A stretch of DNA of 59,853 bases, taken from contig JADLEX010000032.1 in the NCBI GenBank assembly GCA_020845895.1, positions 1 to 59,853 on the forward strand. Reading direction: 5' to 3'. Both the position numbers and the translations under genes were made by a program. The notes under the pieces were generated by a model, which worked only from the letters and a program-made list of their open reading frames with translations, made no database searches and was not told where the DNA came from. Source of the stretch: Deltaproteobacteria bacterium (GTDB lineage: Bacteria > Lernaellota > Lernaellaia > JACKCT01). Shown in pieces: positions 1 to 59,853 of the stretch (the stretch's first letter is position 1; each line of letters starts with the position of its first letter).

Positions 1-892
1 AGCTGATGAAGCGAAGTTGCACGTTGTCGAGCGGAACCACGATCTCCTTCTCGCGCACGCGCAGCGTCGGATTCGCGACCGGCGTCGCGCTCGCCGCGCT
101 CTTCACCGCCATCTGCGCGATCTTACGCCCGTAGTGCGCGTAGCGCTCGAGGCGCTCGTCGAGCCCGGTCTCCTCGGCGACGCCCGGCGTCACCATCGCG
201 CCCAGCGCGCCGTGGGCGAAGATCGAAACGCCGCCGAGGTCCTTCTCGATCACCTTGTGCAGACCCACGACCCAGTCCGGCGAAACGCCCGTGTTCGCCG
301 ACCACAGATATTCCGGGTGGCTGCCGTAGTTGGAGAGCACGGCGATCGCATCGCCGCGCGATGCGTCGCGAAAGACGAGCGTCCACAGGTCGTGATCGAA
401 CCAGCGGCCGTCGCGCACGTTCCACGTCACGTCGCTTTTGTCGGATCGGTCGACCGCCCACGCCACGGTCGCCGGGCGCGCGCGCCGCTTCGCGCGACGC
501 ACCGCGTACGCCACCTCCGACGCGAGCGACGACATATATCGCCGGTCGATGCCGCTGACGATCGGTACGCCGGGCGCGGCGGCCTTGCCCCACAACCCCA
601 GCGTGTCGGGACCCTGATGGGTGTGCGTGCACGCGACCCAGACGCGCGAAGCGGGCGGATCGCCGGCGGCCTCGCGAAGGCGCCGGTTGTCGGGCCCCTG
701 CACGCCGATGAGATCGAGCATGACGAGCGCGAATTCCTCGTCCCCCTGACGCACGTACAACACGCGCGCGTGCAGCGGATCGAGCACGCGATCGGCCTTG
801 CGATCGGTCCCGAACCCGGCGAGATAGACGCGCGAAAGATCGGTGGGAGTGATATCGACCCGCGAAGCCCCGGCGAAAAACGTGCCCGACAT
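1..892 (-). CDS. Neutral/alkaline ceramidase-like protein, N-terminal part (cut by window edge)
   Basis: The frame opens with ATG at 892, the first start after an in-frame TAA at 940-938, and runs off the left edge after 297 residues. The start of the protein (SGTFFAGASRVDITP), CTHTHQGPD near residue 90 and NYGSHPEYLW near residue 185 match the N-terminal domain of neutral ceramidases, in which such His residues bind the catalytic zinc. The family hydrolyses the N-acyl bond of ceramide or related lipids and is often exported. No signal peptide is visible from this start. Bacterial members of this domain often have unknown substrates, so ceramide is only an inference. The gene is transcribed away from the SCP-2 gene at 1094. 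Confidence 0.8.
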   Translation of the reverse strand, partial: MSGTFFAGASRVDITPTDLSRVYLAGFGTDRKADRVLDPLHARVLYVRQGDEEFALVMLDLIGVQGPDNRRLREAAGDPPASRVWVACTHTHQGPDTLGLWGKAAAPGVPIVSGIDRRYMSSLASEVAYAVRRAKRRARPATVAWAVDRSDKSDVTWNVRDGRWFDHDLWTLVFRDASRGDAIAVLSNYGSHPEYLWSANTGVSPDWVVGLHKVIEKDLGGVSIFAHGALGAMVTPGVAEETGLDERLERYAHYGRKIAQMAVKSAASATPVANPTLRVREKEIVVPLDNVQLRFIS

Positions 893-992
893 GCATGCAT
901 CCCCGGCGGCCGGAAGCTCGGGCCGCACGCGCGATAGTTAGCACCCGCAAGGGTGCGCGGCAAGTGCGAACCTCTCCCGAGGTTGCACGGAT

Positions 993-1021
993 TTGACCGT
1001 GTTTCGGCTTTGCTCTAGGAT
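993..1021 (+). promoter_or_regulatory. Sigma70-like promoter for the SCP-2/ald genes
   Basis: TTGACC at 993-998 and TAGGAT at 1016-1021 are separated by exactly 17 bases, in the 201-base gap between two divergent genes. Transcription would begin near 1028, leaving a leader of about 65 bases before the ATG at 1094. The call rests on box match and spacing only. Confidence 0.5.
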
Positions 1022-1093
1022 CATTCGCGACGTGCAGGTCGTTTCCCGCACCGCCGAATCGCGCAACTCGGTCACCCCTTCGACGACGCCGAC

Positions 1094-1552
1094 ATGGGCC
1101 AGTATTTTCCTTCCCAGGACGAACTCCATCGCGTGATGCGGCTGTTTCTGACGCGGGCGTCGGAGCACGGCGTCGTCGGGCCCAAGCTCCAGCAGGCGGA
1201 CATGGTGGTGCGGCTCTCGACCTGGGACCCCGAGGCGAACGTGACGCTGCACCTGGGCGATCCGGCGGACGGTGGGCGACGCTTCCTCACGTTCCAGATC
1301 GACGACGACTGCGCGCTCGCCGATCACAAGACGCCGCACGCGACCTTCGCGCAGAGCGCCGATTTCTTTCACCGATTCTGGTGCGGGTTCGAATCTCCGG
1401 GCATCGCCATCGTCAACGGCATGATCCGCGCGACGGGCAACTACCTGCGCGCGCTAGTGTTGTTTCCCGCGATCCGGCCGCTCTTTCGGACGTACCGCGA
1501 ATCGTTGGAGGAATCGGGTTTCGCCCATCTGATTCTCGGAGATCACCGCTGA
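1094..1552 (+). CDS. SCP-2 sterol-transfer-like protein
   Basis: A 152-residue protein with the layout of the SCP-2 sterol-binding fold. A beta-rich first half (VVRLSTWDPEANVTLHLGD) is followed by an Asp/His segment, the FHRFWCG stretch where the family usually has a 'lwxGexxp' signature, then a glycine-containing turn (MIRATGNY) and a C-terminal amphipathic helix. Such proteins bind lipids or fatty acyl chains in a hydrophobic tunnel, in the cytoplasm. ATG at 1094 is the only usable start in frame. The gap to ald is 49 bases, so the two may share the promoter at 993. The ligand cannot be inferred. Confidence 0.65.
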   Translation: MGQYFPSQDELHRVMRLFLTRASEHGVVGPKLQQADMVVRLSTWDPEANVTLHLGDPADGGRRFLTFQIDDDCALADHKTPHATFAQSADFFHRFWCGFESPGIAIVNGMIRATGNYLRALVLFPAIRPLFRTYRESLEESGFAHLILGDHR

Positions 1553-1601
1553 TGCAGCGGATTATGCGCATTTGGAATCTTCTCGATTTCGGAGGATGAA
1601 C

Positions 1602-2705
1602 ATGATTGTCGGAGTGCCCAAGGAGATCAAATCGGACGAGAAACGCGTGGCGATGACGCCGCTCGGCGTGGCCACGATGGTGGCACGCGGCCACACGGTT
1701 TACGTGGAGCGATCGGCCGGCGTCGGCAGCCTCATCACGGACGAGGACTTCGAAAACGCGGGGGCGAAGATCCTGCCCACGGCGGCGGAGGTGTGGACGC
1801 GCTCCGAGATGATCGTGAAGGTCAAGGAACCGCTGCCCGCCGAGTTCGACTTCATGAAGGACAAGCTGATCTACACCTACCTGCACCTCGCGGCGGCGGA
1901 AGAACTCACGCACGCCATGCTGTCCTCGGGGTGCGTCGGCGTGGCGTACGAGACGATCGAACTCGCCGACGGATCGCTGCCGCTGCTCGCGCCGATGAGC
2001 GAGGTCGCGGGCAAGCTGGCCCCACAGGTCGGCGCGCAGTGCCTCGAGGCCGCGTACGGCGGCTCGGGCATCCTGCTCGCGGGCGTTTCGGGCGTCGCGC
2101 CGGCCAAGGTGGCCATCATCGGCGCGGGTGTCTCGGGTCAGTGCGCGTGCGAGATCGCGGTGGGCATGGGCGCGCAGGTCACGATTCTCGACATCAATCC
2201 CACGCGGCTGCGCTACATCCACGACATCCATCGCGGCAAGCTCATCACGCTCATGAGCAACAGCGGCAACATCGAAAAAGCCGTGCTCGAATCCGATCTC
2301 GTCATCGGCGCGGTGCTGATCCCCGGCGCCAAGGCGCCCAAGCTCGTCACGGGCGACATGATCCGCCGGATGAAGCCCGGCAGCGCGGTCGTGGACATCT
2401 CGGTCGATCAGGGCGGTTGCTTCGAGACGACGCACGCGACGACGCACAGCCATCCGACCTTCGTTGTCCACGATGTCGTACACTATTGCGTGGCAAACAT
2501 GCCCGGCATCGTACCGCGCACGAGCACGTACGCGCTGACCAATGCGACGCTCAGCTACTCGCTGGAACTGGCCGACAAGGGCGTCGAGGCGGCCGTCGCG
2601 AACAACCTGCCGCTGCGCAAGGGCATCAACATCTACAAGGGCAAGGTGACCTATCGCGGCGTCGCCGAAGCCTGGGATCTTCCGTACACGCCGTACGAGG
2701 CGTGA
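1602..2705 (+). CDS. ald: Alanine dehydrogenase
   Basis: A 367-residue protein that is full length for the family. It interconverts L-alanine and pyruvate plus ammonia with NAD in the cytoplasm. The N-terminus MIVGVPKEIKSDEKRVAMTP is the family signature. The substrate segment with conserved Lys/His lies in residues 70-100 (IYTYLHLAAAEELTHAM). The NAD-binding fold is seen as GAGVSGQCACEIAVGMGAQV near residue 175, followed by an acidic residue after the second strand. The active-site Asp is in VDISVDQGGCFETT. The start at 1602 is chosen because GGAGG lies about 6 bases upstream; an ATG six bases earlier is too close to it. A terminator follows directly. Confidence 0.95.
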   Translation: MIVGVPKEIKSDEKRVAMTPLGVATMVARGHTVYVERSAGVGSLITDEDFENAGAKILPTAAEVWTRSEMIVKVKEPLPAEFDFMKDKLIYTYLHLAAAEELTHAMLSSGCVGVAYETIELADGSLPLLAPMSEVAGKLAPQVGAQCLEAAYGGSGILLAGVSGVAPAKVAIIGAGVSGQCACEIAVGMGAQVTILDINPTRLRYIHDIHRGKLITLMSNSGNIEKAVLESDLVIGAVLIPGAKAPKLVTGDMIRRMKPGSAVVDISVDQGGCFETTHATTHSHPTFVVHDVVHYCVANMPGIVPRTSTYALTNATLSYSLELADKGVEAAVANNLPLRKGINIYKGKVTYRGVAEAWDLPYTPYEA

Positions 2706-2728
2706 TTCTCATCGAAACGCAAACGAAC

Positions 2729-2757
2729 GGGGCGCCTTGCGGCGCCCTGTTTTTTCG
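2729..2757 (+). terminator. Rho-independent terminator of ald
   Basis: A perfect 7-bp stem (GGGCGCC/GGCGCCC) with a TTGC loop is followed by TGTTTTTTC. It lies 24 bases after the ald stop codon. Confidence 0.85.
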
Positions 2758-2807
2758 ATCCGGGTCACGTGCTTACGGTTTCCCGGACGATCGGCGGATC
2801 TTCGGAT

Positions 2808-3389
2808 TCAGCGGAACGACACGCTCTTCCACGTCGGCAGGAGCGAGTCGAAGCTCGACATCCCGCCGGTGAACACGGTCGTCTCCAGGATCTTCTCGCC
2901 CGTCTCGCGCTTGTAGACGCTGCCGGTGAGCGTGGTCCACGCGCGGACCTGATGCAGGTCGCGCAGGTTCTTCGTACCGCGGAAGTAGTAGTTCTTCTCG
3001 TCGTTGCCGAGGAACGTGAAGAAGTACTCCACGTCCTGCAACTGGTGGAGGCGGATGGTGCCGCGAACGACCGGTGCGCTCTCGGCAATGCCCGGCAGCG
3101 TCACGTAGCTGGTCTCGCCCATGCTCCACGTGAGAAAGTCGTCCTCGTTGGTCGGATCGAGGAATCCGGCCAAGTTGGCGACCGCCTCGGCGTGGAAGCC
3201 GAAGGAAACGGGCCTGTTCGTATCGACCCGGTGACTGTATTCTTCGGACGAGGACAGGGTTTCGACGAATCGGAAGGTGCCTTCTTTCAGGATTCCGAGC
3301 TTTTTCAGCAGGCCGAAATTCACGGCGTTCACGACGCTGACGTAGGTCGAAGCGGCCTTCGACAGCGGTCCGGATACGGCAGTCAGCAT
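2808..3389 (-). CDS. Unrecognised 193-aa protein, beta-rich
   Basis: The start at 3389 has a strong GAAGGAGG seven bases upstream; a longer frame upstream lacks one. The protein has no signal peptide and no membrane segment. An N-terminal helical part is followed by alternating strands with motifs such as RGTIRLHQLQDVEYFF, NYYFRGTKNLRDLH and RAWTTLTGSVY. The layout loosely recalls a small beta domain seen attached to some GMC oxidoreductases and patatin-like proteins, where a 'sugar/lipid' strand, a DxHD-like turn and a TTL segment occur, but the likeness is too weak to name a function. Its ATG lies next to a possible start region of the oppositely oriented lipoprotein gene. Confidence 0.65.
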   Translation of the reverse strand: MLTAVSGPLSKAASTYVSVVNAVNFGLLKKLGILKEGTFRFVETLSSSEEYSHRVDTNRPVSFGFHAEAVANLAGFLDPTNEDDFLTWSMGETSYVTLPGIAESAPVVRGTIRLHQLQDVEYFFTFLGNDEKNYYFRGTKNLRDLHQVRAWTTLTGSVYKRETGEKILETTVFTGGMSSFDSLLPTWKSVSFR

Positions 3390-3516
3390 GACCAATCCTC
3401 CTTCAAACCCGCGGCGCGGGGCCGCTCGGGTGGAGCACGCTCGAACTGTAAGCTCGGGCACGGACGAATGCAAGGGGAATTTGACGCAACGTGTTAAATG
3501 TCACGAAAAAACCCGC

Positions 3517-5901
3517 GTGGGCAAAGGGAAAATTTGGAATTCGTTGAGAATTTGGTTGCGGCAGACCGCCCGGTACGTGGCGGTGTTTCTCTTGCTCGCG
3601 GTCGCTCATTCGGCATGCTCCTACGACGGGCCGGACGGCCACACCGATTGGTCGGTCTGGAGCGGTGACGCCCCGAGGCCCTCACTGGAGCTTATCGACG
3701 ACGATGGCGAACTCGATGACGATCTTTGGCCCGACGACGATGGCGACGACACCGCGGACGACGATGGTGATGACACCGCGGACGACGACGCTTCCGACCC
3801 CGACCGTGACGGCGTTTCCACCCAAGACGAAACGACGGCCGGCACCGATCCCCGCGACCCCGCCAGCGCGCCCGCATGGCACCCGGAGTGGTCCGCATCG
3901 CCCCGCCTGATTCTCGACCGCGACGGATGGGAAGCGGTGCGTGAACGCTGGAACGAATCGGACGAGTTGACGACCGCGTTGCGCGACCGGATTCGCGCGA
4001 CGGCGGGTGCCGCGCCGCTGGCGTATCCTGCCGATCCCTACGATCCGGGGGTTTTGGAAGCGAACGCGCAACGGGCGAAGGCTCGCGCGGCGGCGGCCTT
4101 GCTCGACGACGACCCCGTACTAGCCCTCGAAGCCGCCCGCATCTGTGCCGAGGCGTATTCGGACATGCGCGCCGTGGAGCTGATCGACTACGACAAGGGG
4201 ACGATCCAAGGCGGACAGGCGCTGGCGACGCTGGCCCAAACGTGGGACCTTCTGGAGGGATTCGGACTCGCGTCGCCGACATGGCGCGATCACTGCCGTG
4301 ACGCGATCGATCAGATCGCCGCGGATCTGTGGGACTACTACGTCGATTCGTGGCCGGTGATCCTGCGTCTCACGCAAAACAACCACAACATCAAGCTCGC
4401 CTCGGGGTTTGGAATGGCGGGATTCGTGCTGAACGACGGACCCGAAGCGGCGCGCTACGTCAATCACGCGTTGACGCAGGCGACCTACTATCTGCTCGAC
4501 CGGCAGAACTGCGTCGGTGGGTGTCAGGCCGAGGGGCCGAACTATCTCGACTACACGATGCTCACCTTCTGGCCGTTTGCGATCGCGTACCACAACTTCG
4601 CACGGGGCGAGGCTTATCCGTATCACGAGACGTGCGCCACGAGGCTCGAGCACCTATGCCGCGACGAAATCCTCGATATCGCGGACCCCATGGAAGACCC
4701 GCGTCTCGCCGAGATTCTGCGCTGGCGGCAGCAGGTGACGATGCCGACGGGGTGGGCCGCGCCGTTCGACGATTCCAATCACGCGTGCGGATACCACGGG
4801 CTCGCGGCGGCGCTGACGGATGATCCGCTCTCGGCGTACCTGTTCGAGAACTCGCCCGAGTGCCGCCACGCGTCGGGCGGGCTCGAGGCGGAATTGTTGG
4901 CGTTTGCCGATGCGATTCCGGTTGCCCAGACGCCGACATCGCCATCGATTTGCCTGCCGGAAGCGGGGCAAGCCGTGCTGCGAACCGGATGGGGTGCGGA
5001 CGACGCATTCGCCCTGGTGCAGGGCGAGCACGGCCGCGCGCGCGTGCATGGCTTCGGCCACGAGCAGACGGACGCGACGAGCTTCATCTGGCACGCGCTC
5101 GGCGAGACCTTTGCGATGGACTCGGGCTACATCGGGTTTCGCGATCGCGACCTCGTCGCGCACGCGGCGAATCACAACGTGATTCTGGTGGACGGCGTCG
5201 GCGCGCCGGAGGGTGTGCGCGGCGTTGGCGTGGATGTCGATGCGTTCCTCGACGGATTCGTCGACGCACCCGCGATCCGACAGGTCCGCGTGCGTGCACG
5301 ATATCGCGAAACGGACTTCGAGCGACGCGTCGGGCTCGCCCCGGGCGCGTTCTTCTACGTCCTCGATCGCATCACGGCGAATTCCGCGCGGACGTTCACG
5401 TGGCTTTTTCACACGAATGCGGGGCCGGAGACGGACGGCGTCTTCGTGTCCACGCCCGACGGCGCGCGCATCGTTCGACCGCTCGCGATGATGGACGTGC
5501 ACGTGGCGGCATCGCCCGTTTCGCCGACTCTGCAGGTCGGGGAATCCGTTCACGGGTTCGGTCACGGCGACATCGCGAACCACGCGGTGCTCGAAGCGAT
5601 CGTGTCGGGAACAACTCCGCTCATCGGCGCGATCGGAGCATTTTCCCCGGCAGGCGGGGACGAGGCGGTGGTGACGACGCTCGACGGCGATCCGAATCAG
5701 GTCGCGTTCGTCGTCGTGTCGGGCGTCACGCGACACGTGCTGGGTTTCGCGCGAGAGGGATCGATGATCGATCTGCCCGCGAGCTTTACCGGCGCGGCGC
5801 GCGTGACGAGCGACGCCGATGTCGTTTACGTGCGTTGGTCGGACGGCGGGGGCCCGGACGTGACGTGGCGCGACGGCGGGAGTTTCGTCACGATCGACTA
5901 G
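3517..5901 (+). CDS. Heparinase II/III-like lipoprotein with Asp-rich linker
   Basis: A secreted polysaccharide-lyase-like protein of about 795 residues. A signal peptide (RYVAVFLLLAVAHSAC) ends in lipobox Cys34. An Asp-rich linker with repeated DDTADDDGDD and a thrombospondin-type-3-like motif (DPDRDGVSTQDE) follows. Next comes an alpha-helical domain typical of alginate/heparin lyases, with NNHNIKLASGFG, EGPNYLDYTMLTFWP and the YHG segment, then a beta-sheet C-terminal heparinase II/III-like domain (HGRARVHGFGHEQTDATSF, HAANHNVILVDG). Family members cleave uronic-acid polysaccharides by beta-elimination, and His/Tyr are usual catalytic residues. The start is uncertain: GTG 3517 or TTG 3544 both give a normal signal peptide. 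The only ATG (3388) is far upstream. The stop overlaps that of rfaE2 in a shared CTAG. Confidence 0.75.
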   Translation: MGKGKIWNSLRIWLRQTARYVAVFLLLAVAHSACSYDGPDGHTDWSVWSGDAPRPSLELIDDDGELDDDLWPDDDGDDTADDDGDDTADDDASDPDRDGVSTQDETTAGTDPRDPASAPAWHPEWSASPRLILDRDGWEAVRERWNESDELTTALRDRIRATAGAAPLAYPADPYDPGVLEANAQRAKARAAAALLDDDPVLALEAARICAEAYSDMRAVELIDYDKGTIQGGQALATLAQTWDLLEGFGLASPTWRDHCRDAIDQIAADLWDYYVDSWPVILRLTQNNHNIKLASGFGMAGFVLNDGPEAARYVNHALTQATYYLLDRQNCVGGCQAEGPNYLDYTMLTFWPFAIAYHNFARGEAYPYHETCATRLEHLCRDEILDIADPMEDPRLAEILRWRQQVTMPTGWAAPFDDSNHACGYHGLAAALTDDPLSAYLFENSPECRHASGGLEAELLAFADAIPVAQTPTSPSICLPEAGQAVLRTGWGADDAFALVQGEHGRARVHGFGHEQTDATSFIWHALGETFAMDSGYIGFRDRDLVAHAANHNVILVDGVGAPEGVRGVGVDVDAFLDGFVDAPAIRQVRVRARYRETDFERRVGLAPGAFFYVLDRITANSARTFTWLFHTNAGPETDGVFVSTPDGARIVRPLAMMDVHVAASPVSPTLQVGESVHGFGHGDIANHAVLEAIVSGTTPLIGAIGAFSPAGGDEAVVTTLDGDPNQVAFVVVSGVTRHVLGFAREGSMIDLPASFTGAARVTSDADVVYVRWSDGGGPDVTWRDGGSFVTID

Positions 5902-6401
5902 CGATCCGATTCCAGCACTTTCACGATGATGTTGGTTGTGGAGCGTCCCTCGACCGGCGGCACCCGCTCGACGCGCCCGCCCGCGGCCTCGACCGTGTCG
6001 CGGCCGACGATCGCGTGCTCGGCCCAGTCGCCGCCTTTGACGAGGACATCCGGCACCACCGCGCGGATCAGGTCGCCGGGGTCCGCCTCCGGGAATATCA
6101 CCACATAGTCCACGCACGCCAGCGCGGCCAGCACCTCGGCGCGCTCATGCTCCGGAACGATCGGTCGTCCCGGCCCCTTGAGCCCGCGCACTCCGGCATC
6201 GGCGTTGATCGCCACGACGAGGGCATCGCCGCGCGAGCGCGCGAATTCGAGCGTGCGAATGTGCCCCGAGTGCAGCAGGTCGAAACACCCATTCGTGAAG
6301 GCGAGCTTTCGTCCTTTGCTGCGCAGACGTTGCCGCACTTCGACCAGGGCTTCGCGGGTGAGGATCTTCGACGTGGCGGGTCGCGGCGCGTTCATGCTCA
6401 T
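5898..6401 (-). CDS. rfaE2: D-glycero-beta-D-manno-heptose 1-phosphate adenylyltransferase
   Basis: A 167-residue nucleotidyltransferase corresponding to the C-terminal half of the bifunctional HldE. FTNGCFDLLHSGHIRTLE carries the HxGH adenylyl-transfer signature, and EGRSTTNIIVKVLES at the end is the second nucleotide-binding motif. The enzyme transfers AMP from ATP to heptose 1-phosphate to make ADP-heptose for the lipopolysaccharide inner core, so the host very probably makes heptose-containing LPS. The kinase half is not in the window. It starts 9 bases after the OmpA-type gene, in one co-directional group. A second ATG at 6395 fits the upstream GGAA slightly better. Confidence 0.93.
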   Translation of the reverse strand: MSMNAPRPATSKILTREALVEVRQRLRSKGRKLAFTNGCFDLLHSGHIRTLEFARSRGDALVVAINADAGVRGLKGPGRPIVPEHERAEVLAALACVDYVVIFPEADPGDLIRAVVPDVLVKGGDWAEHAIVGRDTVEAAGGRVERVPPVEGRSTTNIIVKVLESDR

Positions 6402-6410
6402 TTCCGTGAA

Positions 6411-7454
6411 TTACTGCGTCTGGTAGATGGCGAAAATGATGCGACGGTTCTCGGACGGCGGCGCGCCTTCGATCGGCCGATCGCCGCCGAAACCGATCGC
6501 GATGACGCGCCCCGCGTCGATCCCGGCGTCGATCAGCGCGCGGGCGACCGCGTCGGCCTGCGTCTGGGTGAGCTGCCGGTCGCGCTCGGCATTGCCGGAA
6601 GTCTCGACATGCGCTTCGACGCGAACGCCGAGCTCCGGGTTCGCCACCAGTTGCACAGCGAACTCCTGTATCGCGCGGCGGTCGTTCGGGGAAAGCTTGT
6701 TCGACCGCGGCGCGAAATGAACCTCCGGCGGCACCAAAATCTTGAAGATGCGCGGCTGAATGTCCGGGCATCCGTCGTCGTCGAGAAATCCGTTCGGCGT
6801 TTCCGCGCCGTTTGGACACTTGTCGAGGGCGTCGGGAAAACCGTCGCCGTCGTTATCGGGGTCGGGGCAACCGTCGTTGTCCTGCCACCCGTCGAGGTCT
6901 TCCTTCAGGGCGGGGCACTGGTCGAGGGCGTCGGGAACACCGTCCTGATCGTTGTCCAGATCGGGGCATCCGTCGCGGTCGTTGTGGCTGTCGAAGTCCT
7001 CGGGGCTGTCGGGGCAGCCGTCCTCCTTGTCCAGGAGTCCGTCGCCGTCGTTGTCGTAGTCCGGCACGCCGTCGGAATCGTCCCAACCGTCGTAGTCCTC
7101 GGCGCGGTACGGGTCTCCGTCATTCGGATCGGCGATCCGGTCCCCGTCGAGGTCGCTCCGGCAATCCGCACTGTTCTCGATCGCGGCGGTCGAATTTTCC
7201 CTGGCGCGGGCGAGGTGCTCTTCGGCGATGCCGATCCGCCCCCTGGCCGCCTCGTCGCGGGCGAAGTCGAGGTAAGCCTCCGCCGACGCGAACTCCCGCG
7301 GCGAGCACCATTTTGCTCCGCGCTCACGGGCGAGATCCACTCGCGTTCGCGCCGCGTCCAGCTCCGGTCCCAGGTTCTTGGCGCACGCCGCCGTCAGAAG
7401 CGCGAGCAGGAGGACGACCGGCAGCGGACGCGGGATTCGACCGTTCGCGTTCAT
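6411..7454 (-). CDS. OmpA-domain lipoprotein with thrombospondin type 3 repeats
   Basis: A 347-residue lipoprotein: signal peptide with lipobox LLTAAC, then a helical segment resembling the DUF4398 region of the gene upstream (FASAEAYLDFARDEAARG). A long acidic calcium-type stalk follows with repeats such as DNDGDGLLDKEDGCPD, DNDQDGVPDALDQCP and DNDGDGFPDALDKCP. It ends in an OmpA/MotB peptidoglycan-binding domain of about 115 residues (EVHFAPRSNKLSPNDRR, QTQADAVARAL, GFGGDRPI). It probably links the outer membrane to the cell wall through a rigid stalk. The start at 7454 overlaps the preceding stop as ATGA, so translation is coupled. Confidence 0.88.
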   Translation of the reverse strand: MNANGRIPRPLPVVLLLALLTAACAKNLGPELDAARTRVDLARERGAKWCSPREFASAEAYLDFARDEAARGRIGIAEEHLARARENSTAAIENSADCRSDLDGDRIADPNDGDPYRAEDYDGWDDSDGVPDYDNDGDGLLDKEDGCPDSPEDFDSHNDRDGCPDLDNDQDGVPDALDQCPALKEDLDGWQDNDGCPDPDNDGDGFPDALDKCPNGAETPNGFLDDDGCPDIQPRIFKILVPPEVHFAPRSNKLSPNDRRAIQEFAVQLVANPELGVRVEAHVETSGNAERDRQLTQTQADAVARALIDAGIDAGRVIAIGFGGDRPIEGAPPSENRRIIFAIYQTQ

Positions 7455-7768
7455 CGCAGTTCGATCTTTCGGAATTTCTTGGCGTTCTTGTAGGCCTGTT
7501 CCGCGAATTCGTGCGCCCGGGCGAGATATTGGTCGCCGAGCGCCGCGCGACCCTCCCGGTACTCCCGATCGGCCTGCGCCAGATAGAGTTCCGCCGCGAA
7601 AAACTCGTAGGGTGATTTCTCCTGCGCCCCCGAATACTTGGCCGAAGCGAACAGCGAGCGGGTTTCGTCGATCGTGACGGGGCTCCGACCGGGCACCACG
7701 GCGCAATGCGCGCACAATAGCGCGAGAACGCCCGTGCACAGGGCTCTCCAACGCACCGGCACCTTCAT
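7451..7768 (-). CDS. DUF4398 lipoprotein
   Basis: A 105-residue protein. A signal peptide ends in LLCAHC, then a helical hairpin domain with FAAELYLAQADREYREG and DQYLARAHEFAEQAYKNAKK, the pattern of DUF4398. Proteins of this family usually precede an OmpA-domain gene, as here. The partner gene carries a similar helical segment, which suggests the two interact or are ancient duplicates. ATG 7768 is preferred because GGGAAAACG stands upstream and it puts the charged N-terminus directly before the hydrophobic core. Likely located in the periplasm, anchored to the outer membrane. Confidence 0.82.
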   Translation of the reverse strand: MKVPVRWRALCTGVLALLCAHCAVVPGRSPVTIDETRSLFASAKYSGAQEKSPYEFFAAELYLAQADREYREGRAALGDQYLARAHEFAEQAYKNAKKFRKIELR

Positions 7769-7854
7769 TGACGTTTTCCCGGGAGACACGCGCCAAGTGG
7801 TAGCACGCCCAAGTCGCGGGCGTCAATTTCGGGTCGGTCCGGGCCGAAACGCGA

Positions 7855-7883
7855 TTGAACCGGGCATCGCGCGGTGCTATAAG
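7855..7883 (+). promoter_or_regulatory. Sigma70-like promoter of pcnB
   Basis: TTGAAC at 7855-7860 and TATAAG at 7878-7883 are 17 bases apart. Transcription would begin near 7890, which makes the TTG at 7892 an unlikely start and favours the TTG at 7934. Confidence 0.6.
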
Positions 7884-7933
7884 CACGGCGATTGTCGGCG
7901 GCCGATTCGCCGATCGAATTGGGATGTGAGTTC

Positions 7934-9430
7934 TTGATCGACGATCCTCACTGCGATTCGGAATACGCCGAACCGCGCATCATTGGGCGAAGAGATCATT
8001 CCGTCTCGCGAAAGCTCATCGACCCCGATGCGCTCAAGGTGCTCTATCGCCTCTGCAACAACGGGTACAAGGCGTATCTGGTCGGCGGCGGCGTGCGCGA
8101 CCTGCTGCTCGGGAAAACGCCCAAGGACTTCGACGTCGCGACGGACGCCAAGCCCGAGGAGGTCCGCCGCCTCTTCCGCAACTCGCGGATCATCGGGAGG
8201 CGTTTTCGCCTCGCCCACGTGTTTTTTCACGGCAACAAGATCGTCGAGGTCTCCACATTCCGGCGTTCGGTGACGAGCCTTCCCGCGATCGAGCTCGAAC
8301 CGACCAACGGGGATGATCCGCCGGACGACGCGATCGCCCCCATCGACGACCCCGACCATGGTCCGAACGGCGATCAGGACGGCGCCGATGATTTCGAGAC
8401 GGCTTCGTCGGACGAGCACCGGATTCCGCCGACCGAAAACGACTACGGCACCGCCGAGGAAGACGCGAAGCGCCGCGACATCACCATCAACGCGCTCTTC
8501 TACAACATTGCCGACTTCTCGATCATCGACTACGTCGGCGGCATGGACGACCTGCAGAACAGGGTGGTTCGCTCCGTCGGCTGCCCGCACCGCAGCATCA
8601 AGGAAGACCCGGTCCGCATGATCCGGGTGATCCGCCACGCGGCGCGCACCGGCTTCGCGATCGATCCCGCGACGTGGGAGGCGATTCTCGAACACGCCCG
8701 GCTGATTGTTCATTGCTCTCCGGCGCGCGTGCGCGAGGAATTTTTGCGCGATCTGCGCGGCGGGGCGTCGCACCTGAGCTTTCAGATGATGGTCGAAACG
8801 GGCCTGCTGCCCGTTCTTTTCCCGGCCTACGAAGAGGTCTTGGCGGGGGAGGACGGCGAGCGGACCAAGGAGTGGCTCCTGCGCAACCTGCGCGGCATCG
8901 ACGCGCTCAACCGCAAGGGACCGCCGCTCTCGGACCCGATGCTGCTCGCCGCCTTCGTGGCCCCGTTCGTGCGCCACGCCCGCGTGCTCGAACGCGCGCC
9001 GGAGGAACGGGCCCGCGTTCCGTACTTTCACAGTGAAGTGCGCGAGGTCATCAAGCCCATCATCCGCAGCTTCGGATTCTCCAAGGCCCACGCGGAGAAC
9101 ATCTGCCAGACCGTGATCGGCATGCTGCTCATGGAAACCGCCGCCCGCGAGGACCGACCGCTGCCGCGATCTCTCGTGGGCAAGGTCTATTTCGGCGACG
9201 GCTACAAGCTCTACTGCGTGGAATGCGAGGGGCGCGGCGATCGCCTCCCCCCGGAATTTCATCAGGCGTTTCGCAAATGGGAACAGAAGTTCACGAGGCG
9301 ACGTGACGGAGGGCCGGCCGAGGCCGAACGGGACGTCCCCGCTCCGGAACCCGGTCGAGATGGCGGGCCGCATCGACGCCGACGTCGCCGCTCACGTCGT
9401 CCCAAGAGCCCGGCCGAAGCCGCCGTCTGA
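7934..9430 (+). CDS. pcnB: Poly(A) polymerase / CCA-type nucleotidyltransferase with acidic insertion
   Basis: A class II nucleotidyltransferase. GYKAYLVGGGVRDLLLG followed by DFDVATDAKPEE supplies the GG motif and the metal-binding Asp pair. AKRRDITINALFYN is the next conserved motif, and SIKEDPVRMIRVIRHAARTGF is the RNA-binding neck signature. PcnB adds poly(A) to RNA 3' ends and promotes decay; length (498 residues) and the basic C-terminal tail (RRRRRSRRPKS) favour PcnB over a CCA-adding enzyme. Residues about 120-170 form an unusual acidic insertion (PTNGDDPPDDAIAPIDDP and more) in the palm domain. The start is uncertain: TTG 7934 has GGGATGTGAG upstream, while TTG 7892 is nearly at the predicted transcription start. 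Confidence 0.88.
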   Translation: MIDDPHCDSEYAEPRIIGRRDHSVSRKLIDPDALKVLYRLCNNGYKAYLVGGGVRDLLLGKTPKDFDVATDAKPEEVRRLFRNSRIIGRRFRLAHVFFHGNKIVEVSTFRRSVTSLPAIELEPTNGDDPPDDAIAPIDDPDHGPNGDQDGADDFETASSDEHRIPPTENDYGTAEEDAKRRDITINALFYNIADFSIIDYVGGMDDLQNRVVRSVGCPHRSIKEDPVRMIRVIRHAARTGFAIDPATWEAILEHARLIVHCSPARVREEFLRDLRGGASHLSFQMMVETGLLPVLFPAYEEVLAGEDGERTKEWLLRNLRGIDALNRKGPPLSDPMLLAAFVAPFVRHARVLERAPEERARVPYFHSEVREVIKPIIRSFGFSKAHAENICQTVIGMLLMETAAREDRPLPRSLVGKVYFGDGYKLYCVECEGRGDRLPPEFHQAFRKWEQKFTRRRDGGPAEAERDVPAPEPGRDGGPHRRRRRRSRRPKSPAEAAV

Positions 9431-9451
9431 CCGACCCCGGCTCCCTTCGCA

Positions 9452-9480
9452 TTGTCTTATCCGACCCGATGCCTTACATT
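9452..9480 (+). promoter_or_regulatory. Possible promoter of the M23 peptidase gene
   Basis: TTGTCT at 9452-9457 and TACATT at 9475-9480 have 17-base spacing, between the pcnB stop and the ATG at 9546. Box match only. Confidence 0.4.
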
Positions 9481-9545
9481 TTTGCGCGTTTTCCACGGTC
9501 GAGGGCGCTGACGGGGACTTCCCGGATGTGCCGTAACGTGAATCG

Positions 9546-10511
9546 ATGAAACCGACGAACGACAACTGGACGATTCTGATCCTCACGCGCGATCCCGCGA
9601 AACCGCGTCGGTTCGTCGTCAGCCGCCGGGCTGTTCGCCGGGCCGCGCTCGCCGCCGGTTTCGCGGCGATCGGATTGGGGGTTGGGGTTTTCGATTACGT
9701 CCAGACCAAGATGGACGTCATGGTCGCCCAGCGCCGGGAGAAGACCCTCATCACGCAGGTGCGCGACGAGCGTGCGAACGCCGAGGAGCGTCTCACGCAA
9801 CTCTCGGCGCTGCGTGACGAGGTGTTGCAGCTTCGCCGGGCGGTGAACGCGTCGTCGAAGCTCGATCAGTCGCTGCGTCGCGAGCAGGGACTCGCCAGTC
9901 CCGCCGAGCATGTGATCGCGGCCGGCGGCGCGGAGATCCAGGTCCCGCTCGCCGATCGTTTCGACGACCGCGACATCGAGCGCATGCACGCGGCGATCCG
10001 CGAGCTCATCGAGCGCGCCGGAATTCGCAAGACGAGCCTCGCCACGCTGTCGCGCTACTTCCGCGATCAAGGCGCGCAGGTCGCCCAGCGACCGAGTCTA
10101 TGGCCGATCAAGGGTTGGGTGACGAGCAACTTCGGCATGCGCACCAGCCCGTTCACCGGCGAGACGGCGATGCACGAGGGCTACGACATCGCCGCGCCGA
10201 TCGGCACGGTCGTGCGCGCGCCCGCCGGCGGCGCCGTGGTTTACGTCGGCACGCACGACAACTACGGCAACTATCTCGTGATCGACCACGGCGGCGGACT
10301 GACCACGCACTACGGCCATCTGGCGTCGTCACTGGTCGCCGAGGGCGTTCGCATCTCGGCGCGCGCGCCGATCGCCCTCGTCGGCAACACGGGGCGCTCC
10401 ACGGGTCCCCACCTGCACTACGAGATCCGGATGATGGATATTCCCGTCAATCCGGCGCCGTACCTTCCCGAAGATCCCGAGGAACCGACCGACTTCGCGC
10501 AGGGTCCGTGA
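9546..10511 (+). CDS. M23 (LytM-type) peptidase, membrane anchored
   Basis: A 321-residue protein. A basic N-terminal segment precedes one membrane helix (residues 34-50, ALAAGFAAIGLGVGVF). A coiled coil spans about residues 60-110, and a C-terminal M23 domain of about 130 residues carries the zinc motifs MHEGYDIA (HxxxD) and GPHLHYEI (HxH), so it looks catalytically complete. Such enzymes cut peptidoglycan cross-links or, when coiled-coil linked, act in cell division or elongation. The N-terminal 'NWTILILTRDPAKPRRF' layout is typical of proteins encoded just before secA. The gap to secA is 87 bases. Confidence 0.9.
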   Translation: MKPTNDNWTILILTRDPAKPRRFVVSRRAVRRAALAAGFAAIGLGVGVFDYVQTKMDVMVAQRREKTLITQVRDERANAEERLTQLSALRDEVLQLRRAVNASSKLDQSLRREQGLASPAEHVIAAGGAEIQVPLADRFDDRDIERMHAAIRELIERAGIRKTSLATLSRYFRDQGAQVAQRPSLWPIKGWVTSNFGMRTSPFTGETAMHEGYDIAAPIGTVVRAPAGGAVVYVGTHDNYGNYLVIDHGGGLTTHYGHLASSLVAEGVRISARAPIALVGNTGRSTGPHLHYEIRMMDIPVNPAPYLPEDPEEPTDFAQGP

Positions 10512-10598
10512 GGCGCGTCCGGCTTTGGGTCCGCGGAGCCGGCCCGGCGCGTTGAACTTTTACGAGTCAAATCACGGCATGAGAACGGGGTGATGACC

Positions 10599-13313
10599 AT
10601 GCCTTCGTTGTTCGCGAAGATTTTCGGCACCAAGAACGACCGCGAGATCAAGCGCCTGCGCAAGATCGCCGATCTCGTCAATGCGCAGGAGGCCGCCGTT
10701 CAACCGCTGTCCGACGACGGCCTCCGGGCGAAGACCGTGGAGTTCCGCGAGCGGCTCGCGAACGGCGAGACCCTCGATGATCTGGTTCCCGAGGCGTTCG
10801 CCGTGGTGCGCGAAGCCTCGCAGCGCGCCCTCGGCATGCGCCACTTCGACGTTCAGGTGATCGGCGGTCTCGCGCTGCACGAAGGCTGCATCTGCGAGAT
10901 GCGTACCGGAGAGGGCAAGACGCTGACGTCGACGCTGCCGCTCTACCTGAACGCGCTGGTCGGGCGCGGGGCGCACGTCGTGACGGTCAACGACTACCTC
11001 GCGCGGCGCGACGCGGAGTGGATGGGGACGATCTACCGGTTCCTGGGCCTTTCGGTCGGCGTGATCGTTCACGGCCTGAACGACCGCGAACGCCGCGAGG
11101 CGTATCACTGCGACATCACCTACGGGACCAACAACGAGTTCGGTTTCGACTATCTGCGCGACAACATGAAGCTCGATCGCGCGGGCATGGTGCAGCGCGA
11201 TTACTTCTACGCGATCGTGGACGAGGTGGACTCGATCCTGGTCGACGAGGCGCGCACGCCGCTCATCATCTCGGGCGCGACGGAAGACTCGACCGAGATG
11301 TACTACCAGGTCAACGGCGTCATCCCGGGGCTGCACAAAGAGGAACACTTCACCATCGACGAGAAGGCGCGTTCGGTCGTGCTCACCGAGGCCGGCGTGG
11401 AACGCGTGCAGAAGACGCTGGGGATCGAAAACCTGTACGACCCCGAACATATCGAGACGCTGCATCACGTGAATCAGGCGCTTCGCGCGCACACGCTGTA
11501 CCAGGTCGATCGCGACTACATCGTCAAGGATGGCGAGGTGATGATCGTCGACGAATTCACGGGCCGCCTCATGCCCGGGCGGCGGTGGTCCGACGGTTTG
11601 CACCAGGCGATCGAGGCCAAGGAGCGCGTGAAGATCGAGAGCGAGAATCAGACCCTCGCGACGATCACGTTCCAGAACTTTTTCCGCATGTACGAAAAGC
11701 TGGCGGGCATGACGGGCACCGCCGACACCGAGGCGGTGGAGTTCAAGAAGATCTACGACCTCGACGTGCTCGTGGTGCCCACGCACCGCGACATGATCCG
11801 CATCGACCAGGCCGACATCATCTACCGGAGCGCCAAGGAAAAGTTCAAGGCGGTGGTGGAGCGGATCGCGGAGTGCCATGAGAAAGGGCAGCCGGTTCTC
11901 GTCGGCACGATCAGCATCGAGAAAAACGAGATGATGTCGGTGCTGCTCAAGCGGCGCGGAGTTCCCCACGAGATTCTGAACGCGAAGAACCACGAGCGCG
12001 AGGCCGAAATCATCGCGCAGGCCGGTCGGAGGGGACAGGTCACGCTGGCCACCAACATGGCCGGCCGCGGCACCGACATCATTCTGGGCGGCAACGCCGA
12101 AATGATGGCGAAAGCGCGGTGGCGGTATGAAAACCCCGAGGAGCCGTACGATCCGGCCCGCCCGGAATGTCAGGCCATGCAGGACAGCTTCCGGCACCAG
12201 TGCGAAGGGGAACGCGCGGACGTGCTGACGGCGGGAGGCTTGATGGTGCTCGGCACCGAACGTCACGAGTCGCGCCGCATCGACAATCAGCTTCGCGGTC
12301 GGTCCGGCCGGCAGGGTGACCCCGGCGAATCGGTCTTCTTTCTCGCGCTCGACGACGACCTGATGCGCATCTTCGGGTCGGAGCGAATGGACTCGATGCT
12401 CGCCAAGCTCGGCGTCCGCGAAGACGAACCGATCTTCCATCCCTGGATCACGAAGGCGATCGCCAACGCGCAGCAGAAGGTCGAGGGTCACAACTTCGAT
12501 ATCCGCAAGCGGCTGCTCGAGTACGACGACGTGATGAACCGGCAGCGCGAGGTGGTGTACTCCGAGCGCCTGCGGGTGCTCGAAGGCGAAGCGCTTCGTG
12601 GCGACTACCTGGAGATCGCGGAGGATTTGGCCGCGGAGGTGATCGCGCAGCACTGCGACGAAAAAGCCTATCCCGAGAACTGGCCGTGGAGTGAACTCAT
12701 CGACCTCGTGCGCGCGCGCTGGGACCTCGATCCCTTCGTCGACTATCAGAAAGACGACGATCGCATGGAGGCGACCGCCGAGGATCTGCGCGAAAAACTC
12801 AAAGCCGCGTTAATCGACTACTACACGAACAAGGAAGCGGCCGTCGGCGAGGCGATCATGCGGGACGCCGAGCGCTATTTCATGCTCACGACGATCGACC
12901 AGCACTGGAAGGAACACCTGTTCCACATGGACCACCTGCGCGACGGCATCGGTCTTCGCGGATACGCGCAGGAAAACCCGCTGCTGGCGTACAAACGCGA
13001 GAGCTTCGCCATGTTCCAGGAGATGATGGGTCGCATCCGCGAACAGGCGTTCGACAAGGTGATGAGGTTCGTCGTGGCGACGGACGACACGACGCAGTTC
13101 CAGCGCAAGCCCGTCACGAAAAAACCCGTCAACTACGGTCGCGAAGCGCTCCGGCAGACACAGCGCCCGGAGGCGTCGCCCGACAAGGCCCGGCTGATGC
13201 CGGTGAAACGCACCGGCGTGAAGGTCGGCCCCAACGATCCGTGCCCTTGCGGTTCAGGGAAGAAATACAAGAAGTGCTGCCGCGACAAGGACAAGGCCGC
13301 GGCGGGCGCATGA
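10599..13313 (+). CDS. secA: Preprotein translocase ATPase SecA
   Basis: A 904-residue SecA of normal length. The Walker A motif is [14 protein letters not shown] near residue 105. The DEAD-type motif is [17 protein letters not shown], the second nucleotide-binding segment includes [15 protein letters not shown], and the arginine-rich motif is [13 protein letters not shown]. The C-terminus ends with a zinc-binding SEC-C motif ([15 protein letters not shown]), the SecB/ribosome contact. SecA drives export through SecYEG at the inner membrane, as the many lipoproteins here need. GTG 10590 and ATG 10593 also exist, but ATG 10599 has the best distance to GGGG and fits the family N-terminus ([10 protein letters not shown]). 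Confidence 0.98.
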
Positions 13314-13408
13314 CAGGACGCGCCGCGCGCTCTTCCCTTGACGCGAGGCGGGGGATATTCTGACCGGGATTCGTGTTCGACGATGAATTTCGAGGGGTTT
13401 GTCCGGGC

Positions 13409-13978
13409 ATGTCCGTTTCGAAGCAGCATCACGTCGCGCTGACCGTCAAGGATCTGGAGCGGAGCGTGCGTTTTTATACGCGCGAGCTCGGTCTGATCCA
13501 CGACGACACGCTCGCCCTCGATGAGCAGGCGGCATACCGCATGTTCGGCATCGTCGGCGTGACGGTGCGTTCGGCGCTTCTATTTACGGAGCGCGGGCAT
13601 CGCCTCGACCTTCATCAGTTCTCTTCGGGAAAGAATTCACGGCCCGATCTCCAGTTCGACCGGCCCGGGTTCCAGCACCTTGGCCTCGGCGTGGAGAACC
13701 TCGACGAACTGGGCAAACGGCTCGAACTGGACGGGGTGGAGATCGTCGCCGCGCCGTTTCAAACGCCGACGGGAGAAAGAATCGCATTCGTCCGTGACCC
13801 CGACGGCGTCGTCCTCCAACTCATCGAGGAGAATCGCTGGACGGCGCGCCTGTCGCGCATCGCGCTGCCGGCGAGGTTGTGGCTCGGTCGGTCGCGCCGC
13901 CGGCGCGCCCACGCACTCGTGGGGACCGCGATGTCGTGTTCCGATTTGCCTCAGGGGACCGGGCCCCCCGTGCGCTGA
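13409..13978 (+). CDS. VOC-family (glyoxalase-fold) protein
   Basis: A 189-residue protein with the vicinal oxygen chelate fold. KQHHVALTVKDLERSVRFYT gives the first metal-ligand His and the strand-helix start, FQHLGLGVENLDELGKRLE starts the second module, and FVRDPDGVVLQLIE carries the terminal Glu ligand. These proteins use a metal to act on aromatic or dicarbonyl compounds, or confer resistance; the substrate is not readable. The basic tail after the fold (LWLGRSRRRRAHAL) is unusual. The start at ATG 13409 has GAGGGG about 14 bases upstream, rather far. A GTG at 13373 would add 12 residues. Confidence 0.8.
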   Translation: MSVSKQHHVALTVKDLERSVRFYTRELGLIHDDTLALDEQAAYRMFGIVGVTVRSALLFTERGHRLDLHQFSSGKNSRPDLQFDRPGFQHLGLGVENLDELGKRLELDGVEIVAAPFQTPTGERIAFVRDPDGVVLQLIEENRWTARLSRIALPARLWLGRSRRRRAHALVGTAMSCSDLPQGTGPPVR

Positions 13979-14004
13979 TCCAACGGGATCTTCCCGCGCC
14001 GGCC

Positions 14005-16296
14005 TTATCGCGGTCCGGTTTCCGGGCGCTCGTCGAAGTTGATGTTTTTCGCGGATCTGTAATCGATGCGATTGATGTGGATGCCCGCGAGAACGTGTGC
14101 GAACGCGTCGGTGATCCGCGCGAGATCGCTTTGCGTGAGCGGGCAATCATCGAGCTGCCCCGACAGCAAAATCCGGCTCGTGGTCCGGTCGATCATGTCA
14201 CGCAGCGCCTCGGGCGAACGGTCCTTCAGCGAGCGGCTGGTGGCCTCGACCGCGTCGGCGAACATCATGATCCCGGTTTCCTTCGAACGCGGTCGGGGAC
14301 CGTCGTAGGTGAAACGCGAGACGTCCACGCGGCTTACGTCGCCGCCTTCTTGTTCGACCGCCTTCGCGAGGAAAAACGCGATCTTGCCCGTGCCGTGGTG
14401 CTCGCGGATGAAGTCGATGATCCGCTCGCCCAGCCGATGGGTGCGCGCGAGTTCCACGCCGTCCGAAACGTGCCGTTTGATGATGTCCGCGCTGTGATAA
14501 GGATCGTTTACCGCGTCGTGCGGATTCGAGGCGGCCTGGTTTTCGACGAAATAGTCGGGATTCGCGCTCTTGCCCGCGTCGTGAAACAGCGCGCCGACCC
14601 GGCAGAGCAGGGCGTTGGCGCCGATGCGCTCCGCGGCGGCCTCGGCCAGCGAGCCGATCGTCACCGAGTGCTGAAAGGTGCCCGGGGTCTTCGTCATGAT
14701 TTCGCGGAGCAGGGGGTGCTCGTAGTTGGCGAGTTCGAGCAGCGAAACCGGCGTCGTGTAACCGAAGGCGTATTCGACGATCGGCGAGAAGGCGATGACG
14801 AACAGCGACGCCAGCAGTCCGCCGGCGAAGGCGGTGATAAAAAGTGCGACCGCGTGTTCGACGGCGAATCCCAGCAACAGGCAGCAGCCGACCATCCCGA
14901 CGTTGACGAGTCCGACCGTCACGCCCGCCTGGATGACGTCGGCACGTCGGTGTGCCCGGCCGACGGCGTGAAGCGAGACGACGGATGACACGAACAGATA
15001 GACGGACATCGGGATTTCGAACGGTGAGATCAACGCCGCAACCAGGGCGAACACGACGCAAAAAACGAGCGCGATCTCGAACCGATGGACGAAACGGACC
15101 TGCATCGGCGCGAAGGCGGCGGGATAGAGAAACAGCATCGCCGCGGACGGAAAAACGACGTACGTTTCCGCGAGAAGACTGCCGAGAAACAACAACAGGC
15201 GAAACAGCGCGAGAGACACGATCAACATGACGCCGAGGAACACGAAGTCGCGGTTCGTCATATCGAAGTCGGGCAAGTTGATGTCGGCGATGGTGAACGA
15301 AAAGAAGATCAGCAGCGCGATCAGCACCGACACGCCGATCCACCGGGGCAGGGCGGTCTTGCGCGACTCCTGCCTGGCGAGCCAGCGCATGACGAGCGCG
15401 TGCTCGCCCGTGACGACCCGGCCTTCGCCCACGATGAGTTGATTCTTCTTGTAAACGAGTTTGACCGGGATAACGGCGGCCGCGGCGGCCCGGCGACGAT
15501 CCTCGGTCATTTCGCGGTTGAGCGTCAGATTCGGGCGAATCTGGCTCTTCAGGACCTGCGTCGCGAAGTCGGAAAACTCCCCGTGAGCATCGGATAGAGT
15601 CGCGACCGCCTGCGTCTCCGCGGCTTCGCGCGCGCCGATCATGTCCACGACGCCCTGCGCGGCCGAGGCCAGCGCCTCATCCTGCGTCAGGACGTTTCGG
15701 ACGTGAATCTGCGCCTTTTCCGGATCCTGATCGAATCCTCGAAGCGTCTCGGCGAACTCGGCGCGATCTTCCACGACGCGCAGCGATCCCAATTTTTCCA
15801 AAACGCGAAGGATCTCGTCGGCGAGCGTTTGGGAAAAGCGAATCGCATGCAGCCGCTCGAAATCCGCGTCCTGAAGCGAGATCCCGAGTTCGGCGGCGAA
15901 TCGGCGCGCGCGCGATCGGATGGCCTCTTCGCCCGCGCTGTCGGTCACGTAAGCGGATTGAATCTCGACGAACGCGCCCTGAACGCGCAGCCTCGCCTTT
16001 TCGAAAAGTTCCGGGTCATGATCGAAGACGATCGGGACGGCCGTCATCGCCTCGCGCTTTTTCGTTTCGGTCGCCGCTTCGTCCTCGATCTCGAAGTCGG
16101 CCGGCGCGCGGACGCTCTTGCGGGCGTAAGTGCCCTCGCGAAGCACGGCCGTCCCCGTCACCAAACCCTGCGAAATCAACAGCCCGATGAGAAGCGAGAG
16201 CCCGAGGATCACGAGGCCGAGGCGCAATTTGGCGCGCGAATCTCCGGCGTTCGCGGCCAAAGCGCCGGATTCGGGCGGTGGGGTTGAGTTGCTCAT
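14005..16296 (-). CDS. pgpH: 7TM-HD family cyclic-di-AMP phosphodiesterase (PgpH-like)
   Basis: A 763-residue protein. One N-terminal membrane helix (LGLVILGLSLLIGLLISQGL) is followed by an extracytoplasmic 7TMR-HDED domain (about residues 60-320). Seven membrane helices follow to about residue 530, then a cytoplasmic HD domain with LFHDAGK, an HHGT segment and DAVEATSRSLKD. Family members such as PgpH hydrolyse c-di-AMP; the Gram-negative members are less studied. The motif set looks complete. No c-di-AMP cyclase gene is in the window. The gene is convergent with the VOC gene (27 bases between stops). Confidence 0.88.
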   Translation of the reverse strand: MSNSTPPPESGALAANAGDSRAKLRLGLVILGLSLLIGLLISQGLVTGTAVLREGTYARKSVRAPADFEIEDEAATETKKREAMTAVPIVFDHDPELFEKARLRVQGAFVEIQSAYVTDSAGEEAIRSRARRFAAELGISLQDADFERLHAIRFSQTLADEILRVLEKLGSLRVVEDRAEFAETLRGFDQDPEKAQIHVRNVLTQDEALASAAQGVVDMIGAREAAETQAVATLSDAHGEFSDFATQVLKSQIRPNLTLNREMTEDRRRAAAAAVIPVKLVYKKNQLIVGEGRVVTGEHALVMRWLARQESRKTALPRWIGVSVLIALLIFFSFTIADINLPDFDMTNRDFVFLGVMLIVSLALFRLLLFLGSLLAETYVVFPSAAMLFLYPAAFAPMQVRFVHRFEIALVFCVVFALVAALISPFEIPMSVYLFVSSVVSLHAVGRAHRRADVIQAGVTVGLVNVGMVGCCLLLGFAVEHAVALFITAFAGGLLASLFVIAFSPIVEYAFGYTTPVSLLELANYEHPLLREIMTKTPGTFQHSVTIGSLAEAAAERIGANALLCRVGALFHDAGKSANPDYFVENQAASNPHDAVNDPYHSADIIKRHVSDGVELARTHRLGERIIDFIREHHGTGKIAFFLAKAVEQEGGDVSRVDVSRFTYDGPRPRSKETGIMMFADAVEATSRSLKDRSPEALRDMIDRTTSRILLSGQLDDCPLTQSDLARITDAFAHVLAGIHINRIDYRSAKNINFDERPETGPR

Positions 16297-16448
16297 TCGT
16301 GTTCGAAATCCTGCCCGGCTACCTTAACCGAGCCGGCTCGATACGGGCAAGCCGCGCCGACGCGCCGGTTCTCGGCGATTGACGGAACGGCGGGCCGCCG
16401 CGAAGATGCGCGGCGAATTGGGCACGTCGTCGGGGAGTCATCCGGGGA

Positions 16449-16841
16449 ATGTTCCGTCACAACTGGAAATTCGTCGTCGCGGCGCTGGTGCTCGCGGGCA
16501 CGGCGTGGCTGGTGGCCTGCGGATCGGACGGTCCGCAGGGCACGGGCACGGGCGTCGGCGCGACGCAGGACGTCGGCAAGGCCTGCGAGGGGGCGTGCGT
16601 CGGCGGCGAGGACGGGTGGTGCTACGACAAGAATCAGGCGACGTGCGTGTCGTGGGTGTGCGTGGGGCGGACGACGCCGGAATCGTATTGCACCGAACTG
16701 TGCGACCTCGATACGCAGTGCCCCGACGGGTATTCGTGCGTGGACGATTGCGAAATCGGATCATTCGACCAAGCGTACTGCGTGACGGAGGAAGATCACG
16801 ACTATCTGGAGTCGCTCGGCCTTTGCGACGCGTCCCATTGA
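16449..16841 (+). CDS. Small cysteine-rich lipoprotein
   Basis: A 130-residue protein with a signal peptide (residues 1-23) ending in the lipobox WLVACGS. The mature part holds about a dozen Cys in a pattern (CEGACVGG, CVSWVCVG, CTELCDLDTQCPDGYSC, CVDDCEIG) typical of disulfide-rich, probably calcium-independent, surface lipoproteins in delta-like bacteria. The short 'TQCPDGYSCVDDCE' block resembles dickkopf/EB-type extracellular modules. Function unknown; likely outer-membrane, exposed. It ends 4 bases before the rlpA stop on the other strand. Confidence 0.75.
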   Translation: MFRHNWKFVVAALVLAGTAWLVACGSDGPQGTGTGVGATQDVGKACEGACVGGEDGWCYDKNQATCVSWVCVGRTTPESYCTELCDLDTQCPDGYSCVDDCEIGSFDQAYCVTEEDHDYLESLGLCDASH

Positions 16842-16845
16842 TCGG

Positions 16846-17241
16846 TCACGGCGTATGAACGACCTCGATCTCGACCTCGGCGAGCCCGGCATTGACCATG
16901 TCGATCTGTTCGGCGGCGGCCCTCGACAAGTCGATGATGCGCCCGCGTTTCCACGGCCCGCGGTCGTTGATGCGCACGAGCACCGACTGATCGTTGGATG
17001 TATTCGTGACGCGCACGATGGTTCCGAACGGCAGCGAGGGATGCGCGGCGGTGAGCTTGTTCTGGTCGAAGATTTCGCCGCCGGCCGTGCGCCGGCCGTG
17101 AAACTCCGTGCCGTACCAGCACGCGGTGCCGGACTGGCTCCAGCCCTCGGACCGCTCGCGCACGGTGTATCGCGGCGCGCAGGCCGATACGACGGTGACG
17201 AGCAGAGCGAAACAGATGGGGAGCATTGAACGTGTCGGCAT
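16846..17241 (-). CDS. rlpA: RlpA-like septal ring lytic transglycosylase lipoprotein
   Basis: A 131-residue lipoprotein. The signal peptide ends in VVSACA, then a double-psi beta-barrel follows with GTACWYGTEFHGRRTAGGE (catalytic-site Glu/Asp region), AHPSLPFGTIVRV, RINDRGPW and RIIDLSRAAAEQI. RlpA cleaves denuded glycan strands at the septum. This copy has no SPOR domain, unlike E. coli RlpA, which would normally target it. ATG 17241 is chosen for its AGGA nine bases upstream. Its 5' end overlaps the divergent NAGPA gene by 10 bases, so the two starts are back to back. Confidence 0.9.
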   Translation of the reverse strand: MPTRSMLPICFALLVTVVSACAPRYTVRERSEGWSQSGTACWYGTEFHGRRTAGGEIFDQNKLTAAHPSLPFGTIVRVTNTSNDQSVLVRINDRGPWKRGRIIDLSRAAAEQIDMVNAGLAEVEIEVVHTP

Positions 17242-18833
17242 CTGACGGCGATCCTGCGGGGAAATCGAAAAGCGTGTCAAGAAAACCGGTCGCGCATCGG
17301 TTCCCCCGGTTCATTCTGACGCATTTCGTGGCGGAAGCGAGGGACCTGGAAGGCGCCGATCCGGTCGCCGCCAACGTCCACGTATCGCGTCTCATTCTCG
17401 ATTACGGCAACGCGTTCGACGATCGGGAAACCAACGGGTCGTGGACGCCGATTCAGAACGAACCGGATTGGATCGGCGCGTGGACGCGTGTTCTGCAGGT
17501 CGTGAACGACCCGGAGCGTCGCGAGGGTTTGTTTGCGCGCATGGAGCGCGTCCGCAAGTCGTACGAACGCCTGCGGCGTCACCCCGAACCCGCGCTCGCC
17601 GCGCGGGTCGTCGGGCGGTTCGCGGTCGCGCTCGCCGACCAGCTCGCCGCGCACCCCGAGGCGGTTTCGTGGCGGGCGAGCGATCTGCTCGACTTCGCGC
17701 ACACGGCGTTTGCGCGACTTCACTTCGCGTACGACGCGGCGGGCCGGGTCAAACGCGTTCGCGCCGCGGACGTGGAGTGGGAACTCGTGGACCGTGACGT
17801 CTTCGCGGCCCGATGGTCGGTCATGACGCGTTCGGGCCCGGTGCGTCTCGGAGCGCTGCGTTTCGCGTCGCGGAAGTGGCGGATCGAGCCGTCCTGGCCC
17901 GGACCCGAGGGCCGGTCGCTGAGCGCGGTGCTGAGCGCGGATTCGAATATCGTCGCGGCGACGAACGGCGGCTATTACCTCTACTCGGAGGTGCCCGGCG
18001 CGCCTCATGGCGCACTCGGCGACCCGGCGGGACTGGCCGTGCGCGACGGCGTCGTGTTGACGCCGCCGATTTATCGCCGCCCCGCCCTGCTGCAGGATGA
18101 GCAGTTTCACGTTCACCTGCGCGTTGTCGGCCTGAAGGGCGTGACGATGCGGCGGGGGAACATGAAGCTCGCGGCTCGGCTCGTGAACCGGCCCCAACTG
18201 AATCCCGGCGATATCGTCTTCTACAATTCGTTGCACGGAGCGCGAACACCGGTCGCGCCGATCGCGTTCGCCGTCTACGGACGGCGCGTGGTGGAGACCG
18301 CAATGAACGACGGCGTGGCGATTCCGCTCGGCGGGATCGCCGTGGCGATGCACCCGGGTTCAGTCGTCCCGGATAGGGGACTGGTCTCGATGGGCGACGA
18401 ATGGGAATTCGATCTCCCCACCATCCCCGGCGTCGGCCGCGTGGTCGGCGCGGTGGCCGGGGGACCGATGATTCTCGCCGCGCGAAAATCGTCCGTCGAT
18501 TGGGCGCAGGGCGACTACGGCGAGAATGCCATTCCCGAGGCGCTTCATCCGTTCGGCTTTTTTGCCCAGAGCTTCGCGCCGCGCCTGGCCGCGGGCGTGA
18601 CCGAAGATCATCAGGTGGTGATCGTGGCGGTGGAAGGGCGAGACTTCAAGCACTCGGTCGGGATGAATCTCGATTCGCTGGCGAGATTGATGCTCGATCT
18701 GGGGTGCGTGCAGGCGATGAATCTCGACGGCGGCGGCGGCGTGGGCATGATCGTGCGGGGCGACGACGGCGTGGTCGGCGCGGCGACGCGGCCGATCCGC
18801 AGCGTCCTCGCGTTCCGAAGTGTAAAAGCCTAG
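17232..18833 (+). CDS. NAGPA-domain protein (phosphodiester glycosidase-like)
   Basis: A 533-residue protein. GTG 17232 follows GGGGAG by 9 bases; a TTG six bases earlier is too close to it. The N-terminal 200 residues are helical and unrecognised. The C-terminal half is a NAGPA/DUF2233 domain: SNIVAATNGGYYLY, RGNMKLAARLVNRPQLNPGD, GVTEDHQVVIVAVEG and LDLGCVQAMNLDGGGGVGM carry the conserved glycine-rich Asp motif. The family removes N-acetylglucosamine from phosphodiester-linked sugars or acts on cell-wall polymers. No signal peptide is seen. The stop shares CTAG with the SUMF1-type gene. Confidence 0.78.
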   Translation: MSASDGDPAGKSKSVSRKPVAHRFPRFILTHFVAEARDLEGADPVAANVHVSRLILDYGNAFDDRETNGSWTPIQNEPDWIGAWTRVLQVVNDPERREGLFARMERVRKSYERLRRHPEPALAARVVGRFAVALADQLAAHPEAVSWRASDLLDFAHTAFARLHFAYDAAGRVKRVRAADVEWELVDRDVFAARWSVMTRSGPVRLGALRFASRKWRIEPSWPGPEGRSLSAVLSADSNIVAATNGGYYLYSEVPGAPHGALGDPAGLAVRDGVVLTPPIYRRPALLQDEQFHVHLRVVGLKGVTMRRGNMKLAARLVNRPQLNPGDIVFYNSLHGARTPVAPIAFAVYGRRVVETAMNDGVAIPLGGIAVAMHPGSVVPDRGLVSMGDEWEFDLPTIPGVGRVVGAVAGGPMILAARKSSVDWAQGDYGENAIPEALHPFGFFAQSFAPRLAAGVTEDHQVVIVAVEGRDFKHSVGMNLDSLARLMLDLGCVQAMNLDGGGGVGMIVRGDDGVVGAATRPIRSVLAFRSVKA

Positions 18834-19738
18834 TCGGTCACGTCGGCGGCGCAGCGAAACCCGAGGTCCGACGTGAAACTCTCCGGCAGCAGCGCGTTGC
18901 GATACGCGGTGCGACCGAGCGTCGCGACCGTCATGAAGGACCCCCCGCGAATCACACGCCGAATCCCCGTCTGGGGGCCGACCGGATCGGTCGAGTTGCC
19001 CGGCCAGATCGCGTCATCGTAGTAGTCGGCCGCGTAATAATCGGCGACCCACTCGAAGACGTTTCCGCTGAGATTCTGGACCGAGTAGGGGGACGCGCCG
19101 TAGTCGTAGTCCGCTACCGGTTGGGTGTCTCCGACGCACCCTTCGTCGTCGACGATCACCTTCCCGCCGGCATCGTATCCCGCGGTTGCAAGACGGAGAT
19201 TCGCGCGCAGGCAGTCGGGAGGCTCGTCGCCCCAAGGGTACCGCCGCACGCCGGGGCCACGCGCCGCCTTTTCCCACTCGGCTTCGGTGGGCAAGCGACG
19301 TCCCAGCCACGCACAGTATGTCGCCGCCTGATGCCACGAGACGTGGACGACGGGATAGGCACCAAATGACGGATTCAGGTAGTAATCCGCGTGCGTTCGC
19401 GAGGCGCCATCGTGCGGATCGTCGCACGCGCCCGCATCGACGCACGCGCGATACTGCGCGTTCGAGACCTCGGTCCGCTCGATCGCGTACGCGCGAAGGT
19501 CCACTTGGTGCACCGGGTGCTCGTCCGAAAATCCTTCGTCCACGCCGGGCGAGAAGAGGTCCCATTCGGGGTCCGAGTCGGCGCCCATCCAGAACGTTCC
19601 CGCCGGGATGACGATCAGTCCCGACGCGGCGGCGGGGCCGTAGTCGCGATCCCAGTCCCCATCATCGTCCGGCAGCTTCGAGCATGCCGCGGTGAGCAGG
19701 ACGATCGCGATCGACACGAGGAGCGCGCGACGAATCAT
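18830..19738 (-). CDS. SUMF1/FGE-fold lipoprotein
   Basis: A 302-residue lipoprotein with lipobox LLTAACS and a short Asp-rich linker. The formylglycine-generating-enzyme fold is seen in VIPAGTFWMGADSDPEWD, VHQVDLRAYAIERTEVSNA, CAWLGRRLPTEAEWEKAARG, NLSGNVFEWVADYY and GGSFMTV, followed by SDLGFRCA. The copper-binding cysteine pair of true FGE is missing (GGSFMTVATLGRTAYRNA), so sulfatase activation is unlikely. Such domains occur as extracellular binding or stabilising folds in lipoproteins. ATG at 19738 overlaps the upstream stop as ATGA, marking the last gene of the long minus-strand run. Confidence 0.88.
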   Translation of the reverse strand: MIRRALLVSIAIVLLTAACSKLPDDDGDWDRDYGPAAASGLIVIPAGTFWMGADSDPEWDLFSPGVDEGFSDEHPVHQVDLRAYAIERTEVSNAQYRACVDAGACDDPHDGASRTHADYYLNPSFGAYPVVHVSWHQAATYCAWLGRRLPTEAEWEKAARGPGVRRYPWGDEPPDCLRANLRLATAGYDAGGKVIVDDEGCVGDTQPVADYDYGASPYSVQNLSGNVFEWVADYYAADYYDDAIWPGNSTDPVGPQTGIRRVIRGGSFMTVATLGRTAYRNALLPESFTSDLGFRCAADVTD

Positions 19739-20787
19739 GGAGTCCCCTCGACGAGCGGGACGACCTCAAGCGCGCGACCGAATTTGTTGGCGAGTTCCTC
19801 GGCGAAAAAATTCGCCTGTAACTGCGTTCCGAATTCCCCGACCAACACCTCGGTCCGTGTGTCGTCCACGGGGCGTACGATCGTCTTGAAGCCCTGCTGC
19901 ACGAACTGGGCGGCGGTGCGCTCGGCTTCGGCGTTCGGAAAAACGCCGAGACGCACGGTGAACTGCTCCCGCGTCAGGCGCATGGACCGGGATGCGCGGG
20001 CGTCGGGATTCGCGTCGAGATCCGTCAGGCGTTCCCGGGCCGAAGCGGCATACGGACTGGCCGGAGCCTGCTCGACGATTCTGCGATAAACGCCGATCGC
20101 GCCGCGACGATCCCCCGCGCGCTCCATCGCCTGCGCAAGACCGAAACCCGCGCGCGGCGCGTCGATCGCGGCGGCGTGCTTTTCCAGCAGGCGCGAAAAC
20201 ATCGACCGCGCCTCCGGCGCCTGACCGAGTTGCAGGCGCGCCTCGGCGAGCCCGAGCATGGCGGCGGGAATCTGCTCGGAGTCCGGATAGAGTGCGATGA
20301 GCGCCGCGTAGTGCTCGGCCGCCGCGGCGTGCCGGCCCAGCGACGCGTTCGCCCGGGCGGCGATCCAGCGGGCTTTCGCGGAATCCGCGGGGGACGGCTT
20401 GGCGGCGATCAGGGCGTCGACTTCCTTGAGGGCGGCCATGGCGTTTCCGGTGTTGAGATAAAGCCCCGCGAGATCGAGCCGCGCCGTCGCCGCTTCCGGC
20501 GAGTCGGGTCGCGACTCGACCAAAGCGCGATAGAGCGGCATGGCGGCGAAAAGATCCGTCTGCCGTTGCGCCTGAAGCAGTTTCAGTTTCGGTGTTTCGA
20601 GCGAGTCGGGAAATTTGCGGGTGAATTCGTCGAGGTCGCGGCCGGCAGGTTCGATACGGCCGGACTCAAAACCGCTGCGGATCTGCTCCGCGAGGAGTCG
20701 TTCGAGGTCGGACTCCCCCGCCCAGGCCGCGCTCGCCGCGGCAAGGGTCAGCACAGCGGCGAATGCAATGATGCATGCGCGAAGCAC
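19735..20787 (-). CDS. Exported TPR protein with SPOR domain
   Basis: A 350-residue protein. GTG 20787 follows GAGGA closely. A signal peptide (LAAASAAWAG) precedes about 200 residues of tetratricopeptide-like helical repeats (PDSPEAATARLDLAGLYLN, DSEQIPAAMLGLAEARLQ). A C-terminal SPOR domain (FTVRLGVFPNAEAERTAAQF, VDDTRTEVLVGEFGTQLQA) follows. SPOR domains bind glycan strands lacking stem peptides at septa, so this is probably a periplasmic, division-site protein. It sits between a LapA-like membrane protein and the SUMF1 lipoprotein. Confidence 0.85.
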   Translation of the reverse strand: MLRACIIAFAAVLTLAAASAAWAGESDLERLLAEQIRSGFESGRIEPAGRDLDEFTRKFPDSLETPKLKLLQAQRQTDLFAAMPLYRALVESRPDSPEAATARLDLAGLYLNTGNAMAALKEVDALIAAKPSPADSAKARWIAARANASLGRHAAAAEHYAALIALYPDSEQIPAAMLGLAEARLQLGQAPEARSMFSRLLEKHAAAIDAPRAGFGLAQAMERAGDRRGAIGVYRRIVEQAPASPYAASARERLTDLDANPDARASRSMRLTREQFTVRLGVFPNAEAERTAAQFVQQGFKTIVRPVDDTRTEVLVGEFGTQLQANFFAEELANKFGRALEVVPLVEGTP

Positions 20788-20794
20788 GGAGTCC

Positions 20795-21277
20795 TCAGGG
20801 GCGCAGTTCGTCGCGGCCGGAATCGCCCACGTTGTAGGCGACGTCCTGATCGTCGGCGCCGCGCAGTTGCCCGTAGCGTTCCACGAGGTCCTTTCGCTCG
20901 CGGGCGAGACGGCGGCGTTCGCGCCGGGTGAGCAGGATTTCGCGGAGCGATCCGACCAGCATGAACAGCGCGCCGAGAAAGAGGGCAATCAGCAGGTACG
21001 CCCACATGGGCATCGGAATCGTCTGAATGCGCCGCTCGACCTGCGTTGTTCCCGCTCCGGCGGCGCCGCCGGATTCGGAGTCCGCGGACGTCGAGGCATC
21101 GGAGTCAGCCGAGGCGTCGGAGTCGGCGGCGGGCTCATCCGGTTCGACCGAATGCGTCTGCACGTACGAAAAGATGACGATGGGTTCGGCGTGATTCAGC
21201 CACGCCCAGTTGAAATGAATCACGAACCCGAAAAACACCGCGCACAGCAGGGCAATGAATACCTTGATGACCCGCAT
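20795..21277 (-). CDS. LapA-domain membrane protein
   Basis: A 160-residue inner membrane protein with two membrane segments (residues 4-24 and about 90-112, MPMWAYLLIALFLGALFMLV), separated by an acidic Ser/Asp-rich loop. A basic cytoplasmic tail follows (RRERRRLARERKDLVERYG). This is the LapA/DUF1049 layout, in which two helices flank a periplasmic loop. In E. coli LapA is linked to lipopolysaccharide assembly through LapB, a TPR protein, and here a TPR gene follows 7 bases later, which suits such a pairing. ATG 21277 follows AGAGGATTGGGG. Role inferred from family and context. Confidence 0.8.
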   Translation of the reverse strand: MRVIKVFIALLCAVFFGFVIHFNWAWLNHAEPIVIFSYVQTHSVEPDEPAADSDASADSDASTSADSESGGAAGAGTTQVERRIQTIPMPMWAYLLIALFLGALFMLVGSLREILLTRRERRRLARERKDLVERYGQLRGADDQDVAYNVGDSGRDELRP

Positions 21278-21304
21278 CCCCAATCCTCTCGTCGGGTTCG
21301 CGCC

Positions 21305-21805
21305 CTATTCGGCGTCGACCAGGGAAAAATCCTCGAAAAACGGCTTCATCTGGCCGTAGGTGTCCTCGATGTGCTCCGAGATCACCCGCACGTCCGCGAG
21401 AACCGGCATGAAATTCGTGTCGCCGTTCCAACGGGGAACGACGTGGAGGTGGATGTGCTCGTCGATGCCGGCGCCCGCCGGTTTGCCCATGTTGATGCCG
21501 ATATTGAAGCCCTGGGGCTTCATAATGCGAATCAGGATTTTTTGCACGTGCCGGATAAGGTCGAAGGTTTCCGTCGCCGCCGACGCCGAGAACGCCTCCA
21601 CCGAGTCCGTGTGCCCGTACGGAACGATCATCACGTGTCCGTTGGAGTACGGATACAGGTTCATGATGACGAACACCTCACGGCCGCGATGCAGAATCAG
21701 ATTCTCCCGGTCGCGCGTCACGCGGGGTTTGTCGCAGAAAATGCAGCCGGCTTCGCGCGGTCCCTTCAGGTAGGGGATTCGCCATGGCGCCCAGATTCGA
21801 TTCAT
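21305..21805 (-). CDS. HIT-family nucleotide hydrolase/phosphorylase
   Basis: A 166-residue HIT protein. CIFCDKPRVTRDRENLILH near the N-terminus carries the zinc-type CxxC motif, and DEHIHLHVVPRW gives the His triad. The N-terminal WAPWRIPYLKG is typical of the bacterial Ap4A-phosphorylase-like HIT branch. Such enzymes split dinucleoside polyphosphates or adenylates in the cytoplasm. ATG 21805 overlaps the stop of the metallophosphoesterase as ATGA; the longer upstream frame lacks a Shine-Dalgarno sequence. Confidence 0.92.
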   Translation of the reverse strand: MNRIWAPWRIPYLKGPREAGCIFCDKPRVTRDRENLILHRGREVFVIMNLYPYSNGHVMIVPYGHTDSVEAFSASAATETFDLIRHVQKILIRIMKPQGFNIGINMGKPAGAGIDEHIHLHVVPRWNGDTNFMPVLADVRVISEHIEDTYGQMKPFFEDFSLVDAE

Positions 21806-22314
21806 CGAGTTCCCCGCAACGAACGCAGTTCCACGATCTCGCCGTCCACGCGTCCGTCTTTCACGGTCAGGATGCCGACCGATCCTCCGCGATGGTCGCG
21901 TGGACGCAGGGGTGAGCCGGGGTTGAACACTAACACACCTTTGCGACGCTCGCACAGGGCCACGTGCGTGTGTCCGTAGACGATCGCGTCGGCGCCGGGG
22001 AAGACGGGGAGCAGGGCGTCGGGGAGCGATCCCGAGTATCCGTGGCCGTGCGCGACGGCGATCGTTGCGCCGTCCACGTGAACGGTGCGGGTCGGAGGCG
22101 ACAACGCGTCGTCCCTGAAGCGATCCATGTTTCCCGCGACGGCGAGCACGCGCATGTCCGCGAACAACTCGAAGAAGATATCCGGGTCGGTGATGTCTCC
22201 GGCGTGCAGGATGAGTTCGACGCCGTCGAAGACGTTTGCGAGGAGACGGGCCAGGGGGCGCAGGTCTTGCGTCAGGCTGAGGTGCGTATCCGATATGACG
22301 CCGATGCGCGTCAC
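21802..22314 (-). CDS. YfcE/MJ0936-type metallophosphoesterase
   Basis: A 170-residue calcineurin-like phosphoesterase. The metal motifs are all present: IGVISDTHL (DxH), LHAGDITD (GDxxD), VAGNMDRF (GNxD), AHGHGYS and YGHTHV (GHTH). Length matches the small one-domain YfcE group, which hydrolyses phosphodiesters in vitro with unknown natural substrate. It is cytoplasmic and translationally coupled to the HIT gene. Confidence 0.93.
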   Translation of the reverse strand: MTRIGVISDTHLSLTQDLRPLARLLANVFDGVELILHAGDITDPDIFFELFADMRVLAVAGNMDRFRDDALSPPTRTVHVDGATIAVAHGHGYSGSLPDALLPVFPGADAIVYGHTHVALCERRKGVLVFNPGSPLRPRDHRGGSVGILTVKDGRVDGEIVELRSLRGTR

Positions 22315-22333
22315 GCCGAGGCTCTCGAAGACC

Positions 22334-22681
22334 TCAGGGTTTCTGGTCGGGTTCGTTGTCGACGTCGAGGATCGAGCCGAATTCGGGGCGCGGACCCGTC
22401 CACTGGCCGTCCACGCGCAGGCGAAGCTCCTTGCCGACCTTGAAGAACGGCACTTTTTTCGCCGCGACCTCGACCTGCGATCCGGTCTTGGGATCGCGCC
22501 CGACGCGCTCGCGCCGCTGGCGCAGGTGGAAACTGCCGAATCCGCGGATCTCGATGCGGTCGCCCTGCTGCAGGGCCTCGACCATGCGATCGAAAACCGC
22601 GTTGACGATGACCTCGGCGTCTTTTTTGCGTTCGCCGGGAATGTGGTCCGCCACCATTTCGATCAATTCGGACTTTGTCAT
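22334..22681 (-). CDS. ihfB: Integration host factor/HU-type DNA-bending protein
   Basis: A 115-residue DNA-binding protein. MTKSELIEMVADHIPGER, the conserved helix (DAEVIVNAVFDRMVEAL), the GDRIEIRGFGSFHLRQR signature and the beta-arm with Pro (GRDPKTGSQ) are all present. It bends DNA as a dimer and shapes promoters and recombination sites. The usual IHF-beta length is about 95 residues; the acidic tail of about 20 residues (RPEFGSILDVDNEPDQKP) is an addition. ATG 22681 follows GGGAGGA. The sppA-ihfB order downstream of rpsA is typical of delta-like bacteria. Confidence 0.92.
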   Translation of the reverse strand: MTKSELIEMVADHIPGERKKDAEVIVNAVFDRMVEALQQGDRIEIRGFGSFHLRQRRERVGRDPKTGSQVEVAAKKVPFFKVGKELRLRVDGQWTGPRPEFGSILDVDNEPDQKP

Positions 22682-22712
22682 GGCCGAAGTTCCTCCCACG
22701 AAAGAGACCCGA

Positions 22713-23603
22713 TCACGACTGGAGATTCCAGGGCCGTATCGCCCGCACCCGGGCCTTTTCCACCGATTGCCAGAACCGGGAGGCCACGCTGTCGAGCAGC
22801 AGGTCGAGGATATCCACGGGTTTGGGTTTGACGCGGATCACGCGGGGCCGACCCTCGATTCCCGCCATTTCCGCCGCGGCATCGATGGCGTCGTTGAAAT
22901 TTCCGAGCCGGTCCACGAGCCCGAGTTTCTGTGCCTGCGCCCCGGTAAAGATGCGCCCGTCCGCGATGGCGCGGACCTGATCGGCGGGGAGATTTCTGCC
23001 CTGCGCGATGGCCTCGACAAATTGCCCCAGAACGTCGTCCACCATATCCTGCAAAAGCGCCTGTTCCTCGGCCGACAGGGGACGATTGGTGGACCCCATG
23101 TCCTTGTAGCGCCCGCTTTTCACGACGACGTTCTGGACGCGGGCCCACTTGTACAGCTCTTCCAGATTCATGAACTCCATGATCGCGCCGATGGAGCCGG
23201 TCAACGTTCCGGGATTGGCGACGATCATGTCCGCACCGCAGGCGATGTAATAGCCGCCCGAGGCGGCCATGCCGCCGAGCGAGGCGATCACGGTCTTGGT
23301 TTGCTTCGTGCGGACGATCTCGGAATAGATTTCCTGCGAAGGGCCGACCGCTCCGCCCGGGGAGTCGATTCGGACCACGATGGCGCGCACCGACGAGTCG
23401 TCGCGGTATTCGGCGAGTTCCTCCAGCACGCGACGGCTGTCGGTGATGACGTCGAACACGTCGATGACTCCGACGGCATTGCTGGAAAAAGAGATACGAC
23501 TGGACTGCGGCACGGTGACCGCGATCAGGGTCACCGTGCCGAAGACCATGAGAATAAGAACGGTCCCCAGCGCAAAGCCGAGGAGGACCGTACGGGTTCG
23601 CAT
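22713..23603 (-). CDS. sppA: Signal peptide peptidase SppA, short form
   Basis: A 296-residue single-domain SppA. An N-terminal membrane anchor (LLGFALGTVLILMVFGTVTL) is followed by VRIDSPGGAVGPSQEIY with the conserved Pro-Gly-Gly and by ASLGGMAASGGYYIACGAD, which holds the Ser nucleophile. The Lys partner is in the VKSGRYKDMGS segment, and FTGAQAQKLGLVDRLGNF is the family end motif. It digests cut signal peptides in the inner membrane, consistent with heavy lipoprotein export. The gap to rpsA is 22 bases. ATG 23603 follows GGAG. Confidence 0.93.
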   Translation of the reverse strand: MRTRTVLLGFALGTVLILMVFGTVTLIAVTVPQSSRISFSSNAVGVIDVFDVITDSRRVLEELAEYRDDSSVRAIVVRIDSPGGAVGPSQEIYSEIVRTKQTKTVIASLGGMAASGGYYIACGADMIVANPGTLTGSIGAIMEFMNLEELYKWARVQNVVVKSGRYKDMGSTNRPLSAEEQALLQDMVDDVLGQFVEAIAQGRNLPADQVRAIADGRIFTGAQAQKLGLVDRLGNFNDAIDAAAEMAGIEGRPRVIRVKPKPVDILDLLLDSVASRFWQSVEKARVRAIRPWNLQS

Positions 23604-23625
23604 CCTGACTCCGGTGCGGGCGGGG

Positions 23626-25356
23626 CTACTCCCCGTCCGTCTCCTCGGCGACCGGCTCATCTTCCGGCGTCGACGCCACGACGAGCAGATCGGCCATGTG
23701 CGCGCGCGAATCGCCCTGCTTTTCCAGGAACGACGCGAGATCCGACTTGGTGTCGTTGGACTCGATCGACCTGATCGACAGGCGGATACGCCGCTCCTTC
23801 GTGTCGATGTTGATGATCTCGGCGGTCACGCGCTGGTTGAGCGAAACGACATCGGCCGGGTTTTCCACCTTCTTCGCCGACAGCTCGGAAATGTGGATCA
23901 GACCCTCGACGCCGTCCTCGAGGCTCACGAAGACGCCGAAATCCGTGATGTGAATGACGTCGCCCGCGACGATATCGCCCACGTGGTAACGCTGCGGCAC
24001 GCGGACCCACGGGTCTTCCATGATCTGCTTGATGCCGAGCGAGAACCGCTCGTTCTCGCGGTCGATGGAAAGCACGATGGCTTCGACTTCCTGACCCTTT
24101 TTGTACAGCTCGCCGGGATGCTTGACGCGCTGCGACCACGAAATGTCGCTGATGTGGATGAGGCCGTCGATGCCCTCGTCGATTCCGACGAAGATGCCGA
24201 AATCGGTGATGTTGCGGATCGAGCCCACGATGTGCGTGCCCACCGGATAGTTCTGTTCGATCACGTCCCACGGATTCGGCTCGAGCTGCTTGAGGCCGAG
24301 CGAAATCCTGCGGTTTTCCTTGTTCACGTCCAGAATCACGGACTCGACCACGTCGCCGACCTGCACGACCTTGTTCGGGTGCTTGATCTTCTTGGTCCAG
24401 CTCATCTCGGAGACGTGAATCAGGCCCTCGATGCCTTCGGAGAGTTCCACGAAGGCACCGTAGTCGGCGAGGCTGACGACCTTGCCCTCGATCCGCTGGC
24501 CGATCGCGAATTTTTCCTCGACCTGCTGCCACGGGTCGGGCAGGATCTGCTTGAGGCCCAGCGACACGCGCTGCCGCTCGGGGTCGTACTTGAGCACGAT
24601 CGTCTTCACGTCCTGGCCGATCTCGAACATCTCCGACGGATGATTCACGCGGCCCCAGGACATGTCGGTAATGTGCAGCAGTCCGTCGATGCCGCCCAGA
24701 TCGATGAATGCGCCGTAATCGGTGAGGTTCTTGACCTGACCGTCGAGGGTCGCGCCTTCCTGCAAGCGCTCCAGCGTCTTGGCGCGCTCGACCTCGCGCT
24801 CTTTTTCGAGCAGAGCGCGGCGCGAAAGCACGATGTTTCCGCGGCGCTTGTTGAACTTGAGGATCTTGAACTTGGTGAGTTCGCCGATCAGCTTGTCCAG
24901 ATTACGGACGGGGCGCAGATCGACCTGGGAGCCCGGCAGGAAGGCGCGGACGCCGATATCGACGTTCAGGCCGCCCTTGACGCGGGAGATGATCCGGCCT
25001 TCGACCACGCCGTCGCGCTCGTAGGCTTCGCTGATCTCGTCCCAGATCTTCATCTTGTCGGCTTTTTCCTTGGAGAGAACGATCGTGCCGTCCTCGTCCT
25101 CCTGCTCCTCGAGCAGGACATCGACCTCGTCGCCGACATTGACGCGGTAACCGCCGTCCGTGGCGCGAAATTCCGAAATGTCGATCACGCCTTCGGATTT
25201 GTATCCGATGTCCACGACGACCTGGTCGCCGTGCAAGGCAATGATCTTACCCCGGACGACTTCGCCCTCTCGCTTGCTGTTGATCTCGCTGCTCTCAAGA
25301 AGCTCGGCGAAGGAGAGCTCCTCTTGAGGTTGGGTGGAAGGTGTCACGTTCGACAT
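23626..25356 (-). CDS. rpsA: 30S ribosomal protein S1
   Basis: A 576-residue protein with six S1 (OB-fold) domains, each marked by motifs such as GKIIALHGDQVVVDIG, GFLPGS-type turns (RAFLPGSQVDLR), LTDYGAFIDLGGIDGLLHI, LADYGAFVELSEGIEGLIHV, ITDFGIFVGIDEGIDGLIHI and ITDFGVFVSLEDGVEGLIHI. S1 unfolds and recruits mRNA to the 30S subunit. The acidic ends and the length are normal. It has its own leader of about 200 bases with two promoter candidates, which suits the known S1 autoregulation. Confidence 0.97.
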   Translation of the reverse strand: MSNVTPSTQPQEELSFAELLESSEINSKREGEVVRGKIIALHGDQVVVDIGYKSEGVIDISEFRATDGGYRVNVGDEVDVLLEEQEDEDGTIVLSKEKADKMKIWDEISEAYERDGVVEGRIISRVKGGLNVDIGVRAFLPGSQVDLRPVRNLDKLIGELTKFKILKFNKRRGNIVLSRRALLEKEREVERAKTLERLQEGATLDGQVKNLTDYGAFIDLGGIDGLLHITDMSWGRVNHPSEMFEIGQDVKTIVLKYDPERQRVSLGLKQILPDPWQQVEEKFAIGQRIEGKVVSLADYGAFVELSEGIEGLIHVSEMSWTKKIKHPNKVVQVGDVVESVILDVNKENRRISLGLKQLEPNPWDVIEQNYPVGTHIVGSIRNITDFGIFVGIDEGIDGLIHISDISWSQRVKHPGELYKKGQEVEAIVLSIDRENERFSLGIKQIMEDPWVRVPQRYHVGDIVAGDVIHITDFGVFVSLEDGVEGLIHISELSAKKVENPADVVSLNQRVTAEIINIDTKERRIRLSIRSIESNDTKSDLASFLEKQGDSRAHMADLLVVASTPEDEPVAEETDGE

Positions 25357-25378
25357 GAAACTCGGGTCCCCTTTCTGG

Positions 25379-25406
25379 CATATATTCCAAATCGAAAGAG
25401 CGGCAA
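25379..25406 (-). promoter_or_regulatory. Proximal promoter candidate of rpsA
   Basis: On the minus strand, TTGCCG (25406-25401) and TATATG (25384-25379) are 16 bases apart, close to the start codon. The leader would be about 15 bases. Weaker than the distal promoter. Confidence 0.35.
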
Positions 25407-25555
25407 GCCCTTTCGTTTCGGTCGTGGTTCGGGTCGCCGTCGGCGGCGCGCCGTTTCGCGGACGAATACGCGCCTCGCGCGAAACTCGCGCGCCGACGCG
25501 TATGAAAACCCCTAATAATCAATAACTTACGCGTGTGCCCGTGAAAGGCGGGCGG

Positions 25556-25584
25556 ATTCTATCCGCTCGGTATCCAAAAATCAA
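25556..25584 (-). promoter_or_regulatory. Distal promoter of rpsA
   Basis: On the minus strand, TTGATT (25584-25579) and TAGAAT (25561-25556) are 17 bases apart. The -35 box overlaps the cmk stop codon. It would give a leader of about 190 bases before rpsA, the region where S1 represses its own mRNA in enterobacteria. Confidence 0.55.
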
Positions 25585-26273
25585 GCGCGTTCGCGGCCTT
25601 GCATGATCTTGCGGGCGAGCAGCACGATATTGGAGACGACGAGCCCGATGTCCATGACGGACGTGTCCATGAACAGGGCGTCGTCGGCCCGGCGTAGCGG
25701 ATTCGCCGCGCGCGTCGAGTCTGCTTCGTCGCGGCGCGCCTGATCCCGCAGGACGGACGCGAGGTCCGGCGCGTCGCCCTTCGCCGCGAGTTCCAAGTGA
25801 CGCCGTTTTGCACGCTCATCGGCCGATGCCGTCAGGAAGACCTTCAACTCGGCATCGGGGAAGACATTCGTCGTGATATCGCGGCCTTCCATGATGACGC
25901 CGCCGTCGCGACCCATCTCGCGCTGGAGTTCGACGAGCCGCTCACGGACGACCGGCAGAGCCGAGAGCGCCGACGCGAGTCCGCTGATCTCGTGCTCGCG
26001 GATGGCCGCGCTCACATCCTCGCCATTGCACAGCACGCGCTGCTCGCCGCCGGAAGCCGCGCCGAACTCGATCCGGATCGGGCGGAGCAGTTCTCGCAAT
26101 GCAGGGCTGTCCGCCACGGGCAAGCCGCCGCGTTTGGCCAGCAGGGCGACGCACCGATACATCGCTCCGGTGTCGATGTAGGTAAATCCCAGTTCCGTCG
26201 CGACGCGCCGGCTGACGGTGCTCTTGCCCGCGCCCGACGGCCCGTCGATGGCGATGATCGGCCGCGTCCTCAT
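25581..26273 (-). CDS. cmk: Cytidylate kinase
   Basis: A 230-residue (d)CMP kinase. The P-loop is AIDGPSGAGKSTVSRR, followed by YIDTGAMYRCVALLA. The insert and lid segments contain GRDITTNVFPDAELK and SADERAKRRHLEL, and DTSVMDIGLVVSNI is the end. It makes CDP and dCDP from CMP and ATP. ATG 26273 overlaps the aroA stop as ATGA. The cmk-rpsA order is widely conserved in proteobacteria. Confidence 0.96.
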   Translation of the reverse strand: MRTRPIIAIDGPSGAGKSTVSRRVATELGFTYIDTGAMYRCVALLAKRGGLPVADSPALRELLRPIRIEFGAASGGEQRVLCNGEDVSAAIREHEISGLASALSALPVVRERLVELQREMGRDGGVIMEGRDITTNVFPDAELKVFLTASADERAKRRHLELAAKGDAPDLASVLRDQARRDEADSTRAANPLRRADDALFMDTSVMDIGLVVSNIVLLARKIMQGRERA

Positions 26274-27565
26274 CTTTCCTCCGCCGCGTTCCTCAGGATG
26301 CCGAGGAATCCCGGATAACTGACCTCGGAGATATCGAAATTGCGGACGCGCACGCCGGGGATGTGCGTGCCCGCCACCGCGCCGCACAGCGCGATTCGGT
26401 GGTCGCGCCCGGCATCGATGACCCCCGCACGAAGTTCCAGCCCGCCCTCGACGATCAAGCCGTCGGGGCGCTCATCGACACGCCCTCCCAGTGCGCGGAT
26501 CATCGCGGCGGTCGAGGCCACGCGGTCGCTTTCCTTGTGACGCAGTTCCGCCGCGTCGCGGATGACCGTTTTGCCCGCTGCGAACGCACCGAGCAGGGCG
26601 AGGAGTGGCAGTTCGTCGAGGGCGTCGAGCGCCAGATCGCCGACGATCTCGACCCCTTTCAGGGGTGCCGACGATACCGTGATGTCCGCGACGTCCTCCG
26701 GGCCGCACGGAACGGACGCGCTGTAATCCACGGTCGCGCCCATTCGTTCGAGCGCCCGGAAAAATCCGAGTCGCAACGGATTTGCGAGCACGCCGGCGAT
26801 CCGCACCCGCGAATTGGGCCGGATCGCGGCGATGGCCGCGGGAAACGCCGCGGACGAGGGATCGCCGGGAACCTGGAACGTGAAGGGCGCGGGGCGAGCC
26901 GGGCCGCAGATCTCGACCCGAGTTCCGGAATACGCGCACGTCAGTCCGAGGTGGCGCAAAAAACGCTCGGTGTGATCGCGGCTTCGAGACGGTTCGTGCA
27001 CGGACGTTCGGCCGCCCGCGAAAAGGCCCGCGAGCAAAATGGCGGACTTGACCTGCGCGCTGGCAACGCTCGTCTCGAACGCACCGGCGCGCAAGGCCAC
27101 GGGGGATCGGTCGGGCCAGATGTCGAGCGGCGGCTTCCCACTCTGCGTTCTCACGTCCGCGCCCATCTCGCGCAGCGGTGCGGCGACGCGCTCCATCGGC
27201 CGTTTCATGAGGGATTCATCACCCACGAGCCGCGCGCGAACGCCCGCGCCCGCGCAGATCCCGGCCATGAGACGCATCGTCGTGCCTGAGTTTGCGCAAT
27301 CGACCGGCCCGGTCGGAGTGTCGAATCGACCGCCCGCGCCATGCACGCGCACGCTGCCGTCTTCGAGATCCTCGATCCGCGTTCCGAGCTGTTCGAGGAC
27401 GTGACGAGTCGCCCGCACGTCCGCACCCGAGGGAAGATTCTGAATGATGCTGACACCCGCGGCGAGCGCCGCGAGCATCAGCGCCCGGTGGCCGAGACTC
27501 TTGTCGCCGGGCACCCGCACGACGCCGTGAAAGAAAGGCAGGTGCGGAATCAGGGTTTCGGTCAT
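26270..27565 (-). CDS. aroA: 3-phosphoshikimate 1-carboxyvinyltransferase (EPSP synthase)
   Basis: A 431-residue protein of full length. The N-terminus VRVPGDKSLGHRALMLAAL carries the substrate Lys, and CANSGTTMRLMAGI is the phosphoenolpyruvate-binding loop. SRDHTERFLRHLG, FQVPGDPSSAAFPAAAI-type segment, and LRHKESDRV are the remaining motifs. The enzyme joins shikimate 3-phosphate and PEP in chorismate synthesis. The start at 27565 overlaps the hisC stop as ATGA; the longer open frame upstream is the shadow of hisC. Confidence 0.96.
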   Translation of the reverse strand: MTETLIPHLPFFHGVVRVPGDKSLGHRALMLAALAAGVSIIQNLPSGADVRATRHVLEQLGTRIEDLEDGSVRVHGAGGRFDTPTGPVDCANSGTTMRLMAGICAGAGVRARLVGDESLMKRPMERVAAPLREMGADVRTQSGKPPLDIWPDRSPVALRAGAFETSVASAQVKSAILLAGLFAGGRTSVHEPSRSRDHTERFLRHLGLTCAYSGTRVEICGPARPAPFTFQVPGDPSSAAFPAAIAAIRPNSRVRIAGVLANPLRLGFFRALERMGATVDYSASVPCGPEDVADITVSSAPLKGVEIVGDLALDALDELPLLALLGAFAAGKTVIRDAAELRHKESDRVASTAAMIRALGGRVDERPDGLIVEGGLELRAGVIDAGRDHRIALCGAVAGTHIPGVRVRNFDISEVSYPGFLGILRNAAEER

Positions 27566-28653
27566 GTGCCCAGAACCTCGTCGAGCATGGCGAGCGCGAA
27601 CTCGTTGTCGTCCGGAAGCCCGGCGGTGATGCGAAGGGCCGTCGGTACGCCGAACGACTTGAGGTGGCGCACGATGACGCCGCGATCGAGCAGGCCGCTG
27701 TAGATCGGTGCGGCGTCGCGGCCGAAGTCCGCCATCACGAAGTTCGCGCGCGAGGGCGTGACGGAAATGTTGCGCGCGGCGAGGCGCTCGGTCCACCACG
27801 CGACTCCGTCGCGCGCCAGACGCACGGATTTCGCGAGATGATCGGCGTCCCCGAGCGCGGCGAGGGCGGCGTCGAGGGCGACGCCGTTCGCCGCGAAGGG
27901 CGTTCGCACTCGCTTCATGTCTCGGATGCGCGCCGGCGACGCGATGGCGAACCCGAGCCGCAAACCCGCGAGGCCGTAAGCCTTCGAGAACGTCCGGCAC
28001 GCGACGACGTGACTGAACGCCCGCACGATCGCGACGTCGTCGGGTGCATCGGGATCGGGATCGAATTCGCGATACGCCATGTCGAGCACGACGAGCACGT
28101 CGCCGCCGATCGCTTCACAAAAGCTCGCGACATCCGCGTGACGCAGTCCCGTGCCCGTGGGGTTGTTGGGCGACGCCAGATACACCACGGCGGCCCGTTC
28201 GCGTCTGGCTGCGTCGAGAAAACGGTTCAGATCCCACTCGCGATTCGGCAATTCCACCGGCACGGGACGCAGGCCGAAGCTGTGCGCGAAGATCGGATAT
28301 CCGCCGAAGCCGGGGGAGGGGACGAGCGCCGCTCGCCCCGGCTCGCCGAACGCCCAGGTCGCCAGGTGCATCGCGTCGTCGGAGCCCGTCCCAAAGAGCA
28401 GCATGTCCGCCGACACGCCGAGGCGCGCGGCCACCGCGCCCGCGAGATCGCGGCAGTGATCGTCGGGGTAGACGTGCGCGCGCAACGCGGCCTCACGAAG
28501 GGCGCGAATCGCGCGCGGCGAAGGCCCGAGGGGGTTTTCGTTGCTCGCGATCTTGAGCACGCGCGATAGCCCCTTTTCGCGCGCGAGTTCCTCGGCGGGT
28601 TTGCCCGCTACGTAATCGGGGATGAGGTCGAGGACGGGGTTTCGCCACGTCAT
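27562..28653 (-). CDS. hisC: Histidinol-phosphate/aromatic aminotransferase
   Basis: A 363-residue class I/II PLP aminotransferase. KIASNENPLGPSPRA is the typical HisC start, YPDDHCRDLAGAVA follows, and SPNNPTGTGL and LDMAYREFDP are cofactor contacts. The PLP Lys is in CRTFSKAYGLAGLRLGFA. Its position beside aroA and cmk matches the aromatic branch (HisH-beta) of the family, which may prefer prephenate or phenylpyruvate over histidinol phosphate. The substrate is unresolved from sequence. It is coupled to both neighbours by ATGA overlaps. Confidence 0.9.
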   Translation of the reverse strand: MTWRNPVLDLIPDYVAGKPAEELAREKGLSRVLKIASNENPLGPSPRAIRALREAALRAHVYPDDHCRDLAGAVAARLGVSADMLLFGTGSDDAMHLATWAFGEPGRAALVPSPGFGGYPIFAHSFGLRPVPVELPNREWDLNRFLDAARRERAAVVYLASPNNPTGTGLRHADVASFCEAIGGDVLVVLDMAYREFDPDPDAPDDVAIVRAFSHVVACRTFSKAYGLAGLRLGFAIASPARIRDMKRVRTPFAANGVALDAALAALGDADHLAKSVRLARDGVAWWTERLAARNISVTPSRANFVMADFGRDAAPIYSGLLDRGVIVRHLKSFGVPTALRITAGLPDDNEFALAMLDEVLGT

Positions 28654-29600
28654 GCCGACATCTCCCCGTTCGAACGTCGATCGGCGAGCCAATCCGCGAC
28701 GGTTCGAAATACGTCGTTTCTTTCGCCCGGTAGCGTGAACCAACGGATCTCAGAATCGGCCCGGTGCCAGGTGCGCTGTTTCTTTGCCAGACGCACGGTC
28801 TTTTGAATCGTGTTCGTGATCGCCTCTTCGAGCGTCAACTCGCCCTCGATGTGCGCGATCATGTCGAGGTAGCCGACCGCCCCCATCGAAGGCGTCTCGC
28901 GCGTCACGCCGAGCGCCAAGAGATTGCGGACCTCGTTCACGAATCCCGCCGCCACCATCTCGCGCACGCGGCGTTCGATTCGCTCTCGCAGATCGTCGCC
29001 CTCACGCCGGATTCCGACCTTGAGCACGTCGTAAGGCTTGTCCGCGAAACGATGCGCCTGCTGCATCTCGGACAGGCGCATTCCCGTCGCGCGATAAACT
29101 TCGAGCGCGCGGATGATGCGAATCGAATCGCGGCGGGGAAGTTCGCGGGCCTTTTCGGGATCGACCTCCGTCAGACGCGCGTGAAGCGATCCCGGCTCTC
29201 GCGCTTCCCGCGCCTTGAGCTCGTCGCGGAACGCCCGGTCGAGCGGCGGTCCGTCGATGAGGCCGGACGTGAGGACTTTCAGATACATCATCGTGCCGCC
29301 CGCCACGATCGCCAACCGACCGCGCGCGTGAATCTCGCGGATTGCACGGTCGGCGTCGTCGCGAAACTTTCCCGCGGAATAGGCCACAATCGGATCTGCG
29401 ATGTCGATGAGATGAAACGCGGCGCGCCCGCGTTCCTCCGCCGTCGGTTTGGCGGTGCCGATGTCCATGCCGCGATAGACCTGCATCGAATCGGCGTTGA
29501 CGACCTCTGCGCCGAAGCCCTCGCAAAGCTCCACCGCGAGCCGCGTTTTGCCGGTCGCGGTTTCGCCGTGGATGATAACGATGGGGATTCGGGCGTCCAT
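28650..29600 (-). CDS. miaA: tRNA dimethylallyltransferase
   Basis: A 316-residue enzyme. The P-loop is IHGETATGKTRLAVELCEG, then NADSMQVYRGMDIGTAKP, FHLIDIADPIVAYSAG and AIVAGGTMMYLKVLTSGL follow. The C-terminal half has GYLDMIAHIEGELTLEEA and RLAKKQRTWHR. It adds dimethylallyl to A37 of tRNAs reading UNN codons. The neighbour mutL (separated by two genes) is a common partner in proteobacteria, which supports the call. Confidence 0.95.
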   Translation of the reverse strand: MDARIPIVIIHGETATGKTRLAVELCEGFGAEVVNADSMQVYRGMDIGTAKPTAEERGRAAFHLIDIADPIVAYSAGKFRDDADRAIREIHARGRLAIVAGGTMMYLKVLTSGLIDGPPLDRAFRDELKAREAREPGSLHARLTEVDPEKARELPRRDSIRIIRALEVYRATGMRLSEMQQAHRFADKPYDVLKVGIRREGDDLRERIERRVREMVAAGFVNEVRNLLALGVTRETPSMGAVGYLDMIAHIEGELTLEEAITNTIQKTVRLAKKQRTWHRADSEIRWFTLPGERNDVFRTVADWLADRRSNGEMSA

Positions 29601-29616
29601 CGGCCGGGCCGATCCG

Positions 29617-31182
29617 TCACGGCGCGGGCCAGAGCGACCACGTCGACGCGCCCGGCTCCAGAATCTCCGCGGTGGACAGCGGCGCGGGAAGGAACGGATC
29701 GCTGCTTGCGTTGCCGCCGCTGACGAACATGCGCGCGTCGTCCAGGACGGACAGTTGCGCCACGGTGCGCGCCACGTTCAGCATTGGTCCGGGGAGCACC
29801 TGCGCCGCGATGGGATCGTAGATCTCCGACGTGTCGAGGATTTCGAGAGCCGGGTCGATGCCGCCGACGATCACGACGCGGCCGTCGGCGTCCAGCGCGG
29901 CTTGATGGCCCGAGCGCGCGCGGGAGAGGGTCGCCGCCTCCTCGAACAATCCGGTCGCCGGATCGAACACCTCGATCGAGTCGATGGGGTCGCCCGCCGA
30001 GGTTTCGCCCGAGAAACCCCCCGCGAAGACGACCGTGCCGTCGCCTGTCAGTGTGGCCGAGTGATACATCCGTCCCCGCGCCATGGGGTCTTCCTCGTCG
30101 TCGGGCACGGCGACGAAGCGGCCGAAGTCCTTCGTGGCCACCGTGTACCACGTCGCGGTTTCGCTCGTGGCGAAGCCGTCGAGTCCGCCCGCGATCAGTA
30201 CGCGCCCGCTCTGCGCTCCCGTCATCAGCGTGGCCGTATGGGCGAATCTCGGCGTTGTCATCGTGTCCGCGACAGCGGTGAAGGTTTCCGTTGCCGGGTC
30301 GAAGATCTCCGCGAACTCAAATCCCAACGTGCCGTCGGTACCGCCCACGATCAACACGGTCCCATCGGGGAGCAATGTCGCGGAGTGCAGCGCCCGCCCG
30401 TGGATCATGTCGGCCTTGAGCAGCCGAAACACGCCGGTCGCGGGGTCGAAGATTTCCGCGGAGTCGAGGATCGCAGCGAAGCCTTCTTCGTATCCGCCGG
30501 TGACGAGAACTCTGCCATCGGCCAGCAGCGTCGCCGCATGGCCGAAGCGCGTTTTCGCCATGCGGTCAGAGAGTAGCGAAAACTCCCCCGTGGCCGGATC
30601 GAAAACTTCCGCGGAATCGAGCGGGCCGCCGAATCCCACGCCGCCCGTCAGCAGCAGCCGACCGTCATCGAGCAAGGTCTGCGCGTGCGTGAGCCGGGCT
30701 TGCGCGAGACCGCCCGCGGTCGCCTCGAACGGGATGGGATCGGAGTAGTTCGGCATCTCGTCGAAGCTGAAGATCTGGTAGTGATAGGTGACACCGGGCG
30801 TCACGGTATCGTCGATGAAATAGAACTCCCGCTCCAGGTCTCCCACCGGTTCCGTTTCGATCACGGCGATGGCGGTTTGCGTACCGAGCGCGTCTCCCTC
30901 CTCGAAACGATCTTCGCGCGAGGGCTGCGTGTGATCGGCCTCTCCCTCGGCACGGAGAATCAAAAAACCGAGAAGATCACGATTGAAGATGCTGTCGTTC
31001 TTGCGCGGCTGCACCCACTCGATGCGAATGGAATCCGACTGATTCCAGACGCGGAGATCTTCGGGAGTCAGTGGTCCGTTGATGTCGGGGAGCTTCTCGT
31101 CCTCGTCGCCCGGCTCCTCGGGACAACCCGGGAGCACGGCCAGGAGAACAAACGCAAGGACTGCGGCGATCCGAATGCGCAC
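29617..31182 (-). CDS. Kelch-repeat beta-propeller lipoprotein
   Basis: A 521-residue lipoprotein: lipobox AVLPGCP, an acidic linker, a fibronectin-like domain (residues 40-150, YHYQIFSFDEMPN) and then about six kelch-type blades. The blades repeat 'H(S/T)ATLLPDGTVLIVGG' and 'AEIFDPATETF', with good sequence periodicity of about 50 residues. It is probably surface exposed and binds a partner or glycan. It lies between meaB and miaA with gaps of about 15 bases, so a lipoprotein sits inside a housekeeping operon. No catalytic residues are visible. Confidence 0.85.
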   Translation of the reverse strand: MRIRIAAVLAFVLLAVLPGCPEEPGDEDEKLPDINGPLTPEDLRVWNQSDSIRIEWVQPRKNDSIFNRDLLGFLILRAEGEADHTQPSREDRFEEGDALGTQTAIAVIETEPVGDLEREFYFIDDTVTPGVTYHYQIFSFDEMPNYSDPIPFEATAGGLAQARLTHAQTLLDDGRLLLTGGVGFGGPLDSAEVFDPATGEFSLLSDRMAKTRFGHAATLLADGRVLVTGGYEEGFAAILDSAEIFDPATGVFRLLKADMIHGRALHSATLLPDGTVLIVGGTDGTLGFEFAEIFDPATETFTAVADTMTTPRFAHTATLMTGAQSGRVLIAGGLDGFATSETATWYTVATKDFGRFVAVPDDEEDPMARGRMYHSATLTGDGTVVFAGGFSGETSAGDPIDSIEVFDPATGLFEEAATLSRARSGHQAALDADGRVVIVGGIDPALEILDTSEIYDPIAAQVLPGPMLNVARTVAQLSVLDDARMFVSGGNASSDPFLPAPLSTAEILEPGASTWSLWPAP

Positions 31183-31197
31183 GTCGATCTCCGGGCT

Positions 31198-32190
31198 CTA
31201 CGGGTTCGGGGTTGGGTTTGCGGGGACGGCGAAAATCCGCCGCAGCAGTTCGGGGTCGGCCGACAGCGACGCGGCCGCCGCGTACGGGTTCTCGCGCCCG
31301 GCGAGCACGTCGTGGACAATCCGGCCCACGCCGTCGTCGCGCTCGTTCATCGCGCGCATGAGCCCGTCCTCGAGGCGTCCCGCGAGAATCTCGACCATCT
31401 CTTTGTCGGCCGTCAGCTTCCGGCGTCGACGTTCGACGCGGCCCGCCTTGACCATCGTCGTGTGCTCGTCGATGCGCGCGCACAAGTCCTCGACGCCGAC
31501 TGATTTGGTGGCCTGCGTTTTCAGAACCGGGATCTTCCACGCGGAGGGCGGGTTGAGCTCGATCATGCCGACGAGTTCTTTTTCGATGATGTCGGCGCCG
31601 TCGCGGTCGGATTTGTTGACGACGAAGATGTCGGCGATCTCGGTGAGCCCCGCCTTCATCGTCTGCACCACATCGCCGGACTCGGGCACGAGCACCACCG
31701 TCGTCGTATGCGCGACCTCCATGATGTCCAGCTCGGTCTGCCCGACGCCGACGGTTTCGATCATCACGATGTCGAGCCCCGCGGCGTCCATCAGACGCAC
31801 CGTGTCGCGCGTTGAGCGCGAGAGTCCGCCGTGCGAACCCCGCGTGCCGAGCGAGCGGATGAACACGCCCGTATCCTGCGAGTGTCGGTGCATGCGGATG
31901 CGGTCGCCCAGCAGCGCCCCGCCCGAAAACGGGCTGCTGGGATCGATGGCGACAACGCCCACGGTCTTGCCCGCGCGCCGGTAATACTCGGTGACCTTGT
32001 CGACCAGCGTGCTCTTGCCCGCGCCGGGAGGGCCCGTGAATCCGAGGATGTCGGCCCGCCCCGTGTGCGGAAACAGACGCGACATGACCGCCGCGACGTC
32101 GACCGCACGCGACTCGACGAGGCTGATGAGCCTCGCCAGCGCGCGGCGATTGCCGTCCAGCAATCGGGTGATGAGATCGTCCACGCTCAT
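31198..32190 (-). CDS. meaB: Methylmalonyl-CoA mutase-associated GTPase
   Basis: A 330-residue G3E GTPase. The Walker A motif is GFTGPPGAGKSTLVDKV, AIDPSSPFSGGALLGDRIRM is the switch-type motif, MIETVGVGQTELDI is G3 and FVVNKSDRDGAD is G4 (NKxD). MeaB protects and reloads cobalamin in methylmalonyl-CoA mutase. No mutase gene is present here, but an epimerase for the same pathway lies at 41039. ATG 32190 overlaps the mutL stop as ATGA; a longer frame upstream is a mutL shadow. Confidence 0.93.
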   Translation of the reverse strand: MSVDDLITRLLDGNRRALARLISLVESRAVDVAAVMSRLFPHTGRADILGFTGPPGAGKSTLVDKVTEYYRRAGKTVGVVAIDPSSPFSGGALLGDRIRMHRHSQDTGVFIRSLGTRGSHGGLSRSTRDTVRLMDAAGLDIVMIETVGVGQTELDIMEVAHTTTVVLVPESGDVVQTMKAGLTEIADIFVVNKSDRDGADIIEKELVGMIELNPPSAWKIPVLKTQATKSVGVEDLCARIDEHTTMVKAGRVERRRRKLTADKEMVEILAGRLEDGLMRAMNERDDGVGRIVHDVLAGRENPYAAAASLSADPELLRRIFAVPANPTPNP

Positions 32191-34097
32191 TTTCGCTTGA
32201 ACCTCTTCTCGATCTCGAGGAGCGGGATCGTCCATGCCGTTGGTCGCCCGTGGGGGCAACTACCCGGCCCCTTGATCCGGTCGAGGCCGCGCAGAATCTC
32301 CCGCATCTGGGCGGTCGTCAATTCCTGACCCGAACGCACCGCCGAATGGCAAGCGACGACCGACAGGAAATCATCCGCGATGTGGTCCAGCCCGGCGGTC
32401 TGCCCGGACTCCAGAAACCGCTCGACACATTCCCGCACCGCCGCTTCGGCCTCGCCCGCGGACAAGATGGTGGGAATCGCCGTGATCCGGAAGGTCTCGC
32501 CGCCGAACGGCTCCACTTCGATGCCGACTTTAGTCAAAGCCGGGATCGCTTTCAACAAGGATGCCGCCTCCACCCGTCGCAGGTTCAGCGTGATCGGAAT
32601 GAGCTGCGCCTGCACGGGAATGCGCGTCGCGAAATAGTCGCCCTTGAGTTTTTCGAAGAGGATGCGCTCGTGCGCGGCGTGGGCGTCGATCATGACGAGG
32701 AGTCCGCCCGCCTGACGCGTCTCGCACACGATGTAGTTGTCGAACACCTGCCCCACGATCGACATGGGTCCGAAGATCCCCTCGCCGAGGTCGTCGCTCG
32801 TTCGCCCGAAGTCCTCAGCCTCGTCCTCACCGCGTGTCCGGTCCACGACCTCGACCGTGCGCGTGCCGGGCACAGACGGCGGATCGAGAAACGAGGTGGT
32901 CCGCGACATGCCGAGCCGATCGATCGCGTCGATCACGCGGTCGCGCTCGCGAGCCGCTTCGAAGGATTGCGGCGGCGGGGGATCGGTGCCGGCGTCGGAT
33001 GGGCTTTCGGTTCGCGCGAACTCGTCGATCCAGGTCGCGGGCACGACGGGGCGGCCGTCGGTCGTCGGCGCGGACGGCAGGCCGAACGCGGTTTCGGTCG
33101 AGCCGAACCGCTCGCGCAGCACATGGTCGATCGCCGCGACGATGCCCTCGTACACGCCCGACGGCTGGCGGAACCGGACCTCCGACTTCGTCGGGTGCAC
33201 GTTCACGTCCACGAGTTCAGGCCCGATCTCGATGTCGAGCACCACGACGGGGTAACGCCCTCGGAGCACATGGCCGCGATATCCCGTGTTGATGGCGTGC
33301 GTGAGAAGCCGATCGCGCAGGAATCGCCCGTTGCAGTACACGAACAGGTGACTCGCCGTGGAGCGCGTGGTGCTCGGGCTCGACACGAACCCGCGAAGCC
33401 GAAACATCGAGGTTTCATGATCGACGGGGACGAGACCGACCGTCGCGTCCTCGCCCAGGAGCTGCGCGATCCGCTCGGGAAAACTCGCGGCTTCGGAGAC
33501 CTGCAACTGCGTCTTTCCGTCGGCGCGGAGGCGGAAAAACACCCCGGTGCGGGGCAGGGCAAGGCGCGTGAGCATTTCGATCAGGTGCGTAAGTTCGGTT
33601 TCCGGCGAACGCAGGAACTTGCGCCGCGCGGGGGTGATGAAAAACAGGTCCGCGACGGTGATGTCGGTCCCGGCGGGCACACCCTCCTCTGCGACGTCCA
33701 TGACCGTGCCGCCCTCGACGAAAATCCGCGTCCCGATCGCCGCGCCGGGCGTGGCCGTCCGCAGGATGAAACGCGAGACGCTGGCGATGGCGGGGACGGC
33801 CTCGCCGCGAAACCCCATCGTCATGACCGAAAAGAGGTCCTTCTCGCTGCGGATCTTGCTGGTCGCGTGGCGTTCGAGGGCGAGCAGGGCGTCCTCGGGG
33901 CTCATGCCGGCGCCGTCGTCCACCACGCGGATCGACTTTTTTCCGCCGTGCTCGACATCGATGAGAATCCGCCGCGCCCCGGCGTCGAGCGAATTTTCGA
34001 CGAGCTCCTTCACCACCGACGCCGGCCGCTCCACGACCTCGCCGGCGGCGATCATGTTGGCGACGGTTTCGGAAAGGATGCGGATCTTTGCGGTCAT
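32187..34097 (-). CDS. mutL: DNA mismatch repair protein MutL
   Basis: A 636-residue protein. The GHKL ATPase N-terminus shows VVKELVENSLDAGARRI, VVDDGAGM and MGFRGEAVPAIASVS. The transducer domain has FVYCNGRFLRD, DVNVHPTKSEVRF, and a C-terminal dimerisation domain (GQVFDNYIVCE, MIDAHAAHERILFE, CHSAVRSGQEL) follows. Its C-terminus lacks an obvious DQHAxxERI endonuclease core with all metal ligands, so it may be the E. coli-like non-nicking type; this cannot be settled by eye. It is the first gene of the long minus-strand run. Confidence 0.95.
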   Translation of the reverse strand: MTAKIRILSETVANMIAAGEVVERPASVVKELVENSLDAGARRILIDVEHGGKKSIRVVDDGAGMSPEDALLALERHATSKIRSEKDLFSVMTMGFRGEAVPAIASVSRFILRTATPGAAIGTRIFVEGGTVMDVAEEGVPAGTDITVADLFFITPARRKFLRSPETELTHLIEMLTRLALPRTGVFFRLRADGKTQLQVSEAASFPERIAQLLGEDATVGLVPVDHETSMFRLRGFVSSPSTTRSTASHLFVYCNGRFLRDRLLTHAINTGYRGHVLRGRYPVVVLDIEIGPELVDVNVHPTKSEVRFRQPSGVYEGIVAAIDHVLRERFGSTETAFGLPSAPTTDGRPVVPATWIDEFARTESPSDAGTDPPPPQSFEAARERDRVIDAIDRLGMSRTTSFLDPPSVPGTRTVEVVDRTRGEDEAEDFGRTSDDLGEGIFGPMSIVGQVFDNYIVCETRQAGGLLVMIDAHAAHERILFEKLKGDYFATRIPVQAQLIPITLNLRRVEAASLLKAIPALTKVGIEVEPFGGETFRITAIPTILSAGEAEAAVRECVERFLESGQTAGLDHIADDFLSVVACHSAVRSGQELTTAQMREILRGLDRIKGPGSCPHGRPTAWTIPLLEIEKRFKRK

Positions 34098-34164
34098 CGT
34101 GAAATCTTCAATCGGGGAGGGCGAAGGGTGCCCTCAAACGGGCGACGACGCAAGTCGCTTCGCT

Positions 34165-34195
34165 GAAAAAAAACAACCCCCGCCGGAGCGGGGGT
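34165..34195 (-). terminator. Rho-independent terminator before mutL
   Basis: Read on the minus strand: CCCCCGC, loop TCCG, GCGGGGG, then TTGTTTTTTTT. It terminates the small cysteine-rich lipoprotein transcript and separates it from the mutL run. Confidence 0.88.
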
Positions 34196-34238
34196 AGGAA
34201 GGTCGGTAACAACCGAGTCGGGACTCGGACAGTCGGCG

Positions 34239-34667
34239 TTATTCGCCGAGATAACCCTTGCACTCGTCCCAGCAGGCGATGTCCTTGTCGTCCTTGCCGC
34301 AGATCGAGAAGCACCCGACGACGCACTCCTTGAAGTTGTCGATGTCGGTCTTCGTCGGGTTTTCGACGTCGTCGATCTTGATCAGCACGCCGTCGCAGTA
34401 CTGGATGCACTGGCCGAGGGGGTCGGACCCGGGCGCGGGTTCGTTGCCGTCATACGGAATGCAGCAGTTGCAGGCGTCGAAGCAGTCCGTGATGACGTAG
34501 TCGTATGCGTCGCAGCGCTGATCCCCCGCGCGATCCTTGGCGTGGTCGTCCTCGTCGTTGTTGATCGGTCGGGTCTGCTGGTCGTATTCGTCTCCCGTGC
34601 AGGAAACGACGGCCAAGCTGGCCACGAAGGCGAAAACGGCGGCGACGACCATGTAACGAGATTGCAT
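34239..34667 (-). CDS. Small cysteine-rich lipoprotein
   Basis: A 142-residue lipoprotein. The signal peptide ends in LAVVSCTGDEY, then an Asn/Asp-rich linker. About 13 Cys follow in a spaced pattern (CFDACNCCIPYDG, CIQYCDG, CVVGCFSICG, CWDECKGYLGE) that suggests a compact disulfide-rich fold. ATG 34667 follows GGGAGAG; the upstream frame to 34745 lacks one. Function is not recognised. It shares the style of the lipoproteins at 16449 and 59080. It lies downstream of the subtilase module and is followed by a terminator. Confidence 0.75.
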   Translation of the reverse strand: MQSRYMVVAAVFAFVASLAVVSCTGDEYDQQTRPINNDEDDHAKDRAGDQRCDAYDYVITDCFDACNCCIPYDGNEPAPGSDPLGQCIQYCDGVLIKIDDVENPTKTDIDNFKECVVGCFSICGKDDKDIACWDECKGYLGE

Positions 34668-34802
34668 CGGCTCTCCCACGGGACCGGATTGGACCCACGA
34701 AATTTGACCGGTTTCTATCAGATCCCATCCATCATGGCAACCCACGCCCGCAAAAATTTCGGGTCAGGAAAAGCCATTCCCCAGAGATTTTTCCGGAAAC
34801 GC

Positions 34803-34893
34803 GTTCGTTCGGCGCGCCGCTCGCCGCGCCATGTCGGCACGACCTGGCGGCGTCAATGCGGTCATTTGCCTCCCACAACCGTGCCACAGCTAC
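34803..34893 (-). repeat. Degenerate third copy of the subtilase tail
   Basis: Right after the lipoprotein stop at 34895, the minus-strand sequence in another frame still reads VAVARLWEANDR, then RHGAASGAPNE, resembling the subtilase C-terminus VAVAWFWEANDR...RHGATSCAPND. There are many amino-acid changes and the tail stop codon is lost, so this copy is decaying. No lipoprotein follows it. The copy is assigned by reading the protein-level pattern. Confidence 0.75.
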
Positions 34894-34894
34894 G

Positions 34895-35422
34895 TCAGTC
34901 GTCCTCTCCGGCCGGTTGTTCTTCGCAGTCCGAAGGGAACGGCAACATCCGCACGGAGAACGGGCAGACGACATTCATCGCCGACCAAGTGCCCCGAAAA
35001 CGAGTCGGCTTTTCAGACATGATGTCCAAGGAGAACTCGTCGGTGCAGTGTTCGTATGCCACCCCGATTTCAAAAGAGCCGCCGTCCAGTTCCACGAAGC
35101 ACCATTTCTTGTCGGCGTTTTGGCCGAAGACGTAGTGTGGTGCATCGATGCTGGCGTAGGTTCCGCGGAGCCGAAACCGTTTCCGCTCTTCGGAATAACC
35201 GAACTCCAGCACGCCGATGTCGATTCCGGCCTCGCTGCACAACTCGCCATAGGACTCGTATTCGCCGCTCGTCAAATCGTCGAATTGTGGCGTTGACTCG
35301 CAGGGAGCGGGTTTGTCGTCCTGAGAATCCGTACCGTTGTCGTCGCAATCGCACGCAGCGAAGCAAAGGGCGATGGCGAAGAGCAAAAACCGCCATGCGC
35401 AAACGCCTGGTTGGTTCTTCAT
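34895..35422 (-). CDS. Small lipoprotein B, paralogue of the gene at 35551
   Basis: A 175-residue lipoprotein. The signal peptide ends in LCFAACDCDD; Asp right after the lipidated Cys is the classic signal to stay in the inner membrane in enterobacteria. The mature domain (about 130 residues) is shared with lipoprotein A: FDDLT, CSEAGIDIGVLEF, RLRGTYASIDAP, WCFVELDGGSFE and the identical end CEEQPAGEDD. The pattern suggests a beta-rich fold with two disulfides. ATG 35422 has GGAGGG upstream, and that Shine-Dalgarno lies within the duplicated tail module. Function unknown. Confidence 0.78.
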   Translation of the reverse strand: MKNQPGVCAWRFLLFAIALCFAACDCDDNGTDSQDDKPAPCESTPQFDDLTSGEYESYGELCSEAGIDIGVLEFGYSEERKRFRLRGTYASIDAPHYVFGQNADKKWCFVELDGGSFEIGVAYEHCTDEFSLDIMSEKPTRFRGTWSAMNVVCPFSVRMLPFPSDCEEQPAGEDD

Positions 35423-35430
35423 TGCTTTTT

Positions 35431-35550
35431 CCCTCCTACCGGTAATACAGGTAGGTGGGATCGTTCGGCGCGCAGCTCGTCGCGCCGTGGCGGCACGGTC
35501 CGTTGGCGTCGGTGCGATCGTTCGCCTCCCAGAACCACGCCACGGCGACT
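35431..35550 (-). repeat. Second copy of the subtilase C-terminal tail with Shine-Dalgarno
   Basis: The minus strand reads VAVAWFWEANDRTDANGPCR and continues to the same end (TYLYYR, stop, GGAGGG) as the subtilase gene. Over 116 bases it differs from the subtilase copy (36079-36194) at about 10 positions. Nine are synonymous in the subtilase frame and one changes D to N. It lies in a frame shifted against lipoprotein A, starting one codon phase after its TGA. This looks like a retained coding tail and not random duplication. Confidence 0.85.
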
Positions 35551-36072
35551 TCAGTCGTCCTCTCCAGCCGGCTGCTCCTCGCACTCCGCCTCGCTGTTGT
35601 CGAAGCCGAATCGACACAGCACGTGTTCTTCATAGGAGGAGGGAGAATCACTCTTCGGGATCTCATTCAAGACGGCAAACGAAACCCCTTCGAGACACTT
35701 ACGATATTCTATGGCTGCTCGAAACGGTCCGTCGACCAACTTCATATAGCATCGCCGTCCCTTTGGGTCGGTGACAGGATACAGGAAGGCTCTCGCGTCT
35801 GCCCCGTCGAAGGTTCCTTCAAGTTCATATCTTTGGAAATCCGCGGAATATCGGGCAGCAATAACTTCGATACCTACTCCCGCTTCGACACATGCCACGG
35901 CGGACTCGTTCAACTCAACCTCGACCGTGAGATCGTCGAAAACAGCCACCGAACCGCAAGGCGGGATTTTCTCCGATTCTGCGTCCTCATCGGCACCCCG
36001 ACAGGTGACGAAGACAAGTGCTAATATTACGAAGGCGACGACGCTGCAGCGAATTCGAATGACGTCAGTCAT
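35551..36072 (-). CDS. Small lipoprotein A, downstream of the subtilase
   Basis: A 173-residue lipoprotein. The signal peptide runs to ALVFVTCRGAD. The mature part resembles lipoprotein B: FDDLT, CVEAGVGIEVIAARYS, YELEGTFDGADARAF, RCYMKLVDGPF and the identical end CEEQPAGEDD. It starts 11 bases after the subtilase stop, with GGAGGGAGAGTC in front of ATG 36072, so it belongs to the same transcript. Position next to a protease suggests an inhibitor, chaperone or surface partner, but no such family is recognised. Confidence 0.78.
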   Translation of the reverse strand: MTDVIRIRCSVVAFVILALVFVTCRGADEDAESEKIPPCGSVAVFDDLTVEVELNESAVACVEAGVGIEVIAARYSADFQRYELEGTFDGADARAFLYPVTDPKGRRCYMKLVDGPFRAAIEYRKCLEGVSFAVLNEIPKSDSPSSYEEHVLCRFGFDNSEAECEEQPAGEDD

Positions 36073-36078
36073 GACTCT

Positions 36079-36194
36079 CCCTCCTATCGGTAGTAGAGGT
36101 AAGTGGGATCATTCGGGGCGCAACTCGTCGCGCCGTGGCGGCAGGGCCCGTCGGCGTCGGTGCGATCGTTCGCCTCCCAGAACCACGCCACGGC
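36079..36194 (-). repeat. First copy of the tail module (end of subtilase gene)
   Basis: This stretch codes for the last 37 residues of the subtilase, its stop and the Shine-Dalgarno of the next gene. It is repeated at 35431-35546 (about 91% identity) and, strongly changed, near 34803-34893. Confidence 0.85.
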
Positions 36195-38927
36195 TACGCG
36201 CCGCGTCCCAGCTCCCCCGCTGCCATTCGGAACGCTCACGCCCGTGATCTCGATCTTGTAGCACCGGTTCGTCACGAAGTTCGAGAAATTCTGGTGCAGG
36301 CCCGTCACCGAGTTGTCGCCGATGAAGTGCAGCCAGTTGCCCTTCGTGTACTCGTCCGGGTCGGTGCTCAGGCTGTTCTGGGAGGCGATCGGGAAATAGA
36401 CCCCGCCGCAGTTCGTGCTGATCGTCCGCTTCACCGTCGCTTGAATTTCGGCCGGATAGTTGTTGTAGAAGGGTTCGTCCCAGTACACGAAGATCTTGAG
36501 CAGCGAAGCCGCCGAGGGAATCGGATTCCCCTGCGCGCCCGGTTCGGCATTCAGGTTCATGGAGTAGGTGACGCCCGTCTGCACCTCGGGGATCACGACC
36601 GTGTTCTGAAACCACGGCGCATCCATCCCCGCCTCGGTGAACAGCCGCGCGTGCAGCCGCCCGGCGCCGTAGGTCGAGTCTCCGTGCCCGACGTAGTCCG
36701 CTCCGAACAGCGGCGTCTCGGTCTGGTCGATCATGCCGTCGCCGAAGTTCAGGACGTTCGCCACCACACGCACTCGATCGGACGCAAACGACGACCCGTG
36801 TCGACGCAGGAAAAAGTCCTTCATCACGGCGAAGACGCCCGCCACCGCCGGCGTGGCGGCCGAGGTGCCGGTGAACCTCTCGTAATAGATGCTCGCGTCC
36901 TGCCAGTCGCCGAGCCCGTGGTCGCAAGCGTGATTGTCGAAATCCTCGTAGGATTCCCACTCAATGCACGCATTCTGCGGATCTTGATTCGGCGATCGGA
37001 CCCAGTAATGGTCGTTGCGAATCAGGGTGCCGTTGTCCGGGTTCGCGTCGCAATCGATTCCTGAGTTCCACCAGTTGGTGTCCGCATATCGGTTGTGCTC
37101 AACCGGGTTCGCGCCGTCGCGGTCGACCTGCGGCGTGTGGACCATGCCGACGTAGGACGCGATGTTGGGTTTGCGATAGCCTTGCTGGGTGACACCCCGG
37201 CTGCTGTAGCCGGTGATGAGGCTGACGTCGCGGAAGCGTTGGGGGTTCCACAGCGTATCGGTCGTCGCCGCCGTACGGGGATGGTCGATGTATTCGATCG
37301 CCCCGACCGTGACGACGTAGGGCGAGTTGCCCGGCGAGCCGATGGAGTTCTGCGGCGCTTCATCCGGGCACTCCTGGTTCCCATTGCCGGCGGCGTTGAC
37401 GACGATGATCCCCTCTTCGGCCGCCGTATTGGCGATGGCGCTCAGGGCGTCGTTCGCGCCCCACTGCTCCTCGTTCGGGCACGCGCCGTTGGCCGTGCCG
37501 ACGCGCGATCGACTGTAGACATCGAATCCGAGTTCGATGACCTTTTCGAAGGCGTGAATGTTGTTCTCCTTCTCCGACGAATGCATCATCGCGATCAACG
37601 CCTCGGGTGCTGCGCCGGTGTAGTGCGCGCGAATGCCGGATGGCACGCCGGAGTCCTGCCCGTCGGTCAAATCCGCCGCCGCGACGCCCGTGGACCACAT
37701 GGCGTGTTGCGGAACGTTGCCCGAGCACAAAATGGTCTCGGGAAGATCCTCACCGCAGTACGGCGGAAACACGTTGTCGCAGCTAAACGTGTAACGCACG
37801 CGGGAGAACGCCCCCGACCCGTCGAAAAACGCGCGGTGTTCGTCGTCGAACTTCGCCCGTTCGTTGATGCCGATGATGATGCGACCCGTGTACGATCCGT
37901 CCGAACCTGTCCCGATCCCGGTATACCCCGCCAAATGATGCTGATTGATTCCCAGCATCCGCGCATTGTCGAGAAGCGTCTTGTAAGGCAGGAATACGGC
38001 GTCGAGGGTGTTCGAAATGTCCGCGTCGCGCTCTTCGCCCATCGCCTCGATGTGCGCGATGTTGTCGATCGCAAGAACAGCATCGATGCTCCCGGCGGGA
38101 ATCCGCACCGAGGCGGCGTTGATCGCCCAGTATTGGCTCGCGATCTCGACTCCGGCTCGCTCGAGCGCGTCCACCGCGGGTGCCTGCGCCTGCCATGCAT
38201 ATTCTTTCTGCTCTTCGACGGCCTCACCGCGCTCCTGCCGAGCGCCTTCGACGGCTTCCGGACCGAAGTCCTCCCATGCCGACGGCAATGGCCCGAGATC
38301 GAGATCGAACTTCTCGCGAAATACGATGATCGCGGGAATGATGTCCTTTTCAGCCATCCCGTGAATTTCCTCGTACCATTTCGGATCGATTCTCGGAACT
38401 TCAACCGGCGCGTAGGCCGGGTGCAGCAGCTTCTCGATTTCCTCGTCGGTGTATTCGAGTTCGCGCAGGTACTCCTTCATTTCTTCATTGGTTCGACGCA
38501 CGAAGGAAACCTGCTCCAGCGCATTCCCCGCCACGAATCGACCGTCCTCAGCCGAGTAACTGAAGTTCCGCCACGCGAAGAGGCGTCCATTCTCGTCGTA
38601 AGGATTTTCCTCGGAGTATTCGACCGGCTGATCGAGCGCGTAGTCGGGATTACCGATTTCCTGTTCATCCACGAGGCGATTGTTGTTGTCATACACGGTC
38701 CAAGACGCATAACGGATAGCGGTTTCCACCTGTTCGTCACTCGCTACCGAAGCGAGAAAACTGAGGGCGGAAAAAAGCAGGGTTAGGACGATCCCAATCG
38801 CAATCGGCCGAATGCCCCCCCCCCCTTTGCTATTTATTCCGGCATTTTCGGAATTTCGTGTTCTCTCGTCGTTCTCACGACCTGCGTTTGCCCATGACAT
38901 CCAACGCACCGTGATTCGTCGTTTCAT
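36084..38927 (-). CDS. Subtilisin-family (S8) exported protease, atypical, with poly-G tract
   Basis: A 947-residue protein. The start has GGAGGG seven bases upstream. A 34-residue charged N-region is followed by GGGG and a membrane/signal helix (IAIGIVLTLLFSALSFLAS). An I9-like prodomain spans about residues 195-300 (VDALERAGVEIASQYW). The S8 domain holds His408 in QHAMWSTGVAAADL, the oxyanion Asn515 in NAAGNGNQ and Ser689 in FTGTSAATPAVAGVFAV. At the Asp position the sequence is RIIIGINERA, where Asn355 replaces the expected Asp, so activity is doubtful. A C-terminal beta-sandwich ends in the tail copied twice downstream. The stop is 11 bases before lipoprotein A. Confidence 0.88.
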   Translation of the reverse strand: MKRRITVRWMSWANAGRENDERTRNSENAGINSKGGGGIRPIAIGIVLTLLFSALSFLASVASDEQVETAIRYASWTVYDNNNRLVDEQEIGNPDYALDQPVEYSEENPYDENGRLFAWRNFSYSAEDGRFVAGNALEQVSFVRRTNEEMKEYLRELEYTDEEIEKLLHPAYAPVEVPRIDPKWYEEIHGMAEKDIIPAIIVFREKFDLDLGPLPSAWEDFGPEAVEGARQERGEAVEEQKEYAWQAQAPAVDALERAGVEIASQYWAINAASVRIPAGSIDAVLAIDNIAHIEAMGEERDADISNTLDAVFLPYKTLLDNARMLGINQHHLAGYTGIGTGSDGSYTGRIIIGINERAKFDDEHRAFFDGSGAFSRVRYTFSCDNVFPPYCGEDLPETILCSGNVPQHAMWSTGVAAADLTDGQDSGVPSGIRAHYTGAAPEALIAMMHSSEKENNIHAFEKVIELGFDVYSRSRVGTANGACPNEEQWGANDALSAIANTAAEEGIIVVNAAGNGNQECPDEAPQNSIGSPGNSPYVVTVGAIEYIDHPRTAATTDTLWNPQRFRDVSLITGYSSRGVTQQGYRKPNIASYVGMVHTPQVDRDGANPVEHNRYADTNWWNSGIDCDANPDNGTLIRNDHYWVRSPNQDPQNACIEWESYEDFDNHACDHGLGDWQDASIYYERFTGTSAATPAVAGVFAVMKDFFLRRHGSSFASDRVRVVANVLNFGDGMIDQTETPLFGADYVGHGDSTYGAGRLHARLFTEAGMDAPWFQNTVVIPEVQTGVTYSMNLNAEPGAQGNPIPSAASLLKIFVYWDEPFYNNYPAEIQATVKRTISTNCGGVYFPIASQNSLSTDPDEYTKGNWLHFIGDNSVTGLHQNFSNFVTNRCYKIEITGVSVPNGSGGAGTRRVAVAWFWEANDRTDADGPCRHGATSCAPNDPTYLYYR
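38815..38825 (-). repeat. Homopolymer of 11 G in the subtilase reading frame
   Basis: On the coding strand AAA is followed by 11 G and then CATT, coding SKGGGGIR at residues 33-40. Eleven G keeps the frame; 10 or 12 would break it before the export helix. Confidence 0.9.
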
Positions 38928-38948
38928 GACGCTTCCCTCCGTGAGCTG

Positions 38949-38978
38949 AAGGTATCACCGTACGAAGGCGTGTGTCAA
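38949..38978 (-). promoter_or_regulatory. Promoter of the subtilase gene
   Basis: On the minus strand a perfect TTGACA (38978-38973) is followed after 18 bases by TACCTT (38954-38949). The leader would be about 15 bases, just enough for the Shine-Dalgarno sequence. Confidence 0.5.
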
Positions 38979-39045
38979 CGAAAATCAACAACTGCAAAAC
39001 TCTTGGAATCGCTTTTACACACTCGGATTTTTAGAAGTCGCCCTG

Positions 39046-40125
39046 TCACGGCAGCTGCGCGCCGGCGACCCCCAGATCGAGCGACCAGATTTTCCCGCCG
39101 ACGAGCTGCGTGGCGTAGAGGGTGGTTTCGGGGAACTCGCCGCCGCGGCTGAAGGCGAGGCTGGCGACGAAGGGCATGCCGTCCGCAACTTTTTCGACCG
39201 TGGGGCCGGCCGGGTCGATCCGCCAGATCGTGCCCATGAGGTTCGCCGCGACGTAGAGGCGACCTTCTTCGTCAAGCGCCGCTCCGTCGGGCGCGGAACC
39301 GACCGGCAGCTCGACGAAGAGAGACACGTCGCCCGGATCGCCATTTTCGTCCAGCGCGACGGACCAGATGCGCCGGTCGGGCAGGATGCCGCCCGCGTTG
39401 ATGAAGGTCTGGCAGACGTAAAGCACGGACCGGTCGAGCGAAAAGACGAGCCCGTTGGCCGCCTCGATCGCGTCGGTAAACACGGAGGGCGCGCCCCCAC
39501 CGGCGGGGACGAGGAACATGTCGGTCACGAAATCGTCAGACACGAGCAAGGACCCGTCGTCGCGCACCGCGATGAAGTTGGGGTCGGCGATCCCCGTTGC
39601 GATCGTCGTCTTGTCGCCGTTCGGCGTCATACGAACGATCGAGCCGTCGACCTCGTAATCGCCGAAATCGAAACCCGAGGTATCGCCGTAGTCGGCGACA
39701 AGGATGTTGCCGTCGCCGTCGTGCGCGAGGCCGAGCGGATCGACGAAGGTCGCGCGCGTCGCGTAGGTTCCGTCGCCGAAGATTTCGTGGACGCCATCGT
39801 CGCCCTGCACGAACATGCGGCCGTCCGGCAGGAATGCGAGGCCCTCGGTCTCGCCGAACTCGCCGTCCAGCAGCACGTCCGGCGTCACGGGCAGGGGAAC
39901 CTCATCGTCGTCATCGACATCGTCGTCCGCGTCGTCATCGACATCGTCGTCCGTCGCGTCATCGTCCGTGTCGTCATCATCTGCGTCGTCGTCGACATCG
40001 TCGTCGTTGTCGTCGTCGACCGCCTGCCCCGAGCCTGTCGAGGCGTCGTCGTCATCGTCGCCGCAGCCCGGAACCCAAATCACCATCGCGATCGCCGCGA
40101 GAGCCCACATCGAGATATGACGCAT
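39046..40125 (-). CDS. SMP-30/gluconolactonase-like propeller lipoprotein with Asp-rich linker
   Basis: A 359-residue lipoprotein. ATG 40125 follows GGGAAG. The signal peptide ends in VIWVPGCGDDDDD, then about 50 residues are almost all Asp in blocks like DDDVDDDADDD (positions 39902-40061), a flexible or calcium-binding stalk. A six-bladed propeller follows with ETEGLAFLPDGRMFV, PLGLAHDGDGNILVADYGD, NFIAVRDDGSLLVSD, ANGLVFSLDRSVLYVCQ and PDGAALDEEGRLYVAANLMG, the SMP-30/NHL pattern with metal-type Glu and Asp residues. Enzyme activity on lactones is possible but not certain. It is oriented like the subtilase. Confidence 0.83.
   Translation of the reverse strand: MRHISMWALAAIAMVIWVPGCGDDDDDASTGSGQAVDDDNDDDVDDDADDDDTDDDATDDDVDDDADDDVDDDDEVPLPVTPDVLLDGEFGETEGLAFLPDGRMFVQGDDGVHEIFGDGTYATRATFVDPLGLAHDGDGNILVADYGDTSGFDFGDYEVDGSIVRMTPNGDKTTIATGIADPNFIAVRDDGSLLVSDDFVTDMFLVPAGGGAPSVFTDAIEAANGLVFSLDRSVLYVCQTFINAGGILPDRRIWSVALDENGDPGDVSLFVELPVGSAPDGAALDEEGRLYVAANLMGTIWRIDPAGPTVEKVADGMPFVASLAFSRGGEFPETTLYATQLVGGKIWSLDLGVAGAQLP
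39902..40061 (-). repeat. Asp-codon low-complexity repeat
   Basis: Imperfect GAC/GAT codon runs with interspersed Val, Ala and Thr codons encode the acidic linker of the propeller lipoprotein. The repeats are in multiples of three, so copy changes keep the frame. Similar but shorter runs exist at 3712-3800 and 58800-58990. Confidence 0.8.
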
Positions 40126-40239
40126 GGAACTTCCCATCCAATCAGGAGATCGAGCGCGCGGTCTCGCCGGGACTCGCGCCCGGATTCCGCGAAACTGTGA
40201 GGAGCATAGCGCGGGCGGCGCGCGCCAAGAAGTCCCGCC

Positions 40240-40268
40240 TTGAAGACCCCCGGCGAATTTTCTACACT
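40240..40268 (+). promoter_or_regulatory. Promoter of the MBL-fold gene
   Basis: TTGAAG at 40240-40245 and TACACT at 40263-40268 with 17-base spacing, upstream of the ATG at 40325; the leader is about 50 bases. Confidence 0.5.
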
Positions 40269-40324
40269 CATTCGGCCGCAATTCGGCGGACCGTTTGCGG
40301 CTCCGACCGGGCGGGGGGATCACC

Positions 40325-40975
40325 ATGAAGATTCGCTACAACGGACATTCGTGCTTTTCGATCTTCGCGGCGGACGGGACGTGCGTGGTCTGTGACCCAT
40401 ACGAAACGGGATCTTACGGCGGCGCGATCGGCTACCTGCCCGTGGATTCGAAACCCGACGTCGTCACGATCTCGCACGAGCACCCGGATCACAACTACAC
40501 CAAGGGCTTTTCGGGCGACTTCGCCCTGATGCGCCAACCGGGCGAGGCGAAGGGCATTCGCTTCGACGTGGTCGGCGCGGATCACGACGGCGAAGGCGGA
40601 TCGCAGCGCGGCAAGGTGCGGATGTTCGACTTCACGGTGGACGGCATCCGCGTGTGCCACGCGGCGGACCTCGGCCACGTGCTCACGCCGGAGCAGGCGT
40701 CGGCGCTCTCGGGCGTCGATGTGCTGCTACTGCCGGTCGGCGGCTTCTACACGATCGACGCGAACGAGGCGACGGATGTGGTCGAGACGCTGCGCCCGCG
40801 CGTGGTGATCCCCATGCACTACAAGACCGACAAGTGCGGCTTCACCATCGACCCGGTGGACGGATTTTTGGCGGGCAAGACCAACGTGAAGCGCATCGAC
40901 ACGGACGAGATCGAACTGTTCGCCGATCGCCTTCCGGGCGAGACGGAGATTCTGGTGCTGAAGCACCGCCTATAG
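40325..40975 (+). CDS. MBL-fold metal-dependent hydrolase (UlaG-like)
   Basis: A 216-residue metallo-beta-lactamase-fold protein. MKIRYNGHSCFSI is the UlaG-type start, SHEHPDHNYT is the metal motif (HxHxDH), HAADLGHVL supplies the next ligand, LLLPVGGFYTID a later one and VIPMHYKTDKCG the final His. Metal ligands look complete. Substrates of this small group are mostly unknown. ATG 40325 follows GGGGGG by 6 bases. It may share a transcript with mce 63 bases downstream, with a hairpin in the gap. Confidence 0.88.
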   Translation: MKIRYNGHSCFSIFAADGTCVVCDPYETGSYGGAIGYLPVDSKPDVVTISHEHPDHNYTKGFSGDFALMRQPGEAKGIRFDVVGADHDGEGGSQRGKVRMFDFTVDGIRVCHAADLGHVLTPEQASALSGVDVLLLPVGGFYTIDANEATDVVETLRPRVVIPMHYKTDKCGFTIDPVDGFLAGKTNVKRIDTDEIELFADRLPGETEILVLKHRL

Positions 40976-41038
40976 AACACGCGTAACGAGTCGTAGCGGG
41001 AATCGCGGCGCGATCCCGACTTCGCCGAAGGAGAATTC

Positions 41039-41458
41039 ATGCTCAAGAAGATCGACCACATCGGCATCGCCACCACGAGCCTCGCCGACGCCATGCCGTT
41101 CTGGACGAAGGGACTGCGTCTGGAGAGCGTGCACGAGGAAGAGGTGCCGGACCAGAAAGTGCGCACCATGTTCCTGCCGGTCGGCGAGGTGAATATCGAG
41201 CTGCTCGAAGGCACGTCGCCGGAAAGCCCGATCTCGAAGTACATCGAGAAGAAGGGCGGGGGCATCCACCACATCTGTTACGACGTGACGGACGTGAAGG
41301 AAGCGCTCGAGCACCTCAAGGCGCAGGGCTACACGCTGATCGACCAGGAACCCCGGCGCGGCGCGCACGGCAAGCTCGTGGCGTTCGTTCATCCCAAGAG
41401 CACGGGCGGGATTCTGATCGAGCTGTCGCAGGACGACCCGCACCACCATCACGTCTGA
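41039..41458 (+). CDS. mce: Methylmalonyl-CoA epimerase
   Basis: A 139-residue VOC-fold protein. KIDHIGIATTSLADAMPFW provides the first metal His, VNIELLEGTSPESPISKYI is the family loop, GGGIHHICYDVTDV gives the second His pair and GILIELSQD the terminal Glu. It swaps the configuration of methylmalonyl-CoA in propionyl-CoA breakdown. Together with meaB it shows that the host runs this pathway, with the mutase elsewhere. GGAG precedes ATG 41039. The C-terminus DPHHHHV is His-rich. Confidence 0.94.
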   Translation: MLKKIDHIGIATTSLADAMPFWTKGLRLESVHEEEVPDQKVRTMFLPVGEVNIELLEGTSPESPISKYIEKKGGGIHHICYDVTDVKEALEHLKAQGYTLIDQEPRRGAHGKLVAFVHPKSTGGILIELSQDDPHHHHV

Positions 41459-41560
41459 GGTTTTTCGCCGCCGATCCTCGGATGGGCGGTCTTGCGTTGA
41501 TGAGCGGCGCGGAGCGGTTTGCCCGCGCCGACGTTTCACACACTTTCTTTGGGGCTCGCC

Positions 41561-42739
41561 ATGCGTGAGGCTTGGATTGTCGGCGCCGCCAGGACGCCCA
41601 TCGGCAGTTTCGGAAAATCGCTCAAGGACGTTTCCGCCACGGATCTGGGGGTGGTCGCCGTGAAGGCCGCAATCCAGCGAGCGGGGGTGGACGCGAAGGA
41701 TCTCGACGACGTGCTCATCGGCAATTGCATGATGCGCACGGACGAAATCAACACGGCGCGGTGCATCGCGCTCAAGGCGGGCATTCCGCACACCACGCCC
41801 GCCGCGACGATTCAGCGTCAGTGCAGCAGCTCGATGCAGGCGCTCGTCTTCGCGACGCAGCAGATTGGCATGGGCGACGCCGACATGGTGCTCGTCGGCG
41901 GCGTCGAGAACATGAGCCGCGTACCGTACGCCCTTTACGATATGCGTTGGGGCGCGCGCATGGCCGACGTGAAGGCGGTGGACATGCTCGTCGAAGGGCT
42001 CAACGACCCGCTCGGTCACTTCCACATGGGCGTGACGGCGGAGAATCTGGCCGAAAAATACGGTTTCACCCGCGAGGCGCAGGACGAGGTGGCGTACACG
42101 AGCCATTCGCGGGCGCTCGCGGCGATCGACTCCGGTGCATTCGCCGACGAAATCGTGCCGGTGCCGATTCCGCAGCGGAAGGGCGATCCGGTCATGTTCA
42201 CGACCGACGAGCATCCGCGTCGCGAGGTTTCGCGCGAGAGCCTCGCGAAGCTCCCGGCGGTGTTCAAAAAGGGCGGCACGGTGACCGCGGGCAACGCCTC
42301 GGGGCTCAACGATGGGGCGAGCGCGGCCATCGTGGTTGCCGCCGACAAGGCGAAAGCGCTCGGTCTCAAGCCGCTGGCTCGCGTGATCGCGCATGGGCTC
42401 GCGGGCGTCGAGCCGGAACTGATGGGATACGGTCCGGTGCCGGCCATGACGAAGGCGCTCGCCAAGGCCAAGATGAACCTGAAGGATCTTCAGCTCATCG
42501 AGTGCAACGAGGCGTTCGCCGCTCAGTATCTGTCCGTGGAGCACCTGCTGGGGCTCGACCGCGCGATCACGAATGTGAACGGCTCGGGCATCGCGCTTGG
42601 TCATCCCGTGGGGTGCACGGGGCTGCGTATCGTCATCAGCCTCATCTACGCGATGCGAAAGCGAAACTTGTCGGTCGGCGCCGCGACGCTGTGCGTCGGC
42701 GGCGGCATGGGCCTCGCGACGATCGTGGAACTGATGTAG
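41561..42739 (+). CDS. Acetyl-CoA acyltransferase (thiolase)
   Basis: A 392-residue thiolase. The active Cys is in ATIQRQCSSSMQAL, the His-containing motif is GIALGHPVGCTGLRI, and CVGGGMGLATIVEL holds the second Cys region. ECNEAFAAQYLSVE is also conserved. It either condenses two acetyl-CoA or cleaves 3-ketoacyl-CoA; the two modes are not separable by reading. Near mce and the MBL gene it suggests acyl-CoA metabolism. The start follows GGGG only, a modest Shine-Dalgarno. Confidence 0.92.
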   Translation: MREAWIVGAARTPIGSFGKSLKDVSATDLGVVAVKAAIQRAGVDAKDLDDVLIGNCMMRTDEINTARCIALKAGIPHTTPAATIQRQCSSSMQALVFATQQIGMGDADMVLVGGVENMSRVPYALYDMRWGARMADVKAVDMLVEGLNDPLGHFHMGVTAENLAEKYGFTREAQDEVAYTSHSRALAAIDSGAFADEIVPVPIPQRKGDPVMFTTDEHPRREVSRESLAKLPAVFKKGGTVTAGNASGLNDGASAAIVVAADKAKALGLKPLARVIAHGLAGVEPELMGYGPVPAMTKALAKAKMNLKDLQLIECNEAFAAQYLSVEHLLGLDRAITNVNGSGIALGHPVGCTGLRIVISLIYAMRKRNLSVGAATLCVGGGMGLATIVELM

Positions 42740-42760
42740 GCAGGGCCGCAACGGTCGATG

Positions 42761-42792
42761 ACGGCGACCTCGCGAGGGGTCGCCGTTTTTCG
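42761..42792 (+). terminator. Rho-independent terminator of the thiolase gene
   Basis: CGGCGACC, loop about TCGCGAGG, GGTCGCCG, then TTTTTC. Closes the MBL-mce-thiolase group. Confidence 0.82.
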
Positions 42793-42846
42793 GTCCGAAG
42801 CCCCGCCGGTCGGGCGACGCGCGCGTAAGTTATTCGTGCCTTTTCG

Positions 42847-42876
42847 TTGACACCCCGCGAAAGCGCGTGTTATGGA
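42847..42876 (+). promoter_or_regulatory. Promoter of the first FadL-type gene
   Basis: A perfect TTGACA at 42847-42852 and, 18 bases on, TATGGA at 42871-42876. The leader to GTG 42979 would be about 95 bases. Confidence 0.4.
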
Positions 42877-42978
42877 CCACGAGGGCTTGTTCCGTCATTT
42901 TCTTGTCATTGATCGAGCCGGATGATCGCGAGGACCGAGGGGTCCGCCGCGTCGGCGCGACGCGAACGGAGGCGAACC

Positions 42979-44235
42979 GTGAAGCGAGCGGTGTGTGGAC
43001 TGGCGATGGGGATTTTTGTGCTCACGGCGACCTTCTCGACGGCCGGTCAACTGACCCCGCCCCTCGACTGGGGAACGACGGCTCGGGCGATGGCGCTGGG
43101 AAACGCGATGACCGCCGTGGCGGGCGATCCGAGCCTGTCCTACCACAACCCGGCCGCGCTCGCGAACATCGACTCGTCGGAAATGAATTTCACCTACCTG
43201 TGGACCGGCCCCAACCTGGAAGGTGGCCCGAAGGGTGAACTCGAAAAATTCGACGAGGGCAATAACGTCGTTTTCTCGAATCTCGTCCTGGATCTCAGTT
43301 CGATCTTTCGGAACAAGCGCCCGCTCGCCTTTGGATTCACGATGAACTTCGACCGTAGCGGGCAAGGATTCATCAACTTCATCGATGTGAAGCGGCCGGA
43401 CGGGTACTTCTACCGCTACGGTCGTACGAGCACGATGGCGACGACGACGCTCGGCCTCGGCATCACCGACTGGCTTTACATCGGCGGCGGCACGCTCATC
43501 ACCCTCCGCGGAACGACGGATTTCACCGTCTCGACGGACCTCGGCGGCAACACCGAGGACGAAGGCATGATCCTCGACGCGCGTTTGGCGCACTCGCTGA
43601 TCGCGTCGGTGTTCTTCGACTTCGAAAAGGCCAACCTCGGCGTTACCTACCGCATGGAGAACTACGGAAAATTCGGCGACATCATCGTGGACGCCGACGC
43701 CACGGTCGGCGAGTCGAGCCTGACGAAACTGCCGATGGTTCTGTCGTTTCAGGACACCTTCGTGCCGCAAAACGTGTCGATCGGCGCATCGTTCGATCTG
43801 ACCGAAGATCTGATGTGGGCGGTGGACGGCACCTGGATCAACTGGGGTGCGTTCGACTCGCAGATCACGGAAGGCGATCTGCCGCGCAAGCATGCGACGA
43901 TCGACTTTGTCGACGTGTATCAGCCTCGAACGGGGCTCGAATACTTCGTCGTGGAGAACCTGCCACTGCGCGTGGGATATCAGTACCAGCCGACGCCGAT
44001 GCGCAAGCCCGGCAGCGACGGCAACATCTTCCTCGACAACGATCGGCACGTGGGTTCGATCGGCGTCGGATACACGATTCAGGAGCCGCCGGTTCTCGCG
44101 CTGCCGGTTTCATTCGATCTCACGTACTTCCACCAGTACCTGGTACCGGCGGAATACGAAGACGGCGACGGCGCGAAATTCGAGAGCAAGGGCAACGTCA
44201 ACGCGGCCTCTGGCTCCCTCACCCTCCGATTCTAA
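42979..44235 (+). CDS. FadL/OMPP1-type outer membrane transporter 1
   Basis: A 418-residue beta-barrel protein. GTG 42979 follows GGAGG. A signal peptide (FVLTATFSTAGQ) precedes GTTARAMALGNAMTAVAGDP and LSYHNPAALANID, the N-terminal plug and hallmark of FadL/TodX proteins. The barrel has alternating amphipathic strands, with GVGYTIQE and NILDND-like NIFLDNDRHVGS near the end, and it stops in Phe (LTLRF), as outer membrane barrels do. FadL imports hydrophobic compounds such as long-chain fatty acids. The cargo here may feed the acyl-CoA genes upstream, but this is inference. Confidence 0.87.
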   Translation: MKRAVCGLAMGIFVLTATFSTAGQLTPPLDWGTTARAMALGNAMTAVAGDPSLSYHNPAALANIDSSEMNFTYLWTGPNLEGGPKGELEKFDEGNNVVFSNLVLDLSSIFRNKRPLAFGFTMNFDRSGQGFINFIDVKRPDGYFYRYGRTSTMATTTLGLGITDWLYIGGGTLITLRGTTDFTVSTDLGGNTEDEGMILDARLAHSLIASVFFDFEKANLGVTYRMENYGKFGDIIVDADATVGESSLTKLPMVLSFQDTFVPQNVSIGASFDLTEDLMWAVDGTWINWGAFDSQITEGDLPRKHATIDFVDVYQPRTGLEYFVVENLPLRVGYQYQPTPMRKPGSDGNIFLDNDRHVGSIGVGYTIQEPPVLALPVSFDLTYFHQYLVPAEYEDGDGAKFESKGNVNAASGSLTLRF

Positions 44236-44245
44236 GGGGCCGGAC

Positions 44246-46936
44246 ATGATCGGACGCGGATGGATCATCGGGGTCCTGGTGGCGGTCGCGATGATCGCGG
44301 CCTGCGCCCAGGACATGGAATACGAGAAAAAGGAATCGTCGGTGTTCGAGTTGCACGCCACGATTCCCGCGGACGGCACCGGCGGCGTGGCGCTGGCGAC
44401 GAATGTGATCTTCCATTTCAATCGCCCGATCGACCTCGCGGCCCTGTCCGGGATGGAAGCGGAGCTGTTCCGCATCGAACCCGGCGGCGAGCGCATCGCG
44501 GTCCCCGCCCGGTTGGGTGCGACGGGCGACAACCTGCTGCTCATGCCGCTCGAGCGGCTGATGCCGAATTCCACTTACGAAGCCGTCGTCCACGACACGG
44601 TCCGCGACTCCGAAGGCGCGGCGCCGGAACTCGACGGACGAACCTCTCATGCCGTTGCGTTTTCGACGCGCGGCGAGCGAACCCTCGCGGGCGCGACCAT
44701 GAGCGTCACGACGCTCGTCCCCGATCCGAGCGAAGAGGTCTACGACTGGAGCACGTTCCACGTTTATTTCTCCGAGCCGGTGGACCCGACGCTGCGCTAC
44801 GGGGCGAATATCGCCATCCGGCGCGTCGGCAGCACGACGCCGATCCCGGCGGACCTGTTCGTCGCGGGCGGGCTCGTGGCCATCGATCCCACCTCCGATC
44901 TCGAGCCCGGGCGGCAGTATGAACTCTTCATCGCCGGTGCGCTCCGCGATGCCGGAGGGGAGCCGATCGGCGAGGACATCACGTACGTTTTCGACATTCG
45001 GGATTCGACGCCGCGGGCGACCCTGGTGGTGGAGCAATGCCCGACGATGTCGAACGCGTCGAGCTGCGAACCGGTGACCGACGTCGCGAAACTCGATTCG
45101 AGCAACTACACCGGCGAGCCCGTAAACTCCATGGTCATCAACTCGACCCTGCTCGGGCGAACGCAGGCGTTTCTCGGCGGACAGTTGCGCGTCGAGATGG
45201 GCAATACCGCTGCGAACACGAGTTCGGTCCCGGTGGTCATTCGCCGCGGGCAGAAACTTCACGCCAGCAGCCTCGAGGCGTTGTTCGGAGGTCGGATTCC
45301 GTCAGGCCTCGCAACGGGCGACATTACGCTGACCGTTCTCACGGATGCGTTCGGTTTCATGCAGAGCCCGGATCAGACTTACGGCATCCGCGGCGGAAAG
45401 GTCGGTCTGAAGTTCACGCTCGACGCCGCCATCAACACGGACAACTCGACCGCCAACGCGCAGATGGGACAGGCTCTGCTGGGACTGCGTCTCGTGGGGC
45501 ACGCCGAGACGGTCGACAACGGCGTTCTCTCGATGGAGGTCGCGACTTACGAGACCGTGGACATTTTCGGCGAGTCGATGGATGTGACCGTGTCTCTCGG
45601 CCTGCGTCCCCCGCAGGGCGCGTATCAGAGCGACGGCGACAGCACGGCGCCGGGCGTGGAGTCGTCATCGCCCCGCCCGTATGCCGAAAGCGTGCGCCTC
45701 GGGGACCCGATCCGCATCTATTTCAACGAGCCGATTCGCAGTTCGTCATCGACACCGATCTCGCTCTGGAGCGCCGCATCCCAAACCGGCGTCGCGGGGC
45801 GGATCTCGATCAACGGACCGAAACTGACTTTCGAACCGAATTGGCCGCTCACGCCGCTCACGGAATACGAGGTGCGTCTCGATACGTCCATCTCGGATCT
45901 GGCGGGCAATACGAGCATCGAGCCGATTCGCTGGCGGTTCACGACCGGCGCCGCGGAGGCGACGCAGGTTCCGCCGCAGCTCGGCACGAGCGATCCGGGG
46001 CTGAATTCGCTGGTCGCGCATCCCGCGCACCTGCCCGTGCAGATCTGGTTTACGCAGATCATGGACCCCGCGTCGTTATCGCTGGGTGACACGGTGTTCG
46101 TGACGGATCTGACGGCCGGGGGGCCGGTCGAGGGGACGCTCGACGCGAACTGGACGAGCATCGTCTTCACGCCAAACGAGCCCTTCGACCCGGAACACAC
46201 GTACCAATGGCGGGTGACCGACGGCGCAATGAACATCGCGGGGATCGCGCTGGACGTGGACGGAGACGGATTGCCCGGCGGGTCGATTGCCGACTCCAGC
46301 GTGGCGACGACGTTCCGCGCGGTGCGCGACGACGACGTGGTGAAACTCATCTTCGAACTCAATCCCGCGGCGGACTCGGATACCTCCGGATATGTCGACG
46401 GTGCGGAGACCGCGACGGACGTGAACTACTTCGCGATCAACCTCTTCGGCCTGTTCGGAACGCCGAGCTACGCGACGGGATTCATGGTCGGCCACGTGCG
46501 TCCGCTGGATACCAACGACGACGACGCGGCGCTGCCGATCGCCCTGGTGGACGGCACGCGGATCTTCTCGACGAATACGGGCATCGATTTGGGTAAGGCG
46601 TTCGGACGCGCCGATTACGGCCCGCTCGATACCGGCCCGATCCGCATCGACGCGGCCACGCAGGGTTCGGCGGACGTTTCCACGGGCGTGGACGGTTTGC
46701 CCGAAATGGCGGTCGATCTGCCGACGCAGTTCGCCGTGTCGAACCCGCTCTTTGCGGGGCTCATCGTGCCGGAGGTCGACTTCAAGGCGACGGGCGCGGT
46801 GGCGTTTTCGACCGACGGACGCATCATCGCCGACATCCGCGGGACGACCAGCATCCGCCTGAACATTCCGTTGACGAGTTGGGAGATTCCGCTGCCGGCG
46901 TCGATCAACCTTCAGGCGGTGAGCCCCGCGCCGTAA
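44246..46936 (+). CDS. Large Ig-like domain lipoprotein
   Basis: An 896-residue lipoprotein. The signal peptide ends in MIAACAQDME. At least three SbsA-type Ig-like domains follow, each with an 'xxIxFxxP(I/V)D' start: VIFHFNRPIDL at about residue 50, FHVYFSEPVDPTLRYG near 170, IRIYFNEPIRSSSSTPISLW near 490 and VQIWFTQIMDPASLSLGD near 595. Each closes with 'xTxYxVxVxxxxxDxxG'. A helical C-terminal domain with DTSGYVDGAETATDVN follows. It starts 10 bases after the FadL-type gene and is co-transcribed. It is likely a surface or periplasmic partner of the barrel. Function unknown. Confidence 0.83.
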   Translation: MIGRGWIIGVLVAVAMIAACAQDMEYEKKESSVFELHATIPADGTGGVALATNVIFHFNRPIDLAALSGMEAELFRIEPGGERIAVPARLGATGDNLLLMPLERLMPNSTYEAVVHDTVRDSEGAAPELDGRTSHAVAFSTRGERTLAGATMSVTTLVPDPSEEVYDWSTFHVYFSEPVDPTLRYGANIAIRRVGSTTPIPADLFVAGGLVAIDPTSDLEPGRQYELFIAGALRDAGGEPIGEDITYVFDIRDSTPRATLVVEQCPTMSNASSCEPVTDVAKLDSSNYTGEPVNSMVINSTLLGRTQAFLGGQLRVEMGNTAANTSSVPVVIRRGQKLHASSLEALFGGRIPSGLATGDITLTVLTDAFGFMQSPDQTYGIRGGKVGLKFTLDAAINTDNSTANAQMGQALLGLRLVGHAETVDNGVLSMEVATYETVDIFGESMDVTVSLGLRPPQGAYQSDGDSTAPGVESSSPRPYAESVRLGDPIRIYFNEPIRSSSSTPISLWSAASQTGVAGRISINGPKLTFEPNWPLTPLTEYEVRLDTSISDLAGNTSIEPIRWRFTTGAAEATQVPPQLGTSDPGLNSLVAHPAHLPVQIWFTQIMDPASLSLGDTVFVTDLTAGGPVEGTLDANWTSIVFTPNEPFDPEHTYQWRVTDGAMNIAGIALDVDGDGLPGGSIADSSVATTFRAVRDDDVVKLIFELNPAADSDTSGYVDGAETATDVNYFAINLFGLFGTPSYATGFMVGHVRPLDTNDDDAALPIALVDGTRIFSTNTGIDLGKAFGRADYGPLDTGPIRIDAATQGSADVSTGVDGLPEMAVDLPTQFAVSNPLFAGLIVPEVDFKATGAVAFSTDGRIIADIRGTTSIRLNIPLTSWEIPLPASINLQAVSPAP

Positions 46937-46943
46937 GGCGCGG
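46926..46943. other. Hairpin around the lipoprotein stop codon
   Basis: CCGCGCC, loop GTAA, GGCGCGG: a perfect 7-bp stem with the TAA stop in its loop, between two convergent genes. No T run, so it is not a standard terminator. It may halt transcription or protect mRNA ends on both strands. Confidence 0.4.
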
Positions 46944-46945
46944 AG

Positions 46946-47887
46946 TCATCGAACGTTCAGGTCGATCCAGTTCGAGTCGCCCGCGGCGTCGTTGCGCAGG
47001 ACAACCCGATAGGGCAACAGAGAGTCCTCGAGTTCAGGAAGCGCGACCACGAGGCGGGTCTCGTCATCCGGGTCAGCGACCGTATCCAGACGGAATCCGC
47101 CGCCATCCGGATCTTCGATGATCGCGACGATCGGATCGCCCGCGCGCTGGACCCAACTTCCGAACAATTGAAGCTCTCCCGGGTTAGCGGACGAAATCGA
47201 AGCTCCCTGGATCGTGTGGCGATGAGGACGTGTTTCGGGGTCGATCGCAATCAGGTCGACGAAGAGGTCCTCGCCCCCGACAGCACCGATCACGCGCGCG
47301 AGTCCCAACTCCGTGTTCCCGACCGGGCCGGTCATCTCGATCTCGACGCCGTTCGGCATCTCGTAGGAAAACACGCCGTCGGCGTCCGTGGTCACGGTGA
47401 TGCGGTCGGACCCGACCACCGCGCCTTCGGCATCGGCCACGGGATCGCCGGGGCCACCCGTAGCCGCGTCGTATTTCCGAAACGTGCCGCGTATCTGCGA
47501 CCAGCCCTGAAGGGACACGGCCACGCTCTGCGAACCAGGCGAAAGATCGACTTTGGTTCGCCCGTCGTAGGCGCGCTCGCCCATGTTGTCCGTGACCTTC
47601 ACGAGAAACTCGCGATCGCGGCCGGACGGGATCGACATTCGGATCTCGTAAGGCTGCGGCGTATCGCCGCTGGTCAGCGGAAAGCTGCGCCGCACGGTGC
47701 GCAGGTCGTCCGCCCGGACCTCGATGAGAACATTGTAGAAACGCTCGGTCGCGCTCGGGGTGACCAGAGCCCACTGTATCGACACGACGGCAGCATCGCT
47801 TTCCGGCGTGTCGTTGGAGTACAGGCAGCCCGTCGATCCGAAGACGGACAAGACGGCCAGGGCGATCGCGGCGAGAACGCGGGTCAC
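46946..47887 (-). CDS. Lipoprotein with Ig/carboxypeptidase-regulatory-like domain
   Basis: A 313-residue lipoprotein. GTG 47887 overlaps the fecR stop (GTGA). The lipobox is GSTGCLYS. A beta-sandwich with VRRSFPLTSGDT precedes a carboxypeptidase-regulatory-like segment (IRGTFRKYDAATGGPGDPVA, TTDADGVFSYEMPNG), common in surface lipoproteins. The C-terminus holds another beta module. No enzymatic motif is seen. It probably acts with the FecR-domain protein it is coupled to. Confidence 0.72.
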   Translation of the reverse strand: MTRVLAAIALAVLSVFGSTGCLYSNDTPESDAAVVSIQWALVTPSATERFYNVLIEVRADDLRTVRRSFPLTSGDTPQPYEIRMSIPSGRDREFLVKVTDNMGERAYDGRTKVDLSPGSQSVAVSLQGWSQIRGTFRKYDAATGGPGDPVADAEGAVVGSDRITVTTDADGVFSYEMPNGVEIEMTGPVGNTELGLARVIGAVGGEDLFVDLIAIDPETRPHRHTIQGASISSANPGELQLFGSWVQRAGDPIVAIIEDPDGGGFRLDTVADPDDETRLVVALPELEDSLLPYRVVLRNDAAGDSNWIDLNVR

Positions 47888-48774
47888 TTCTTCACCAGCG
47901 GGCGGTTTTTTTCGATCAGGTCGTTGAAAATGATGACAAGGGAGACGTCCGACTCTCGATCGATCTCAAGACCCTCCGGAATATCCGGCGATCGACCGTC
48001 GTTCGATGGAAACGGTTCGAACTCGGCCAGCGTCGACGTCTCCACCCCGGTCCCGCCGATGGTTCCGGTCAGCTTGGTCGGGATATCGCGAAGCGGACTG
48101 TCCCCGAGGTTTTTCACCTGGCCGGGCAGAGATTCGGCCGGCGGGAAATAGCGAATGGCCGTGTTGCTCTTCAGGGATTCCGTGAATTCCGGGTTTGCCG
48201 ACTGCGGAATCGCCACGCCGGACGCACGATCCACCGCGCACCACTGACCGGGCGAAACCGTGTACTTCACCCGGTCGTCTTCGGGCCTGGAAACGTCGAT
48301 CGATCCGGCGAGACCGAGAATCTGCGTTCGTTCTTCGTTGCGTTCGTGGCGGACGGCGAAATACCCGTCGCCCGTGACGATTTTGGCCGACTTCGTCGCG
48401 ATGCGGGCCGGAATCGCAGCTTCGTTCGGGCGAACCAGGACGCGGGCGTCGCCGGAAAGGATCGCGATGTCGCCGATCGAACCACCGCCCGAAACCCGGT
48501 CGAACAGGACCTGCGTGTACGGACCGATCGTGACGAGCGCGTTGTCCGCCCACCGGACGAGCGCCCGTCCCTCATCATCCGAAACCAAGTGGTCGCCGGG
48601 CTCGATCACGATGCCCGGCGCGAGCGCAACGTCGCCCACGCCGGGGCGAACGATCGTCACGCGGCCTTCGACGGCCAAGGCGACGATCTCCGAATCGGCC
48701 CGAGCCGCGGTAGGCGCACTCCCGACGACGACGGAACAGAGAACAGCGGCGATGAGCAGTCGAAAACGGAGCAT
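47884..48774 (-). CDS. FecR-domain periplasmic protein
   Basis: A 296-residue exported protein. Signal peptide (SVVVGSAPTAARAD) then a FecR domain with GRVTIVRPGVGDVALAPG, IEPGDHLVSDDEGRALVRW and IGPYTQVLFDRVSG, and a second segment with ILSGDARVLVRPNE and TGDGYFAVRHE. The C-terminal half is unrecognised and ends in an acidic tail. Non-signalling FecR proteins of this type bind cell-surface ligands. No sigma factor gene is adjacent, so it is not a classic FecIR pair. Confidence 0.82.
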   Translation of the reverse strand: MLRFRLLIAAVLCSVVVGSAPTAARADSEIVALAVEGRVTIVRPGVGDVALAPGIVIEPGDHLVSDDEGRALVRWADNALVTIGPYTQVLFDRVSGGGSIGDIAILSGDARVLVRPNEAAIPARIATKSAKIVTGDGYFAVRHERNEERTQILGLAGSIDVSRPEDDRVKYTVSPGQWCAVDRASGVAIPQSANPEFTESLKSNTAIRYFPPAESLPGQVKNLGDSPLRDIPTKLTGTIGGTGVETSTLAEFEPFPSNDGRSPDIPEGLEIDRESDVSLVIIFNDLIEKNRPLVKK

Positions 48775-48859
48775 CACCCTACCGCGGTTGGAAAACAAAA
48801 GGAGGTTATCACAGCGGATCGGCTGGACAAAGTGCCCGCCCGCTGTCGCGCGCGGCGGC

Positions 48860-49222
48860 TTACGCGGGCGAGATCTTGATGAGAACGAACGAGAAGAACA
48901 CGAAAGAAAAAAGAAGAAACGTGACAAGGCCGAGCGCGATGTGAAGCCGCTTTTCCGAAGGTGTCGGATCTTTTTTTCCGGATGCGAACCCGGTGTACGC
49001 GAGCGACATGAAACACAGAGCCATGGCGACGCGCTGCACGGGTCCCGCGGGGGAAAACTGGAAGAGGAGAAAGTAGATGGCGAATACGAAATTCGCGAAC
49101 GGCGAACTGGCCGCATGAAGCTGACGGATGACGGCGTTGTTGGGCGAAACCAACCGCACCACACCCGTCACCGCGCCCGCGAACACGGCGAGATAACTGA
49201 TCGCAAGAAGAATCGCCTCCAT
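48860..49222 (-). CDS. Small four-helix membrane protein
   Basis: A 120-residue inner membrane protein. It has four hydrophobic stretches: ILLAISYLAVFAGAVTGVV, FANFVFAIYFLLFQF, VAMALCFMSLAYTGF and LGLVTFLLFSFVFFSFVLI. Two short charged loops separate them. ATG 49222 has CGGAG six bases upstream. No family is recognised. It diverges from the gene at 49359 with about 136 bases between starts. Confidence 0.68.
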   Translation of the reverse strand: MEAILLAISYLAVFAGAVTGVVRLVSPNNAVIRQLHAASSPFANFVFAIYFLLFQFSPAGPVQRVAMALCFMSLAYTGFASGKKDPTPSEKRLHIALGLVTFLLFSFVFFSFVLIKISPA

Positions 49223-49358
49223 GAACACTCCGGAAAACGAAGGGAAATTCGCGAAGCGCGTTGACTCGATGGCGCGAACGCATGATGGCGGCACGCCCTT
49301 TATTTTGCAAGCGGTCCACGATAGAGTTCGCCACCAATCGGGCTCAAGAATCGCCGAC

Positions 49359-49859
49359 ATGAACGCCGCTTTCGTCATCGTCATCCTCTTGTCCATCGCC
49401 ATGGCGGCCGTCGTGGTGATCGGTGCGTTGACGGGCTTTTGGCGACGGCGCGATCCGCTGCCCGCGGATATGCTCGACGGCGATCTGCCGGTCGGCGGGG
49501 GAGCGCGCGGCGAGTATCTGGGCAGCCGGACCCGCGACGGCGACAAGGCCGAGGCCGCGCAGGGATTCCTAGCCCCCGGGCCGGGTCTGTTTTTCGTCGA
49601 TCAAAAGGGCGTCAATTTTCTCGTCGATCACGCGCTGTCGCCGATTCACATCCCGTTCGCGCGGGTACGGAACGCATCGGTGCGCACGCGACAAACGGGC
49701 GCGCATCGCGGTAAACCGGCGCTCGCGGTGGACTGGGTCTTCGAGCCGGCCGTTCTTCGATCCGTTTTCCTTCTCGACGACCACGACCGTTGCGGGTCGC
49801 TCGCGCGGGAGATTCTCGCGGCGATCGGCGAGCGTCACGACGATTCGACGGCGCGATGA
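49359..49859 (+). CDS. Membrane-anchored protein, PH-like fold
   Basis: A 166-residue protein with one N-terminal membrane helix (FVIVILLSIAMAAVVVIGAL) and a cytoplasmic or periplasmic domain with strands GFLAPGPGLFFVDQKGVNFL, LSPIHIPFARVRNASV and ALAVDWVFEPAVLRSVFLL, an organisation like PH-type membrane proteins. The start is uncertain: ATG 49359 precedes the helix, but its Shine-Dalgarno is weak. An upstream ATG at 49221 would add 46 polar residues. Its stop overlaps the start of the second FadL-type gene (ATGA). Confidence 0.6.
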   Translation: MNAAFVIVILLSIAMAAVVVIGALTGFWRRRDPLPADMLDGDLPVGGGARGEYLGSRTRDGDKAEAAQGFLAPGPGLFFVDQKGVNFLVDHALSPIHIPFARVRNASVRTRQTGAHRGKPALAVDWVFEPAVLRSVFLLDDHDRCGSLAREILAAIGERHDDSTAR

Positions 49860-49927
49860 TGGCGCTGCGCGCCTACAGGATGATCGCGCTGCGAGCCTGC
49901 ATGATGATCGCGCTGCGAGCCTACATG
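49856..49927 (+). repeat. Tandem 24-bp repeat, three units
   Basis: Units at 49856-49879, 49880-49903 and 49904-49927. Units 2 and 3 differ at one base; unit 1 differs from them at five to six bases. Each codes for M(M/I)ALRA(Y/C)(R/M) and begins with ATG, so the repeat multiplies start codons at the front of a FadL-type gene. Confidence 0.88.
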
Positions 49928-51280
49928 TCGTTCGGGCCGCGCGCCGCCGGGCAGGTCGCATTGCTGATCGCACTTGCTCCCGTGTGGACGACGGTCGCGT
50001 ATGGGGGGACGAATCAGCTCTTCGAGGAGTTCGGGGTCGGCCCGCGCGACGGCGCGATGGGGAACGCGGGTGTCGCGCTCGGGCAGGACTATTCCGCGGT
50101 CTATTACAACCCGGCCGGGCTTGCGTTTCAGAAGGGACACCACGCGGTCTTCGGCTGGAAAGCGATGTACAAGGAGCTGTATCTCGAGATCGAAACCACG
50201 CCCGGCCACAACTATGCCGAGACCTACCCCGATGCGGGCGTGCTGCTCATCGCGCTGACGACCGACTTCAATTTCGAGGGGCGGTTCAGCAGCTTTCTGA
50301 CCGAGCGTTTCGCCGTTGGTCTCGTGCTGGGACTCGGCGACTATCTCAAATCGTTCACGATCTACGCCGACCCCAACACGCCGTACATGTACCGGTACAG
50401 CGACCGCAACGCCGCGCTGTTGCCGCTGTTTTTTTCGGCGTCGTTCAAACTCTTCGACTGGATGTCTTTCGGCATGGGCGGCGCGACCGCTCCGTCGGAT
50501 ACGTACACGGATGTGACCGCGAAGACCGAGATCCGGGCGTCGGATCAGAGCTTCGAAACGAATCAGGGAATTCTGTCGCGGACGTTTTCCAAGGTCAAAC
50601 CGTCGCTGGGTCTGCTCGCGCGCGCGCCGGCCTTCGGCGACCCGACCGCGCTGCGTTTCGGCCTCGTCTGGCGCGACGAAGTTTCGACCGTGGACGGCTC
50701 GGGCCGCATCCGCACCTCGACCCGGCTCGTGACCGACAGCGGCGGGACCGTGCTGGAACTGCCGTCCACCGACAACCCTCTGCGTTCGCTGACGGGCTTT
50801 TCCCCCATGGCGGTGACGCTCGGCGCGGGGCTCGCGCTGCCCGCGGACAACGTGCAGGTCGACGTGAACTGGCGGCGGTGGTCGGAGTTTCGCGACCAGA
50901 CCGAAAACTACACCGATCCGCGTTTTCGAGACCGCATTGACGCGCGCTTCGGTTACGAGCACGTCTTCGATCCGAATGTCGAGTGGGCGGAATCGATCGC
51001 GCTGCGTGGCGGATACTATTTTCAGCCGACGCCCGCGCCGGATCAAAGCGGTGCGCTGAACATTCTCGACAACGACAAACACGTCGTCACCACGGGATTC
51101 GGAATCGAGTATTATGACCCCACGGAACTGGTGTTGATGCCGATGAGTCTCGACGTGGCGTATCAGTTGCACGCGCTGGTCGATCGCGTGACCGAAAACG
51201 ATCGCGATCCCGATTGGCACCGGATCCGGACCGGCGGCCAGATTCACCAGTTCGAGTTTACGCTGTCGATTCAATTCTGA
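49856..51280 (+). CDS. FadL/OMPP1-type outer membrane transporter 2
   Basis: About 474 residues from ATG 49856 or about 451 from ATG 49925, the last ATG and the more normal signal peptide start (MSFGPRAAGQVALLIALAPV). After cleavage the hallmark plug motif is GVGPRDGAMGNAGVALGQDY and VYYNPAGLAFQKG. The barrel ends in LSIQF. It is a paralogue of the gene at 42979: both contain QPTP followed by (I/F)LDND(K/R)HV about 15 residues on. Likely function: uptake of hydrophobic compounds. It overlaps the upstream stop. Confidence 0.85.
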   Translation: MMALRAYRMIALRACMMIALRAYMSFGPRAAGQVALLIALAPVWTTVAYGGTNQLFEEFGVGPRDGAMGNAGVALGQDYSAVYYNPAGLAFQKGHHAVFGWKAMYKELYLEIETTPGHNYAETYPDAGVLLIALTTDFNFEGRFSSFLTERFAVGLVLGLGDYLKSFTIYADPNTPYMYRYSDRNAALLPLFFSASFKLFDWMSFGMGGATAPSDTYTDVTAKTEIRASDQSFETNQGILSRTFSKVKPSLGLLARAPAFGDPTALRFGLVWRDEVSTVDGSGRIRTSTRLVTDSGGTVLELPSTDNPLRSLTGFSPMAVTLGAGLALPADNVQVDVNWRRWSEFRDQTENYTDPRFRDRIDARFGYEHVFDPNVEWAESIALRGGYYFQPTPAPDQSGALNILDNDKHVVTTGFGIEYYDPTELVLMPMSLDVAYQLHALVDRVTENDRDPDWHRIRTGGQIHQFEFTLSIQF

Positions 51281-51294
51281 GCGGTGGAGGCTTG

Positions 51295-51765
51295 ATGCTG
51301 CGTTGTGCACTTGCGGTTGCGCTCCTGGCGACGGTCTTCGCCGGCTGCACCGAGGGCGAGAATTCGGAAACCGTCGAGGTTCCGACCGCGGAGCCCAAGG
51401 ATGTCGGTCAGTCGGATGAAGACGCCTGCGCGTCCGAGACGGCCGAGAAGCTCATGGAGATGGATTGGGACGGCGACGGCGAATACGACGTGTTCGATGC
51501 GGATTGGGATAACGACGGAGTGCCCAATGACGTGGACAACTGCGCGTGGTACGCCAACGCGGATCAGGCGGACGCCAACGAAGACGACCGCGGAGACGCT
51601 TGCGAGGGCGTGGAAGATCCCGTCGATGAGTTGATCTATCCCGCTTCCATATCGCCGGCGTTCGTCGTGGGAGTCCTCGTCGCGTTCGGGTTTCGCGCGC
51701 GAACGAATCGCGGCGCGGCGAAGCAACGCGTTCGGGAGCGCGTTGTCGGACGGGGCGGCGTTTGA
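51295..51765 (+). CDS. Thrombospondin-type-3 lipoprotein
   Basis: A 156-residue lipoprotein. ATG 51295 follows GGAGG. The signal peptide ends in VFAGCTEGEN. The mature part has a polar stretch then Asp-rich repeats DWDGDGEYDVFDADWDNDG and VPNDVDNCAWYANADQADAN, ending GDACEG, the TSP3 calcium-binding pattern. A further hydrophobic segment (SISPAFVVGVLVAFGF) and a basic tail (RARTNRGAAKQRVRERV) resemble a C-terminal sorting tag such as MYXO-CTERM, without its cysteine. It sits 14 bases after the FadL-type gene, so it may be part of the transporter complex. Confidence 0.72.
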   Translation: MLRCALAVALLATVFAGCTEGENSETVEVPTAEPKDVGQSDEDACASETAEKLMEMDWDGDGEYDVFDADWDNDGVPNDVDNCAWYANADQADANEDDRGDACEGVEDPVDELIYPASISPAFVVGVLVAFGFRARTNRGAAKQRVRERVVGRGGV

Positions 51766-51851
51766 TAACGTGATGACGATCCGATCGAGCGGCGCCGGCG
51801 CGACGTCACCGGGCGACGATCGCATCGAGGTATGGAACGTGGGGGTTGGTC

Positions 51852-54353
51852 ATGCGTTTGTTCGCGTTTTTCGCGATTCTGGGGCTTGTCCTCGTCGCCT
51901 GTTCCCCGCAGGGAGAACAAGACGGCGACACGTCGTCTTCGGCTCAACCCTTGACGCAGGCACCCCCGTCGCCGCCCCGCGCGGGCGACCCCGTGCCCAA
52001 CCCGCAGGCGCTGCTGCGCCCGGGCGATCTCGGAGGCGGCGAGTACCTGCTCTCCAACGGACGGCGGATCACCCCCGCGGGCACCTACGTGGAAACCGCG
52101 AGTTTTCCGATCGATGTCGCCGTGAGCCCCGACGGCGAGACCGCCGTGGTGGTGACGGCCAAGACCGCGGGATTGCACCTCATTCACCTCGATACGGCAT
52201 CGATCACGCAGACCATCAATCTCTCGCACGGCTATTCGGGCATCGTGTTCAACGCGGCGGGGGATCGGTTCTGGATCGCGGGGGGCGCGTCTCATCTCGT
52301 GCTCGAGTACTCGCTTTCCGGCGGCGTGGCGGCGGAGCAGGCGCGGATTCCCGTGAACAACATGCCGTCGGGGATGGCGCTCTCTCCGGACGAGTCGAAG
52401 CTGTACGTCGCTTGTTATCTCGGCAAACGTGTCGCGGTGGTGGACACGGCGACCGGCGAGGAGATCGACAGCTACGCCGCGCACCTCTTCACGTACGACG
52501 TGAAGTTGTCGCCGGACGGTACGCGGGCTTACGCGGCCAATCACGGGCCGGGCACGGTCTCCGTTCTCGATCTCACGGACGACGGGGACGAGATCGAGGA
52601 GATCACCGTGGGCGCGAATCCCGAAATGATGGCGCTCAGCACCGACGGGAGCCGGCTGTATGTCGCGAATTCCGATTCCGACGACATCAGCGTCATCGAC
52701 ACGTCGTCGCTCGCCGTGATCGACGCGTATGAGCTGAACGCCTCTCCGATGGAACCCAAGGGCGCCTCACCGACCGCGGTCGAAGTCTCCGCCGACGGCA
52801 CGCGGCTCTACGTCACCTCGTCGACCTACAATTCCATCGACGTGCTGGACGCCGCCGATGGGACGATGTTGGGCCGCATCCCGACGGGCTGGTATCCGAC
52901 GAACGCATTTCTCGACGAGGCGAACGGCCGCCTGGTCGTCGCCAACGGCAAGGGGCGTGGGTCCGCCGGGCTGAGTTTGTGGTCGGGGTGGCAGGGCGGA
53001 CTTTCGATCATCGACCTGCCCGACGACGGGGAATTGGCCGCGTACACGGAGCAGGTCGAGGACAACATCGCGTGGGCGTTGGGATTTTTCGATTTAACCG
53101 GCGTGTCCTCGCCGATCCCCACCGTGCGCGGCGTCGCGTCGGAGCAGATCAAGCACGTGGTGTATGTGCTGCGCGAGAACAAGACCTTCGATCAGGTGCT
53201 TGCCGATTTCGACGGGGTCGAGGGTGACACCGGCCTCCAGAACTTCCACGAAGACGTCATCCCAAACGCCTACAAGCTCGGCCGTTCCTACGTCCTACTC
53301 GACAACACCTACACCGAAGGCGACACCAGCGTGCTCGGGCACCTGTGGGCGACCTACAACAACGTCAACGACCACGCCGAAAAAGCGTATAACGCCGGCG
53401 GCATCTACCCGCTGCCGGACGTCGATCCGAACACCCGCCCGCAGGGCAAGACGATCTTCGAGGTCCTGCTCGATGCCGGGATTCCTTTCCGCAGCTACGG
53501 GCAGGTGGTCGGCCTCGCCCACGATCTGGAGCGGTTCGGGCCCTACATGGATTTCAAGTACGGCTTCTGGAATATGGGTGTGTCGGACGAGGTGAAGGTC
53601 GACGAAATCATCCGCGAGGTCGACGCCGGAATCTTCGAGCCGTTCACGTACATCTCGCTTCCCAACGACCACACCTACGGCAGTTCGTCCGGCGCGCCGA
53701 CGCCCCGCTACCTGATGGGCGATAACGACGCCGCGCTCGGCAAGCTTGTCGAGTACTATTCGTCGCGCCCCGAGTGGGAGAGCACGATCATCTTCGTCAT
53801 CGAGGACGATCCTCAGTCGGGGACGGACCACATCGATCCGCACCGCACGCCGGCCTTTGTCATCGGGCCCTACGCGAAGCGCGGTTACATCAGCAAAGTG
53901 ATGTACTCCATGCCGAGCGTGTGGGCGACGATCGGGATGATTCTCGGCGTGCCGCCGATGAATCAGTACGATCTGTACGCGTCGCCGATGTACGACGCCT
54001 TCACGATGACGCCGGATTCCTCGCCCTACGAAGCGTTGGCGAATCCGATCGAACTCGAATTCAACTCTTCCCCGCTGCCCTTGCAGGAGTACTGCGACAA
54101 CGCGGACTTCAACTCGCCCGACGCGGTGTCGAGACTCGGCGAGGTGCTCTGGGCGCTCACGAGGCCCGGCGAGCCATGGCCCCATCACCACGCGCTTTCG
54201 CCGGACCTGCGGGAAGACGAAGCGGAAGAGGAAGAGGAGGTCGCCGAGTACCACGCGATGGTGGAGCGGGCGACCGCCTACGCCGCCGCCCGCGGGATCG
54301 CGGTGCCGCAGCCGCCGAAAAACCGCAGCGTCTTCGTCCGGCCCGCTCGCTAG
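51852..54353 (+). CDS. YncE-like propeller plus phosphoesterase lipoprotein
   Basis: An 833-residue lipoprotein. Signal peptide with LVLVACSPQG. Residues about 70-390 form a YVTN/YncE propeller (SFPIDVAVSPDGETAVVV, NNMPSGMALSPDESKLYVAC, NPEMMALSTDGSRLYVANSD). The C-terminal half is a PF04185-type phosphoesterase: VVYVLRENKTFDQVLADFDG with the metal-binding Asn/Thr, DNTYTEGDTSVLGHLW, SLPNDHTYGSSSGAPTP, VIEDDPQSGTDHIDPHRTPA. These hydrolyse phosphate or phospholipid esters outside the cell. The gap to the upstream gene is 86 bases; ATG 51852 has a weak purine-rich lead. Confidence 0.88.
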   Translation: MRLFAFFAILGLVLVACSPQGEQDGDTSSSAQPLTQAPPSPPRAGDPVPNPQALLRPGDLGGGEYLLSNGRRITPAGTYVETASFPIDVAVSPDGETAVVVTAKTAGLHLIHLDTASITQTINLSHGYSGIVFNAAGDRFWIAGGASHLVLEYSLSGGVAAEQARIPVNNMPSGMALSPDESKLYVACYLGKRVAVVDTATGEEIDSYAAHLFTYDVKLSPDGTRAYAANHGPGTVSVLDLTDDGDEIEEITVGANPEMMALSTDGSRLYVANSDSDDISVIDTSSLAVIDAYELNASPMEPKGASPTAVEVSADGTRLYVTSSTYNSIDVLDAADGTMLGRIPTGWYPTNAFLDEANGRLVVANGKGRGSAGLSLWSGWQGGLSIIDLPDDGELAAYTEQVEDNIAWALGFFDLTGVSSPIPTVRGVASEQIKHVVYVLRENKTFDQVLADFDGVEGDTGLQNFHEDVIPNAYKLGRSYVLLDNTYTEGDTSVLGHLWATYNNVNDHAEKAYNAGGIYPLPDVDPNTRPQGKTIFEVLLDAGIPFRSYGQVVGLAHDLERFGPYMDFKYGFWNMGVSDEVKVDEIIREVDAGIFEPFTYISLPNDHTYGSSSGAPTPRYLMGDNDAALGKLVEYYSSRPEWESTIIFVIEDDPQSGTDHIDPHRTPAFVIGPYAKRGYISKVMYSMPSVWATIGMILGVPPMNQYDLYASPMYDAFTMTPDSSPYEALANPIELEFNSSPLPLQEYCDNADFNSPDAVSRLGEVLWALTRPGEPWPHHHALSPDLREDEAEEEEEVAEYHAMVERATAYAAARGIAVPQPPKNRSVFVRPAR

Positions 54354-54426
54354 ACCGGACCGCGAATTTGAATCGGGAGTGCGCGAATCTGTTTGTCGTG
54401 CGCTCGAAAATGAAATTGGGAATGAC

Positions 54427-56100
54427 ATGTCCGCGAGTCCGTCGCCCTTGACGTCCACGCTGAACTCCTTGGAAACGCGACTTGCCGCGATCGAGCGGCT
54501 CGCGGGGGAATACGCCATCGGGTCCCTCGCCGCGCGGATCGAGTCCGTTCGGGATCATGTCGCGGGCGATGGGATCGTCGATGTCGTGGTGGTCGGTCAG
54601 TACAAGGCCGGCAAAAGCTCCCTGCTCAACGCGGTCCTCGGGCGCGATCTCCTGCCGGTCGATGTCCTCCCCGCCACATCGGTCGTGACACGCGTCATGC
54701 CGGGGTCTTCGGACGAGGTGATCGTCCGTTACCTCGACGGGACCGCCCGGAGTTACCCGACGGACCGGCTTGCGGAATTCGTCACTGAAGCCGCCAATCC
54801 TGACAACACAAAGGGCGTCGAACGGGCCGACCTCGTCGTGCGTGATTCGACCGCACCCGCGGGGTTCCGCTTTGTCGACACGCCGGGACTGGGGAGCGTG
54901 TTCTCGCACAACAGCGAGCGTGCGCGTGAGTGGCTGCCGCGCATCGGCGCCGCCCTCGTTGCGATCCGCGTCGATCAACCCATCGGCGAGGCGGACCTCG
55001 ATCTCATCCGCGATCTCGGCGCGCACACGCCTGACGTCGCGATTCTCCTCACGAAGACCGATCTGGCAACGAAGTCCCAGATCGACCACGTGCAGACGTT
55101 TACACGCAAGACGCTGCGCTCGCGTCTCGGCGTCGAATATCCGCTGATCCCGGTGTCCGTGAAAAAAGGCTCAGCGGCTTCGCTCGAAGCGATTCGGCGG
55201 CACCTGATGGGCAGCGACGCCAGTGTCTCGGCGGACCGCTCCGCGCGGATCGCGAGGCACAAGCTCGGGCAACTCGGCCATCAGTGCCGCGTCTACCTGG
55301 AGCGGGAACTCGCGGCGGCGAATGCGGGCGAGGTCGCCGCCGGACGGATTCGGGACTTGGCGGCGCGCCAACGTCGGATGCTCGCGAAAACGCGCGAGGA
55401 ACTGCGTCGCGAGATGGAACACCACAAGTCGATTGTGATGGAGTCGTGCGTCGAGCACTTTCGCGCGCAACGCGACGCCACGACCGTTCGCGTCGAAGAA
55501 GAATTCGACCGAGAGTTCGCGCGTTGGGATGGAAATCTGGCGGAACTGACCGCTCGATATGCCGAATGGATGGAAAAGGTGCTGAACGCGCGGCTCGCCG
55601 CACGGATGGAAGAAGGTGAGAGGACGGCGCGGGAAGCCGCCGACGCGGCGCGCGAGTCCGTGGGGCGCGTCCTGCGTCTTGTCACCGGCGAATTGGCCGA
55701 TGCGGTCGGGCGGACGCTGGGTCGTCGTTTCGAAACCGAAATCCCGGAAATCCCGTTGCACGCGATGGCGCGGCCCGACGTTCGGGTTCCGCGCGCCTTC
55801 GAGATTCCCGTCGACCTGTTGTGGCGAATCATCCCCATGAAACGCCTTCGGTCGAGGGTCGAGCGGTCGATGCGCACCAATATCGCCTGGAACGTCGAGA
55901 AGAATCTCCTTCGATTCGGCGCGCAGTGGGGAGAGCGGGCGTGCGACGCCATCGACGCCGCGCAGACGGCGGCCCTCGTGGCGATCGAGTCCGAACTCTC
56001 GTCGGTGGAGCGCCTGGCTGCCGCGTCGCCTGATCGCGCGGACGCCATTCGAACGGCGCTCGCGACACTCGACGAGGTGTTTCTCGACTCCTCCGAGTGA
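54427..56100 (+). CDS. Dynamin-like GTPase
   Basis: A 557-residue protein. G1 is VVVGQYKAGKSSLLNAVLG near residue 60, with LPATSVVTRVM as G2, FVDTPGLGSVFSHN as G3 and LLTKTDLATK as G4. The rest is long amphipathic helices with coiled-coil character (LAARQRRMLAKTREELRREM), as in bacterial dynamin-like or stress GTPases that act at membranes. ATG 54427 follows GGGAATGAC. It lies alone between the lipoprotein and the att-like site. The partner and membrane target are unknown. Confidence 0.88.
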   Translation: MSASPSPLTSTLNSLETRLAAIERLAGEYAIGSLAARIESVRDHVAGDGIVDVVVVGQYKAGKSSLLNAVLGRDLLPVDVLPATSVVTRVMPGSSDEVIVRYLDGTARSYPTDRLAEFVTEAANPDNTKGVERADLVVRDSTAPAGFRFVDTPGLGSVFSHNSERAREWLPRIGAALVAIRVDQPIGEADLDLIRDLGAHTPDVAILLTKTDLATKSQIDHVQTFTRKTLRSRLGVEYPLIPVSVKKGSAASLEAIRRHLMGSDASVSADRSARIARHKLGQLGHQCRVYLERELAAANAGEVAAGRIRDLAARQRRMLAKTREELRREMEHHKSIVMESCVEHFRAQRDATTVRVEEEFDREFARWDGNLAELTARYAEWMEKVLNARLAARMEEGERTAREAADAARESVGRVLRLVTGELADAVGRTLGRRFETEIPEIPLHAMARPDVRVPRAFEIPVDLLWRIIPMKRLRSRVERSMRTNIAWNVEKNLLRFGAQWGERACDAIDAAQTAALVAIESELSSVERLAAASPDRADAIRTALATLDEVFLDSSE

Positions 56101-56140
56101 CCGGAAACGCGACGGAGAAACGAGCGGCGTTCCAGGACAA

Positions 56141-56176
56141 CGAAAAGGCTCGCAAGTTCAAACACTTGCGAGCCTT
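56141..56176 (-). terminator. Strong hairpin terminator beside the tRNA remnant
   Basis: AAGGCTCGCAAGT and its exact complement (13-bp stem, 6-base loop) are followed on the minus strand by TTTTCG. It lies a few bases after the tRNA 3' fragment, so it is probably the original terminator of the tRNA gene. Confidence 0.8.
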
Positions 56177-56180
56177 GAGG

Positions 56181-56206
56181 AATGAGTCGGGATGACTGGA
56201 TTTGAA
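56181..56206 (-). other. tRNA-Pro 3'-end remnant (possible attachment site)
   Basis: On the minus strand TTCAAATCCAGTCATCCCGA plus CTCATT matches the T-loop, T-stem 3' strand and CATCCCG acceptor strand of bacterial tRNA-Pro genes (usual ends CGGGATG...CATCCCG). No pairing CGGGATG and no proper 5' T-stem strand are found beside it, so it is not a tRNA gene but a fragment. Element integration at tRNA 3' ends leaves just this. Confidence 0.65.
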
Positions 56207-56282
56207 GCTCCCAAGTAGCCCAAACCGATAACCGACGCACTACGCCATGTTGCCAATGATTTCAAGGACTTCCACGCCTCGA

Positions 56283-56332
56283 CCTCAGGTCGCTTCAGGT
56301 CGTTTGAGGGCTGTTCAGGACGCTTCAGGACG
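56283..56332 (+). repeat. Five tandem 10-bp repeats
   Basis: Units at 56283, 56293, 56303 (degenerate), 56313 and 56323: CCTCAGGTCG, CTTCAGGTCG, TTTGAGGGCT, GTTCAGGACG, CTTCAGGACG. Consensus CTTCAGG(T/A)CG with one helical turn spacing. They lie between the tRNA remnant and the unknown gene. Confidence 0.75.
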
Positions 56333-56346
56333 TGCAAAACTGGCAA

Positions 56347-56375
56347 TTGACAGTGCGCTGAAAGTGCGCATCTTG
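56347..56375 (+). promoter_or_regulatory. Promoter of the unknown gene with repeat in the spacer
   Basis: A perfect TTGACA (56347-56352) with 17 bases to ATCTTG (56370-56375, weak). The spacer holds AGTGCGC twice, 11 bases apart, an operator-like pattern. The start codon is at 56381, so the mRNA would have almost no leader. Confidence 0.4.
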
Positions 56376-56380
56376 GCCGT

Positions 56381-57574
56381 ATGGAAAAGCGCTTACCAGA
56401 CCTGCCGCTCACTCCGGAACAAGCACGGCGCGGGGTGGCCAGATGGCTCTACCGAGAACCTCTTCGCAAAGAGCTCATGGACTCTTGGTTGGCCTATCGA
56501 ATCTCGCTTGTCGGGGACCCTCGCAATCCGGTGACGTTTAAAGAGTCCGTCGTCCGACGAAAAATTTCGACGGCGACCAAATCTCGATCTCCTTTGCCGG
56601 CGGGAGCCCCAGCCTTTGAGCACCAGCAGGCGTTCATGGCGGCATGGATCGACGCGGCGCTGGATGTGTACGCCACCAAGGATCCGATGCCGGTCCAGCG
56701 GTTCTCGGACACGTCATATGGAGAGGCGTTTTTCGACGCGCTGAGTCTGTTGCTGGAAGACAACTTTCAACATCTTGCCGATCGTGCGTTCTATCGCACC
56801 GACGAGAATTGGGCTTTGGTCAACACGCGGTCCGCGCTCTTTGGTTCGGAGCGTATGGCGAGCCTTGCGCCCCCCATGCAACAAGAGGTCGCCCGTGTCC
56901 TCCTCCGCCTGCGCTGCGAGAACCTTCAGAAGGTGAGACAGGGAGATCGTCAACAGGCGCTCCGCCTTCTGACGGCCGACCCGACATGGATCACCTCGCC
57001 GGCATTTACGACCATGCTCCAGTCGGATTGGGAGAAGTTTTTGGGCGCCGAAGACCTGCGGGCGGACTCCCTGATTCGCGCCGTCGGTCGCCGACTTCGG
57101 GGACGCCGAGAACGCACGTCCGGCGAAATCGAGTCGACGCAGCACCTCGTCCGCCGTTTGGCGGTGAGCTATCTGATCGCGAAGGGGCCCCAAGTCAGCT
57201 TCGAAGATTTGCTGGTTGCTGTGAACAATGCGCTTAAACGTCGCAAGGCTGCCAAGGTGACCGATGACACTCTGGCGGCATATCTCAAGGGCATTGGCGT
57301 TCTTCGGAAATTGGCGAAACGCATGCGGTTCCTGATCGATGACCCGCTCGGCGAGGCTTTCGTGGAGACGGCGCCATATTCCCCGTTCCTCGACGAATCC
57401 GAGTTTGACGGATCTGACTCCACCGCGACCTCGTCCGGTCAGCAAAGCCGCGCCGAAGGAAGGCTCGCCGCGAACGACCCCGCGGTGCCCCGCGCGAGCA
57501 TAAAAGTCGCGCGCACCCAGGGTCGTGCGCGGACTTCGGAAAAATTTTCGGAAGAATTATTCGACCCCGGATGA
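56381..57574 (+). CDS. Unrecognised 397-aa protein next to att-like site
   Basis: No family is recognised. The protein is largely helical and soluble, without signal peptide or membrane segment. It has conserved-looking blocks FFDALSLLLEDNFQHLADR, RALRGRRERTSGE-like basic helix (RRLRGRRERTSGEIE), and VSFEDLLVAVNNALKRRKAA. The C-terminal 60 residues are polar and low-complexity. The basic helices suggest nucleic-acid binding. There is no Shine-Dalgarno before ATG 56381, which fits a leaderless mRNA. It ends with an ATGA overlap to a 39-residue ORF. Base composition is a little lower in GC than neighbours, as seen by eye. Confidence 0.7.
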   Translation: MEKRLPDLPLTPEQARRGVARWLYREPLRKELMDSWLAYRISLVGDPRNPVTFKESVVRRKISTATKSRSPLPAGAPAFEHQQAFMAAWIDAALDVYATKDPMPVQRFSDTSYGEAFFDALSLLLEDNFQHLADRAFYRTDENWALVNTRSALFGSERMASLAPPMQQEVARVLLRLRCENLQKVRQGDRQQALRLLTADPTWITSPAFTTMLQSDWEKFLGAEDLRADSLIRAVGRRLRGRRERTSGEIESTQHLVRRLAVSYLIAKGPQVSFEDLLVAVNNALKRRKAAKVTDDTLAAYLKGIGVLRKLAKRMRFLIDDPLGEAFVETAPYSPFLDESEFDGSDSTATSSGQQSRAEGRLAANDPAVPRASIKVARTQGRARTSEKFSEELFDPG

Positions 57575-57690
57575 CACACCGGCAGGACGCCATGAGGGCC
57601 GCCGCCGAGCGATCGAGACTGCCAAATGATGTGGACCGGGAAGTGATTGATCGACTCGCCTCCCAGATGATGCTCGAGGTGACCCGCTGA
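57571..57690 (+). CDS. Small coupled ORF, 39 aa
   Basis: ATG 57571 overlaps the stop of the previous gene (ATGA) and the ORF ends at TGA 57688. The product begins MTHRQDAMRAAAERSRLP, is highly charged with a predicted helix (VDREVIDRLASQMMLEV) and has no hydrophobic core. Coupled position is the only support for it being a gene; it might be a small partner or antitoxin-like protein, but this is inference. The next 196 bases up to 57886 show no gene. Confidence 0.45.
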   Translation: MTHRQDAMRAAAERSRLPNDVDREVIDRLASQMMLEVTR

Positions 57691-57886
57691 CGAGCAGTTC
57701 GCTTCCTGCTTCTAGCAGGCCGTTGAAAAGCTTGCCCTTCGCTCTGGACCTCGCGTGAATCGCGGTTGGATTGTGGCATGCCCCGTTTGATGGAGCCACG
57801 ATACGCGGCGAAACCCCGACCCGGACGACGATCCTCTTCCCCCTGAACATCGAAGCCGCAACCGGCGGCGCACTCGTCATCGGTGT

Positions 57887-59056
57887 TTACTTCACGGACT
57901 CCGATGAGATCCGGCACACAATGGGTTTGTGGTCCCAGTAGATCGCGTCCATGACGGGCGGCACGCCGTCCGTAACGCCAGGCACAACGCACGTCCCCGT
58001 CAACTCGTCGCTGACCACATGGTCCACATGAAGGATGAGCGCGTAACTCGGATCGACGCCGGCGCGGTCCGCGGAAAGATAGTCAAAGGGCAGGCCGTCT
58101 CCCACATGCTGATTCCAAACGCGTGCGCTCTCGTCGATGACCGGCGCGAGAAATGGGTCCGTGTTGATATCTCCCATCACCAGATTGACGTCGCCGTCAG
58201 CCAGAGGCTGCCCGTCTCCGCGGTCCTCGAAAATCTGGCGGAACTGATCGGCACGGCAGGCGCGAACGTCACCCTCGAAACCCGATGACGCGTGCACGTT
58301 GACGAGCGTCCAATCCGCGCCATTTGTTCGGTTGAGGGCTACGCTCCACGCGCGTGTGCGACTTGTGCATCCGCTGGGCGGAGCCATGCCGAAAAAGCCG
58401 TCCAGGCAAAAGGATTCGTCGTCGCAGCCGGCGAATGATGCAAAGTCGCGTCTCACGACGCCGCAGTTGTCGGGGTGATCCTGCGAGCAGGCGACCTGAT
58501 AGTCCGGGCCGAATACTCGCTCGAGCTGAGTGGGGCGATCCGGCGAGTAATCCCGGCATACGAAGTCCAGTTCCGGATCCACCGGGATCTGTTCGCACCA
58601 AGGGTCGTAGAAATTCTCCTGGAATACGGCCACGGCGGGGCGGATTTCGGCCACGTATTCCCCGAGCGCTTCCTCGGCGGGATTCCAGGAAAGACTATTC
58701 TCGTAAAACTCGTCAGCGATGTCGGCCATCTCGGACGTGTACCCGTCGTCCCCGAGGTCGTGGAAAAGCCCCGGCGTCGTCCCCACATTGAACGTCATGA
58801 CGATGATCGGCTCGTGATCGTCGTCACCGACCGAGTCATCGTCTGGGAGCGGAGGCCACGTGTCGTCGTCGACAACGGCCGCGTCGTCATCCTCTTCGTC
58901 GCCGTCCCCTCCGTCGTCGTCCCCTCCGTCGTCGTCCGCGTCGTCATCGGCGACTGGGTTGCTGCCGGAATCGTCGTCTCCGCCGCAGCCAAGAACCAAG
59001 CCGACACCAAGGCACAGCACGGACAAGAACGCCATCAATAGAATCTTTTTCCTCAA
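57887..59056 (-). CDS. Endonuclease/exonuclease/phosphatase-fold lipoprotein with Asp-rich linker
   Basis: A 389-residue lipoprotein. TTG 59056 follows GGGGAGAAG and gives a classical signal peptide (MRKKILLMAFLSVLCLGVGL) with lipobox VLGCGG. An acidic linker of about 60 residues (DDDADDDGGDDDGGDGDEED) follows. The catalytic domain has IIVMTFNVG, VAVFQENF (Glu metal ligand), WTLVNVHAS, VNLVMGDINTDP and WDHKPIVC, the DNase I-like set. It may act on nucleic acid, lipid or phosphate esters outside the cell. Eight or more Cys suggest disulfides. Confidence 0.85.
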   Translation of the reverse strand: MRKKILLMAFLSVLCLGVGLVLGCGGDDDSGSNPVADDDADDDGGDDDGGDGDEEDDDAAVVDDDTWPPLPDDDSVGDDDHEPIIVMTFNVGTTPGLFHDLGDDGYTSEMADIADEFYENSLSWNPAEEALGEYVAEIRPAVAVFQENFYDPWCEQIPVDPELDFVCRDYSPDRPTQLERVFGPDYQVACSQDHPDNCGVVRRDFASFAGCDDESFCLDGFFGMAPPSGCTSRTRAWSVALNRTNGADWTLVNVHASSGFEGDVRACRADQFRQIFEDRGDGQPLADGDVNLVMGDINTDPFLAPVIDESARVWNQHVGDGLPFDYLSADRAGVDPSYALILHVDHVVSDELTGTCVVPGVTDGVPPVMDAIYWDHKPIVCRISSESVK

Positions 59057-59079
59057 CTTCTCCCCGCGCCATCAGTAAC

Positions 59080-59415
59080 TCATTCGCCCTTCGGCTTCGG
59101 ATATTCCATTTCGCATTTGCCGATGCACTCCCTCAAGGAGGGGCAACCGTCCGCGTCGAGGGGCTCGGGACATCGATCTTCCCCGAATCTGTTCCAGCAC
59201 GCCTCGCAGCAACCGTGTCGCCAATAATTCCAATCCTTCGCCGGGCTCCCCATCGGCTGTTCGACTCCCGCTGGATGGATGCCGCCGGACGGAGGTCCGG
59301 AAACGGCTGCACAGCCGGGCAGAAGGACCAGGAGTATGGCTGACAAAAGCGTCTTCCATCGGGCAGCCTTCAATCTACCGGCTTCGCTTTGCTTTGAGTT
59401 TCTTATGTTTGTCAT
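59080..59415 (-). CDS. Small cysteine-rich lipoprotein
   Basis: A 111-residue lipoprotein. ATG 59415 has GAGG seven bases upstream. The signal peptide ends in LLLPGCAAVS. The mature region has HGCCEACWNRFGEDRC and CPSLRECIGKCE, a short disulfide-rich module. Function unknown. It lies 23 bases upstream of the phosphatase-fold lipoprotein and probably shares its transcript. Confidence 0.72.
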   Translation of the reverse strand: MTNIRNSKQSEAGRLKAARWKTLLSAILLVLLPGCAAVSGPPSGGIHPAGVEQPMGSPAKDWNYWRHGCCEACWNRFGEDRCPEPLDADGCPSLRECIGKCEMEYPKPKGE

Positions 59416-59804
59416 GCCAAGACCTCGCTCTTTCGATAAAAGGCGAAGACAGCGCACATAGGCCGTGCGGTGCTCCCCCATTTGAGGACCACGGGGGAAT
59501 GTGGGATTCCTTGGTGGTTGGTTCTCCATGATCCCGTGTATCACATTCCGGCACCGTCGTAGTAGTCTGCTGTTGCCCGCGCGGAGGATAGGGCTCTGCT
59601 GGGGAGCAACCCGAGCGCCGCTGGTATTCCGGCCGGAAGAAAACTCTGCTCAGCCCATCGGATTTTGCGGATTAGGAAAATCCCGGATCCTAATTTGTCG
59701 TCCCTGGGCCCGCGAATTGCCGGTGACGCGGAAAATCAGTGCGCGAAAACCGCAGAGCGCTCGTTCAAAGCCAAGCACCCGAAAATTTTTCCGATGGAAG
59801 TGGC
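59416..59804. other. Intergenic region, no gene seen
   Basis: About 390 bases without a supported gene. The only structure noticed is an inverted pair ATTAGGA ... TCCTAAT around 59669-59697 with a 9-base gap. No promoter, RNA gene or repeat is convincing. Confidence 0.5.
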
Positions 59805-59853
59805 TCAGAACCCCTCCAGGCGTACAAAAATCGGCTTGGCGTACACGTTGCCC
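59805..59853 (-). CDS. C-terminal end of a gene cut by the window edge
   Basis: From the edge the minus strand reads GNVYAKPIFVRLEGF and then TGA (59807-59805). The well-behaved residues make a protein end likely, but only 15 codons are visible, so no product can be named. Confidence 0.3.
   Translation of the reverse strand, partial: GNVYAKPIFVRLEGF

Follow-up and report, generated by a model that had tools for sequence, protein, structure and literature searches.

A short tandem array of protease gene ends and lipoprotein genes behind a subtilase gene

The window, the whole 59,853-nt stretch of contig JADLEX010000032.1 that was analysed (assembly GCA_020845895.1, a single draft assembly of 171 contigs), carries on its minus strand a subtilase gene whose 3' end recurs twice behind it. 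The subtilase, which ends in the reference tail T1, is followed by lipoprotein A, the orphan tail T2 with a Shine-Dalgarno sequence, lipoprotein B and the decayed tail T3 (Table 1). The first-pass annotation of this DNA had described a recurrence of the subtilase tail, its stop codon and the next Shine-Dalgarno sequence after lipoprotein A and, in decayed form, after lipoprotein B. The repeat search bears this out with three minus-strand copies of a 120-nt repeat at 36078-36197 (T1), 35430-35549 (T2, 91%) and 34774-34893 (T3, 67%), which are spaced by 656 and 648 nt. T2 and T3 attach to the 3' end of a lipoprotein gene at the same base position and have the same frame relation to the preceding lipoprotein. 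The flanking genes tested are housekeeping genes or encode other secreted proteins, and no recombinase or transposase is found among them. The mismatch repair gene mutL (window 32187-34097) lies near the array, probably by coincidence.

Table 1. Features of the subtilase-lipoprotein locus, in window coordinates
Feature	Position	Strand	Basis
Subtilase S1, 947 aa, Peptidase_S8	36084..38927	-	ORF + Pfam PF00082, E=6.8e-17
T1, reference tail: last 37 codons of the subtilase + stop	36084..36197	-	Repeat search, codon alignment
Lipoprotein A, 173 aa, with a lipobox-like signal peptide and a conserved Cys in addition to the lipid Cys	35551..36072	-	ORF, alignment
Lipoprotein A 3' end (CEEQPAGEDD + stop), common to lipoprotein B	35551..35583	-	Sequence
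T2, orphan second tail, +1 frame relative to lipoprotein A	35436..35549	-	Repeat search, codon alignment
Predicted RNA hairpin covering the lipoprotein B Shine-Dalgarno	35430..35460	-	-16.4 kcal/mol; T1 equivalent -6.5
Lipoprotein B, 175 aa, 33% identical to A	34895..35422	-	ORF, alignment
Lipoprotein B 3' end (CEEQPAGEDD + stop)	34895..34927	-	Sequence
T3, decayed third tail, alignable over ~30 codons	34804..34893	-	Repeat search, codon alignment

In a comparison of the T2 region with its whole own genome, T1 is matched at E=2e-42 and T3 at E=1e-27, and all other matches have E>=0.03. Therefore, the tail repeat is not a chance resemblance and is confined to this locus in its own genome. A single draft assembly in 171 contigs could in principle generate tail copies from mis-joined reads of one tail. 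However, pairwise comparison of the three tails gives 7-21 differences over 90 sites, each tail sits between different genes, and an orphan tail is also present in another genome of the phylum (G002). An assembly artefact is thus extremely unlikely.

The subtilase belongs to the Peptidase S8 family, given its PF00082 score of 62.1 bits against a cut-off of 21.8 and a GTSAA sequence at residues 687-691 that conforms to the GTSxA serine motif. Within the catalytic triad, His408 and Ser689 are conserved, and the Asp position is occupied in a hand alignment by Glu356, which is invariant across three homologues. Glutamate apparently replaces the S8 catalytic aspartate in this subtilase group, where the position reads GINE, GISE or GVLE (window 36084-38927, L023 2249-4972 and L025 2422-4839); the diverged subtilase relatives in G005 retain the aspartate.

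Lipoproteins A and B match no Pfam family and are only 33% identical as proteins, save for a shared 10-residue end, CEEQPAGEDD. The codons for this end contain four differences, and all four are synonymous, as the annotation had stated. Along the array, DNA identity forms a mosaic that was absent from that account: it is ~88-90% in the tail, drops to ~40-55% in the lipoprotein body and rises to ~80% again in the lipoprotein 3' end and the next tail. GC3 is low in lipoprotein A (0.58), compared with 0.85 in mutL and 0.78 in the subtilase. An AlphaFold model of lipoprotein B, with lipoprotein A as sole partner, is poor (pLDDT 55). Judging from the conserved pairing of the two genes, the protease probably has the lipoprotein as its partner at the cell surface or in the periplasm.

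The exact codon alignment of T1 and T2 (37 codons and the stop) reveals 11 differences in 114 bases, of which ten are synonymous and one is nonsynonymous (GAC/AAC, D->N), leaving the two proteins different at 1 of 37 residues. The synonymous excess that had been read from the sequence stands, although the original count of about 10 differences in 116 bases, nine of them synonymous, is replaced by these figures. The excess also persists against a simulated null in which T1 is constrained, T2 evolves neutrally and divergence runs until 11 differences have accumulated, at transition/transversion ratios (kappa) of 1-4. This null yields 6-7 changed residues on average, and one changed residue or fewer has P<0.001 over the whole kappa range. 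If both copies are constrained at omega 0.1 in the simulation, the T1/T2 pattern becomes ordinary (P 0.11-0.18). Simple drift as silent DNA does not account for T2, whose protein is too little changed for it to have been silent throughout the time since it split from T1. When T3 is used as the outgroup, four changes, all of them synonymous, fall on the T1 lineage, and two synonymous changes and one nonsynonymous change fall on the T2 lineage; four more synonymous T1/T2 differences are unpolarised because T3 is no longer alignable there. Part of the synonymous signal arose on the working protease's own branch. T3 has changed in both ways: within codons 1-30, 19 codons have changed, 9 of them nonsynonymously (neutral P 0.04-0.08).

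Is T2 still translated? If so, by a +1 frameshift from lipoprotein A or by re-initiation, the product would be either the lipoprotein extended by a protease tail or a separate small peptide. In favour of this, no stop codon closes the T2 frame across the 3' end of lipoprotein A, T2 and T3 stand in the same frame with respect to the lipoprotein, and T2 has kept its protein sequence. However, sequence and established knowledge indicate that a +1 slip at GAC-TGA would not allow re-pairing, given that the P-site GAC would need to pair with ACT. T2 also has no well-placed ATG, and the nearby GTG is located ~15 nt behind GGAGAGG, too far for a normal start. Furthermore, T3 has decayed in the same arrangement. 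The frameshift from lipoprotein A that the first-pass annotation had envisaged thus finds neither a plausible slip site nor a good start, and translation of T2 appears very unlikely.

Gene conversion had been suggested as another means of keeping T2. In its simplest form, a [tail + lipoprotein] unit was duplicated in tandem, and the silent tails were kept alike only by conversion from the neighbouring protease end. The mechanism is common in bacteria, the spacing between the copies is short, and T1 and T2 share a 42-nt identical run (P=0.02-0.06) that hints at a conversion or crossover tract. The formal two-segment breakpoint test on T1 and T2 is not significant (P=0.17-0.22), and support for a gene-conversion tract between T1 and T2 is weak. 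Moreover, conversion resets T2 to identity, and later changes in a silent copy should be largely nonsynonymous, yet 10 of the 11 differences are synonymous (P<0.001). Plain duplication with conversion is therefore an unlikely origin of the array.

The comparison covered seven genomes of the phylum, one genome per species. Strong subtilase matches are present in three of the seven (G000, G002 and G005), and the subtilase-lipoprotein pair recurs at other loci of the phylum. The window's own genome contains two further pairs, C50 and C94. At C50, the subtilase is 44% identical and a lipoprotein gene lies directly behind it; this gene is followed by a 30-bp remnant that matches its own Shine-Dalgarno sequence and start (local P about 1e-4; genome-wide E=0.007). 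Two diverged pairs are present in G005. At G005:C25 (L026 2103-5765), a subtilase split by a stop or frameshift precedes two lipoprotein genes in tandem, which are 98% identical over their first 47 bases and the second of which is a broken pseudogene. In G002, from another genus of the same family, a subtilase 3' part is followed by a lipoprotein and then by an orphan tail that matches most of the first 35 codons of a 57-codon tail query. The orphan tail differs from the resident tail at 8 synonymous and 5 nonsynonymous codons and by an in-frame codon loss, again a synonymous excess that rejects neutral divergence (P 0.003-0.009). Taken together, the G002 orphan tail, the C50 remnant and the tandem lipoproteins of G005:C25 indicate that duplication of a [tail/Shine-Dalgarno + lipoprotein] unit is recurrent at these loci. 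No tail remnants are found behind the lipoproteins of C94, G005:C28 and G005:C25, and scans of genome contig and viral contig collections returned no relatives.

Two side observations concern the same genomes. The G002 piece lies between two 88%-identical segments (L024 3721-4354 and 5755-6386) that we take, from reading their translations rather than from a database match, to be a bioF end and a bioC start; it looks as if it was integrated by a single crossover, or it may be an assembly chimera, as the G002 assembly is 77% complete and contains frameshifts. G001 (L058 2339-5370) and G004 (L059 1395-5309) carry tandem runs of Asp-rich lipoproteins with a domain that matches the lipoprotein A/B profile, and neither genome has a strong match to this subtilase group.

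The first-pass annotation had proposed a comparison of related genomes for the same module with intact second proteases. Traces of further copies are seen in the G002 orphan tail and the C50 remnant, but an intact second protease lies directly behind a lipoprotein at none of the loci examined in the seven genomes. Such a protease would have belonged to an array of the order protease-lipoprotein-protease-lipoprotein, in which the inner protease was recently deleted down to T2. Two functional proteases should produce a synonymous excess of the kind seen between T1 and T2, and the pair of subtilase and lipoprotein is a conserved unit at other loci. Over 37 codons, a displaced tail and a second full protease that was recently cut to its tail predict nearly the same pattern. 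However, the position of the join to the lipoprotein 3' end is identical to the base in T2 and T3, and two independent deletions are unlikely to have ended there. Moreover, tandem proteases occur at none of the loci examined. We thus regard the loss of an inner protease as rather unlikely.

Our preferred explanation, with about even confidence, is a short tandem array whose unit is [protease 3' end + downstream lipoprotein] and which has been reshuffled by ordinary homologous recombination through the tails. The array contains a duplication and a junction common to lipoprotein A-T2 and lipoprotein B-T3. Because its position is the same in T2 and T3, this stop/tail junction is most likely old and copied rather than made twice. 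An old duplication would first have joined a lipoprotein stop to the middle of a protease tail, and the starting state would be a protease and a lipoprotein followed by an orphan tail, arranged as in G002. The tails would then serve as ~110-bp homology for RecA-type unequal recombination within and between related chromosomes. For the following step, we infer an exchange with another allele, or cassette exchange. An incoming allele with lipoprotein A would have recombined at two places, upstream within the protease gene and downstream where its own orphan tail paired with the resident protease end, and its insertion would have displaced the resident end (now T2) and lipoprotein B downstream. 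T2 is probably this recently displaced former end of the protease, and T3 would be an older retired end that has decayed. The recent retirement of a coding end would explain the almost purely synonymous differences of T2 from T1. As a result of such exchanges, the protease tail would remain constant and the lipoprotein behind it would vary. Displacement is favoured by the presence of three in-register tails with two lipoproteins and by the 91% identity of the tails, compared with ~40-55% DNA identity of the lipoprotein bodies. Against displacement, the seven genomes, one per species, include neither an allele that lacks lipoprotein A nor a donor locus, and the G002 piece may be a chimera. In addition, a single crossover is expected to leave a breakpoint between T1 and T2, yet the breakpoint test is not significant.

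T2 may also act at the RNA level. T2 and its flanks are predicted to be more stable than dinucleotide shuffles (z -3.2), and T2 folds better than its synonymous recodings (P 0.002-0.02), whereas T1 does not. The last codons of T2 form a predicted hairpin of -16.4 kcal/mol over the lipoprotein B Shine-Dalgarno sequence, compared with -6.5 for the T1 equivalent. Shine-Dalgarno burial does not differ significantly from that of synonymous recodings at any locus, with T2 the lowest (P 0.08). The predicted fold gives a weak hint of translational silencing of lipoprotein B, a lead rather than a result. In an extended version, the locus would be a silent-cassette lipoprotein system: only the lipoprotein directly behind the translated protease tail would be made, and displaced lipoproteins would be locked by an untranslated-tail hairpin over their Shine-Dalgarno sequence until tail recombination returned them to the place behind the protease. 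We consider this version, which draws on one locus and several tests, decidedly improbable.

In CDI and Rhs loci, displaced 3' ends take the form of orphan cdiA-CT/cdiI and rhs-CT/rhsI modules (PMC4927057). Like these modules, the present locus combines a displaced 3' end of a large secreted-protein gene with a small downstream gene in the same orientation in a decaying array, as T2 and lipoprotein B are followed by T3, and homology in the displaced piece could permit recombination with the main gene. However, the displaced end is not a different toxin domain, given the single residue that separates the T1 and T2 proteins. In CDI, the C-terminal toxin domain is variable, whereas here variation lies in the lipoprotein behind the displaced end and that end itself is constant. 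The locus also differs in providing no evidence of toxin or immunity functions, and the neighbours tested include neither an integrase nor a transposase. Because it lacks the defining feature of CDI/Rhs modules, a different toxin tip, it should not be classed with them.

Tandem arrays of paralogous lipoprotein genes, as observed here, also constitute the Staphylococcus aureus lpl clusters (PMC4470592). In the literature, no paper that combines subtilase, lipoprotein, tandem duplication and gene conversion was found. The lpl clusters are not known to contain an interleaved protease tail. Gene duplication-amplification by unequal crossing over generates tandem direct repeats with a shared junction, and the surplus copies decay. 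The present locus likewise has tandem direct repeats, a shared junction and a decaying surplus copy, but simple amplification keeps the whole unit similar, whereas here conserved ends accompany deeply divergent gene bodies. In general terms, the locus comes closest to tandem duplication-amplification plus recombination at a secreted protease-lipoprotein operon. The locus is most likely a small recombination-driven lipoprotein array and not a new kind of machinery.

If the displacement reading is right, the displaced-3'-module logic of contact-dependent toxins would extend to a pair of protease and lipoprotein from a phylum that is sparsely sampled, and the roles of the variable and the constant part would be swapped. 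Orphan gene ends whose signature is cleanly synonymous may also be readable as a record of recent recombination rather than of hidden translation. The broader message is modest, and the locus is mainly a clear case of the growth of a tandem lipoprotein array behind secreted proteases.
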